Shown here: positions 1 through 41,475 of the stretch, one piece after another
Layout of the letters: every line of letters starts with the position of its first letter
Position numbering within the stretch: position 1 is the stretch's first letter
DNA from: Lysobacteraceae bacterium
Lineage (GTDB): Bacteria > Pseudomonadota > Gammaproteobacteria > Xanthomonadales > Xanthomonadaceae
Reading direction: 5' to 3'
NCBI GenBank assembly: GCA_027483045.1
Contig: JAIXVL010000146.1
Span: 1-41,475 of the forward strand
DNA length: 41,475 nt
Translations under genes and position numbers: made by a program
Notes under the pieces: model-generated
Told to the model about the DNA's origin: nothing
What the model saw: the letters and a program-made list of their open reading frames with translations, nothing else
Database searches by the model: none

Positions 1-288
1 CGCAGCGTTGGCGCCCTTTTCCTTGGGAGCAAGGGCGAGGCGCACACCCGGCAACACGTCTGGGCCCGCATCAAGGCATTGGCCGCGGTGGCGGGCATTG
101 ACCCGGCTCGCGTGACGCCTCACGGGCTTCGGCACAGCTTTGCCACGCATCTACTCAACCGTGGCGCCGATTTGCGCGTGGTGCAGATGCTGCTGGGGCA
201 CAGCTCCCTGTCCACCACCCAGATTTACACGCATGTGGCCCGGGAAGGCCTGAAGCGCCTGCACGCGGCCCACCATCCACGCGGCTAG
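1..288 (+). CDS. xerD: Tyrosine recombinase XerD, C-terminal part (5' end outside the window)
   Basis: The frame is open from base 1 and stops at 286–288, so only the last 95 residues are present. They carry the C-terminal catalytic block of tyrosine recombinases: the H-x-x-R box ([12 protein letters not shown]), the second histidine in [11 protein letters not shown], and the nucleophilic tyrosine in the IYTHV motif near the end. In the family this domain cuts and rejoins DNA; XerC/XerD resolve chromosome dimers at dif near the septum. XerD rather than XerC is preferred because dsbC follows directly, as xerD is followed by dsbC in many gammaproteobacteria. A 5-bp hairpin lies just past the stop (293–306) but has no T-run, so I do not call a terminator. 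Confidence 0.88.
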
Positions 289-399
289 TGAGGCAGTGGG
301 AACTGCGCGGGCGGCTCACGGTCTAGGGCATAGGCTTGTGCTTCAATACGCCGCTTTTTGGCTTTCAGGCCACCCCCACCCCTTTCTGCAGGAATGACC

Positions 400-1164
400 A
401 TGCTGCGTCGCGCCGCCCTTTTCGTTTCCCTCAGTTTCAGCTTGGCGGCTTGCGCCCAGCCTGCGCCCGCCCCGGCATCGGCCGCAGTGCCGAATGAGGC
501 AGCCGTGCGCGCCACTCTCACTCAGGCACTCCCGTCGGCCGAAGTGCGCCGTCTGCGCCCCGCGCCGATTGCGGGCTTTACCGAAGCGGTGGTGGCCGGT
601 CGCGTCATCTACGTCAGCAATGACGGCCGCTACATCCTCGACGGCGCCTTGATCGACATGAAAGAGCGTCGCAACGTGACCGACTCGGCCATGGACGATA
701 TTCGGGTGGAAGAGTTGAAGACCATCCCGACCAGCCGTCGCATCGTGTTTGCGCCGCGCGATCCGAAGTACACGGTCACCGTGTTTACCGATATCGATTG
801 CGGTTACTGCCGCATGCTTCACCAGCACGTCGCCGAGTACAACGCGATGGGCATTGCGGTGGAGTACCTGTTCTTCCCGCGCGCGGGTCGTGGCTCGGAG
901 AGCTGGGACAAGGCGGTGGCGGTGTGGTGCGCGAAAGACCCTCGCCAGGCCATGACCGATGCCAAGTCGGGCAAAACCCTGCCGGCTGGCACCTGTGAGA
1001 ACCCGGTCAGCGACGAATACGACCTGGGCCAAGAAGTGGGCGTCAACGCCACCCCGGCCGTGTATGCCGCCAATGGCGCGCAATTGGGCGGCTATTTGGA
1101 GCCCCAGCGCATGCTGCAGGCCCTTGAAGCGAATGCCGCGCAGGCGGCGGGCGCCCAGCCCTGA
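400..1164 (+). CDS. dsbC: DsbC-like periplasmic disulfide isomerase, predicted lipoprotein
   Basis: The 254-residue product is a thioredoxin-fold disulfide-bond isomerase of the DsbC/DsbG family, which reshuffles wrong disulfides in the periplasm. The redox centre CGYC is at residues 134–137, with the second cysteine pair of DsbC at C177 and C199 and a cis-proline loop (TPAVY) near the C terminus. An N-terminal dimerisation domain precedes the catalytic domain. The ATG at 400 is preferred over 394 because GCAGGA at 388–393 sits 6 bases before it and touches the other. With this start the protein opens with a short signal peptide ending in a lipobox (LAAC, C18), so it is probably membrane-anchored, unlike soluble E. 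coli DsbC. T2SS substrates fold in the periplasm, so the isomerase could serve them; that link is inferred from proximity only. Confidence 0.9.
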   Translation: MLRRAALFVSLSFSLAACAQPAPAPASAAVPNEAAVRATLTQALPSAEVRRLRPAPIAGFTEAVVAGRVIYVSNDGRYILDGALIDMKERRNVTDSAMDDIRVEELKTIPTSRRIVFAPRDPKYTVTVFTDIDCGYCRMLHQHVAEYNAMGIAVEYLFFPRAGRGSESWDKAVAVWCAKDPRQAMTDAKSGKTLPAGTCENPVSDEYDLGQEVGVNATPAVYAANGAQLGGYLEPQRMLQALEANAAQAAGAQP

Positions 1165-1228
1165 GGCACTGATCGCAGGGGTGAGTGCAGCAATGTGCTC
1201 GTCCCACGGGGTTCAGGGCGGGGGGCTT

Positions 1229-1237
1229 TGCTAGAAT
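1229..1237 (+). promoter_or_regulatory. Probable extended -10 promoter of purL
   Basis: TGCTAGAAT at 1229–1237 combines the extended -10 TGn element with a -10 hexamer (TAGAAT) one base from consensus. It lies 31 bases before the purL ATG at 1269 in a 104-base gap after dsbC. No convincing -35 box is seen, which is common for extended -10 promoters. Confidence 0.5.
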
Positions 1238-1268
1238 TCGCGCCCCGCCTCGCCGGAATTGATGGTCC

Positions 1269-4200
1269 ATGATCGTGCTCGAGGGCCTGCCGGCCCTTTC
1301 CGCCTTTCGCCTCCACCGCCTGTTGGTTGATCTGAAGGCCATTGCGCCTGCGATCGAGGTGTTGGGAACCCACCACGTGTATCTGGTTCAGCCTCGTGAG
1401 GGCGCGGAACTCGATCTGGGCGCGATCGGCGCAATTCTTGAAGGATGCGTGGCGTTTGCGCCGCTTGCCGAAGGGGCCACCAGCCGCTTCGTCTTGCCGC
1501 GCTTGGGCACTCTGTCGCCTTGGGCCAGCAAAGCCGGCGAAATTCTGCGTGGCGCTGGGCAGCCGGTGACTCGCGTGGAGCGTGGTCTCCGCATTGATTT
1601 GGCGAACTGGCCTTCCGATGCCGACACCGCACGACGTTTGGCGCGTGCGCTGCATGACCCGATGACGCAATCGCTGGTGGATTCGCTCGACGCCGCAGGC
1701 GCGCTGTTTGCGGTTCCGCCGAAGGGCGAGATCGAGCGCATCGCACCGGCGGATCTTGCCGAAGCCAACACGCGCCTCGGCTTGGCGCTTTCGGCGGACG
1801 AGATCAGCTATCTGCAAGACGCGTATGGGGCGCTGGGTCGCGCGGCCACGGATGCCGAACTGATGATGTTTGCGCAGGCCAACTCCGAGCATTGCCGCCA
1901 CAAGATTTTCAATGCGCGTTGGGCCATTGATGGCGAGGAGCAATCGCACTCGCTGTTCCAGATGATCAAGGCCACGCACGCAGCGACGCCGCAGCACACG
2001 CTCACGGCGTACAGCGACAACGCCGCCGTGGTCGAAGGTCATCCGGGGCGTCGTTTCCGCCCCGATGCTGATAGCGGCGAATACGTGGCTTCGGCGGAGT
2101 TTCCGAGCGCGTTTTGCATCAAGGTCGAAACCCACAATCACCCGACCGCGATCTCGCCGTTCCCCGGCGCATCCACGGGCGCGGGTGGCGAGATTCGCGA
2201 CGAAGGCGCGACCGGCCGCGGCGGCAAGCCGAAAGCGGGCCTCACCGGCTTCAGCGTCTCGCATCTGCGTATTCCAGGGGCTCCGCAGCCGTGGGAGCAA
2301 TCACGTTCCTTGAACCCGCGCATGGCGCCCGCGTTCGAGATCATGCGCGACGGTCCGCTGGGTGCTGCAGCGTTCAACAACGAGTTCGGACGCCCGGCGC
2401 TGGCGGGTTACTTCCGTAGCTTTGAGATGCCCACCGAAACGCCGGGCCTCACGCGCGCTTACGACAAGCCCATCATGTTGGCCGGCGGCTTGGGTGCGAT
2501 TGATCGCGTGCAAGTGAAAAAGCTGGGCTTGCGCGATGGCGATTTGGTCATCGTGATTGGTGGCCCCGCCATGCTGATCGGTTTGGGCGGCGGCGCGGCG
2601 AGTTCTTTGGCCTCGGGCCAGAGCAGCGAGGATCTCGATTTCGCCTCGGTGCAGCGCGACAACCCTGAGATGGAACGTCGCGTTCAAGAAGTGATTGATC
2701 GCTGCGTGGCCTTGGGTGACGCCAACCCCATTCGCGCCTTCCACGACGTGGGCGCGGGCGGTTTGTCGAACGCGATTCCCGAACTCTTGCACGACGCCGG
2801 TTTGGGTGGTCGTATCGCAATGGCGAAGATTCCGAGCGACGACCCGTCGCTGTCGCCAATGCAGTTGTGGTGCAACGAATCGCAAGAGCGCTATGTGATG
2901 GGCATCGCGCCCGAGCATTTGGCCCTGTTCGATGCCATCTGCAAACGCGAGCGCTGCCTGTATGCCGCGGTAGGCGTGGCCACGAACGACGAAGTGCTGG
3001 TGCTGGAAGCCGCCGATGGCAGCCGCCCGATCGATTTACCGATGAGCGTGTTGTTCGGTAAGGCACCCAAGATGTTCCGCGACACGCAGCATGTTGCTGC
3101 GACGCGTTGGCCGAAGCTCGATACCACGGCGCTCGATCTGCATGAGGCGGGCTTGCGCGTGCTTTCGCACCCCACGGTGGCGAGCAAGAGTTTCCTCGTC
3201 ACCATCGGTGACCGCAGCGTCGGTGGCCTGACCGCGCGCGACCAAATGGTCGGACCGTGGCAGTTGCCCGTCGCCGATGTCGCCATCACGCTCACCGATT
3301 TCCACGGCTATGCCGGCGAAGCGATGTCGATGGGCGAGCGCACGCCGCTGGCCTTGCTCGATGCGGCGGCTTCGGCGCGCATGGCCGTCGGTGAAGCCAT
3401 CACCAATCTGGTCGCTGCTCCTGTCGGCTCGCTCGAGGAAATCAAACTCTCTGCGAACTGGATGGCGGCGGCAGGGCATCCCGGCGAAGACGCGCTGTTG
3501 TTCGATGCGGTGAAGGCCGTGGGCTTGGAGCTGTGTCCGGCCATCGATTTGTCGATTCCCGTTGGCAAGGATTCGCTGTCGATGCAGGCGCAGTGGCAGG
3601 CGAATGGCGAAACGCAGAAATCTGTTTCGCCGGTATCGTTGGTCATCAGCGCTTTCGCGCGCGTGGTCGATGTGCGTTTGCAGGTGACGCCGGAGCTGAA
3701 GCGCGGCGTGGAATCTGAGCTGTGGCTGATTGGCTTGGGCGCCGGCAAAAAGCGCATGGGCGGCTCGATTCTGGCGCAGTGCTACGGCGCGCTGGGCGGC
3801 ACGCCGCCCGATCTGGATGATCCGGCGCGTCTGCGGGATTTCTTTACCTTGGTGCAGGACGCACAGCGCGACGGTCTGCTGTTGGCGTATCACGACCGCA
3901 GCGATGGTGGTGCCTTTGCCACGCTTTGCGAGATGGCGTTCGCCGGCCATCAGGGCCTTGATCTGAACTTGGATGGCTGGGGCGACGACCCGTTCCGCAC
4001 TCTGTTTTCCGAAGAGCTGGGCGCGGTGGTGCAGGTGGCCGTGGAAGACCGCGCTGCTTTCGCTGATCTGGTGAATCGCCACGACCTCACCGAGTGTGCG
4101 CAGCGCATCGGCAAGCCGGTGGCTTCGCCGCGCGTGCGCGTGAGCGATGAAGGCAAAGTGCTGGCCGAGTGGTCGTGGGAGGCCTTGTTCGATGCTTGGT

Positions 4201-5120
4201 GGGCCACTAGCCACGCCATGCAGCAGCGTCGTGACGATCCTGGCTGCGCCGATGAAGAAAAGGCGGCTCGACGTCGTTTCGAAGAGCGTGGCCTGCAGCC
4301 GAAGCTTGGTTTCGCACCCGCAGAAGACATTGCCGCGCCCTACATCGCGACGGGCAAACGCCCGCGCGTCGCAGTGCTGCGCGAGCAAGGCGTCAACGGA
4401 CAGATCGAGATGGCTGCGGCCTTCGATCGTGCCGGCTTCACGGCAGTCGATGTGCACATGAGCGATCTCATTGAGGGTCGCCTGCGCTTGGCCGACTTCA
4501 AAGGCTTGGCGGCCTGCGGAGGATTCAGCTACGGCGACGTGCTGGGTGCCGGCCGCGGTTGGGCCACCTCCATCCTGACCCACGGCAATCTGCGTGATCA
4601 GTTCGCTGCATTTTTTGCGCGTTCCGACAGCTTCAGTTTGGGCGTCTGCAACGGTTGCCAGATGCTGGCGCAGTTGAAGGATCTGGTGCCCGGTGCCGAG
4701 CACTGGCCGCGCTTTGTGCGCAACCGCAGCGAGCAGTACGAAGCCCGCGTGGCTCAGGTGCTGATCGAAGAATCGCCGTCGGTGCTGTTTGCCGGCATGG
4801 CCGGTTCGCGCATTCCGATCGTGGTGTCGCACGGCGAAGGCCGCGCACGCTTCAGTGATGAAGCCCACCGGACGTCGGCGGCCGTGGCCCTGCGCTATGT
4901 CGATGGCGACGGGCGCATGACGCAGCAGTTCCCCGACAACCCGAATGGCTCGCCCGACGGCATTGCCGGCCTGACCTCGCGTGATGGTCGTGCCACCCTG
5001 ATGATGCCGCACCCCGAGCGCGTGTTCCGCAGTGTGCAAATGAGTTGGGCCCCGGCGGAGTGGGGCGAGGATTCGCCTTGGATGCGCGTGTTCCGCAATG
5101 CGCGGGTGTTTGTCGCGTGA
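1269..5120 (+). CDS. purL: Phosphoribosylformylglycinamidine synthase, single-chain PurL
   Basis: This 1283-residue enzyme makes formylglycinamidine ribonucleotide from FGAR, ATP and glutamine in purine synthesis, in the cytoplasm. The length matches the fused large PurL of gammaproteobacteria (about 1295 in E. coli) rather than the split PurL/PurQ/PurS form. An N-terminal PurS-like region leads into two AIR-synthase-type halves, with [14 protein letters not shown] and the [18 protein letters not shown] segment in the first, and a C-terminal glutamine amidotransferase domain. The amidotransferase nucleophile is C1127 (GVCNGCQML), and the catalytic pair H1248/E1250 is in MPHPERVFR. The stop overlaps the GTG of the next gene (GTGA), so the downstream lipoprotein is probably translationally coupled. 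No frameshift or missing catalytic residue was seen. Confidence 0.98.
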
Positions 5121-5806
5121 CACGGACTGCGCTCGCTTTCGTCGCCTGCCTGTTGGTTGCATGCAGCCCTGCGCCGGTCGACGTTGCGAGCACTACTTCG
5201 AAGCAAGCGAGTCTTCCGGCAGGCGCAGCCTCACTGCCTGCCTTAGATTCAGGCGCGATTGATGCGTTGATGCCCGATCCGCGCTACATCGATCCGGATT
5301 ACGCCGCACAGGCGGCTGGCATTGCGGGCGATCCACTTCTGTACCTCGCGTGGTCAGACAGTGCGCTCGCAGCGCGGCCAGACGATGTGGAGCTGCGTTT
5401 GGAGCGTGCGTTCCAGCGTGCGCGCGTCGGTCAGGTGGAAGGCAGCATCGCCGATTACGAGAGTTTGCTCGCGCGCGACGATGTCGATCCATTCTTGCGC
5501 AGGCGCATCGAGTGGTACTTCGGCTGGTCACTTTGGAGTATGGGGCGAGACGCGGAGGCTCTTTACCGCTGGCGCTCTGCGGAGCGCGCGCACGGCGGGC
5601 AGCCGGAATGGGTGCCGTATACCTATGCGCTCGCACTGTGGCGCTTGGGCAAGGCAGACCTTGCCGTGAAGTACTTTGCGGCAGCCCAGGCGACTGACCC
5701 TCGCTGGGGAACAGCCCAAGGCCTGAAGCGCCGGACGGAGCGTTGGGACGAGGCCGAGCGACGCATTGCGGTCGAGGTCCAGACCGCTTGGCAGGCAAGC
5801 CGTTAA
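5117..5806 (+). CDS. TPR-like lipoprotein of unknown function between purL and gspE
   Basis: The 229-residue product begins with a lipoprotein signal ([16 protein letters not shown], lipobox ending at C16). The GTG at 5117 is chosen because it places this signal exactly at the N terminus and overlaps the purL stop; earlier in-frame starts would bury it inside a longer protein. Residues of about 75–210 are helical, with repeated aromatic and alanine patterns such as [16 protein letters not shown] and [18 protein letters not shown] that look like two or three degenerate TPR units. It lies 38 bases before gspE. TPR lipoproteins can act as pilotins for secretins (PilF/PilW in type IV pili), so a T2SS role is possible, but I cannot assign one. 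It could equally be an unrelated conserved neighbour. Confidence 0.82.
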
Positions 5807-5844
5807 GGCACGAAGGCGCCATCGCAGCCTGCTACCCTTAGGGC

Positions 5845-7572
<1,728 letters not shown>

Positions 7573-7576
7573 GGTC

Positions 7577-8800
7577 GTGGCGCTGTTTCGCTACAAAGCC
7601 CTGTCGTCCGCCGGAGAAACGCTCGCCGGCAGCATGGAGGCTGCGCGCGTGGAAGACGTGATCGCGCGCCTGCAAGAGCAGGGTCATTTGCCGATCGAAG
7701 TGGGCAGCAGCGTTGGCGAAGATGCCGGTGCGGGCTTGGCGGCCTTGTTTCGGCGCAAGGCGTTTGACGATGCCGCAGTGCTGCAATTCACGCAGCAGTT
7801 GGCCACCTTGTTGGGCGCGGGCCAGGCGCTGGATCGTGCGCTGGGCACTTTGCTTGATCTACCTGAATCCGCCGAGTCGCGCCGCGTGATTGAGCGTGTG
7901 CGTGATGCAGTGCGCGGCGGCTTGCCACTGTCTTCGGCGCTGGAGCAACAGCACGGCTTGTTCTCGCGTCTGTACGTGAACTTGGTTCGCGCGGGTGAAG
8001 CCGGCGGTGGCCTGCAGCCCGCACTCGCGCGTTTGGCCGATTACTTGGAGCGTGCGGCGGCGCTGCGTGCGCAAGTCATTTCTGCCTTGATCTATCCGGC
8101 TCTGCTGGTGGTGATGGTGGCCGCGGTGTGCGTGCTTCTGCTGGGCGTGGTGGTGCCGCAGTTCAATGAATTGCTCTCCACAACCGACATTGCTCTGCCC
8201 TGGTACACCACCGTGGTGCTGAGCTTGGGCATGGCGCTTCGTAGCTATGGCATTTACCTGTTCATGGCCTTGCTGCTGGCGCTGGTGGTCGCCTTTCGCG
8301 AACTGCGCAAACCGCAGCAGCGTGCCGCCTTGGATGCATGGCTCTTGGCGCGACCAAAGTTGGGTTCGCTGCTGGCGCGCTACGAAACGGCGCGTCTTGC
8401 GCGCACCTTGGGCACCTTGCTGGGGAATGGCGTGCCCTTGCTTGCGGCCTTGGGTCTTGCACGCCAAGTGGTGGATAACCACGCACTCGGTGGCGCACTC
8501 GAGGCTGCCAGCGAGGACGTGAAGACCGGCCAAGGTCTGGCCTTCGCGCTCTCGCGCACGAAACTCTTTCCACGCCTTGCGGTCCAGATGGTGCAGGTGG
8601 GCGAGGAATCCGGTGATTTGTCGGCCATGCTGCTGAAAGTGGCCGACACGTTTGATGCGGAAACACAGCGCGCGCTACAACGCGCTCTGGCCGCGCTGGT
8701 GCCCTTGGTCACGGTGCTGATGGCCCTGCTGGTGGGCATCGTGATCATGGCGGTGCTGGTGCCGATCTACCAACTAACGAACAGTGCAGGAGTGATGTGA
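7577..8800 (+). CDS. gspF: Type II secretion inner-membrane platform protein GspF
   Basis: The 407-residue GspF is the polytopic inner-membrane protein at the base of the T2SS, contacting the ATPase and the GspL/M platform. It has two repeated cytoplasmic helical domains, each beginning with a phrase of the type FTQQLATLLGAGQALDRAL or YETARLARTLGTLLGNGVPL, and three hydrophobic segments (about residues 168–195, 212–235 and 375–397). The start is GTG 4 bases after the gspE stop, and the protein opens with MALFRYKALSSAGE, typical of the family. The gene ends overlapping gspG. Confidence 0.97.
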   Translation: MALFRYKALSSAGETLAGSMEAARVEDVIARLQEQGHLPIEVGSSVGEDAGAGLAALFRRKAFDDAAVLQFTQQLATLLGAGQALDRALGTLLDLPESAESRRVIERVRDAVRGGLPLSSALEQQHGLFSRLYVNLVRAGEAGGGLQPALARLADYLERAAALRAQVISALIYPALLVVMVAAVCVLLLGVVVPQFNELLSTTDIALPWYTTVVLSLGMALRSYGIYLFMALLLALVVAFRELRKPQQRAALDAWLLARPKLGSLLARYETARLARTLGTLLGNGVPLLAALGLARQVVDNHALGGALEAASEDVKTGQGLAFALSRTKLFPRLAVQMVQVGEESGDLSAMLLKVADTFDAETQRALQRALAALVPLVTVLMALLVGIVIMAVLVPIYQLTNSAGVM

Positions 8801-9216
8801 TGCGCGCGATGCCCCCCCGTTCGGCGCAAGCCGGTTTCAGCCTCATGGAAATCCTGATCGTGGTGGGCATCATTGCCATGATCGTGGCCTTTGCAGCGGG
8901 GCAAATCTTTGGCGGCCGCGATCAGGCCAATGCGAAGCTCGCGCAGACGCAGCTGGAAACCTTGGCGGCCAAAGTTGAGCAGTACCGCATGGACACGGGC
9001 CAGATTCCGTCTTCCTTAGATCAACTGGTGACGAGCCCCGGCGTCTCGGGTTGGTTGGGTCCATATGTGCGCAAAGTGGAAGACCTGCGCGATCCGTGGA
9101 TGCGCCCCATTCAAATCCGCACGCCCGGCACCAACAGCGAATTCGAGCTGGTGAGTTTGGGCAGCGATGGCAAGCCGGGTGGCGAAAGCACGGCTGCCGA
9201 TATCGTGAAGCCCTGA
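8800..9216 (+). CDS. gspG: Major pseudopilin GspG
   Basis: The 138-residue precursor of the main pseudopilus subunit has a 12-residue leader, the prepilin cleavage site G|FSLMEIL with Glu at +5, and a hydrophobic N-terminal helix. The C-terminal segment LVSLGSDGKPGGESTAADI matches the calcium-binding loop of GspG proteins. ATG 8800 is preferred over GTG 8797 because GCAGGAG at 8786–8792 is 7 bases before it; it overlaps the gspF stop (TGATG arrangement). The peptidase that processes it (GspO/PilD) is not in this window. Confidence 0.97.
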   Translation: MRAMPPRSAQAGFSLMEILIVVGIIAMIVAFAAGQIFGGRDQANAKLAQTQLETLAAKVEQYRMDTGQIPSSLDQLVTSPGVSGWLGPYVRKVEDLRDPWMRPIQIRTPGTNSEFELVSLGSDGKPGGESTAADIVKP

Positions 9217-9244
9217 TCCGCCACATCTTCGCGCGCCGCCCGTG

Positions 9245-9727
9245 ATGCATCGCTTGGCACTGCTTCGGCATCGCGGCTTCACCTTGCTGGAAGTGCTGGT
9301 GGTGGTGGCCTTGATTGCCACGGCATCGGCGCTTCTGTTAGGTGCGATGGCGGGCGCTTTGCCCGGCCAGCAGTTACGCGATGCCACCGGACGCATGGCG
9401 GCCGAAATGCGCGCCACGCGCGCACGGGCCTTGGCCACGGGCAGCGATCAACTCTTCGAAATCGATATCGCGGCGCACCGCTGGCAGGCGGGCCCTGCGA
9501 AGTCAGCTTTGGCGCGAAATGGCGCATGGCCCGAGGCCATCGATGTGAGTGCGACCACAGCTCGTGAAGAGCAATTGCGCGCTGAAACTGCAGTGATCCG
9601 TTTCTTCGCTGATGGCAGTTCGACCGGTGGTCGCGTGGTGTTGCGTCGCGGCGATGCAGCGTGGCGTATCGACGTGGCGTGGCTGACTGGCACGGTGCGC
9701 GTCGAACGCGGCGAGGGCGAACGATGA
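9245..9727 (+). CDS. gspH: Minor pseudopilin GspH
   Basis: The 160-residue product is a minor pseudopilin with a short basic leader, cleavage site G|FTLLEVLVVV and a hydrophobic helix. The C-terminal phrase RFFADGSSTGGRVVL is the characteristic GspH/FimT signature. A GTG at 9242 is directly upstream in frame, so the first residue is uncertain by one. No clear ribosome-binding site is seen in the 28-base gap after gspG. The stop overlaps the gspI start (ATGA). Confidence 0.94.
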   Translation: MHRLALLRHRGFTLLEVLVVVALIATASALLLGAMAGALPGQQLRDATGRMAAEMRATRARALATGSDQLFEIDIAAHRWQAGPAKSALARNGAWPEAIDVSATTAREEQLRAETAVIRFFADGSSTGGRVVLRRGDAAWRIDVAWLTGTVRVERGEGER

Positions 9728-10203
9728 GCGTCGTCGTGACTCGTGCATCACGTCGCCGCACGCAGGGCTTCACTCTGTTGGAAGTGCTGGTGGCGTTCGC
9801 CTTGCTCGCCACCGCGGCGGTGCTCCTTTTGGGCCTGCTCTCGAACGGTTTGCGCGATGTGGGCCTTGCCGAGCGTCGTGGCGAAGCGACCTTGCACGCG
9901 CGCAGCCTGCTCGATAACGCTGGGCGCATGGAGCGGCTTCGCCCGGGTAGCCGCAGCGGTGCCGTGGATAACGGACGCTATCGCTGGACACTCAGCGTGA
10001 CTCGTGTGGCAGATCCCATTTCCTCGCCGCTCATCGAAGAAAACCAAGACCCCAATCGCGTCCCGAATGACGGCGTGATGGACACCGCGGAGCCGGTGAT
10101 CTATCGCTTGGATTTGCAGATGACCTGGGGCGCGGCCTCGCCTGCAGAGACCCTGCAGCTCAGTACTCTGCGCGCGCTGTATCCCTTGCCGGAGGATCTG
10201 TGA
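9724..10203 (+). CDS. gspI: Minor pseudopilin GspI
   Basis: The 159-residue product has a 15-residue arginine-rich leader and the cleavage site G|FTLLEVLVAFALLA with Glu at +5. GspI forms the tip complex of the pseudopilus with GspJ and GspK. Identification rests on the prepilin signature, size and position between H and J; the mature domain is divergent. It starts inside the gspH stop (ATGA) and ends overlapping the gspJ GTG. Confidence 0.93.
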   Translation: MSVVVTRASRRRTQGFTLLEVLVAFALLATAAVLLLGLLSNGLRDVGLAERRGEATLHARSLLDNAGRMERLRPGSRSGAVDNGRYRWTLSVTRVADPISSPLIEENQDPNRVPNDGVMDTAEPVIYRLDLQMTWGAASPAETLQLSTLRALYPLPEDL

Positions 10204-10868
10204 GCGCGCGCGGTTTCAGCTTGATCGAAGTGCTCTTGGCGACTGCGCTCTTGGCTGCCGGTTTGGCCTTGGCCTTTGGCATCGTGCAAGGCGCGGGGCG
10301 CGCCAGTGTCTCGGCAGAAATGCTCTCGGCGCACAACGATCGTTTGCGCACGGCGCAGAGTTTTGTGCGCCGCCAGATCGCTTCGGCCTTGCCGCAGGCC
10401 ATCGACCCGGCAGCCGGCTTCGAAGAGGTGCGCTTGCTGCGGCTCGGCGCGAATCGCGTGGAGTTTGTGGGCGAGATGCCGGGTTATCTGGGGCGTGGCG
10501 GCAGTTACCTGCAAGTGTTCCGATTGGTGCCCGGCCAGAACGGCTCGGCGCTGGTCTTCGAGCATCGATTGATGACGCCCGACGGCCCGCTCAAAGCCGA
10601 ACGGCCCGCCGAAGTCATCTTGGACGGCCTGGCTGATGCACGCTTCAGTGCGCGCGCGTTTGGCCCCGATGGTCGGCCCGAAGATTGGGCCGAGCGCTGG
10701 GATCGTTTGGGTCAGTTGCCCAGTCAAGTGCGCTTGACGGCGCGCTACTCGGAGCCGCGTTATCGCTTTCCCACCCTCACCATTCCGCTGCGTTACAGCC
10801 TGTCGGGCGCCACGGGTTTGGCACCTGAAGCAGCACGTCGCAATGACGACGATGGAGGCTCGCAATGA
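10200..10868 (+). CDS. gspJ: Minor pseudopilin GspJ
   Basis: The 222-residue pseudopilin has a very short leader (MSARG) and the cleavage site G|FSLIEVLLATALLA. It is larger than GspI, as usual for GspJ, and carries the family-like middle phrase QVRLTARY. The GTG start overlaps the gspI stop (GTGA), and the end overlaps gspK by 4 bases. It should form the tip complex with GspI and GspK. Confidence 0.94.
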   Translation: MSARGFSLIEVLLATALLAAGLALAFGIVQGAGRASVSAEMLSAHNDRLRTAQSFVRRQIASALPQAIDPAAGFEEVRLLRLGANRVEFVGEMPGYLGRGGSYLQVFRLVPGQNGSALVFEHRLMTPDGPLKAERPAEVILDGLADARFSARAFGPDGRPEDWAERWDRLGQLPSQVRLTARYSEPRYRFPTLTIPLRYSLSGATGLAPEAARRNDDDGGSQ

Positions 10869-11746
10869 GTCGGCAACGCGGTGTCGCCCTGTTGGTGGTG
10901 ATGTGGCTGCTGGTCTTGCTGGCGGCACTGGTGGGGCTGTTTGCGCTGAACGCGCATAGCGAAGCATTGCAGGCCTCGGCCTTGCGACAGCGCGCGGATC
11001 TCGAGTTTGCGGCAGAGGGTGGCGTCGAGGCGATGGCCGCGCGATTGCTCGCTGTGGATGCGCGTCGCAGGCCCATTCCGGATGGCCGCGAGCAGGCATT
11101 CACCTTGCAGCGCGGCATTGAAGTGACCGTGTCTGTCGTCGATGAGAGCGGAAAAATCGATCTCAATGTTGCTGATGCCTTGCTGCTGCAGCGGCTATTC
11201 GTGCGATTGGGCGAGCCGGAAACCGATGCGCAACGCCTTGCTGGCGCCATCATCGACTGGCGCGACGCCGATGCACTCGTCAGTACCGGGGGCGGTGCCG
11301 AGGTGCGCGACTACCGCAGCGCAAAGCGCCCTTACGGCCCGACCAATCGGCCTTTCCTACAAGTCGCGGAAGTGCAGCGCGTTTTGGGCATGCGTTATGC
11401 GCTGTACCAGCAGGCCCGGCCCTACTTCACGGTGTACACGGGCTTGGCCCAGCCGAATGTGGCGTTTGCAGGCCGGCCGGTGCTCGAAGCAATGGGACTG
11501 GCGCCGCCGGTGGTGGAGCAGATCCTCGCCGCGCGTGCCCTGATTCAGCCGGGCCTGCCGCCTCCGATCCTTCCGGGCGGCATTGTTCTCGCCGCGGGGG
11601 GTACCGGCACGTATAGTATTTCCAGCCGCGCTGCACGGGCCGATGGACCGATGGCCGAACTGGAAGTCACGATGCGCGTCGGCGCCGGTGGCTTTCTCGG
11701 TCAGGTCTACACGCCCTTGGTTTGGCGCTATGGACAACAGGACTGA
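10865..11746 (+). CDS. gspK: Minor pseudopilin GspK
   Basis: The 293-residue product is the large tip pseudopilin. It starts MSRQRG|VALLVVMWLLVLLAAL and has valine instead of Glu at +5, the hallmark of GspK that lets it cap the pseudopilus. The domain contains the family's conserved DESGKIDLNVAD segment and IIDWRDAD, as in GspK proteins. ATG 10865 overlaps the gspJ stop, and its TGA shares a base with the gspL ATG. Confidence 0.96.
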   Translation: MSRQRGVALLVVMWLLVLLAALVGLFALNAHSEALQASALRQRADLEFAAEGGVEAMAARLLAVDARRRPIPDGREQAFTLQRGIEVTVSVVDESGKIDLNVADALLLQRLFVRLGEPETDAQRLAGAIIDWRDADALVSTGGGAEVRDYRSAKRPYGPTNRPFLQVAEVQRVLGMRYALYQQARPYFTVYTGLAQPNVAFAGRPVLEAMGLAPPVVEQILAARALIQPGLPPPILPGGIVLAAGGTGTYSISSRAARADGPMAELEVTMRVGAGGFLGQVYTPLVWRYGQQD

Positions 11747-12879
11747 TGGCCGATTCCCCCCTCGCCAATTTGCAATGGGACGCCCTGCGTTTGCGCTGGG
11801 CCGCAAGCCCATGGCCGCAGGCCTTACGCAATGCGCACACCGGCTTGCTGGATTTGTTGCCGGCGTCTTTGCGCAGCCGTTGGTTTCCGCCGACGCGTCG
11901 CTTGTGGCTGCGTGTCGAAAACGATGCACTGCACCTGATGGAAGAAGCGGGCCCTGAGCGCACACCGCTGGGCGCTCTGCCGCTGAATCAAGGCGAGTCG
12001 GCGCAGGCGCTCATGGCCAGCTTGGAGCGTCGCGGAATCGATGGTGAACTTTGGCTGGCCCTGCCTGCTGCACAAGGCTTGGTGCGCAGTGTGAGTCTGC
12101 CGCTCGCCGCCGAAGCGCAATTGGCACAGGTGATGCGCCACGAGGTAGACCGGCAAACGCCCTTCTCTGCAGATCAAGTGGTGTTCAGTGCGCAGGTGCT
12201 CTCGCGCAATGCCACTGAGGGCCAGCTGCGTGCCGAACTCGCGGTGGTGCCGCGCGCGGCGCTGGATGCCACGCTCGCTTCACTCGGGCCTTTGGCCGCG
12301 CGACTTTCTGGCGCCGATATCGACGATGCAGCGCACCGTGCTGGGCATCGGCGCAACCTGCTGCCCTTGGCATTGCGGCGCACCCGCACCGACCGCGATG
12401 CACGTGCGCGCTGGTTGCTGGTGGGCGGCATGGTGCTGCTGTTGCTGATGACCGGTGGCCTCACTCTGCAGAACCGTCGCGATGTACTGGCCTCACTCGA
12501 AGCCCAGCGCGATGCGGCCTTCGATAGCGCGCGACGCGCGCGTGCGCTGCGCGCTGAATTGGAATCGGGCGCCTCTGCGGCGAATTTCCTTGCTGAGCAA
12601 CGGCAACGCCGGCCCACGATGCTGGAGTTGCTCGACGACCTCACGCGTCGTCTTCCCGATGACGTGTACGTGCAGCGTTTGAGCGTCGAACAGAACCGTG
12701 TGACGGTGTCGGGCGTAGCGCGTTCGGCGGGCACGCTGGTGGCCACACTTCAAGGCTCGCCCTATCTGAAAGGCCCCGCACTGGCCGGTGCTGTGCAACA
12801 AGACCCGCGTACCGGTCGGGATGGTTTCACCGTGGTGGCTGAACTCGTTCCGGGAGGCTCCGATGCGAAGCAGCCTTGA
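11746..12879 (+). CDS. gspL: Type II secretion platform protein GspL
   Basis: The 377-residue bitopic inner-membrane protein links the ATPase to the periplasmic platform. Residues 1 to about 215 form the cytoplasmic PilM/actin-like part (LPLAAEAQLAQVMRHEVDRQ is a recognisable element), followed by one membrane helix (RWLLVGGMVLLLLMTGGLTL), a coiled-coil stretch rich in A/R/E, and a PilN-like periplasmic domain (TMLELLDDLTRRLPDDVYV). ATG 11746 is chosen because AGGA just before it fits a ribosome-binding site and it shares a base with the gspK stop. It overlaps gspM by 17 bases. Confidence 0.94.
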   Translation: MADSPLANLQWDALRLRWAASPWPQALRNAHTGLLDLLPASLRSRWFPPTRRLWLRVENDALHLMEEAGPERTPLGALPLNQGESAQALMASLERRGIDGELWLALPAAQGLVRSVSLPLAAEAQLAQVMRHEVDRQTPFSADQVVFSAQVLSRNATEGQLRAELAVVPRAALDATLASLGPLAARLSGADIDDAAHRAGHRRNLLPLALRRTRTDRDARARWLLVGGMVLLLLMTGGLTLQNRRDVLASLEAQRDAAFDSARRARALRAELESGASAANFLAEQRQRRPTMLELLDDLTRRLPDDVYVQRLSVEQNRVTVSGVARSAGTLVATLQGSPYLKGPALAGAVQQDPRTGRDGFTVVAELVPGGSDAKQP

Positions 12880-13480
12880 GCGTTGGCGTCCGTTGCTGTG
12901 GCTGGCGATTGCCGGTTTCGTGGGCTATGCCTTGCTCGTGCATTGGTGGTGGACCGCGCCGATGCTCGCTCTTGGCGACCAGATCGCCGACGTGCGCGAT
13001 GAAGAGCTTGGCCTGCGCATGGAAGGCGAGCAGATTCCGCAACTGCAGGCGCGCTTGGCGGAAGTGCATCAGGCCGAAGCCTCGAATCCTGGCTTCTTAG
13101 CCGAGCCCGACAAAGACCTGGCCACAGCCGCTTTGGTGCAGCGCCTTGAATCCGATGTGCGGCGCGTGGCGCCCAATCCTTTGGCTTGCGAAATCACCGC
13201 GCGCACTCCAATCGAAGCGCAAAGCAGCGATCCCTATCCGCGCGTCACGGTGCAAATCCGCATGCGTTGCGATGCCGCTGTGTTGGCGCAGCTGATGCAT
13301 TCACTGGAAAGCGGCAGCCCGCAGTTGTTCATCGACAACTTGGCCCTGAACAGCATGGCCTCGTACTTCGGCATGGGCCAAAGCGCCGCCGACGGCCGCG
13401 TGGATGTCGTGTTCGATCTGTACGGCTATCTGCGCCCGACTGCGCCTACCGCCTCACCGAATGGGGTGACCGGTGCTTGA
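12863..13480 (+). CDS. gspM: Type II secretion platform protein GspM
   Basis: The 205-residue protein has one N-terminal membrane helix (LLWLAIAGFVGYALLVHWWW), a predicted coiled coil and a small periplasmic ferredoxin-like domain, as in GspM. Its overlap with gspL agrees with the stable GspL–GspM pair known in T2SS. The ATG at 12863 follows GGGAGG at 12852–12857. The stop overlaps the next gene's GTG region, so L, M and N are probably translated in a coupled way. Confidence 0.93.
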   Translation: MRSSLERWRPLLWLAIAGFVGYALLVHWWWTAPMLALGDQIADVRDEELGLRMEGEQIPQLQARLAEVHQAEASNPGFLAEPDKDLATAALVQRLESDVRRVAPNPLACEITARTPIEAQSSDPYPRVTVQIRMRCDAAVLAQLMHSLESGSPQLFIDNLALNSMASYFGMGQSAADGRVDVVFDLYGYLRPTAPTASPNGVTGA

Positions 13481-14231
13481 TCATTACCGCCCCGCCACGT
13501 GGTTGATCGCGGCCGTCGCCGCGTGGTCGCTCGGTTTGCTGCTTGCAGCGGTGGCCGGCCTCGGTGGCCAAGTGGGGCCGCATCCCGCAAACCCTGCATT
13601 GGGGCCCGAGATTCCTGCGTTGCGCTTCAGCGAGAGTGCGCAGCGCTTGGGCCCGCCCAGCGACTACTTGGCAGTGGGCGAACGCCCCTTGTTCAGTCCG
13701 GATCGTCGCCCCGCGCCGGTGGCCGTTGCGACCAACGAACAGCAAGCGCCGTTCGAAGGTGTGCTGACCTCGGTGCTGATCACCGATACGCTGCGCATGG
13801 CCATCTTCAGCGAGAACAACGGCCAAGTCTCAAAGCGTGTGCGTTTGGGCGATACCGTGCCCGGCACCGGATGGCGTTTGGCCACACTCGAGCCGCGCCG
13901 CGCCGTGCTTGAAGGCCCCGAAGGCCAACGCGCACTCGACCTGCGCGTGTTCGATGGCCAGGGCGGGCAGGCCCCCACGCCCTCAGCCGTGATCCAAGAG
14001 AATAAGCCGTCGTCTGCCGATGCGTCGCAGAACGTGGCCGGTGTTCAAACGCCACCCGGCGTACAAACACCGCCCTCGCTCGTGCAGCAGGCCTCGCAGG
14101 CCAACGCGGATGCTCAACGCAGTGCTGAAGAACAAGCACAGGTCGAAGCCATCCGTGCCCGAATCGAAGCCCGTCGCCAACAACAGCGCGATCAGGCCAA
14201 AGACAACAACGCCCCCGTTTCCGAGCGATGA
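13473..14231 (+). CDS. xpsN: XpsN-type T2SS protein with GspC-like HR domain
   Basis: The 252-residue product has one N-terminal membrane helix (about residues 9–31) and a periplasmic domain (about 85–155) with the pattern of the GspC homology region: FSPDRRP, then VLTSVLITDTLRMAIFS, a lysine/arginine-rich turn, LGDTVPGTGW and a final RALDLRVF strand. The last 70 residues are a low-complexity tail with a GVQTPPGVQTPP repeat and a charged helical segment rich in A, Q and R. No gspC is present. In Xanthomonas XpsN sits at this position and works with XpsL and XpsM, so this protein probably contacts the secretin as GspC does elsewhere. GTG 13473 overlaps the gspM stop by 8 bases; the end overlaps gspD. 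Confidence 0.85.
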   Translation: MLDHYRPATWLIAAVAAWSLGLLLAAVAGLGGQVGPHPANPALGPEIPALRFSESAQRLGPPSDYLAVGERPLFSPDRRPAPVAVATNEQQAPFEGVLTSVLITDTLRMAIFSENNGQVSKRVRLGDTVPGTGWRLATLEPRRAVLEGPEGQRALDLRVFDGQGGQAPTPSAVIQENKPSSADASQNVAGVQTPPGVQTPPSLVQQASQANADAQRSAEEQAQVEAIRARIEARRQQQRDQAKDNNAPVSER

Positions 14232-16417
14232 ACACCATGCCTCTTGCACGCACTCTGCTGGTTACTGCCGTCCTCACGGCCTTGGCGGGCTGCGCCACCA
14301 CGCCAGTGCCCCAGATCAGCCGCAACGATTCGCCGGGCACCACGCCGCAGATTTCGCGCAATGCCGATGGCGAAGTGATCGGCGCCGCGACCACAGGTGG
14401 CAGCGAGCCGTCCATGCAGCCCGGCACCGGCAAGATGATCAACGAGTCGGTGGCCGCGTCACCGCCGCCGCAGTTGCCTGAATCGGGCGAGGCCACGTTC
14501 AACTTCGAGGGCGAATCACTGCATGCGGTGGTGAAGGCCATCTTGGGCGACTTGCTGCAGCAGAACTATGTGATCGCGCCGACGGTGCAAGGCACGGTCA
14601 CGCTCGGAACGCCTCGGCCAGTGAGTGGCGCGCAGGCGCTTTCGCTGCTCGAAATGGTGTTGGGTTGGAACAACGCGCGCCTCGTCTGGAGCAATGGTCG
14701 TTACGCGATTCTCCCGGCCGATCAGGCCGTGGCCGGCAATCTTTCGCCACGCACAGGCAGCGCCGAGAATGCACGTGGGTTCGAATTGCGCGCGGTGCCG
14801 CTGCAGTTTGTTTCGGCCACTGAGATGGAAAAACTGCTGAAGCCCTACGTGCGACAGGGAGCGGTGGTGCAGGCCGATCAAGCACGCAATCTCATCGTGC
14901 TGTCCGGCAGTCGCAGCGAGTTGGAAAACTATCTGCGCACGGTGCGCATTTTCGACGTGGATTGGTTGGCCGGCATGTCGGTGGGTGTGTTCCCGATCCA
15001 AAGCTCCGAGTCCGAAAAAATCGTGACCGCGCTGGAGCGCATGTTTGGGCCGGAAAGTGGTTCGCCGCTCTCGGGCATGTTCCGTTTCCTGCCGGTGGAA
15101 GGCAGCAACTCCATCATCGTGATCACGCCGCAAGCGCGTTACTTGCGCGATGCACGCGAGTGGATCGAAAAGCTCGACATGGCGGGTGAGGGTTCGCGCC
15201 TCTTCGTTTACGAAGTGAAGTACATGAAGGCAGCGGACCTGGCTTCGCAATTGGGCACTGTGTTCGATGCCAATGTGTCGGCTTCCAACTCCAGCGATAG
15301 CCCAAGCGTGATGCCGGGGCTGACGCCGGTCGGTGTGGGAGCGGTATCTCGGCCAGCCGATCAGATTTCGCAGACACCCCAGCCCGTGAACAGTGGCGGC
15401 ACGCCGCCGAGCGGGAGTGGCGAGTCTGGCATCGGCATCAGTGCCATCGATGAGAGCAATGCCTTGATGGTGCGTGCCAGTCCCGCGCAGTGGGAATCGA
15501 TTCGTCGCGCGATCGATCGTTTGGATGTGATGCCTGCGCAGGTGCACATCGAGGCGCAGGTGCTTGAGGTCGCGTTGACGGGTAGCTTGAGCTACGGCGT
15601 GAATTGGTTCTTCGACAATGCTGTGCCCGCAGACTTGCGTAACACGCGGCCCCGGCGGGCTAGCTTGGGTCAGGTGGCTGGGCAGTTGGCACAGACAGGA
15701 ACGGCTGGAGGCCCGGCAAGTTTGGCCTACACCTTCACTTCCGGCGATGCGGCGGCCATCGTGAGCGCTTTGGATAGCGAGAGTGATGTGCGGGTGCTTT
15801 CAACGCCTTCCATCTTCGTGCGAAACAACGCGCTGGCTACGCTTAATGTGGGTCAGGACTTGGCGGTGCAAAGCACCAGCTTTACGCCGGGCACGGGCAC
15901 GGGGACGCAGCCCGGCAACAACACGATCAGCAGCATTCAGTACCTTCGCACCGGCACACAGCTTTCCGTGCGGCCGCGAATTGGCGGCGATGGCATGGTG
16001 TTCTTGGAGATTCAACAGGTGATCAGTTCGCCGACGAATGATCCAGGTGCAGGCGGCAATCCCAACGTCAGCACGCGAGACGTCAAGACGGAAGCGATGG
16101 TGCGCGATGGCGAAACGGTGATGTTGGCGGGCCTGATCAGCCAAACCGACACCAAAGGGTCCTCGGGATTCCCAGGCCTCTCGCGCGTGCCGGTGGTGGG
16201 CGGTTTGTTCGGGCGCCAGAGCCAATCGCAGAACCGCACGGAAGTGGTGTTGCTCATCACGCCGCGCGTGGTGCGCACGCCGGAAGCCACCCGCACGCTT
16301 ACGGACGATTACATCGAGCGTTTCCATGGTTTGGAGCCATTGCGTCGCGCGCGTGCCGAGGCTCTGACCGCTCCTGCAGAGCCGGCCGCTGCTCCGGCTG
16401 AAGACGCGGGTCCTTGA
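14228..16417 (+). CDS. gspD: Type II secretion outer-membrane secretin GspD (lipoprotein)
   Basis: The 729-residue secretin forms the outer-membrane channel. It begins with a lipoprotein signal (LLVTAVLTALAGC), so the secretin itself should be acylated, as reported for XpsD. In order: a short linker with the hexamer PQISRN repeated twice; N0 (from FNFEGESLHAVV); N1 and N2; N3 with a Ser/Gly/Pro-rich insertion (about residues 355–400); and the C-terminal secretin domain with VPVVGGLFGRQSQSQNRTEV and LLITPRVV near residues 655–680. ATG 14228 overlaps the previous stop (ATGA); ATG 14237 is an alternative. The tail after the beta-barrel is Ala/Pro-rich. Last gene of the gsp set, 10 bases before the exporter permease. 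Confidence 0.97.
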   Translation: MNTMPLARTLLVTAVLTALAGCATTPVPQISRNDSPGTTPQISRNADGEVIGAATTGGSEPSMQPGTGKMINESVAASPPPQLPESGEATFNFEGESLHAVVKAILGDLLQQNYVIAPTVQGTVTLGTPRPVSGAQALSLLEMVLGWNNARLVWSNGRYAILPADQAVAGNLSPRTGSAENARGFELRAVPLQFVSATEMEKLLKPYVRQGAVVQADQARNLIVLSGSRSELENYLRTVRIFDVDWLAGMSVGVFPIQSSESEKIVTALERMFGPESGSPLSGMFRFLPVEGSNSIIVITPQARYLRDAREWIEKLDMAGEGSRLFVYEVKYMKAADLASQLGTVFDANVSASNSSDSPSVMPGLTPVGVGAVSRPADQISQTPQPVNSGGTPPSGSGESGIGISAIDESNALMVRASPAQWESIRRAIDRLDVMPAQVHIEAQVLEVALTGSLSYGVNWFFDNAVPADLRNTRPRRASLGQVAGQLAQTGTAGGPASLAYTFTSGDAAAIVSALDSESDVRVLSTPSIFVRNNALATLNVGQDLAVQSTSFTPGTGTGTQPGNNTISSIQYLRTGTQLSVRPRIGGDGMVFLEIQQVISSPTNDPGAGGNPNVSTRDVKTEAMVRDGETVMLAGLISQTDTKGSSGFPGLSRVPVVGGLFGRQSQSQNRTEVVLLITPRVVRTPEATRTLTDDYIERFHGLEPLRRARAEALTAPAEPAAAPAEDAGP

Positions 16418-16427
16418 CGCGTCACCC

Positions 16428-17201
16428 ATGAGCTTGCGTTTGCAGCCAGTACTGCGCGAATTGCTGGCCCGCGAATGGCGTGAGCGCTATCAGGGCAGCG
16501 TACTCGGCAGCGCTTGGTTGGGTCTTTTGCCATTGGCCCAACTGGCGGTGTTGGCGTTTGTGTTTGGCACCCTCCTGCCTGCACGCGCCGCCAGTGGAAG
16601 CCTTTCGTATCCGGCGTTTCTTGCACTTGGCTTGTTCCCGTGGATGCTGTTTGCCAATGCGGTGAATCGCGGCGTCACGGCGTATCTCGACAACGCGGGA
16701 TTGATTGCTCGCGTGCCCTTGCCCGCGTCGCTGTACGTGCACGCGCGTGTGCTAGCCAGCGTGCTGGTGGATGGCACGGGTTTGCTGGTGGTGCTCCTTG
16801 TGCTCGCTTTCTTTGGGTTGCGGCCGTCGATAGAAGGCGTGCTCGCGGCGTCTTTGGCACTTGCTGTGCTGGGCGTGATGGCCTTGGCCTTGGCGCGCGT
16901 GGTGGCGCTACTTCAGGTGTTCGTTCGTGACATGGCGGCCTTGGTGGGGCAGCTCACGGGCTTGGGCTTCTTCTTGAGCCCTGTGCTGTACGAGCGTGCT
17001 CAATTGCAGGGCCAAGTGGCTAACGTGTTGGCATGGAACCCCGTGGTCGCGCCGCTTGAAGCGTTTCGTCATGGGCTTTCCGGCGAGGGTGGCTTGCCGT
17101 GGGCGGCGCTGTGGATTTCCGCGGGTGTTGCGTTGGTGCTGCTCGCGCTCTCGGTCGGTTTGCAGCGCCGTGCCGGGCGACACATCGAGGATTTTCTGTG
17201 A
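16428..17201 (+). CDS. wzm: ABC-2 type polysaccharide exporter permease (Wzm-like)
   Basis: The 257-residue inner-membrane protein has about six hydrophobic segments and an amphipathic N terminus with LLAREWRERYQGSVLGSAWL, the signature of O-antigen and teichoic-acid exporter permeases (Wzm, TagG, KpsM). The phrase FFLSPVLYE and the following loop with WNPVVAPLEAFRH also match the family. It pairs with the ATPase encoded 4 bases upstream of its stop. It should move a finished, lipid-linked glycan across the inner membrane. It starts only 10 bases after gspD with no terminator between them. Confidence 0.92.
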   Translation: MSLRLQPVLRELLAREWRERYQGSVLGSAWLGLLPLAQLAVLAFVFGTLLPARAASGSLSYPAFLALGLFPWMLFANAVNRGVTAYLDNAGLIARVPLPASLYVHARVLASVLVDGTGLLVVLLVLAFFGLRPSIEGVLAASLALAVLGVMALALARVVALLQVFVRDMAALVGQLTGLGFFLSPVLYERAQLQGQVANVLAWNPVVAPLEAFRHGLSGEGGLPWAALWISAGVALVLLALSVGLQRRAGRHIEDFL

Positions 17202-18373
17202 GTACGCCGCTGGTCGAGTTGCGCGGCTTGGCAAAACGCTACCCCGTGGTGGGTGCGCGTGGTGATCGCTTGTCGGCGCTTTGGCGTTTACTGCGCGGCC
17301 AAGCACCGCTTCGCGAAGTGGAAGTGTTGGCCGACATCGACTTGACGGTGTTGCGCGGTGAATCGCTCGGCATCGTGGGCGAGAACGGCGCAGGAAAATC
17401 CACGCTGCTGAAGCTGATCACCGGCACCTTGTCGCCGAGTGCAGGACAGGTGCACAGCCACGGCCGCATCGGCGCACTTTTGGAATTAGGCGCGGGATTT
17501 CACCCGGAATACAGCGGCCGCGACAATGTGCGCATGGCCGCAGCGATTCACGGAATCTCTGGCGCGGCTTTGGCTGAAAAACTGCCGGAGATCGAGGCCT
17601 TCGCCGAGATCGGGCGCTACTTTGATGAGCCGGTGAAGCACTACTCCAGCGGTATGGTGGTGCGCTTGGGTTTTGCGGTGATCGCAGCCACGCGTCCCGA
17701 TCTGTTGATCACCGACGAAGTGCTGGCGGTGGGCGACGAACGCTTCCAGAAAAAATGCATTCGCTGGATTGATGGCTACTTGGCCGATGGCGGCACACTG
17801 CTGCTGGTGTCGCACAGCCTGTACCACGTGCAGAAGCTTTGCCGTCACGCGATCTGGCTGAAGGGTGGTCGCATCGCCGCAGCCGGCGATGTGCATGAGG
17901 TGACGCAGCAGTATCAGCGCTGGCTTGATGGGGCTGAAAGTCAGACTGTGGCGCTTAATCCTACCCAGCACGCATTGGACTACTACGTTGAGGATGTGTC
18001 ACTTCTGGGCGCGGATGCCGACGGTCGCTGGCCCTCTGGCGGGCATTTGACGGTATCCGTGCGACTGTATTCCAAAGAAAGTGATCGCCCGAATGTGCTG
18101 ATCGGCCTTGTGCGTGACGACGGTGTTCCAGTTTTCGGCACAGGGTCAGATATCGACGGAGTTCCGGTCAGGCGCATTGGCGCCCACCACTTTGAAGCGT
18201 CTTTGGTGTTTGAGTCGCTACAACTGCTGCCCGGTAGCTATCGTGTGCTTGCGCACGCGATGGATCCTCAGGCTTTGCGTACCTTCGATACGTTAGAGAA
18301 GAGCCTCATAGTGAGGGGTAGTGCGCGCGAGTTCGGTTTGGTTCGGCTGCCTCACCACTGGGGCTCACCATGA
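17198..18373 (+). CDS. wzt: ABC polysaccharide exporter ATPase with C-terminal carbohydrate-binding domain (Wzt-like)
   Basis: The 391-residue protein has an ABC nucleotide-binding domain in its first 245 residues: Walker A GENGAGKST at 61–69, signature HYSSGMVVRLGFA, Walker B LLITDEVLAVGD and an H-loop at VSHS. The RIGALLELGAGFHPEYSGRDN segment is typical of O-antigen, teichoic-acid and capsule exporters. Residues of about 250–391 form a separate beta-rich domain (HLTVSVRLYS, LIGLVRDDGVPVFGT, LLPGSYRV) like the tail of Wzt in E. coli O8/O9a, which binds the terminal modification of the glycan. GTG 17198 overlaps the permease stop (GTGA) and puts the ABC domain at the N terminus. Confidence 0.92.
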   Translation: MSTPLVELRGLAKRYPVVGARGDRLSALWRLLRGQAPLREVEVLADIDLTVLRGESLGIVGENGAGKSTLLKLITGTLSPSAGQVHSHGRIGALLELGAGFHPEYSGRDNVRMAAAIHGISGAALAEKLPEIEAFAEIGRYFDEPVKHYSSGMVVRLGFAVIAATRPDLLITDEVLAVGDERFQKKCIRWIDGYLADGGTLLLVSHSLYHVQKLCRHAIWLKGGRIAAAGDVHEVTQQYQRWLDGAESQTVALNPTQHALDYYVEDVSLLGADADGRWPSGGHLTVSVRLYSKESDRPNVLIGLVRDDGVPVFGTGSDIDGVPVRRIGAHHFEASLVFESLQLLPGSYRVLAHAMDPQALRTFDTLEKSLIVRGSAREFGLVRLPHHWGSP

Positions 18374-19227
18374 ATCCTCGCCTGCTGCCTATTGTGATCG
18401 TGCCCGTGTTCAACGCTTTGGAAGCCTTGGACGCCTGTTTAGGTGCGCTGGACCGCAGCCTGCCCGCGGGTGCGCGCGTGCATCTTGCCGATGACGCGTC
18501 GACCGATCCGTGGGTTCCTGCACTTCTCCGCGACTGGACCGCTCGCACCGTTCTGGATGTGACTCGCGTGCGCCGTGAGTCCAACCTGGGCTTCCCGGGC
18601 AACTGCAATGCGGCCTTCGCAGAAACCCGCGGCGATGTCGTGTTGTTGAATTCCGACACCGAACCCTGCGGCGACTGGCTGCAACGCTTAGCGGCCTGCG
18701 CAGAAAGCGATGCGCGCATTGCCAGCGTCACACCGTGGAGCAACAACGGCGAGATCGTGTCGTTCCCGAACTTCATCACGCCCAATCCAATGCCCGAGGA
18801 CCCCGAGGCCATCGCTCGGGCTGCGGCGCGCGTCGTGCCCACCTACCCTGAACTCCCGACCGCCGTGGGCTTTTGCATGTTCCTTCGCCGCTCGGCTTTG
18901 GAGGCTCTGGGTGGTTTCGATGCGGAAACCTTCGGCAAGGGCTACGGCGAAGAGAACGACTGGTGCATGCGCACCGAATCGCATGGCTGGCGGCATGTGT
19001 TGTGCGACAACGCCTACGTCGTCCATCGCGGCCATGCCTCCTTCGCCGCAACCGGTTTGGCGCCCGGGGGCGAGAACTTGCGCCGCCTCGTGGCGCGCTG
19101 GCCCGGCTACAACGAGCGGATTGCCCGCTTCATCATGGACGACCCGCTCCGCCCCGCCCGCGAGCGTTTGGCCGACACCCTCGCTATGCTGGCGTCTGAG
19201 AGTCCCCAGGGTGATCTGTTCCGATGA
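18370..19227 (+). CDS. Family 2 glycosyltransferase (first of two)
   Basis: The 285-residue product has a GT-A fold of CAZy family GT2: a nucleotide-binding start (IVIVPVFNALEALDACL), DDAST, the sugar-nucleotide segment NLGFPGNCNAAF, a metal-binding NSDTEP motif in the DxD position, and GGFDAETFGKGYGEENDWCMR as the acceptor/catalytic region. It lacks membrane segments and should act at the inner face of the cytoplasmic membrane. The donor sugar cannot be read from the sequence; rhamnosyl- and mannosyltransferases share these motifs. It overlaps the wzt stop by 4 bases and the methyltransferase start by 4. Confidence 0.9.
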   Translation: MNPRLLPIVIVPVFNALEALDACLGALDRSLPAGARVHLADDASTDPWVPALLRDWTARTVLDVTRVRRESNLGFPGNCNAAFAETRGDVVLLNSDTEPCGDWLQRLAACAESDARIASVTPWSNNGEIVSFPNFITPNPMPEDPEAIARAAARVVPTYPELPTAVGFCMFLRRSALEALGGFDAETFGKGYGEENDWCMRTESHGWRHVLCDNAYVVHRGHASFAATGLAPGGENLRRLVARWPGYNERIARFIMDDPLRPARERLADTLAMLASESPQGDLFR

Positions 19228-20072
19228 GCGATGCCGCACCGTCGCTCGCCTTCACCGGTGAGCGTTACCACCCCGAAGCGCCGCGAGAAATGGCCTACGA
19301 GCATTGGCATCGTTATGCCTTTGCGATGGAGATTGCGCGCGGGCGCCATGTCTTGGATGCCGCCTGTGGCGAAGGCTACGGGTCGGCCTTGCTGGCGCGT
19401 ACCGCTGCCTCGGTGCTGGGTGTTGATCTATCGGCAGAAGTCATTGCTCACGCGACTGCGCGCTACACCCACCCGCGGCTTCGATTCGCGCAGGGCGATG
19501 CACTGCGTTTGGAGAGTGTGGAGGCCGCCAGTCTTGATGTGGTGGTGAGCTTCGAGACCTTGGAGCACGTGGCCGACCAAGAGGGTTTGCTGGCCTCGTT
19601 CTCCCGCGTGCTGAAACCGGATGGTTTGTTGGTCCTTTCTACGCCTGATCGCCGCACCTACTCCGATCTCACCGGCCACAACAACCCGCACCATGTGCGC
19701 GAGTTGTATCGGGAAGAGTTTGAGGAGTTGGTTGCGCGGCATTTTCCACGCATGCGCCTGTACGGGCAGCGCGTTGTGACGCACTCCATGTTGTGGCGAT
19801 TGGATGGTGGCACCGGCGCCACGACGGCCTACACGCAGGATGGCAACGACGTGTTTGGTGGTGTTCGAACGCTGCCGATGTACCACGTTGCCGTTTGCGC
19901 AAAGCGTGGTGAAGCGCTGTCGGGCTTGCCCGCACTTTCTTTCTTCGCTGATGCGCAGCAGAGCGTGTTTGCCCACTACGAACAAGTCATTCGCGACTTG
20001 ATGGCGACCGATCGTTACGCGCACACACTGCGCGAACGCTTGCGCGCGGCCGGCTTGCCGGATGGCCCCTGA
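19224..20072 (+). CDS. Class I SAM-dependent methyltransferase in the glycan cassette
   Basis: The 282-residue protein opens with FTGERYHPEAPREMAYEHWH, typical of methyltransferases found in O-antigen clusters, followed by the SAM-binding motif VLDAACGEGYGSALLA, acidic motif II (GVDLS), and the FETLEHV and LKPDGLLVLSTPDR elements. After residue 240 a helical tail follows. It lies between two glycosyltransferases and after an ATPase with a carbohydrate-binding tail, so it may methylate a sugar, possibly the chain end. Target and position are not visible. It overlaps the next gene by 11 bases. Confidence 0.9.
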   Translation: MSDAAPSLAFTGERYHPEAPREMAYEHWHRYAFAMEIARGRHVLDAACGEGYGSALLARTAASVLGVDLSAEVIAHATARYTHPRLRFAQGDALRLESVEAASLDVVVSFETLEHVADQEGLLASFSRVLKPDGLLVLSTPDRRTYSDLTGHNNPHHVRELYREEFEELVARHFPRMRLYGQRVVTHSMLWRLDGGTGATTAYTQDGNDVFGGVRTLPMYHVAVCAKRGEALSGLPALSFFADAQQSVFAHYEQVIRDLMATDRYAHTLRERLRAAGLPDGP

Positions 20073-20925
20073 GTCAAACGCGCGCGTGGCGGCGGTGGTG
20101 GTGAGCTACAACAGCGCCTCCACCTTGCCGGCCTGTTTGGATGCCTTGCTGGCCGAAGGCGCCGTGGCGGAAGTGTGCGTGGTCGATAACGGCTCGCGCG
20201 ATGACAGTGTGGCCTTGCTGCGAGCGCGTGCTGCAAGCGAGCCGCGACTGCGTGTACTCGAGCAGCCCAGCAATCCAGGGTTTGCAGCAGGCTGCAATCG
20301 CGGTGCAGAAAACACGAGCGCCCCATTCCTCTTATTCGTGAATCCCGACGTGGTTCTGGAAGCGGGAAGCGCAGGGCAGCTTGTCGCGCTCCAATCGACG
20401 CATTCCTCGATTGGCATTCTCAGCGCCGATCTGCGTGATGCGCAGGGGCATCGCGATGGTGCCGCTCGGCGCATGGATCTGAGTGTGTCGCGCATGCTTC
20501 GTGCGCTTGGTGCGCGGCATGCCTTGAGTATTCCCGTTGATACGTCGGCGTCTTTGCAAACGGTTGAGGCCTGCTCCGGTGCCTTGATGCTCGTCCCGCG
20601 CGCGGTTTTCGATGCGCTGGGTGGTTGGGATGAAGGCTATCGCCTTCATGTCGAAGATTTGGATTTCTGCCGCCGCGCGCGTGCTGCAGGATTCGGTGTG
20701 GCTGTCGCGAACAATGTGAAGGCCCTGCATCTGCGCAGCGTGTCCGGCAGGCAGCGGCCCTTCTTTGTGGAATGGCACAAGCATTGGGGGCTTTGGCGCT
20801 ATTGGCGGCGCTTTGAAGGTGCTTCAGCGGGCCTTCTTCTGCGCAGCGCGGTCAGCTTAGTGTTGGCGGCGAGACTGGTTCTATTGGCTTGGCCAACGGC
20901 CATGCTGAAGCGCTTTCGCGGCTGA
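20062..20925 (+). CDS. Family 2 glycosyltransferase (second of two, WbbL-like)
   Basis: The 287-residue GT2 enzyme has the order AAVVVSYNSASTLPACL, VVDNGSRDDS, NPGFAAGCNRGAE, FVNPDVVL (the DxD-equivalent) and GGWDEGYRLHVEDLDFCRR. This pattern is usual for rhamnosyltransferases of the WbbL type. The C-terminal 60 residues include an aromatic basic segment (HKHWGLWRYWRRF) and a hydrophobic helix, probably a membrane anchor. Last gene of the plus-strand run; a hairpin follows and the next gene is convergent. The donor is not determined. Confidence 0.9.
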   Translation: MAPESNARVAAVVVSYNSASTLPACLDALLAEGAVAEVCVVDNGSRDDSVALLRARAASEPRLRVLEQPSNPGFAAGCNRGAENTSAPFLLFVNPDVVLEAGSAGQLVALQSTHSSIGILSADLRDAQGHRDGAARRMDLSVSRMLRALGARHALSIPVDTSASLQTVEACSGALMLVPRAVFDALGGWDEGYRLHVEDLDFCRRARAAGFGVAVANNVKALHLRSVSGRQRPFFVEWHKHWGLWRYWRRFEGASAGLLLRSAVSLVLAARLVLLAWPTAMLKRFRG

Positions 20926-20930
20926 GCAAT

Positions 20931-20963
20931 GCCCAGCACCCATTGATTCGTTGGGTGGCGGGC
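20931..20963. terminator. Possible bidirectional terminator between the glycan cassette and pyrF
   Basis: CACCCA (20937–20942) and TGGGTG (20952–20957) form a perfect 6-bp stem with a 9-base loop. A second stem, GCCC (20931–20934) with GGGC (20960–20963), stacks outside it through a 2-by-2 internal loop. It sits in the 49-base gap between two convergent genes, where a shared terminator is expected. There is no clear T-run on either strand, so it may be Rho-aided or not a terminator. Confidence 0.4.
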
Positions 20964-20974
20964 AGGCCGCTGAA

Positions 20975-21790
20975 TCAGCGGTAACGATTCACCAAGTCAC
21001 GCGTTTCGCGTGCGACGCGCGCCGCCGATTCAGCAAAGTCTGCGTTGCTGCTGGCATAAAGAATCGCGCGCGAGCTGCTAATCACCAAGCCGGTGCGATC
21101 GGCATTGAGGCCGTGTTTCAGCACCGCTTCCACGTCGCCGCCCTGTGCGCCAATGCCCGGCACCAAGAGCGGCACATCGCCGCCGACAATGGCGCGGACT
21201 TCGCCCAGCTGCTCAGGCCATGTGGCACCGACGACCAGCGAAAGATTGCCATTAGCATTCCAATCGCGTGCGGCTTTCTCGGCCACGCGCTGGTAAAGGG
21301 GGCGACCATTCACATCCAGATCTTGTAGATCGGCTGCACCGGGATTGGACGTACGGCATAGCACCACCACGCCCTTGTCGGCACGTTCCAAGTACGGTGC
21401 CAATGAGTCGCTGCCCAGATAGGGGTTAGCGGTCACCGCATTGGCGCGATAGCGATCAAACGCCTCACGCGCGTAGTTCTGTGCCGTGCTGCCGATATCG
21501 CCGCGCTTGGCGTCAAGGATGACCGGGATGCCCGGATGCGCCGAATGGATGTGCGCGATCAATCGTTCTAGCGCGTCTTCTGCACCCTGCGCGGCGAAGT
21601 GCGCAATCTGAGGTTTGAAGGCACAGGCGAACTCCGCAGTCGCATCGACAATGGCTTTGCCGAATGCGAATACGCGATCCGCATCGTTGGCCAAGGGCGC
21701 AGGAAAGCGCCCGGGCTCCGGATCTATGCCGACGCAGAGCAGCGAGTTCGCTGCCTGCCATCGAGACTTCAGTTGCGCGCTGTAACTCAC
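20975..21790 (-). CDS. pyrF: Orotidine 5'-phosphate decarboxylase, type 2
   Basis: The 271-residue enzyme performs the last step of UMP synthesis. It carries the catalytic D-x-K-x-x-D motif in VILDAKRGDIGSTA and the phosphate-binding VPGIGAQGGD segment. Length and the N-terminal LCVGIDPEPGRFP fit the longer type 2 subfamily rather than the E. coli form of about 245 residues. It starts 2 bases after the ettA stop on the same strand, so the two are probably co-transcribed. Confidence 0.95.
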   Translation of the reverse strand: MSYSAQLKSRWQAANSLLCVGIDPEPGRFPAPLANDADRVFAFGKAIVDATAEFACAFKPQIAHFAAQGAEDALERLIAHIHSAHPGIPVILDAKRGDIGSTAQNYAREAFDRYRANAVTANPYLGSDSLAPYLERADKGVVVLCRTSNPGAADLQDLDVNGRPLYQRVAEKAARDWNANGNLSLVVGATWPEQLGEVRAIVGGDVPLLVPGIGAQGGDVEAVLKHGLNADRTGLVISSSRAILYASSNADFAESAARVARETRDLVNRYR

Positions 21791-21792
21791 GA

Positions 21793-23454
21793 TTACTTCA
21801 GTGCCTTGAAGCGGATGCGCTTCGGTGCCGCGCCCTCGGCACCGAGACGACGCTTCTTGTCTTCTTCGTACTCGCGGTAGTTGCCGAGGAAGAACTCCAC
21901 GTGCGAGTCGCCTTCAAACGACAGGATGTGCGTGGCGATGCGGTCCAAGAACCAGCGGTCATGCGAAATCACCATCGCACAGCCGGGGAACTCCAGCAGC
22001 GCATCTTCAAGAGCGCGCAGCGTTTCGACGTCGAGGTCGTTGGACGGTTCGTCGAGCAGCAACACATTGCCACCCTGCAAAAGCGTCTTCGCCAAGTGCA
22101 GACGACCGCGTTCACCACCCGAGAGCGTGCCGACCAACTTCTGTTGGTCTTGACCCTTGAAGTTGAAGCGGCCGATGTAGGCGCGCGACTGGATCTCGAT
22201 GCCATTGATGTTGAGGATGTCGGCGCCGCCCGACACTTCTTGGAACACGTTGTGATCGCCGGCCAGCTTGTCGCGGCTCTGGTCCACGTAGGCCAGCTTC
22301 ACGCTCGGGCCCATCGTGATCGTGCCGCTGTCCGGCTTTTCTTGGCCGGTGATCATGCGGAACAAGGTGGACTTACCGGCGCCGTTCGGGCCGATGATGC
22401 CGACGATGGCGCCGTTGGGAATCACGAAGTTCAAATCATCGATGAGCATGCGATCGCCATAGCTCTTCGACACGTTCTTGAATTCGATCACCGACGCGCC
22501 CAAGCGCTCGCCCGGAGGAATGAAGATCTCATTCGTCTCGTTGCGCTTCTGGTAGTCGACGGCCTGCAGCTCTTCCAATCGTGCGAGACGTGCCTTGCCC
22601 TTGGTGCGGCCGCCCTTGGCATTGCTACGCGCCCATTCCAGTTCTTTCTGGATGGCCTTCTGGCGCGATTTCTCTTGGCCTTCTTCCTGCTTCAAGCGCT
22701 CGTCTTTCTGCGTGAGCCACTCGGTGTAATTGCCCTTCCACGGAATGCCGCGGCCGCGGTCGAGTTCAAGAATCCACTCGGCAGCGTTGTCGAGGAAGTA
22801 GCGATCGTGGGTCACGGCCACCACGGTTCCGGCGTAGCGCGCCAGGAATTGCTCCAGCCACTCCACGGATTCGGCATCCAAGTGGTTGGTGGGTTCGTCG
22901 AGCAGCAGCATGTCGGGCTTTTGCAGCAGCAGTCGGCACAGCGCGACACGGCGCTTTTCACCACCCGAGAGCTTGCCGACGATGGCATCCCACGCCGGCA
23001 GGCGCAGCGCGTCGGCAGCAATTTCCAGCTGCAACTCCACTTGGTGCGCATCGCCTGCAGCGAGGATGGCTTCGAGACGCGCTTGTTCGGCGGCGAGCTT
23101 GTCGAAGTCGGCGTTCTCGTCGGCATAGGCGGCGTAAACGGCGTCGAGCTGCGCCTGCGCGCTAAACAAGTCGCCCAAGCCCTCTTCAACCGCTTGGCGA
23201 ACCGTGTGCTCCGGATTGAGGCGCGGCTCCTGCTCGAGGTAGCCCACCTTGATGCCGGCCTGCGGACGCGCCTCGCCCACGAAATCGGTATCGATGCCGG
23301 CCATGATGCGCAGCACCGTCGACTTGCCCGAGCCGTTCAAGCCCAGCAAGCCGATCTTCGCGCCCGGGAAGAACGACAGCGAAATGTCTTTGATGATCTG
23401 GCGCTTGGGCGGAACGGTCTTGCTCACGCCGTTCATGGTGTAGATGTATTGCAT
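21793..23454 (-). CDS. ettA: Energy-dependent translational throttle protein EttA (ABC-F ATPase)
   Basis: The 553-residue soluble protein has two ABC domains and no membrane segments. The first Walker A is GLNGSGKST with signature LSGGEKRRVAL; the second is GPNGAGKST with signature LSGGERGRLHL. Between them is a charged linker with an Arg/Lys-rich stretch (ARSNAKGGRTKGKARL). EttA binds the ribosomal E site and gates translation according to the ATP/ADP ratio. The length agrees with E. coli EttA (555). The ATG at 23454 is preferred because GGAG lies 5 bases upstream and the protein then starts MQYIYTMNGVSK, the family start; the frame runs open for 97 more codons without family similarity. The second catalytic segment (DEPSNDLD) is intact. 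Confidence 0.97.
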   Translation of the reverse strand: MQYIYTMNGVSKTVPPKRQIIKDISLSFFPGAKIGLLGLNGSGKSTVLRIMAGIDTDFVGEARPQAGIKVGYLEQEPRLNPEHTVRQAVEEGLGDLFSAQAQLDAVYAAYADENADFDKLAAEQARLEAILAAGDAHQVELQLEIAADALRLPAWDAIVGKLSGGEKRRVALCRLLLQKPDMLLLDEPTNHLDAESVEWLEQFLARYAGTVVAVTHDRYFLDNAAEWILELDRGRGIPWKGNYTEWLTQKDERLKQEEGQEKSRQKAIQKELEWARSNAKGGRTKGKARLARLEELQAVDYQKRNETNEIFIPPGERLGASVIEFKNVSKSYGDRMLIDDLNFVIPNGAIVGIIGPNGAGKSTLFRMITGQEKPDSGTITMGPSVKLAYVDQSRDKLAGDHNVFQEVSGGADILNINGIEIQSRAYIGRFNFKGQDQQKLVGTLSGGERGRLHLAKTLLQGGNVLLLDEPSNDLDVETLRALEDALLEFPGCAMVISHDRWFLDRIATHILSFEGDSHVEFFLGNYREYEEDKKRRLGAEGAAPKRIRFKALK

Positions 23455-23716
23455 GGGAGCTCCGTGACGCGGGACGCAACACTGCGGCCCACAAGAGGTG
23501 GGGCAGGGCGGCCGAAAAGGAAAAGGACCGGCAAACGGTACGGCGCGCATTATCGCCGATCCGGTTGCCAAAGCGTGGCGGCCCTTGGCGCGGTTCAGCC
23601 TGCCCTTCAGCGCCCGGAATGGCCATAACCGGCCCCCAAGCCGCCCCTTCGCGCGCCTTGGCTTTACCGACGACACCCGCAGGCTGCCTGCTCCTTCACC
23701 ACGCTGGGAGCGCCCG
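23455..23716. promoter_or_regulatory. Divergent intergenic region between ettA and creD
   Basis: This 262-base region must hold the promoters of both genes. On the minus strand GATAAT (23549–23554 in plus coordinates) resembles a -10 box for ettA, but no -35 is at suitable spacing. On the plus strand a single TTCAC occurs near 23697, but the doubled TTCAC tag bound by CreB in E. coli is absent. Nothing else stands out. Confidence 0.3.
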
Positions 23717-25036
23717 ATGCGCCTTGGACGCAAGTTGCTGGCCATTGCCGGCCTGATGCTGCTGTTGCTGCTGCCCTTGGCCCTGCTGGATGGGCTGGTT
23801 TACGAACGCCAACAGCGCGCCGAAGAGGTGAAGCTCGACATCGCCCAAGCCAGCGCACGTCCTCAGCGCATGGTGGCGCCTTTGCTTCGGGTCGAGATCG
23901 AGACCGTTTCGCGCCGCATGCAAACCGCGGGCAAGGGCGACTCAGAGCGACTCGAGCCGGTCGAAACCACGCATCAGGAGGTGCGCCTGTTAGCGGCCGA
24001 GACCGTGGCCGTGGACACCGCGCTGGCCACCGAAGTCCGGCGCAGAGGCTTGTTCGAAGCCCAGATTTATCAGGTAAAGGGTTCGGCTACGGCGCGATTC
24101 CGCCTGCCCGCGGCTGAAACCGCGGCCGATCAGGTGAGTTGGCGCATTCGCTCGGCGCATTGGGTCTGGGGGCTTTCCGACAATCGCGGCATTGCCGCTT
24201 TGGCGGTCAAGGCCAATGGCGAAGTCCTCAGTCCCGAGCCCGGCACCGGCGTGACGTGGTTGCCGGAGGGTGTGCAAGCCCGCGTGCCGGGCACCTTGGA
24301 AAGTGGCGCCTTGATCGACACGCAGGCGGATTTCACGTTGCTGGGTACCGAGCATCTGTCTTGGTTGCCCGTCGCCACCGATTTCGAATGGAAGGCACGC
24401 GCCGATTGGCCGCATCCGCGTTTCACAGGCTTTGCTCTGCCGGTGGGCCACGACGTGAGCGCCAAGGGCTTTACGGCGCAGTGGCGGCTTTCGGCATTGG
24501 CCAGCCAAGCACCGCAGCGCCTGTTGCGTTGCCCGCCGGCGGCAGATGGCTGCGCTGATCTTGAAGCGACGGCCATGCAAATTGACCTGATTCACCCTGT
24601 GGATCGCTACCTGATGACGGACCGGGCCATCAAATACGCCCTGCTATTCCTCGGTCTGGTGTTCGGCGCGGTATTCCTCATGGAAGTCCTGCGCGGCGCA
24701 GCCGTGCACCCCTTGCACTACCTGTTGGTGGGCTTGGCCTTGGCCCTGTTCTTCCTGCTGTTGCTGGCCTTGGCCGAGCATTTGCCCTTTGCACTGGCTT
24801 ACGGCATCGCGGCCCTGGGTTGTGTGGGCTTGATCGGCTTCTATTTGGCCGGCGTGCTCGGGGGCTGGCGGCGAGGCGTGGGTTTGGCCGGGCTTCTGGC
24901 CCTGCTGTACGCGGCGCTGTATGGGCTTCTGCAGTCGGAGGACCATGCCTTGCTGCTGGGCGCGGTGCTGCTGTTCGGCGTTCTGGCGGCCACGATGGCT
25001 CTGACCCGCCGTATCGACTGGGGGCGGCTACAATAG
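23717..25036 (+). CDS. creD: CreD-family inner-membrane protein
   Basis: The 439-residue protein has an N-terminal membrane helix ([21 protein letters not shown]), a large periplasmic domain of about 300 residues, the conserved CreD segment [20 protein letters not shown], and then about five closely packed membrane helices to the C terminus. In E. coli creD is controlled by the CreBC two-component system and affects envelope stress and colicin tolerance; its biochemical role is unknown. No creB or creC is nearby. ATG 23717 is chosen over upstream starts because GGGAG at 23706–23710 precedes it with good spacing and the membrane helix is then N-terminal. Confidence 0.92.
25029..25034 (+). promoter_or_regulatory. 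Possible -10 box of the glyA promoter
   Basis: TACAAT is one base from consensus and lies 31 bases before the glyA ATG, overlapping the creD stop codon. No -35 hexamer is seen at 16–18 bases, so glyA may also be read from creD. Confidence 0.35.
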
Positions 25037-25064
25037 CGGCTTCCTTTCGCCCGAGGCCCGCCCG

Positions 25065-26315
25065 ATGTTCCCGAGCAGCATGCGCATTGCCGATTACGAC
25101 CCCGAACTGGCCGCTTCAATGGCCGCCGAGCGGCAACGCCAGGAAGATCACGTCGAGCTGATTGCTTCGGAAAACTACGCCAGCCCTCGCGTTCTTGAAG
25201 CTCAGGGCTCGGTACTCACCAACAAGTACGCCGAGGGTTACCCGGGCAAGCGCTACTACGGCGGCTGCGAATTCGTGGACGTGGCCGAGCGCCTCGCCAT
25301 CGAGCGCGTGAAGCAGCTGTTCGGCGCCGACTACGCCAATGTGCAGCCGCATTCCGGCTCCTCGGCGAACATCGCGGTGTATATGGCCCTGCTGCAGCCG
25401 GGTGACACGGTGCTGGGCATGAGCTTGGCGCACGGCGGCCACCTCACGCATGGCGCCAAGGTCAATTTCTCGGGCAAGTCCTACAACTCCGTGCAATACG
25501 GTGTGGATGAGAACGGCCTGATCAACTACGACGAAGTGCAGCGTCTGGCCGACGAGCACAAGCCGAAGATGTTGATCGCGGGTTTCTCGGCCTATTCGCA
25601 AGTGATCGACTGGGCGCGCATGGCGGCCATTGCAAAGTCGGTCGGTGCGTACTTCTTCGTCGACATGGCGCATGTGGCGGGCTTGGTGGCAGCGGGTCTT
25701 TACCCCAACCCGGTGCCGCATGCCGATGTGGTGACCAGCACCACGCACAAAACGCTGCGCGGCCCGCGTGGCGGCATCATCTTGGCGAAAGCCAACGAAG
25801 AGCTGGAGAAGAAATTCCAGAGCCTCGTGTTCCCCGGTACGCAGGGCGGCCCGCTCATGCACGTCATCGCGGCCAAGGCTGTGGCGTTCAAAGAAGCACT
25901 GGAGCCCGAGTTCAAGACCTACCAAGCGCAGGTCATCAAGAACGCACAGGCCATGGCCAACACCTTGATGAAGCGCGGCTACAAGATTGTTTCGGGCGGC
26001 ACGGAAAACCACCTGATGCTGATCGACCTGATCGGCCGCGATGTGAGCGGCAAGGATGCGGAAGCGGCTCTTGGCGCCGCGCACATCACCGTGAACAAGA
26101 ACTCGGTGCCGAATGACACGCGCTCGCCCTTCGTGACCTCGGGTTTGCGCATCGGTACGCCGGCGGTGACCACGCGTGGCTACACCGAAGCGGACTGCAG
26201 CGATCTCGCCAACTGGATTGCCGATGTGCTCGACGCGCCGACCAACACCGCCGTGATTGCTCGCGTACGCGATGCCGTGACGGCGCAGTGCCGCAAGTAC
26301 CCGGTCTACGGCTGA
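25065..26315 (+). CDS. glyA: Serine hydroxymethyltransferase
   Basis: The 416-residue PLP enzyme interconverts serine and glycine, loading one-carbon units on tetrahydrofolate. The PLP-binding lysine is K229 in [16 protein letters not shown], at the same number as in E. coli GlyA. Other family marks are [34 protein letters not shown] and [12 protein letters not shown]. Length and start match the family. nrdR follows after 21 bases, so one message is likely; the glycine and one-carbon supply also feeds the purine pathway of PurL. Confidence 0.98.
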
Positions 26316-26336
26316 AAGCTGCGCTAGCGAACGCCC

Positions 26337-26861
26337 ATGCATTGCCCCTTCTGCCCGCATGACGACACCCGCGTGATTGACTCACGCGCGGCAGAAGACG
26401 GCAGCAGCATTCGGCGTCGTCGTGAATGCCCCGAATGTGGCGGGCGTTTCTCCACAGTAGAGCAGGCCGAGTTGCGCCTGCCTGCCGTGGTGAAAAGCGA
26501 TGGCCGCCGCGAAGCCTTCGATGAGAACAAGCTGCGCACCGGTTTCGAGCGCGCTTTGCAAAAGCGCCCGGTGAGCGCCGAGCAGATCGATGAAGCCGTG
26601 CGCGCCGTGGTGAGCGAGCTACGCAAAAGCGGCGAGCGCGAACTGCCTTCGCGGCGCGTCGGCGAATACGTGATGGACCAGCTCAAGCCGCTCGATCAAG
26701 TCGCCTATGTGCGCTTTGCTTCGGTGTACCGCAGCTTCGAGGACGTGCAGGCATTTCGCGAAGAAATCGAGAAGCTCGAACGCGATCTTCCGGCGCTGCA
26801 AACCCTCGATTTACCCCTGGAAAGCACTGAGCCGAAGCCTGTAAGGGCGCGGCGAGGCTAG
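26337..26861 (+). CDS. nrdR: Transcriptional repressor NrdR of ribonucleotide reductase genes
   Basis: The 174-residue regulator has an N-terminal zinc ribbon with C3, C6, C31 and C34, followed by an ATP-cone domain (about residues 49–139: [19 protein letters not shown] through [12 protein letters not shown]). NrdR senses ATP/dATP and represses nrd operons by binding NrdR boxes; no such box or nrd gene is in the window. It lies after glyA and before riboflavin genes, a familiar order in Proteobacteria. The C-terminal tail after residue 150 is proline-rich and variable. Confidence 0.97.
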
Positions 26862-26867
26862 TTCGCG

Positions 26868-27356
26868 TTGAGCGTTCGCATCGTGAGTGCTGCTCAGGCG
26901 GAGGCCCTGCTTCCGCGCTTGGCTGCGTGGCACTTTGCAGAATGGTCGGCGTATTTCCCGGGTTGGTCGCAGGACGGCGCATGGCGCGAGTTGCAAGCGC
27001 ATGCGAAGAACCCTGCCGGTGTGCCCACCACGCTCGTGGCGATTGATGATGCGCACTCTGCGTCTGCGGAGCCGCTAGGCTCCGTGAGCCTGCTGTTCGA
27101 AGACTCCCCGGAACTCGCACATCTCGACGGTCCGTGGCTGGCGAGCCTGTTTGTGGCGCCTGGCGCGCGCGGCTCCGGTCTTGGCACGCAACTGGTGCAT
27201 GCCGCCATCGCGCATGCGCGGGCTCATGGTGTTGCTGCGCTGCGCCTGTTCACGCCTTCGCATCGCGGCTTCTACGAAGCGCTCGGTTGGCAGTTCGAGA
27301 CAGAAGCGCGATGTGCCGGAAAAACAGTGGCGGTGATGCGCATCGCGCTCCGCTAG
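26868..27356 (+). CDS. GNAT-family N-acetyltransferase, substrate unknown
   Basis: The 162-residue protein has the GNAT fold: motif A with the acetyl-CoA loop RGSGLGTQLVHAAIAHA, preceded by the strand LASLFVAPGA, and the late motif B region GFYEALGWQFE. It is not RimI by motif detail, and no substrate can be assigned. The start is TTG at 26868, 6 bases after the nrdR stop; GTG 26883 is an alternative that loses five residues. GAGG at 26853–26856 could serve the TTG. It ends 4 bases from the convergent ribBX with no terminator between. Confidence 0.8.
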   Translation: MSVRIVSAAQAEALLPRLAAWHFAEWSAYFPGWSQDGAWRELQAHAKNPAGVPTTLVAIDDAHSASAEPLGSVSLLFEDSPELAHLDGPWLASLFVAPGARGSGLGTQLVHAAIAHARAHGVAALRLFTPSHRGFYEALGWQFETEARCAGKTVAVMRIALR

Positions 27357-27360
27357 CACC

Positions 27361-28452
27361 TCAGCGCAGCGGCAGATACTCCAGCACTTCCAAGCCGAAG
27401 CCACCCAAGCCAATTTGCTTGCGTGGCGTGCCAAGAACACGCAATTGCTTCAAGCCCAGATCAGCAAGAATCTGCGAGCCCGCGCCGTTGCGTCGCCATT
27501 CCTGTACGCGACCTGCGGGGGCTTCGGGCTGCTCGGTGATGCGCGCCAGTAGCGCCTCGGGCGAGACCGCATCGGCCAGCACCACGAGAACGCCTTCGCC
27601 GGCATCGGCAATTCGACGCAAGGCTTCCGATGCAGAGCCGCCGAAATCCGGCCGCTGCCACTGCAGAACATCGGAGAGCGCATTCTTCACGTGCACGCGC
27701 ACCAAGGCGGGCTGTGCAGCCGAAGGCGTGCCGCGCACCAAGGCGAAATGCAGATCCCGGCTCACGCGGTCACGATAGGTGAGCAGTCGAAACGCGCCAA
27801 ATGCGGTGTCGATGTTCCGTTCGTCCACGCGTTCCACCGTGTGCTCAGTGGCAAGGCGATAACGAATCAATTCTTCGATTGAGCCGATCTTCAGGCCGTG
27901 CTCTTTCGCGAACACTTCCAACTCCGGGCGGCGCGCCATCGAGCCATCGGGGTTGAGGATTTCGACCAGCACGCCGGCTGGCTCCAGGCCTGCGAGCAAA
28001 GCGAGATCACTCGCGGCTTCGGTGTGACCCGCGCGCGTGAGCACGCCGCCCGGTTGCGCCATCAAGGGGAAGATGTGGCCGGGCTGCGACAAGTCTTCAG
28101 GCGCAGCATCGGGGCGCACGGCGGTGCGCACGGTGTGTGCGCGGTCGTAGGCGCTGATGCCCGTGGTGACACCCTCGGCGGCTTCAATGCTGACGGTGAA
28201 GTTGGTGTGGTGCGGCGAGGTGTTGCTGATCACCATCGGCCCAAGGCCCAGCTGGCGGCAGCGTTCGCGCGTCAGCGAAAGGCAGACCAAGCCACGCGCA
28301 TGCGTGACCATGAAGTTGATGTCAGAAGGCCGCACCAATTCGGCGGCCATGATGATGTCGCCTTCGTTCTCGCGGTCTTCGTCGTCAACGATGACCACCA
28401 TCTTGCCGGCGCGCAGGTCTTCGAGAATTTCGGGGATTGTCGCGAAGCTCAT
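27361..28452 (-). CDS. ribB: 3,4-dihydroxy-2-butanone 4-phosphate synthase fused to a degenerate GTP cyclohydrolase II domain (RibBX type)
   Basis: Residues 1 to about 200 form an intact RibB domain: DDEDRENEGD, THARGLVCLSL and GHTEA hold the metal and substrate ligands for making the four-carbon riboflavin precursor from ribulose 5-phosphate. Residues of about 205–363 align in position with RibA, but the zinc-binding cysteines (normally in an SECLTGD…LRCDCG context) are missing; the segment reads VRVHVKNALSDVLQWQ. This matches the RibBX variant known in many Proteobacteria, whose second domain lacks cyclohydrolase activity. A true ribA must therefore be elsewhere. The gene overlaps ribE by 4 bases and ends the minus-strand rib unit. 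Confidence 0.93.
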   Translation of the reverse strand: MSFATIPEILEDLRAGKMVVIVDDEDRENEGDIIMAAELVRPSDINFMVTHARGLVCLSLTRERCRQLGLGPMVISNTSPHHTNFTVSIEAAEGVTTGISAYDRAHTVRTAVRPDAAPEDLSQPGHIFPLMAQPGGVLTRAGHTEAASDLALLAGLEPAGVLVEILNPDGSMARRPELEVFAKEHGLKIGSIEELIRYRLATEHTVERVDERNIDTAFGAFRLLTYRDRVSRDLHFALVRGTPSAAQPALVRVHVKNALSDVLQWQRPDFGGSASEALRRIADAGEGVLVVLADAVSPEALLARITEQPEAPAGRVQEWRRNGAGSQILADLGLKQLRVLGTPRKQIGLGGFGLEVLEYLPLR

Positions 28453-29051
28453 GCCCAGCCCTCCGTTTCCTGCAGCCGCGCCACGTAGCGGGCCACGGTG
28501 TCGATTTCCAAATTCACCGGTGCACCGACAGCCATGCGGCCGAAGCTGGTGTGTTCCAAGGTGTGCGGTACCAGCATTACTTCAAATCCAAGGTCGTCCA
28601 CGCTGTTGACCGTGAGGCTTGTGCCTTGCACGGCAATCGAGCCCTTGTGGGCGATGAAGCGCAGTAAGGCTTTCGGTGCCGTGAAGCGCCAACGCTGGCC
28701 GCGCGCTTCGTTGCGCACCTCGGCCACGTGGCCAACGCCATCAACATGCCCGCTCACCAGATGGCCGCCTAAGCGATCGCCCAAGCGCAAGGAGCGCTCG
28801 AGATTTACCGGCGTGCCCACCGACAAGTGGCCCAAGGTGGTGAGCCCGAGTGTTTCCGTTGAGACATCGGCGTCGAAATGCGCCGCGTCGAACGCTACGA
28901 CGGTCAGGCACACGCCATTGCAGGCAATGCTCTCGCCGAGTTCGGCATCGGCAAAGGGCAGGGTGTTCGTCGCGAAACGCAAACGGCGGTCGCCACCCAC
29001 GGCCGTGCTGGCGGCCAGATGGCCGACGGCCTGGATCAATCCGGTAAACAT
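28449..29051 (-). CDS. ribE: Riboflavin synthase, alpha subunit
   Basis: The 200-residue enzyme makes riboflavin by dismutation of two lumazine molecules. It shows two internally repeated barrel domains: MFTGLIQAVG with SIACNGVCLTV and GGHLVSGHVDGVG in the first half, and SIAVQGTSLTVNSV with the final HTLEHTSF in the second. Length is normal (E. coli 213). It is upstream of ribBX with a 4-base overlap and probably starts from the -10 box at 29081–29086. Confidence 0.97.
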   Translation of the reverse strand: MFTGLIQAVGHLAASTAVGGDRRLRFATNTLPFADAELGESIACNGVCLTVVAFDAAHFDADVSTETLGLTTLGHLSVGTPVNLERSLRLGDRLGGHLVSGHVDGVGHVAEVRNEARGQRWRFTAPKALLRFIAHKGSIAVQGTSLTVNSVDDLGFEVMLVPHTLEHTSFGRMAVGAPVNLEIDTVARYVARLQETEGWA

Positions 29052-29080
29052 CGGGAATCCGAAGAACTTCTGAGGCCGCG

Positions 29081-29086
29081 ATTATA
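29081..29086 (-). promoter_or_regulatory. Perfect -10 hexamer before ribE
   Basis: The minus strand reads TATAAT here, about 30 bases before the ribE ATG. GCGACA (29108–29113, plus coordinates) resembles a -35 but is 21 bases away, too far. I saw no FMN riboswitch in 29052–29155. A GGCGCA/TGCGCC pair (29117–29122 and 29141–29146) could form a stem between the preceding gene and this promoter. Confidence 0.5.
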
Positions 29087-29155
29087 GGCGGCGGCGCCCA
29101 AGCACGGTGTCGCGATGGCGCAACGGTGCGTCCCTGCGGCTGCGCCTCACCTGCA

Positions 29156-29617
29156 CTAGTAGCGCAGGCCCACTTTGCGGAAGGCCTTGGCCAGCAAAAA
29201 CAGCGGGCCAACCAACAAGTACTGGAGGTCCTCCAGAAAGCTAGGTTTCTTGCCTTCAATTTCGTGGCCAATGAACTGAGCCACCCAAGTCACCACAAAC
29301 ACGCCCAGTGCCACCCAGCCCAAGTGCGGCACCACGAAGAACGAGGCAATTGCAGCCGCCGAGAACAGCGTCATCACCGCGGTCATCGGCCATGAGAGGC
29401 GCGCGTAGTAGACCAGCGAGAACACCGAGAAGCCGTAGCAAAGCCACGGGTGAATCACGAACATCAGCGCCAAAGTGCACCACACGATGAGTGGCACGCA
29501 GACCCAATGCACCACGACATTCGTGGGGTGGCGGTGGGATTCCGCGTAATGGCCCACCAGCATGTCGATTCGGCGGCGCTCTCTCGGCTGGGGAAGGTCG
29601 GTGGCGGTGGTGCTCAT
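29156..29617 (-). CDS. Mpo1-like (DUF962/YGL010w family) membrane protein
   Basis: The 153-residue protein has about four membrane helices and the family's conserved histidines: HYAESHRHPTNVVVHW at the N terminus and IGHEIEGKKP near the C terminus. The yeast member Mpo1 is an iron-dependent dioxygenase that shortens 2-hydroxy fatty acids; bacterial members are mostly uncharacterised. ATG 29617 is preferred over GTG 29629 because GAGAA lies about 6 bases upstream. It sits between ribD and ribE on the same strand, 60 bases after ribD. No link to riboflavin synthesis is evident. Confidence 0.88.
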   Translation of the reverse strand: MSTTATDLPQPRERRRIDMLVGHYAESHRHPTNVVVHWVCVPLIVWCTLALMFVIHPWLCYGFSVFSLVYYARLSWPMTAVMTLFSAAAIASFFVVPHLGWVALGVFVVTWVAQFIGHEIEGKKPSFLEDLQYLLVGPLFLLAKAFRKVGLRY

Positions 29618-29677
29618 GGCGGTTCTCACGCGGGCCCAAGTGGCCTAAGCATGCACTGGATTCGCGCGACTCGCTGC

Positions 29678-30772
29678 CTAGGTGTTCCGGCGGTAGGTCA
29701 GGCGCAGATCGCCATCGTCGAAGGCGTGGACGCCCATGCGCTCGAAGCCAAACCGGTCTTCCATGCTGGCCAATTCGATGCCGGCAAACAGGGCGCGTCC
29801 GCGATCGCCCAACACGACCGGCGCAACGTAGAGCAGCAGTTCGTCCACCAGGCCTGCGCGCAACAGGGCGCCTGCAAGGGTGGCGCCGGCTTCGACCTGC
29901 ACCTCGTTGATTTGCCGGGTCGCCAGCTGCGCCAGAACCGCCAGAAGATCCAGATGCCCATCGATACGGCGCACCGCAAAGCCCTCCACCGTGGGGCCGT
30001 AGTCCGGAATGATGTCGTCGGCATGCGCGACCACCGTGGGCGCTTCGCCATCCAACAGGTGGCCGTCTTTCGGCAGCGCGCCGTGGTGGTCGAGGACAAC
30101 CCGCATGGGCGGCACACAGGCTTCGCCTTCGGGCAGGCGCGCGGTCAATCGAGGGTTGTCGGCCAAGGCCGTACCCAAGCCCGTCAATACCGCAGAAGCG
30201 CGTGCCCGGTAGCGCTGCACATCGGCGCGTGCGGCCTCGCCGGTAATCCACTTGGATTCGCCTGAGGCCAGCGCCGTGCGGCCATCCAGGCTCATGGCCA
30301 TCTTCACGCGCACCCAGGGGCGGCCTTGGCGCGCGCGCATCAGGAATCCGCGATTCATCCACTCGGCTTCGGTGGCCATCAGGCCGTGTTCCACGGCAAT
30401 GCCAGCAGCCTGAAGGGCCGTGAAGCCGCGCCCAGAAACTGCGTGGAAGGGGTCCTTCAGGGCAGCAACGACCCGTGTCACGCCGGCGGCCACCAGGGCA
30501 TCGGCGCAGGGCGGCGTGCGGCCAAAGTGCGCGCAGGGCTCGAGAGTGACGTAGGCCGTAGCGCCAGACGCCCGCCCACCGGCCTCGCGCAGGGCCAAGG
30601 CCTCGGCGTGCGGCTCGCCTGCGCGCGCATGCCAGCCGCGCCCCACAACGGCGGGGCCATGCGCAATGACGCAGCCCACCATCGGGTTGGGTTTGGTCGT
30701 GAAGGCGCCCTGTTCAGCCAGAAGCAGGGCTTCGGCCATGTGGCGGTGATCGATGTCGCTGAAGCCAGTCAT
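29678..30772 (-). CDS. ribD: Bifunctional riboflavin deaminase/reductase RibD
   Basis: The 364-residue enzyme does two successive steps: deamination of the pyrimidine and reduction of its ribose. The N-terminal deaminase domain has the zinc site HAEALAL with PCAHFGRTPPC; the C-terminal domain is the NADPH reductase, with VRVKMAMSLDGRTAL, SKWITG and VEAGATLAGALL. Length is close to E. coli RibD (367). It is the first gene of the minus-strand unit and divergent from ribH across 87 bases. Confidence 0.97.
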   Translation of the reverse strand: MTGFSDIDHRHMAEALLLAEQGAFTTKPNPMVGCVIAHGPAVVGRGWHARAGEPHAEALALREAGGRASGATAYVTLEPCAHFGRTPPCADALVAAGVTRVVAALKDPFHAVSGRGFTALQAAGIAVEHGLMATEAEWMNRGFLMRARQGRPWVRVKMAMSLDGRTALASGESKWITGEAARADVQRYRARASAVLTGLGTALADNPRLTARLPEGEACVPPMRVVLDHHGALPKDGHLLDGEAPTVVAHADDIIPDYGPTVEGFAVRRIDGHLDLLAVLAQLATRQINEVQVEAGATLAGALLRAGLVDELLLYVAPVVLGDRGRALFAGIELASMEDRFGFERMGVHAFDDGDLRLTYRRNT

Positions 30773-30803
30773 GCCGACAGGGTAGCCCTTTCAGGCCCTT
30801 AGG

Positions 30804-30832
30804 CCGACCTAGACCGCGTGAGCGCGTAAACT
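30804..30832 (+). promoter_or_regulatory. Possible sigma-70 promoter of ribH
   Basis: CCGACC (30804–30809) and TAAACT (30827–30832) are separated by 17 bases, with the predicted start about 20 bases before the ribH ATG. The -35 is weak (three matches). The 87-base gap also has to contain the ribD promoter on the other strand, which I could not identify. Confidence 0.42.
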
Positions 30833-30859
30833 GTGCGGCCAACCGCTTCCGGCACCGAC

Positions 30860-31339
30860 ATGCCCCGTTTTGAAGGCGACCTGCGCCCGCACACCAGCCT
30901 GCGCTACGCCATTCTCGCCAGCCGCTGGAACCCCAAAATCACCGATGCCTTGGTGGATGGCGCGCGCAAAGCCCTGATCGAAAACGGCGTGGACGAGGCG
31001 CGGATCGACGTGGTGCGTGTGCCCGGTGCGTGGGAAATCCCGCTGGCCGCCGCCGCGATCGCCGCTCAGAAAGCGCATGCTGGCATCGTGGCCTTGGGCT
31101 GCATCGTTCGTGGTGACACCCGCCATTACGAGCAGGTGGCCGATGGCTGTTCGAATGCCCTGATGCGCGTGTCACTCGATTTCCAACTGCCCGTGGCCAA
31201 CGGCGTGTTGGCGGTTGAGGCCTACGCAGACGCCGAGGCCCGCGCCGGTGGCTCCATGGGCAATAAAGGTGAGGAGGCCGCACTGGCCGCTCTCGAAATG
31301 TCTGATCTCTTGAAACACTGGCAGAAGACCACCGCATGA
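30860..31339 (+). CDS. ribH: 6,7-dimethyl-8-ribityllumazine synthase
   Basis: The 159-residue enzyme condenses the products of RibB and RibD into lumazine, and usually forms large hollow assemblies. Family marks are [29 protein letters not shown], and the active-site histidine segment [19 protein letters not shown] 30860 is preferred to an upstream GTG at 30833 because it gives the standard [10 protein letters not shown] start. It overlaps nusB by 4 bases. Confidence 0.97.
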
Positions 31340-31794
31340 AGCCGCATCGCACCGATGGCATTGATCCCGCCGCCCGCTCACGCGCGCGCCGCCGCGCTTT
31401 GCAGGCGCTCTACGCGTGGCAGGTTTCGGGCACGTCGATTCCCATGGTGATTGCTCAGTTTCAGAACGAGCAGGACATGGAGATTGCCGATCTCGAGTAC
31501 TTCGAAGCCTTGGTCAAAGGGGTTTCCTCGCATTGCGCCGAGTTGGATGAGCGCTTGACGGGGTATCTTGATCGCACCATCGATCAGGTGGACCCGATCG
31601 AACGCGCCGTGCTGCGCATGGCGAGCTTCGAAATGCTGCACCGCTTGGATGTCCCCTACCGCGTGGTCATCAACGAGGCCATCGAGATTGCCAAGCGCTT
31701 CGGCTCCGATCACGGCCACACCTACGTGAACGGCGTGCTGGATCGCGCGGCCGGCGAATGGCGCCCCTCAGAATCGGGCAATAGCCGCCGATAA
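31336..31794 (+). CDS. nusB: Transcription antitermination factor NusB
   Basis: The 152-residue all-helical RNA-binding protein works with NusE (S10) at boxA of rRNA operons. Family marks are the arginine-rich N terminus ([20 protein letters not shown]), [15 protein letters not shown] and [27 protein letters not shown]. It overlaps the ribH stop (ATGA), and thiL follows after 7 bases, the usual ribH–nusB–thiL order. Confidence 0.97.
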
Positions 31795-31801
31795 GTCATT
31801 C

Positions 31802-32773
31802 ATGGCCGAGTTCGCCCTCATTGATCGCTTCCGCCAACGTGCGCTGACGCGCAGCGACGTGGCATTGGGCATTGGTGATGATGCCGCGCTGCTGGACCCG
31901 CCTAAGGGTCAATCCGTGGTGCTCGCGGTGGATACCTTGGTGGAAGGCGTGCATTTCCCCAAAGGCGTGCCTGCGTCTGCCATTGGTTGGAAGGCCTTGG
32001 CGGTGAATCTTTCTGATTTGGCCGCCATGGGTGCGACGCCCGCCGCGGCCTTGATGGCACTGACGCTTCCCGACGACAACATGGCCTTCGTGGATGAGAT
32101 CGGCGCCGGATTTTCTGCGCTGGCCGACACGCATCGCGTGGCCTTGATCGGTGGCGACACCACGCGTGGGCCGCTGAGCATTAGCGTGACGGTGGTGGGC
32201 TATGTGCCGCGCGGCGCTGCGCTGTTGCGCTCAGGTGCTCGGCCCGGCGACGACATTTGGGTGACGGGCACCTTGGGCGATGCCGCTGGCGCGTTGGCGC
32301 TTTGGAAGTCGGGCACGCCCATGCTGCGCACGGGTGCTCTGCGCGAGCGTTTGGATCGCCCTGCGCCGCGCCTTGGCGCAGGCCACGCCCTGCGCGGCAA
32401 AGCCAGTGCCTGCATCGATGTGAGCGACGGATTTCTTTCTGACCTAGGCCACATTCTCGCGGCAAGCGGCGTGGGCGCCGATGTCGAGATCGACATCTTG
32501 CCCGCGTCGTCGGCCTTGGTTGCCGCCATTGAAGATCCGCATGCGCGCCGTTTGCTGCAGTTGACGGGCGGCGATGATTACGAGCTGTGCTTCACCGCGC
32601 CACGCAAGCGCCGCGATGCCATCCAGTTGGCGCTGGATGCAGTGGCCACACCCGCCACGCGCGTGGGCAGCATCACCGAAGGCGCACGCTTGCGTTTGAT
32701 TGATGCGGACGGCTTGCAGGTGCCGACACCAGAGCGTCGTGGCTACGTGCATTTCGCGGACGGCGGCGCGTGA
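31802..32773 (+). CDS. thiL: Thiamine-monophosphate kinase
   Basis: The 323-residue enzyme phosphorylates thiamine monophosphate to the active cofactor thiamine pyrophosphate. Family marks are GIGDDAALL, the metal-binding DTLVEGVHFP, ALAVNLSDLAAMGA, IGGDTTRGP and CIDVSDGFLSDLGHIL, in that order. It belongs to the PurM/PurL-type ATP-binding superfamily, so it shares its fold with the PurL core at the start of the window. It overlaps pgpA by 4 bases. Confidence 0.97.
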   Translation: MAEFALIDRFRQRALTRSDVALGIGDDAALLDPPKGQSVVLAVDTLVEGVHFPKGVPASAIGWKALAVNLSDLAAMGATPAAALMALTLPDDNMAFVDEIGAGFSALADTHRVALIGGDTTRGPLSISVTVVGYVPRGAALLRSGARPGDDIWVTGTLGDAAGALALWKSGTPMLRTGALRERLDRPAPRLGAGHALRGKASACIDVSDGFLSDLGHILAASGVGADVEIDILPASSALVAAIEDPHARRLLQLTGGDDYELCFTAPRKRRDAIQLALDAVATPATRVGSITEGARLRLIDADGLQVPTPERRGYVHFADGGA

Positions 32774-33279
32774 CGGTACTTCCGGTGGGGACGCGGCGGC
32801 GCATGATGCGCCATCCGCGCGGTTGGATTGCAGCGGGTTTTGGTGCTGGGTTTTCGCCGTGGGCGCCGGGCACCGTGGGCTCGCTGGTGGCGATCATTCC
32901 TTGGTGGTTGTGGCTTCGGCATTTGCCCGCGGCGGACTACTTCGGCGCACTTTTCTTGGCGTTCTTGGTGGGCATTTGGGCCGCCAATTGGGTCATTCGC
33001 GAAACGCGCATCGAAGACCCATCGCTCGTGGTGTGGGACGAATTCGTGGGCATGTGGTTGGTGCTCTGGGCGGTGCCGGCCGAGTGGCCGTGGGTGCTGG
33101 GCGCGTTCGTGCTGTTTCGTGCGCTCGACATCGCCAAACCTTGGCCCGTTCGCTGGGCCGACCGCCAACTGAAAGGCGGCTTCGGAACGATGGTCGATGA
33201 CGCGCTTGCCGGTGCGATGGGTTTGGCGGTGATGGTGGCTCTTGCGGCGCTTGTGCCTTGGCTGTCGACAAGCGCTTAG
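32770..33279 (+). CDS. pgpA: Phosphatidylglycerophosphatase A
   Basis: The 169-residue membrane enzyme removes phosphate from phosphatidylglycerophosphate to give phosphatidylglycerol. Family marks are FGAGFSPWAPGTVGSLVAI, VWDEFVGMW (acidic metal-binding segment), and the C-terminal LKGGFGTMVDDALAG. There are about three to four membrane helices. It starts with GTG inside the thiL stop (GTGA) and ends 15 bases from the convergent yraN; that gap holds only a 10-bp palindrome around GAATTC. Confidence 0.96.
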   Translation: MTVLPVGTRRRMMRHPRGWIAAGFGAGFSPWAPGTVGSLVAIIPWWLWLRHLPAADYFGALFLAFLVGIWAANWVIRETRIEDPSLVVWDEFVGMWLVLWAVPAEWPWVLGAFVLFRALDIAKPWPVRWADRQLKGGFGTMVDDALAGAMGLAVMVALAALVPWLSTSA

Positions 33280-33294
33280 GGCGAATTCGCGGCG

Positions 33295-33672
33295 TTACAC
33301 ATCATCCAGCGTGAATGCGCCGCGCATCCATTCGGGTGCCTCGCGGCCATCATCAATCGCGACCACATCGAAACGGCAGCCCCAGTGGGCATAGCGCGGA
33401 TGCTGCTGAAGAAAGGCCTTCGCAGCGCGCACAAACTTCTGCGCTTTACGTCGATCAATTGACTCGAGCGCGCTGCCGAAATCTTCTCGACCGCGTCTGC
33501 GCACTTCGATGAAGACCAGCGTCTCGCCGTCTTCCATGACCAAATCCAGTTCGCCCACTTTGAAGCGCACGTTGCGGCCTACAGCGCGTAAGCCCGCTTC
33601 ACGCAGTAGGTCGAAGGCGAGTTGCTCGCCTGCATCGCCGCGTTGCTGCGCATCCGTGCGCATGCCGCTCAT
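33295..33672 (-). CDS. yraN: YraN/UPF0102 family nuclease-like protein
   Basis: The 125-residue protein has the restriction-endonuclease-like core of UPF0102: GDAGEQLAFDLLREAGL, then GELDLVMEDGETLVFIEVRRR, which carries the E-x-D…E-x-K/R type catalytic pattern (the last position is arginine here). Its cellular role is unknown. It overlaps the lpoA stop by 4 bases on the same strand, the conserved yraM–yraN arrangement. Confidence 0.94.
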   Translation of the reverse strand: MSGMRTDAQQRGDAGEQLAFDLLREAGLRAVGRNVRFKVGELDLVMEDGETLVFIEVRRRGREDFGSALESIDRRKAQKFVRAAKAFLQQHPRYAHWGCRFDVVAIDDGREAPEWMRGAFTLDDV

Positions 33673-35414
33673 GGCGTGGTGGGAAGGGTGCCCGAGGTGG
33701 TGCCATCGAGTGGCATCAGGCCACCGTCCGACGCGCGGCGTGTGACGCCACCGTTGAATTCAGCCCAAGCCGGCACGCGCTCAACGATGCCCGCTGCGTC
33801 GATGCCTAACTCGCCCGTTGCGCCGCGCAACTGCGCGCCGCCGCGCAATGCGTCGAGGTAAGTCGCCACTTTCCACGCATCGAACCCGAAGGCGAACAGG
33901 CGCGCTGCGTTGCCGCGCGCGCTGGGCAGCGTGCGCCCTAGCGCTTCGGCGTCACCGGGGCCGACCAGATCGCCGAGCAGCCAAGGCAATTCGGGGTACT
34001 GCAAGCCATCGAGTTCACGATCCAAGCGCGGCTCACTGCCGGCCTGCACCAGCGAGGTACCCAACACGGGAAGCGCGACCAAATTCGCGGCTTCGCGCTG
34101 CGGCATCAGGATGCGAATAGCGGGAGCGCGTGCGGCCAGAAATAGCGCCTGAGCGCGCGCCGCATGCGGTGCAAGCACGGCCAGACCTTCTGCGGCGTTG
34201 CCGCCAAGGGCATCGAGCGGTGCGACGGCCAAGAGTTCGCCACCGTTGGCCACAAAGCGCTCGCGGAAACCCTGCAATGCGCGCTGCGCGGCATCGTCGG
34301 GCTCCGCCATCGCTACGGCGGTGCGAAGTCCGCGCTCGATCAAGCGATCGGCAGCTGCAGCACCTTCATCTTCGGGTGCGAGCGCAAAGCTACCGCCGCC
34401 CTCGCTGGCGATGGCGGTACGGTTGAGAGCGAGCCACGTGGCGCCGCTGACGGGCGCGGCCGCCAAGGCGGCGACTTCTTCGCGGCTGAGCGGGCCCACC
34501 AGCAGGTCTGCGCCTTCTGCAATGGCGCGATCGCGTGCCGCGCGCGCACCTTCCGGCGTGCCTTTGGTGTCGTACAGCCCGATTGCCGGACGTGCCCGGG
34601 TTTCCGCGTAGTAGCCGGCCAGCAGGCCATCGCGCACGGCGTTGCCTGCCGGAGACAGTTCGCCGCTCAGCGGCAGCAGCACCGCCATGCGCCGAGGCGG
34701 GTGGTAGCCATCGGCTGAGGCAGCGGGGCGATCCGCCGGCGGTGGCGTCCGCACGCTGCGCTGCACGTCCAGGCCACGACGTCGGGCTTCGCGAAGGGCC
34801 AAGGGCAGCAATGCATCGGTGTCATCCAAGAACGCGGCTTGCTGCGCCAATGCGGCATCCGGCACTGCCTTCAGCTGGCGCTCGGCATCGCGCAGGCCAT
34901 TGGCGCGTTCATTCCCTTGAAGCAATTGCGCGCGCGCAGCCAATGCAGCGGCCATGCCGAATCGGTCATTGGTGGCCTCCAGCGCGCGCGCGCGGGTACT
35001 CAGCCAATCCAGTTGCTGATCGCCGGGAATGCTGGCGCGGTCTTGCTGAAGCAGGGCGAGCGCTTCGCGACCTTGCCCCGCTTCAATCAACAACTGCGCG
35101 CTGACGAGGTCGTGGCGGAACTGATCGGTCGGCAGCAGACGGCGGCGTGCCGATTCGGCCAGTTCGCTGCGAGCGCCTGCGGCGTCATCGGCCTTCAGCA
35201 AGGCCTCGGCCGCGTTCAGACGGGCAAAAGCGGCGTCGCTGCCTCGCGCGTTGGCGGCGATGGAGCGCCAGGCCTGCGCCGCATCAGCAAAACGCCCTTC
35301 GGCGCTCATCTGTCGGGCCTGCAGTTCGGCGGCCGTTGCCTCGCGCGGGGTGGGGCTCGAAGCACAGCCCGCGAGGGCGAGAACGACAATCAATGTGGCA
35401 AACCAACGTTGCAT
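33669..35414 (-). CDS. lpoA: LpoA-like penicillin-binding protein activator (outer-membrane lipoprotein)
   Basis: The 581-residue protein starts with a lipoprotein signal (MQRWFATLIVVLALAGC, C17). The N-terminal part (to about residue 230) is helical and TPR-like (LQARQMSAEGRFADAAQAW); the C-terminal part is a periplasmic-binding-protein fold of the YraM/LpoA kind (RMAVLLPLSGELSPAGNAVRDG, IGLYDTKGTPEG, ADLLVGPLSREEVAAL). In E. coli LpoA spans the periplasm to activate PBP1A. The start at 35414 is fixed by the lipoprotein signal; the frame stays open for 270 codons upstream but those residues resemble nothing. It is divergent from rsmI, as in E. coli yraL/yraM. Confidence 0.93.
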   Translation of the reverse strand: MQRWFATLIVVLALAGCASSPTPREATAAELQARQMSAEGRFADAAQAWRSIAANARGSDAAFARLNAAEALLKADDAAGARSELAESARRRLLPTDQFRHDLVSAQLLIEAGQGREALALLQQDRASIPGDQQLDWLSTRARALEATNDRFGMAAALAARAQLLQGNERANGLRDAERQLKAVPDAALAQQAAFLDDTDALLPLALREARRRGLDVQRSVRTPPPADRPAASADGYHPPRRMAVLLPLSGELSPAGNAVRDGLLAGYYAETRARPAIGLYDTKGTPEGARAARDRAIAEGADLLVGPLSREEVAALAAAPVSGATWLALNRTAIASEGGGSFALAPEDEGAAAADRLIERGLRTAVAMAEPDDAAQRALQGFRERFVANGGELLAVAPLDALGGNAAEGLAVLAPHAARAQALFLAARAPAIRILMPQREAANLVALPVLGTSLVQAGSEPRLDRELDGLQYPELPWLLGDLVGPGDAEALGRTLPSARGNAARLFAFGFDAWKVATYLDALRGGAQLRGATGELGIDAAGIVERVPAWAEFNGGVTRRASDGGLMPLDGTTSGTLPTTP

Positions 35415-35433
35415 CGGGGGAATCCAAGGTGCC

Positions 35434-35454
35434 GGGCCTAGAATCATAAGGCCC
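35434..35454 (+). promoter_or_regulatory. rsmI -10 box inside an inverted repeat
   Basis: TAGAAT at 35439–35444 is a near-consensus -10 about 25 bases before the rsmI ATG. It starts inside a perfect 6-bp inverted repeat, GGGCCT (35434–35439) and AGGCCC (35449–35454). The 54-base divergent gap with lpoA leaves room for little else. Confidence 0.42.
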
Positions 35455-35468
35455 TGAGCAGGAGAGCC

Positions 35469-36302
35469 ATGATGTCGGATGTTGTCGCCGGAACCCTTTA
35501 TGTCGTGGCCACGCCTATTGGCCACCTCGGCGACCTCACGCCCCGAGCCCGCAGTGTGCTGTCGGGCGTGACCGTGATTGGCGCCGAATACACCCGCAAT
35601 ACCGGCGGGCTTTTGGCACATTTCGGCATCGGCACGCCCACGATTGCCGTGCACGACCACAACGAAGGCGATGTGGCGGCCAAGCTGGTGGCGCGCCTGC
35701 AGGCCGGCGACAGCCTGGCCTTGGTCTCGGATGCGGGCACTCCGCTGGTATCTGACCCCGGCTACCGGCTCGTGCGCGCGGCCCGCGAAGCCGGCTGCCC
35801 CGTGGTGCCCATTCCCGGTGCGTGCGCGGCGATTGCGGCGTTGAGCGTGGCCGGCATTCCCAGCGACCGCTTCTGCTTTGAGGGCTTTTTGCCAGCCAAA
35901 GCCGGGGCGCGGCGCGAGCGTTTGGCCTCGCTGGTGGGCGAAACACGCACCTTGGTGTTCTACGAAAGCGCGCATCGCATCGAGGAGATGCTGGCGGATG
36001 CGGTGGCGATTTTCGGCCCCGAGCGCGAGGCCAGCTTGGGCCGCGAACTCACCAAGCGTTTCGAAACGCTGTTGGGACCCACGCTCGCGGCGATTGCTGA
36101 AGCGGTGGCCGCAGACCCGAATCAGCGACGCGGAGAATTCGTGCTGGTGGTGCGCGGCAATGAGGATCAAGAGGCTGCGCAATTGGCCGAAGGCAAGCGT
36201 CTGTACGCCAAGTTGGCGGAGCACATGAAGCCATCGGCGGCCGCCAAGCTGGCTGCCGAGCTCAGTGGTGCCCCGCGCAAATCGCTTTACGGCGGCGAAT
36301 AG
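35469..36302 (+). CDS. rsmI: 16S rRNA 2'-O-methyltransferase RsmI
   Basis: The 277-residue enzyme methylates the ribose of C1402 in 16S rRNA. Family marks are TLYVVATPIGHLGDLTPRA, ALVSDAGTPLVSDPGYRLV, VPIPGACAAIAALSVAG and FEGFLPAKAGAR. The usual AEDTRHT motif reads AEYTRNT here, with tyrosine for the conserved aspartate. AGGAG at 35460–35464 supports the ATG at 35469 (35472 is also possible). It is followed by rnpB after about 50 bases. Confidence 0.96.
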   Translation: MMSDVVAGTLYVVATPIGHLGDLTPRARSVLSGVTVIGAEYTRNTGGLLAHFGIGTPTIAVHDHNEGDVAAKLVARLQAGDSLALVSDAGTPLVSDPGYRLVRAAREAGCPVVPIPGACAAIAALSVAGIPSDRFCFEGFLPAKAGARRERLASLVGETRTLVFYESAHRIEEMLADAVAIFGPEREASLGRELTKRFETLLGPTLAAIAEAVAADPNQRRGEFVLVVRGNEDQEAAQLAEGKRLYAKLAEHMKPSAAAKLAAELSGAPRKSLYGGE

Positions 36303-36352
36303 CCGGTTTCCTCAGGTGAGGTTAGGGCTGGCGTGCCACACTGCGCGCGGAT

Positions 36353-36711
36353 GACGGAGTCGGCTAGGCAGTCGCGTCAGGGGGAAACCCCTGCCGAGGA
36401 AAGTCCGGGCTCCATAGGGCGGAGTGCCAGGTAACGCCTGGGCGGCGCGAGCTGACGGAAAGTGCAACAGAGAACAAACCGCCGAACGGCCCGCAAGGGT
36501 GCGTGGTAAGGGTGAAACGGTGGGGTAAGAGCCCACCGCCTGCGGGGCTAACGCCGCAGGGCACGGCAAACCCCACTCGGAGCAAGGCCAAATAGGGGTG
36601 CATTGGGCTGGCCCGGTCCGCACCCGGGTAGGTTGCTTGAGCCCCATCGCGAGGTGGGGCCGAGAGGAATGGCTGCCCACGACAGAACCCGGCTTATCGG
36701 CCGGCTCCGTC
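36353..36711 (+). ncRNA. rnpB: RNase P RNA (bacterial type A)
   Basis: This is the catalytic RNA that trims tRNA 5' ends with protein RnpA. The ends form a 12-bp P1 helix: 36353–36364 pairs with 36700–36711, with one G–T pair. Universally conserved blocks are GAGGAAAGTCCGGGCTCC at 36396–36413, the GGTAAGGGTGAAA segment, AGAGCCCACCGC, GGCAAACCCCAC and ACAGAACCCGGCTTATCGG at 36682–36700, all in the usual order. Length (about 359 bases) and its position after rsmI fit a gammaproteobacterium. The promoter in 36303–36352 is not clear; the best candidate is a weak TGCCACACT extended -10 near 36334–36342. Confidence 0.97.
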
Positions 36712-36793
36712 ATCCACCTTCATGCGTTTGCCAAGCGGGCACTTCAGCGGCCACAGTGCGGGCCTTCCTTCGGTTCGCGCAGGCGAGGTCATG

Positions 36794-38857
36794 ATGTCTC
36801 AGCATTCTCCGCGTGTTGGCGCGCTGCGGTGCGCGCTGTTCGCTATTGGGTTGCACTCGATGTTTGCGTTCGCAGCCGAGCCTGCGCTCGATGCGTCGCG
36901 CTTCAACTCGGCCGATATCTTCGAACTGGAAACCGCCAGCGACGTACAGATTTCGCCCGACGGTCGAACCATCGTTTACGTCCGCACACGCTATGACGTG
37001 ATGACTGATCAGCCACGCGCAAACCTGTGGACGATCGACGCAAAGAGTGGCGCGCACCGTCCCTTGCGTTCGGATGGTGACAGTCACCGTTCGCCACGTT
37101 GGTCACCGGATGGCACACGCGTGGCCTACATCTCGAATGCCGAGGGAAAGCCGCAACTTTTCGTGCGTTGGATGGATACCGGGCAGACCGCATTGCTCAC
37201 CAATCTGGTGGAAGGGCCGGGCGACCTCGCTTGGTCTCCTGATGGTCGCAGCATCGCGTTCACGAGCTTCGTGCCGAGCGACGCAGTCTCTCTGGCCACG
37301 CCGCCGGCCAAGCCGGAAGGTGCGGAGTGGGCTGACCCGGTCACGGTAATCGACCGTGCAGTGTTTCGCGCCGATGGGCAGGGGTATCTCGAGACGGGTG
37401 CCACGCACGTTTTCATCGTGTCGGCTGAGGGTGGCTCGCCGCGGCAACTCACGCAGGGTGATGCGGATCACAACGGGCCGCTCGCATTCGCGCCCAATGG
37501 CAAGACGCTGTATGTCTCTGCGAATCGCCGCGCCGATCGCGATCAACAGCCGCTCGATTCCGAGATTTACGCGCTTGATGTGGATAGCGGCGCGCTGAGC
37601 GCGCTCACCAAGCGATTGGGGCCCGACCAAAACCCCGTTGTCTCGCCTGATGGCAAGCAGATCGCGTATCTCGGTTTTGATGATCGGCAGCAGAGTTACC
37701 AGATCACGCAGCTGTATGTGATGGATGCCAATGGCGGCAACGCGCGTGCTGTCAGTGGCGCGCTCGATTTGGAACTCGAAGCGCCTGTGTGGGCGGCTGA
37801 TGGTCGCAGCCTGTTTGTGGTGTATGACCAAGCGGGTGTGCGCAAAGTGGGCCGTCTTTCGCTTGGCGGCGAATTGACCGAACTCGCTTCGCCCGTCGGT
37901 GCTTCGGATGTGGGCCGCCCTTACACGGGTGGCGGATTCTCGGTGTCGCGTTCTGGTGCGTTGGCCTTTGTTCAAGCGTCCACTTCGCGTCCGGGCGATG
38001 TGGCGCTCGTGGAAGGGCGCGGCGCAGCGCGGGTGCTGACATCACTCAACGACGATCTGTTCGGGCACAAACAATTGGGTGAAGTGGAGCGCCTGACTTG
38101 GGCGTCTTCGCACGATGGCAAAACCATAGAAGGATGGCTGGTGACGCAGCCGGGTTTCGATCCGGCGAAGAAATACCCGCTGCTGCTGGAGATTCACGGT
38201 GGCCCGCACACGGCTTATGGCCCGGTGTTCAGTGTGGAGCTGCAGCGCTTTGCAGCCGCGGGCTATCTGGTGCTGTACACCAACCCGCGCGGCAGCACGA
38301 GCTATGGCGAAGACTTCGCCAACAGCATCCACCTCGCGTATCCCGGCTTCGACTACGACGATCTGATGTCGGGAGTGGATGCGGTGATCGCACAGGGCCA
38401 TGTCGATACTCGCAATCTGTTTGTGACCGGCGGTTCGGGTGGCGGCGTGCTGACGGCATGGATCGTTGGCAAGACCGATCGCTTCCGCGCGGCGGTGGTG
38501 GCGAAGCCGGTCATCAACTGGACCAGTTTCGTGCTGACGGCCGACATGACGCCGTACTTCCACCGCTACTGGTTCAAGGCCTTCCCGTGGGAAGACCAGG
38601 CCGACTACTGGCGGCGTTCGCCCTTGTCGCTGGTGGGTAACGTGAAGACGCCGACCATGCTGCTGACCGGCGAGGCCGATTACCGCACGCCCATGTCCGA
38701 GACCGAGCAGTACTACCAGGCGCTCAAGCTGCGGCAGGTGCCCACGGCCATGGTCCGGGTGCCGGAGGCCTCGCACGGTCTGACCGGCCGGCCCAGTCAG
38801 TTCATCGCCAAAATCGACAACATCCTGGCGTGGTTTGAGCGTTATCGGGTGCCCTAG
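36794..38857 (+). CDS. Exported S9-family serine peptidase (acylaminoacyl/dipeptidyl peptidase type)
   Basis: The 687-residue protein has a signal peptide (LRCALFAIGLHSMFAFAAEP), an N-terminal beta-propeller with repeated SPDGR/SPDG blades (ISPDGRTIVYV, WSPDGTRVAYIS, WSPDGRSIAFTS), and a C-terminal alpha/beta-hydrolase domain. The predicted triad is S548 in GGSGGG, D629 in GEADYRTP and H661 in EASHGL. The family cleaves short peptides in the periplasm or outside. ATG 36794 is preferred because GAGG at 36785–36788 sits 5 bases upstream; ATG 36722, directly after rnpB, would add 24 residues before the signal. It is followed by a strong terminator. Confidence 0.93.
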   Translation: MSQHSPRVGALRCALFAIGLHSMFAFAAEPALDASRFNSADIFELETASDVQISPDGRTIVYVRTRYDVMTDQPRANLWTIDAKSGAHRPLRSDGDSHRSPRWSPDGTRVAYISNAEGKPQLFVRWMDTGQTALLTNLVEGPGDLAWSPDGRSIAFTSFVPSDAVSLATPPAKPEGAEWADPVTVIDRAVFRADGQGYLETGATHVFIVSAEGGSPRQLTQGDADHNGPLAFAPNGKTLYVSANRRADRDQQPLDSEIYALDVDSGALSALTKRLGPDQNPVVSPDGKQIAYLGFDDRQQSYQITQLYVMDANGGNARAVSGALDLELEAPVWAADGRSLFVVYDQAGVRKVGRLSLGGELTELASPVGASDVGRPYTGGGFSVSRSGALAFVQASTSRPGDVALVEGRGAARVLTSLNDDLFGHKQLGEVERLTWASSHDGKTIEGWLVTQPGFDPAKKYPLLLEIHGGPHTAYGPVFSVELQRFAAAGYLVLYTNPRGSTSYGEDFANSIHLAYPGFDYDDLMSGVDAVIAQGHVDTRNLFVTGGSGGGVLTAWIVGKTDRFRAAVVAKPVINWTSFVLTADMTPYFHRYWFKAFPWEDQADYWRRSPLSLVGNVKTPTMLLTGEADYRTPMSETEQYYQALKLRQVPTAMVRVPEASHGLTGRPSQFIAKIDNILAWFERYRVP

Positions 38858-38909
38858 AGGCCACGTCTGAGGCCCTGATCGGCCCGCGAGCCCGCGCTGA
38901 AGACTCGAG

Positions 38910-38941
38910 CGGCGCCCATTTTGGGCGCCGTTTCCATTTTT
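38910..38941 (+). terminator. Rho-independent terminator after the S9 peptidase
   Basis: CGGCGCCC (38910–38917) and GGGCGCCG (38923–38930) form an 8-bp stem with an ATTTT loop, followed by a T-rich tail (TTTCCATTTTT). It lies 53 bases after the peptidase stop and separates it from the mra promoter region. Confidence 0.85.
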
Positions 38942-38980
38942 GGTCCTTGGTCCGGGTATGGGGTGGTCTTCTGGTCGTCT

Positions 38981-39005
38981 TTGTTTGCGAATCCATGCAA
39001 AACAA
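38981..39005. repeat. Imperfect inverted repeat upstream of the dcw promoter
   Basis: TTGTTTGC (38981–38988) and GCAAAACAA (38997–39005) are inverted copies with one extra base, around an 8-base centre. It is AT-rich for this region and outside the terminator. It could be a protein-binding site; no regulator is known to me for it. Confidence 0.35.
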
Positions 39006-39009
39006 GGCC

Positions 39010-39018
39010 TGTGGATAA
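39010..39018 (-). promoter_or_regulatory. Consensus DnaA box
   Basis: The plus strand reads TGTGGATAA, so the minus strand is TTATCCACA, the strict 9-base DnaA box. It is 72–80 bases upstream of the mra -35. I noticed no second perfect copy in the window. It could tie division-gene expression to DnaA, but binding is unproven. Confidence 0.55.
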
Positions 39019-39089
39019 ACACCTCATGTAACACTTGAAGTTGGTGCTAAGGCCTTGATGCGCCTAGCGAAATTGCCCGCAGAAAGTCA

Positions 39090-39118
39090 TTGACACACCT
39101 TTGGCGCAGTCCTAACGT
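39090..39118 (+). promoter_or_regulatory. Sigma-70 promoter of the mra/dcw cluster
   Basis: A perfect -35 TTGACA (39090–39095) and a -10 TAACGT (39113–39118) are separated by 17 bases. Transcription should start near 39125, about 37 bases before the mraZ start. This is the best promoter seen in the window and drives mraZ–rsmH–ftsL–ftsI. Confidence 0.75.
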
Positions 39119-39162
39119 GGGCGCCTGAGGGAATTTCTGGTTTTTTGTGGGAGTTGGTGGAG
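39118..39162 (+). promoter_or_regulatory. MraZ operator: five TGGG-like half-sites at 10-bp spacing
   Basis: Pentamers TGGGC (39118), AGGGA (39128), TGGTT (39138), TGGGA (39148) and TGGAG (39158) each begin exactly 10 bases apart. MraZ of E. coli binds TGGGN repeats separated by 5 bases upstream of its own gene, so this is the expected autoregulatory site. It spans from the -10 box to the start codon and covers the ribosome-binding site (GGGAG 39149–39153). Repeats 1 and 4 fit TGGG perfectly; the others have one mismatch. Confidence 0.72.
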
Positions 39163-39608
39163 TGTTCCAGGGCGAGACGGCCATCACGATTGACGACAAG
39201 GGGCGGCTGGCCATTCCGGTGGCCTTCCGCGACGTCGTTGCGCGTGAGTGTGGCAACCGCTTGGTGCTCACCTACAACCCCTTCGATCAGGGCTCGCTCT
39301 ACCTCTACCCCGAGGCTGGCTGGCAGACCGTGCGCGATCAGATCGTCGCCTTGTCGCCGTTTGTCCCGGAGCACCGCGTGTTGCAGCGCATGTTGGTGGG
39401 TGCCGCCACGCCGCTCGAGCCGGATTCGGCCGGTCGCGTGCTGCTGCCGCCGAGCATGCGCGGCACCGCGGGCATCGAGAAAAAAGCCGTGCTGATGGGC
39501 ATGGGTGGCCGACTCGAGTTGTGGAGTGAGCAGGCTCACATCGCGCAGATGCGCCAGACCATCGGTTCGGCCGGGGTCAGTGCAGCGATGCAGGACTTGC
39601 GGCTCTAG
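39162..39608 (+). CDS. mraZ: Transcriptional regulator MraZ
   Basis: The 148-residue DNA-binding protein has two SpoVT/AbrB-like domains: DDKGRLAIPVAFRD near the N terminus and DSAGRVLLPPSMRG near the middle. It represses its own promoter in the dcw cluster. GTG 39162 is chosen because it yields MFQGETAITIDDKGR, aligned to the family start, and GGGAG is 8 bases upstream; GTG 39147 would add five residues from the operator. rsmH follows after 3 bases. Confidence 0.96.
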   Translation: MFQGETAITIDDKGRLAIPVAFRDVVARECGNRLVLTYNPFDQGSLYLYPEAGWQTVRDQIVALSPFVPEHRVLQRMLVGAATPLEPDSAGRVLLPPSMRGTAGIEKKAVLMGMGGRLELWSEQAHIAQMRQTIGSAGVSAAMQDLRL

Positions 39609-39611
39609 CCG

Positions 39612-40550
39612 ATGGTGCCCGCGCCCATCGCACCGCAACCCTCTCATCGGCCGGTGCTTTGGACGCCGGTCTTGGAAGGGCTGGCTGTTAAACCGTCGGG
39701 TGTTTACCTCGACGGCACGTTTGGCCGCGGCGGGCATGCGCGCGGTGTATTGGCGCAACTGGGCCCGGAGGGCCGTTTGTTGGTGATGGACAAGGACCCC
39801 GAAGCGATTCGCGAAGCACTGGCCTTGCAGGCCATCGATGCGCGCGTGCGTGTTCGCCAAGACAGCTTTGCCAATCTTGAAGCTTGGGGCGATACCGCTA
39901 CCGGCTTGGACGGTGTGCTGTTCGATTTGGGTGTGTCGTCGCCGCAGTTGGATGTGGCCGAGCGCGGCTTTAGCTTCCGCAACGATGGTCCGTTGGATAT
40001 GCGCATGGACCCCGATTCGGGGCAGAGCGCTGCGGATTGGATCAACAGCGCGCCCGAGTCAGAAATCGCCGATGTGCTGTGGACCTATGGCGAAGAACGC
40101 CAAAGCCGCCGCATCGCCAAAGCACTGGTGGCGCGCCGCAGCGAAAAGCCGTTCGAGCGCACGGGCGACCTGGCCGACGCCATTGCCAAACTGCTCGGTC
40201 GCGGTGACGGCAAGACGCATCCCGCGACCCGCAGCTTTCAGGCCATTCGCATCCACATCAATCGCGAACTCGCCGACCTGCACTTGGGCCTTGAGGCCGC
40301 AGAGCGTCGCTTGAAGTCCGGCGGGCGCTTGGCGGTGATCAGCTTCCATTCGTTGGAAGATCGCATCGTCAAACAGTTCATCGCCGAGCGCGCTAAGCCG
40401 CCCGCAGGAAACCGTCGTATGCCGGTTGCTGTGGCCTTTGTGCCGCGCTTGCGCTCCATTGGCGATGCCACCAAAGCTGACGATGCCGAACTGGCCGACA
40501 ACCCGCGCGCTCGCAGCGCGGTGTTGCGTGTGGCGGAGAAAGTGGCATGA
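39612..40550 (+). CDS. rsmH: 16S rRNA m4C1402 methyltransferase RsmH
   Basis: The 312-residue enzyme (formerly MraW) N4-methylates C1402, the same nucleotide whose ribose is methylated by RsmI, encoded 3.3 kb upstream. Family marks are [13 protein letters not shown], the SAM site [44 protein letters not shown], and [20 protein letters not shown]. The frame overlaps ftsL by 4 bases. Confidence 0.98.
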
Positions 40551-40816
40551 GCTTGCGCGCGTTCGTGCTGCTGCTCTTGCTTGGCTTGGTGGCCACCAGC
40601 GCGATCGCGATGGTGCTCACGCGGCACCAACATCGTCAGGCCTTCATTGAGTTGTCGCGGCTTGAGCGCGAGCGCGATGATCTCAACATCGAATTCGGTC
40701 GCCTGCAGATTGAGCAGGCGACCTGGTCGGAAACCAATCGCATCGAACAGATTGCGGTCGGAAAGCTCGGCATGAAGTTCCCCGAGGGTGCGGAAGTCGT
40801 GGTGGTGCAGCCATGA
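40547..40816 (+). CDS. ftsL: Cell division protein FtsL
   Basis: The 89-residue bitopic protein has a short cytoplasmic tail, one membrane helix ([19 protein letters not shown]) and a periplasmic leucine-zipper-like coiled coil ([20 protein letters not shown]). It forms the FtsQLB complex of the divisome. Size, topology and position between rsmH and ftsI identify it; the sequence is weakly conserved in the family. It starts inside the rsmH stop and overlaps ftsI by 4 bases. Confidence 0.93.
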
Positions 40817-41475
40817 GCCCGCGCAACAAGCCAAACACCTTCGATCCACGCGCCCGCATGTTGATGATTGCGGTGATTTTGGGCGCTTGCGGCTTTGCCA
40901 TTGCCGCGCGCGCCGCTTGGCTGCAACTCCTCAATCCGGAGTTCTACCAGCAGCAAGGCGATGCGCGATTCGTGCGCGATATTCCGATCGTGGCTTCGCG
41001 CGGCGCCATTCTGGATCGCAATGGCGAAACACTGGCCGCGTCTTCGCCGGTGTCTTCGGTGTGGGCGAATCCGAAAGAAACGCTCAATCATCCGCAACGA
41101 GTGGGCGAACTCGCGAGAGCCTTGGGCTTGCCGCGCGCTGAGCTGATGCGTCGTTTGGGTGAGCGCGCCGATCGCGAGTTTGTCTATCTACGTCGGCACA
41201 TGAATCCGGATGCGGCCGCTGCCGTGGTGGCTTTGGGCATTCCCGGCGTGCATGAGCAGCGCGAGTTCCGTCGCTTCTACCCGCACGGTGAAGTGATGGC
41301 GCACGTGTTGGGCTTCACCAACATCGACGACCAGGGTCAGGAAGGTCTTGAGCTTGCGTTCGATCCGTGGCTGACCGGCAAGCCCGGTGCGAAGCGCGTC
41401 ATCCGCAATCGCCAAGGTCAAGTCATCGACGACGTGGATTTGCTGCAGGCTGCCGAGCCGGGTCGCGACCTCACC
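40813..41475 (+). CDS. ftsI: Septal peptidoglycan transpeptidase FtsI (PBP3), 5' part
   Basis: The frame opens with ATG 40813 (overlapping the ftsL stop) and runs through the window edge, giving 221 residues without a stop. It has one N-terminal membrane helix (about residues 15–37), then the PBP dimerisation domain with SRGAILDRNGETLAASSPV, FRRFYPHGEVMAHVLGFTN and DDQGQEGLELAFDPWLTG, all standard for class B PBPs. The transpeptidase domain with its SxxK site lies beyond the window. It cross-links septal wall during division. Confidence 0.95.
   Translation, partial: MSPRNKPNTFDPRARMLMIAVILGACGFAIAARAAWLQLLNPEFYQQQGDARFVRDIPIVASRGAILDRNGETLAASSPVSSVWANPKETLNHPQRVGELARALGLPRAELMRRLGERADREFVYLRRHMNPDAAAAVVALGIPGVHEQREFRRFYPHGEVMAHVLGFTNIDDQGQEGLELAFDPWLTGKPGAKRVIRNRQGQVIDDVDLLQAAEPGRDLT

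What the first reader, a model, noticed from the sequence alone, without database searches (positions are those of the whole stretch)
39118..39162. Five-fold MraZ half-site array reaching the start codon
Five TGGG-like pentamers start at 39118, 39128, 39138, 39148 and 39158, exactly one helical turn apart. My recollection is that the E. coli site has fewer repeats. The array covers the transcription start, the ribosome-binding site and the start codon, so bound MraZ could block both polymerase and the message start region. The spacing is seen directly; the binding is inferred.
Basis: partly seen in the sequence, partly recalled or inferred. Interest (0 to 1): 0.5.

Follow-up and report, generated by a model that had tools for sequence, protein, structure and literature searches.

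The report
Five-box MraZ operator at dcw promoter
A row of five short DNA repeats, one helical turn apart, sits on the promoter of the bacterial cell-division gene cluster and is very probably where the repressor MraZ binds to shut off its own operon; the kind of site is known, but here it is one or two repeats longer than the described ones and its first repeat is merged with the promoter itself.

Summary
Five TGGG-like units start at 39118, 39128, 39138, 39148 and 39158, exactly 10 bp apart. The five-unit pattern occurs once without mismatch in the assembled 2.8-Mb genome, with nothing at 1-2 mismatches. Downstream lie mraZ (TIGR00242, over cut-off), rsmH and ftsL; the genome belongs with Silanimonas, Lysobacterales.

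The array is a conserved MraZ operator. All 81 Lysobacterales mraZ promoters examined carry it, 46 with five units by my cut-off and 35 with four. Of 131 gammaproteobacterial mraZ promoters, 128 have a 10-bp array, most often of four units. None of 12 genomes without an mraZ match has a clear one before rsmH.

The units are locked to the -10 box, not to the start codon: unit 1 shares its T with the last base of the -10, while the gap to the start codon varies from 0 to 81 nt. Control of transcription is therefore the likely function; contact with the start codon goes with a leader 15 nt shorter than in congeners. TATAGT|G, a -10 fused with a first unit, is common in the sampled gammas (88 of 131); E. 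coli lacks that unit. Binding is inferred, not shown.

The parts
39090..39095 (+). -35 hexamer TTGACA
   Evidence: read directly; TTGACA with at most 1 mismatch lies 16-32 nt upstream of unit 1 in 81 of 81 Lysobacterales promoters; not reported by the promoter scan
39113..39118 (+). -10 hexamer TAACGT; its last base is the T of unit 1
   Evidence: read directly; a TAnnnT hexamer fused with unit 1 and followed by units 2-4 is found in 81 of 81 Lysobacterales promoters, 0.1 of 81 in shuffles
39118..39122 (+). MraZ box, unit 1 (TGGGC; GTGGG in register)
39128..39132 (+). MraZ box, unit 2 (AGGGA; GAGGG in register), a divergent unit
39138..39142 (+). MraZ box, unit 3 (TGGTT), a divergent unit
39148..39152 (+). 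MraZ box, unit 4 (TGGGA); also holds the likely Shine-Dalgarno GGGAG (39149-39153, by eye)
39158..39162 (+). MraZ box, unit 5 (TGGAG); last base is the first base of the start codon
   Evidence: TGG invariant in 8 of 8 Silanimonas-group sequences
39162..39608 (+). mraZ, GTG start, 148 aa, MraZ repressor
   Evidence: TIGR00242 101 bits, cut-off 98.35, scanned from the in-frame GTG at 39147; start set by alignment with relatives that begin MFQGE
39612..40550 (+). rsmH (mraW)
   Evidence: TIGR00006 327 bits
40547..40816 (+). ftsL
   Evidence: TIGR02209 80.5 bits

Best explanation
The array is the operator of the MraZ repressor at the promoter of the division and cell-wall (dcw) cluster. An oligomeric MraZ ring presents several DNA-binding faces at one-turn intervals to one side of the helix and clamps boxes from the -10 to the start codon. 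Because box 1 shares bases with the -10 hexamer and boxes 2-5 cover the start site and early transcribed region, bound MraZ should exclude RNA polymerase, giving negative autoregulation of mraZ-rsmH-ftsL and the genes behind them. Shown: the sequence, its conservation, its phase with the -10 and its link to mraZ. Inferred: binding, occupancy of all five boxes, repression, and the oligomeric state of this protein.
For: mraZ directly downstream, then rsmH and ftsL. 10-bp array in 128 of 131 gammaproteobacterial mraZ promoters, with TGG-TGG pairs at distance 10: 261 against 9 in one shuffle of each sequence. 81 of 81 Lysobacterales promoters have units 1-4 on a -10-like hexamer (shuffles 0.1 of 81), 46 of them a fifth unit. 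Seven congeners keep the five units (unit 1 is TGAG in one) while the leader after the array varies. 12 of 12 genomes without an mraZ match lack a clear array before rsmH: best three-unit scores -11.3 to 1.6, below the 99% shuffle level of 3.2, against a median of 18.7 in the 131. Only perfect site in the assembled genome. MraZ protein intact: both D-x3-R motifs (D11-R15, D88-R92) invariant in 30 of 30 sequences; the model matches the M. genitalium MraZ-promoter cryoEM entries 9sz7 (Z 17.7) and 9r4j (Z 17.4) (titles). In print: B. cenocepacia MraZ shifts a promoter fragment in which the authors found four 7-nt repeats with 3-nt spacers over the start site (PMC7761207, passages); a mollicute site (AAAGTGKN3)3 (PMC5282649, passages).
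Against: No binding or expression data for this organism. With the class-wide unit model (corrected) 19 of 81 Lysobacterales fall below the 99% shuffle level (4 below the 95% level), and in the window only units 4 and 5 score well (3.97, 2.28; units 1-3: -2.98, -0.50, -0.78; best three 5.5 against a 99% level of 0.7), so units 1-3 may be weak or unbound. Two of the 12 mraZ-less regions (1.6 and 1.4) exceed the 95% shuffle level of -0.6. Transcription start not mapped; the promoter scan found nothing. Mollicute MraZ also bound a repeat whose spacing differs by 1 nt (PMC5282649), so exact spacing may not be needed for binding. Counts are not corrected for relatedness.
Confidence: 0.91

Rival explanations
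1. The G-rich tract is a promoter G-quadruplex that controls mraZ, as reported for S. aureus and said there to be conserved across mraZ promoters.
For: PMC11796246 (abstract and passages) reports a G-quadruplex in the S. aureus mraZ promoter, with spectra and reporter data, and conserved G-quadruplex-forming motifs in other bacteria. Three-tetrad patterns are mildly enriched here: loops 1-7 in 6 of 131 class (shuffles 1.0) and 2 of 81 Lysobacterales (0.7); loops 1-12 in 11 of 131 (3.3) and 15 of 81 (1.6); two-tetrad loops 1-7 in 49 of 131 (42.5) and 40 of 81 (25.2).
Against: The window region matches none of these three patterns, and most promoters lack the three-tetrad ones. What is conserved is the 10-bp period and the T before GG (99% in the trained unit), which a quadruplex does not need. 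S. aureus itself was not examined here.
Confidence: 0.03
2. The array acts in the mRNA: as a structure or protein site over the ribosome-binding site and start codon, controlling translation.
For: In the window unit 4 holds the likely Shine-Dalgarno and unit 5 touches the GTG; 12 of 46 five-unit promoters have the start codon within 2 nt of the array.
Against: Gap to the start codon varies 0-81 nt in five-unit and 3-57 nt in four-unit Lysobacterales, median 26 in the class. Unit 1 lies upstream of the inferred transcript start. Predicted RNA folding of the window leader is weaker than most shuffles (z 1.75).
Confidence: 0.04
3. A different regulator, not MraZ, reads the 10-bp array.
For: No binding was tested for this protein; mollicute HsdC binds a similar direct repeat whose spacing differs by 1 nt (PMC5282649, passage).
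Against: Array and mraZ occur together (128 of 131) and no clear array is found in 12 of 12 genomes without an mraZ match; MraZ orthologs bind such repeats in other species.
Confidence: 0.02
4. Chance run of G in a G+C-rich genome.
For: 2 of 1500 shuffles reach the score if any spacing of 6-15 is allowed.
Against: Only perfect site in the assembled genome and conserved in the relatives examined.
Confidence: 0.005

Closest known systems
E. coli K-12 MraZ operator at Pmra (sequence from NC_000913.3; Eraso et al. 2014 is cited in papers I saw but was not held)
   Same: TGGG units 10 bp apart, between the -10 and mraZ; MraZ with the same D-x3-R motifs
   Different: Three perfect units plus a degenerate fourth; by eye the first unit starts 9 nt after the -10 (TAAACT), so it corresponds to unit 2 of the window, and no unit lies on the -10.
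Burkholderia cenocepacia PmraBc MraZ site (PMC7761207, passages)
   Same: 10-bp direct repeats (7+3 nt) downstream of the -10, over the transcription start; MraZ shift of the fragment shown
   Different: Four repeats; the start site they overlap is 100 bp upstream of the mraZ start codon, so the array does not reach that codon
Mollicute MraZ boxes; cryoEM 'MraZ in complex with 4 box promoter' of M. genitalium, 9sz7 (title only)
   Same: Direct repeats at the mraZ promoter; same protein fold (Z 17.7, rmsd 2.6, 133 aligned)
   Different: Box sequence AAAGTG(T/G); three or four boxes instead of five

Membership tests
MraZ protein family (TIGR00242) | Profile score over the curated cut-off | tested here: met
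   101 bits against 98.35
MraZ protein family (TIGR00242) | Two D-x3-R half motifs | tested here: met
   D11, R15, D88, R92 invariant in 30 of 30 aligned sequences; that these residues bind DNA is recalled
MraZ operator | Direct TGGG/GTGG repeats with a 10-bp period | tested here: met
MraZ operator | Placed at the promoter of mraZ / the dcw cluster | tested here: met
   the promoter was read by eye and supported by a conserved TTGACA, but not reported by the scan
MraZ operator | Occurs with mraZ and not without it | tested here: met
   128 of 131 with; no clear array in 12 of 12 without an mraZ match, two of them above the 95% but below the 99% shuffle level
MraZ operator | Bound by the cognate MraZ, represses the operon | not testable with these tools
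   needs a shift, footprint or reporter
Promoter G-quadruplex | Four G tracts with short loops | tested here: not met
   window matches none of three patterns

The most novel reading that the evidence does not exclude
In most Gammaproteobacteria the first MraZ box is fused with the -10 hexamer (TATAGT|G in place of TATAAT, next box exactly 10 bp on), so MraZ and sigma-70 read the same bases, and E. coli, the model, is an exception without this box. The Lysobacterales five-box form, with two divergent boxes in the middle, would then need more DNA-binding faces than a 4-box promoter, so operator length (three to five or more boxes) would set repression strength or reflect ring size.
Probability: 0.4. 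Interest if true: 0.45.

Novelty: new variant of a known kind. Interest (0 to 1): 0.3.

Why it matters
It gives a conserved, testable picture of how the cell-division cluster is switched: boxes locked to the -10 imply direct competition with RNA polymerase, and the natural series of three, four and five boxes, beside the new MraZ-promoter structures, lets box number be tested against ring size and repression. It also offers another reading of the 'conserved G-quadruplex' reported in mraZ promoters: in the promoters examined here the conserved feature is the operator period. Otherwise it is a known type of site.

Tried and rejected
RNA structure of the leader: folding weaker than most shuffles. 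G-quadruplex: patterns not matched in the window. Start codon at 39147 (in-frame GTG in unit 4): rejected, since by eye the upstream T run has no Shine-Dalgarno and relatives align from 39162. Class-wide unit model applied to Lysobacterales: it under-counts because units 2 and 3 diverge there, so an anchored count was used. The anchor alone (TAnnnT plus 3 of 4 of unit 1) is weak: shuffles meet it in 29.6 of 81; together with units 2-4 they meet it in 0.1 of 81. Possible repeat element at 36280-36720: one copy only in the assembled own genome. Literature: ten searches and the passages I opened showed no five-box MraZ site and no -10-fused box; the library lacks most subscription papers, including Eraso 2014, so this is no proof of absence. 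Unit counts above four in the class survey are upper estimates: each added end unit passes a 5% per-unit threshold, so some fives to sevens are chance extensions. The split into five- and four-unit Lysobacterales depends on the cut-off: 11 of the 35 'four-unit' promoters match 2 of 4 bases at unit 5, some looking like worn fifth units.

Full report
What is there. The window's right end holds the start of a dcw cluster: mraZ (39162-39608), rsmH (39612-40550) and ftsL (40547-40816), all by curated profiles. Upstream of mraZ I read a promoter TTGACA (39090-39095), 17 nt, TAACGT (39113-39118); the tool's scan, which asks for more of TATAAT, does not report it. From the last base of the -10 on, five TGGG-like units follow at exactly 10-bp steps: TGGGC, AGGGA, TGGTT, TGGGA, TGGAG. 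The last base of unit 5 is the G of the GTG start codon.

Is it more than chance. Best five-unit score 17 of 20: 1 of 5000 dinucleotide shuffles reaches it at 10-bp spacing, 2 of 1500 at any spacing 6-15. In the own genome (2.8 Mb, 313 contigs, 93% complete) the five-unit pattern, which was written from this site, has one hit without mismatch, none with one or two, and 12 with three; the pattern read backwards gave 5. Two of the 12 lie in the window itself, more than its shuffles give; not followed.

Relatives. The nearest genomes are Silanimonas and two unnamed Lysobacteraceae of the same genus group (mraZ 91-97% identical in seven). In an alignment of the window with these seven, the cores and the 10-bp step are kept (one sequence has TGAG in unit 1), while the leader between unit 5 and the start codon varies and is 15 nt shorter in the window, where the start is GTG instead of ATG. 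I then used all 80 loci that one search returned (the best 80 of 209; a few records carry other names, such as Ramlibacter or Rhizobium MAGs) plus the window. In 81 of 81 a TAnnnT hexamer shares its last T with a first unit and units 2-4 follow; shuffles give 0.1 of 81, though the hexamer plus unit 1 alone would come up in 29.6 of 81 shuffles. A TTGACA with at most one mismatch lies 16-32 nt upstream in 81 of 81. A fifth unit (3 of 4 bases or more) is present in 46 and not in 35; 11 of the 35 match 2 of 4 there. In the 38 five-unit promoters outside the Silanimonas group, TGG of units 1 and 4 is invariant and that of unit 5 nearly so (97-100%; the group was chosen by unit 5, so that part is partly circular), units 2 and 3 have the divergent forms (A/T)GGG after G and (G/T)GG followed by T, and conservation falls off after unit 5. 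The gap from the array to the start codon is 0-81 nt in the five-unit set (12 of 46 within 2 nt) and 3-57 nt in the four-unit set.

Wider survey. In Gammaproteobacteria 162 of 187 genomes have an mraZ match. With 130 of these upstream regions plus E. coli, a 10-bp unit learned from the data reads A-G-T-G-G-(G), then A-rich; 128 of 131 have an array above the 99% shuffle level, with 2, 3, 4, 5, 6 and 7 units in 2, 29, 71, 15, 10 and 1 (training and test set are the same, and counts over four are upper estimates). Distances between TGG triplets: 261 at 10, 153 at 20 and 48 at 30, against 9, 10 and 13 in one shuffle of each sequence. The median gap to the start is 26 nt, and 5 of 128 are within 3 nt. 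So five units is longer than usual, not unique. Against my reading: under this class-wide unit 19 of 81 Lysobacterales, not the window, fall below the 99% shuffle level (4 of 81 below the 95% level), and in the window units 1-3 score poorly (-2.98, -0.50, -0.78) and units 4-5 well (3.97, 2.28).

The -10. Counting plain strings in the 131 regions, TATAGT occurs in 96, TATATT in 13 and TATAAT in 10; TATAGTG occurs in 88, and in 75 of those the only TGG 5-15 nt on is exactly 10 bp from the T of the hexamer. In 71 of 128 arrays the first unit's T is the last base of the best -10-like hexamer, 69 of these being TATAGT. The window's TAACGTGGG is the same arrangement. E. coli has TAAACT and its first unit 9 nt later (by eye), so it lacks this unit. 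I saw no description of this in the passages I opened.

Specificity for mraZ. 25 of 187 class genomes have no mraZ match; of the 20 listed, 13 have an rsmH match, one of them a fragment at a contig end. In the 12 others the 500 nt before rsmH hold no clear array: best three-unit scores -11.3 to 1.6, 99% shuffle level 3.2, median 18.7 in the 131. Two of the 12 (1.6, 1.4) exceed the 95% level of -0.6.

Protein. Both D-x3-R motifs are invariant in 30 of 30 aligned MraZ. An AlphaFold model (mean pLDDT 76, 20 sequences) matches M. pneumoniae UPF0040 (Z 18.5) and M. genitalium MraZ, including 'MraZ in complex with 4 box promoter', 9sz7 (Z 17.7) (titles only).

Mechanism. The best reading is negative autoregulation by an MraZ ring that grips several boxes on one face of the helix and occludes the -10 and start region. 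The overlap with the Shine-Dalgarno and start codon in the window goes with a short leader and is not conserved. G-quadruplex, RNA-level and other-regulator readings are weaker for the reasons given under rivals.

Verdict. A real, conserved operator of a known kind, longer than the three- and four-box sites I saw described, with a -10-fused first box that deserves a direct test.

Noticed in passing
L045, L057, L059-L063, L070, L075, L076, L078-L080, L083, L085, L086, L088, L090, L092, L094, L095, L099, L107-L109, L112 (mraZ promoters; not in the window): A 19-bp inverted repeat AGTCTC-N7-GAGACT (four of them with one changed base) fills the -35/-10 spacer in 26 of 81 Lysobacterales mraZ promoters: 23 of 35 four-box and 3 of 46 five-box ones. 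Looks like a second operator, possibly traded against the fifth box; confounded by relatedness.
   Followed up: partly
window 39162-39164 against L033-L039: The window's mraZ starts with GTG and has a leader 15 nt shorter than its seven congeners, which start with ATG.
   Followed up: yes
L033, L034, L035, L036, L037, just before the mraZ ATG: Unit 5 and the leader could pair as GGTGG-4 nt-CCACC in these congeners (read by eye); the predicted folds of two of them (L036, L033) prefer other pairings and are no stronger than shuffles. The window lacks the second arm.
   Followed up: partly
window 16132-16174 and 29275-29317, - strand: Two further matches to the five-unit pattern with 3 mismatches each; 3 matches in the window against 0.24 expected, 0 of 100 shuffles with as many. 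Probably coding sequence; not examined.
   Followed up: no
window 38907-38933: Terminator-like stem-loop (12 pairs, T-rich tail) between a prolyl oligopeptidase (S9) gene ending at 38857 and the mraZ promoter; about 0.8 such sites are expected by chance in the stretch scanned.
   Followed up: no
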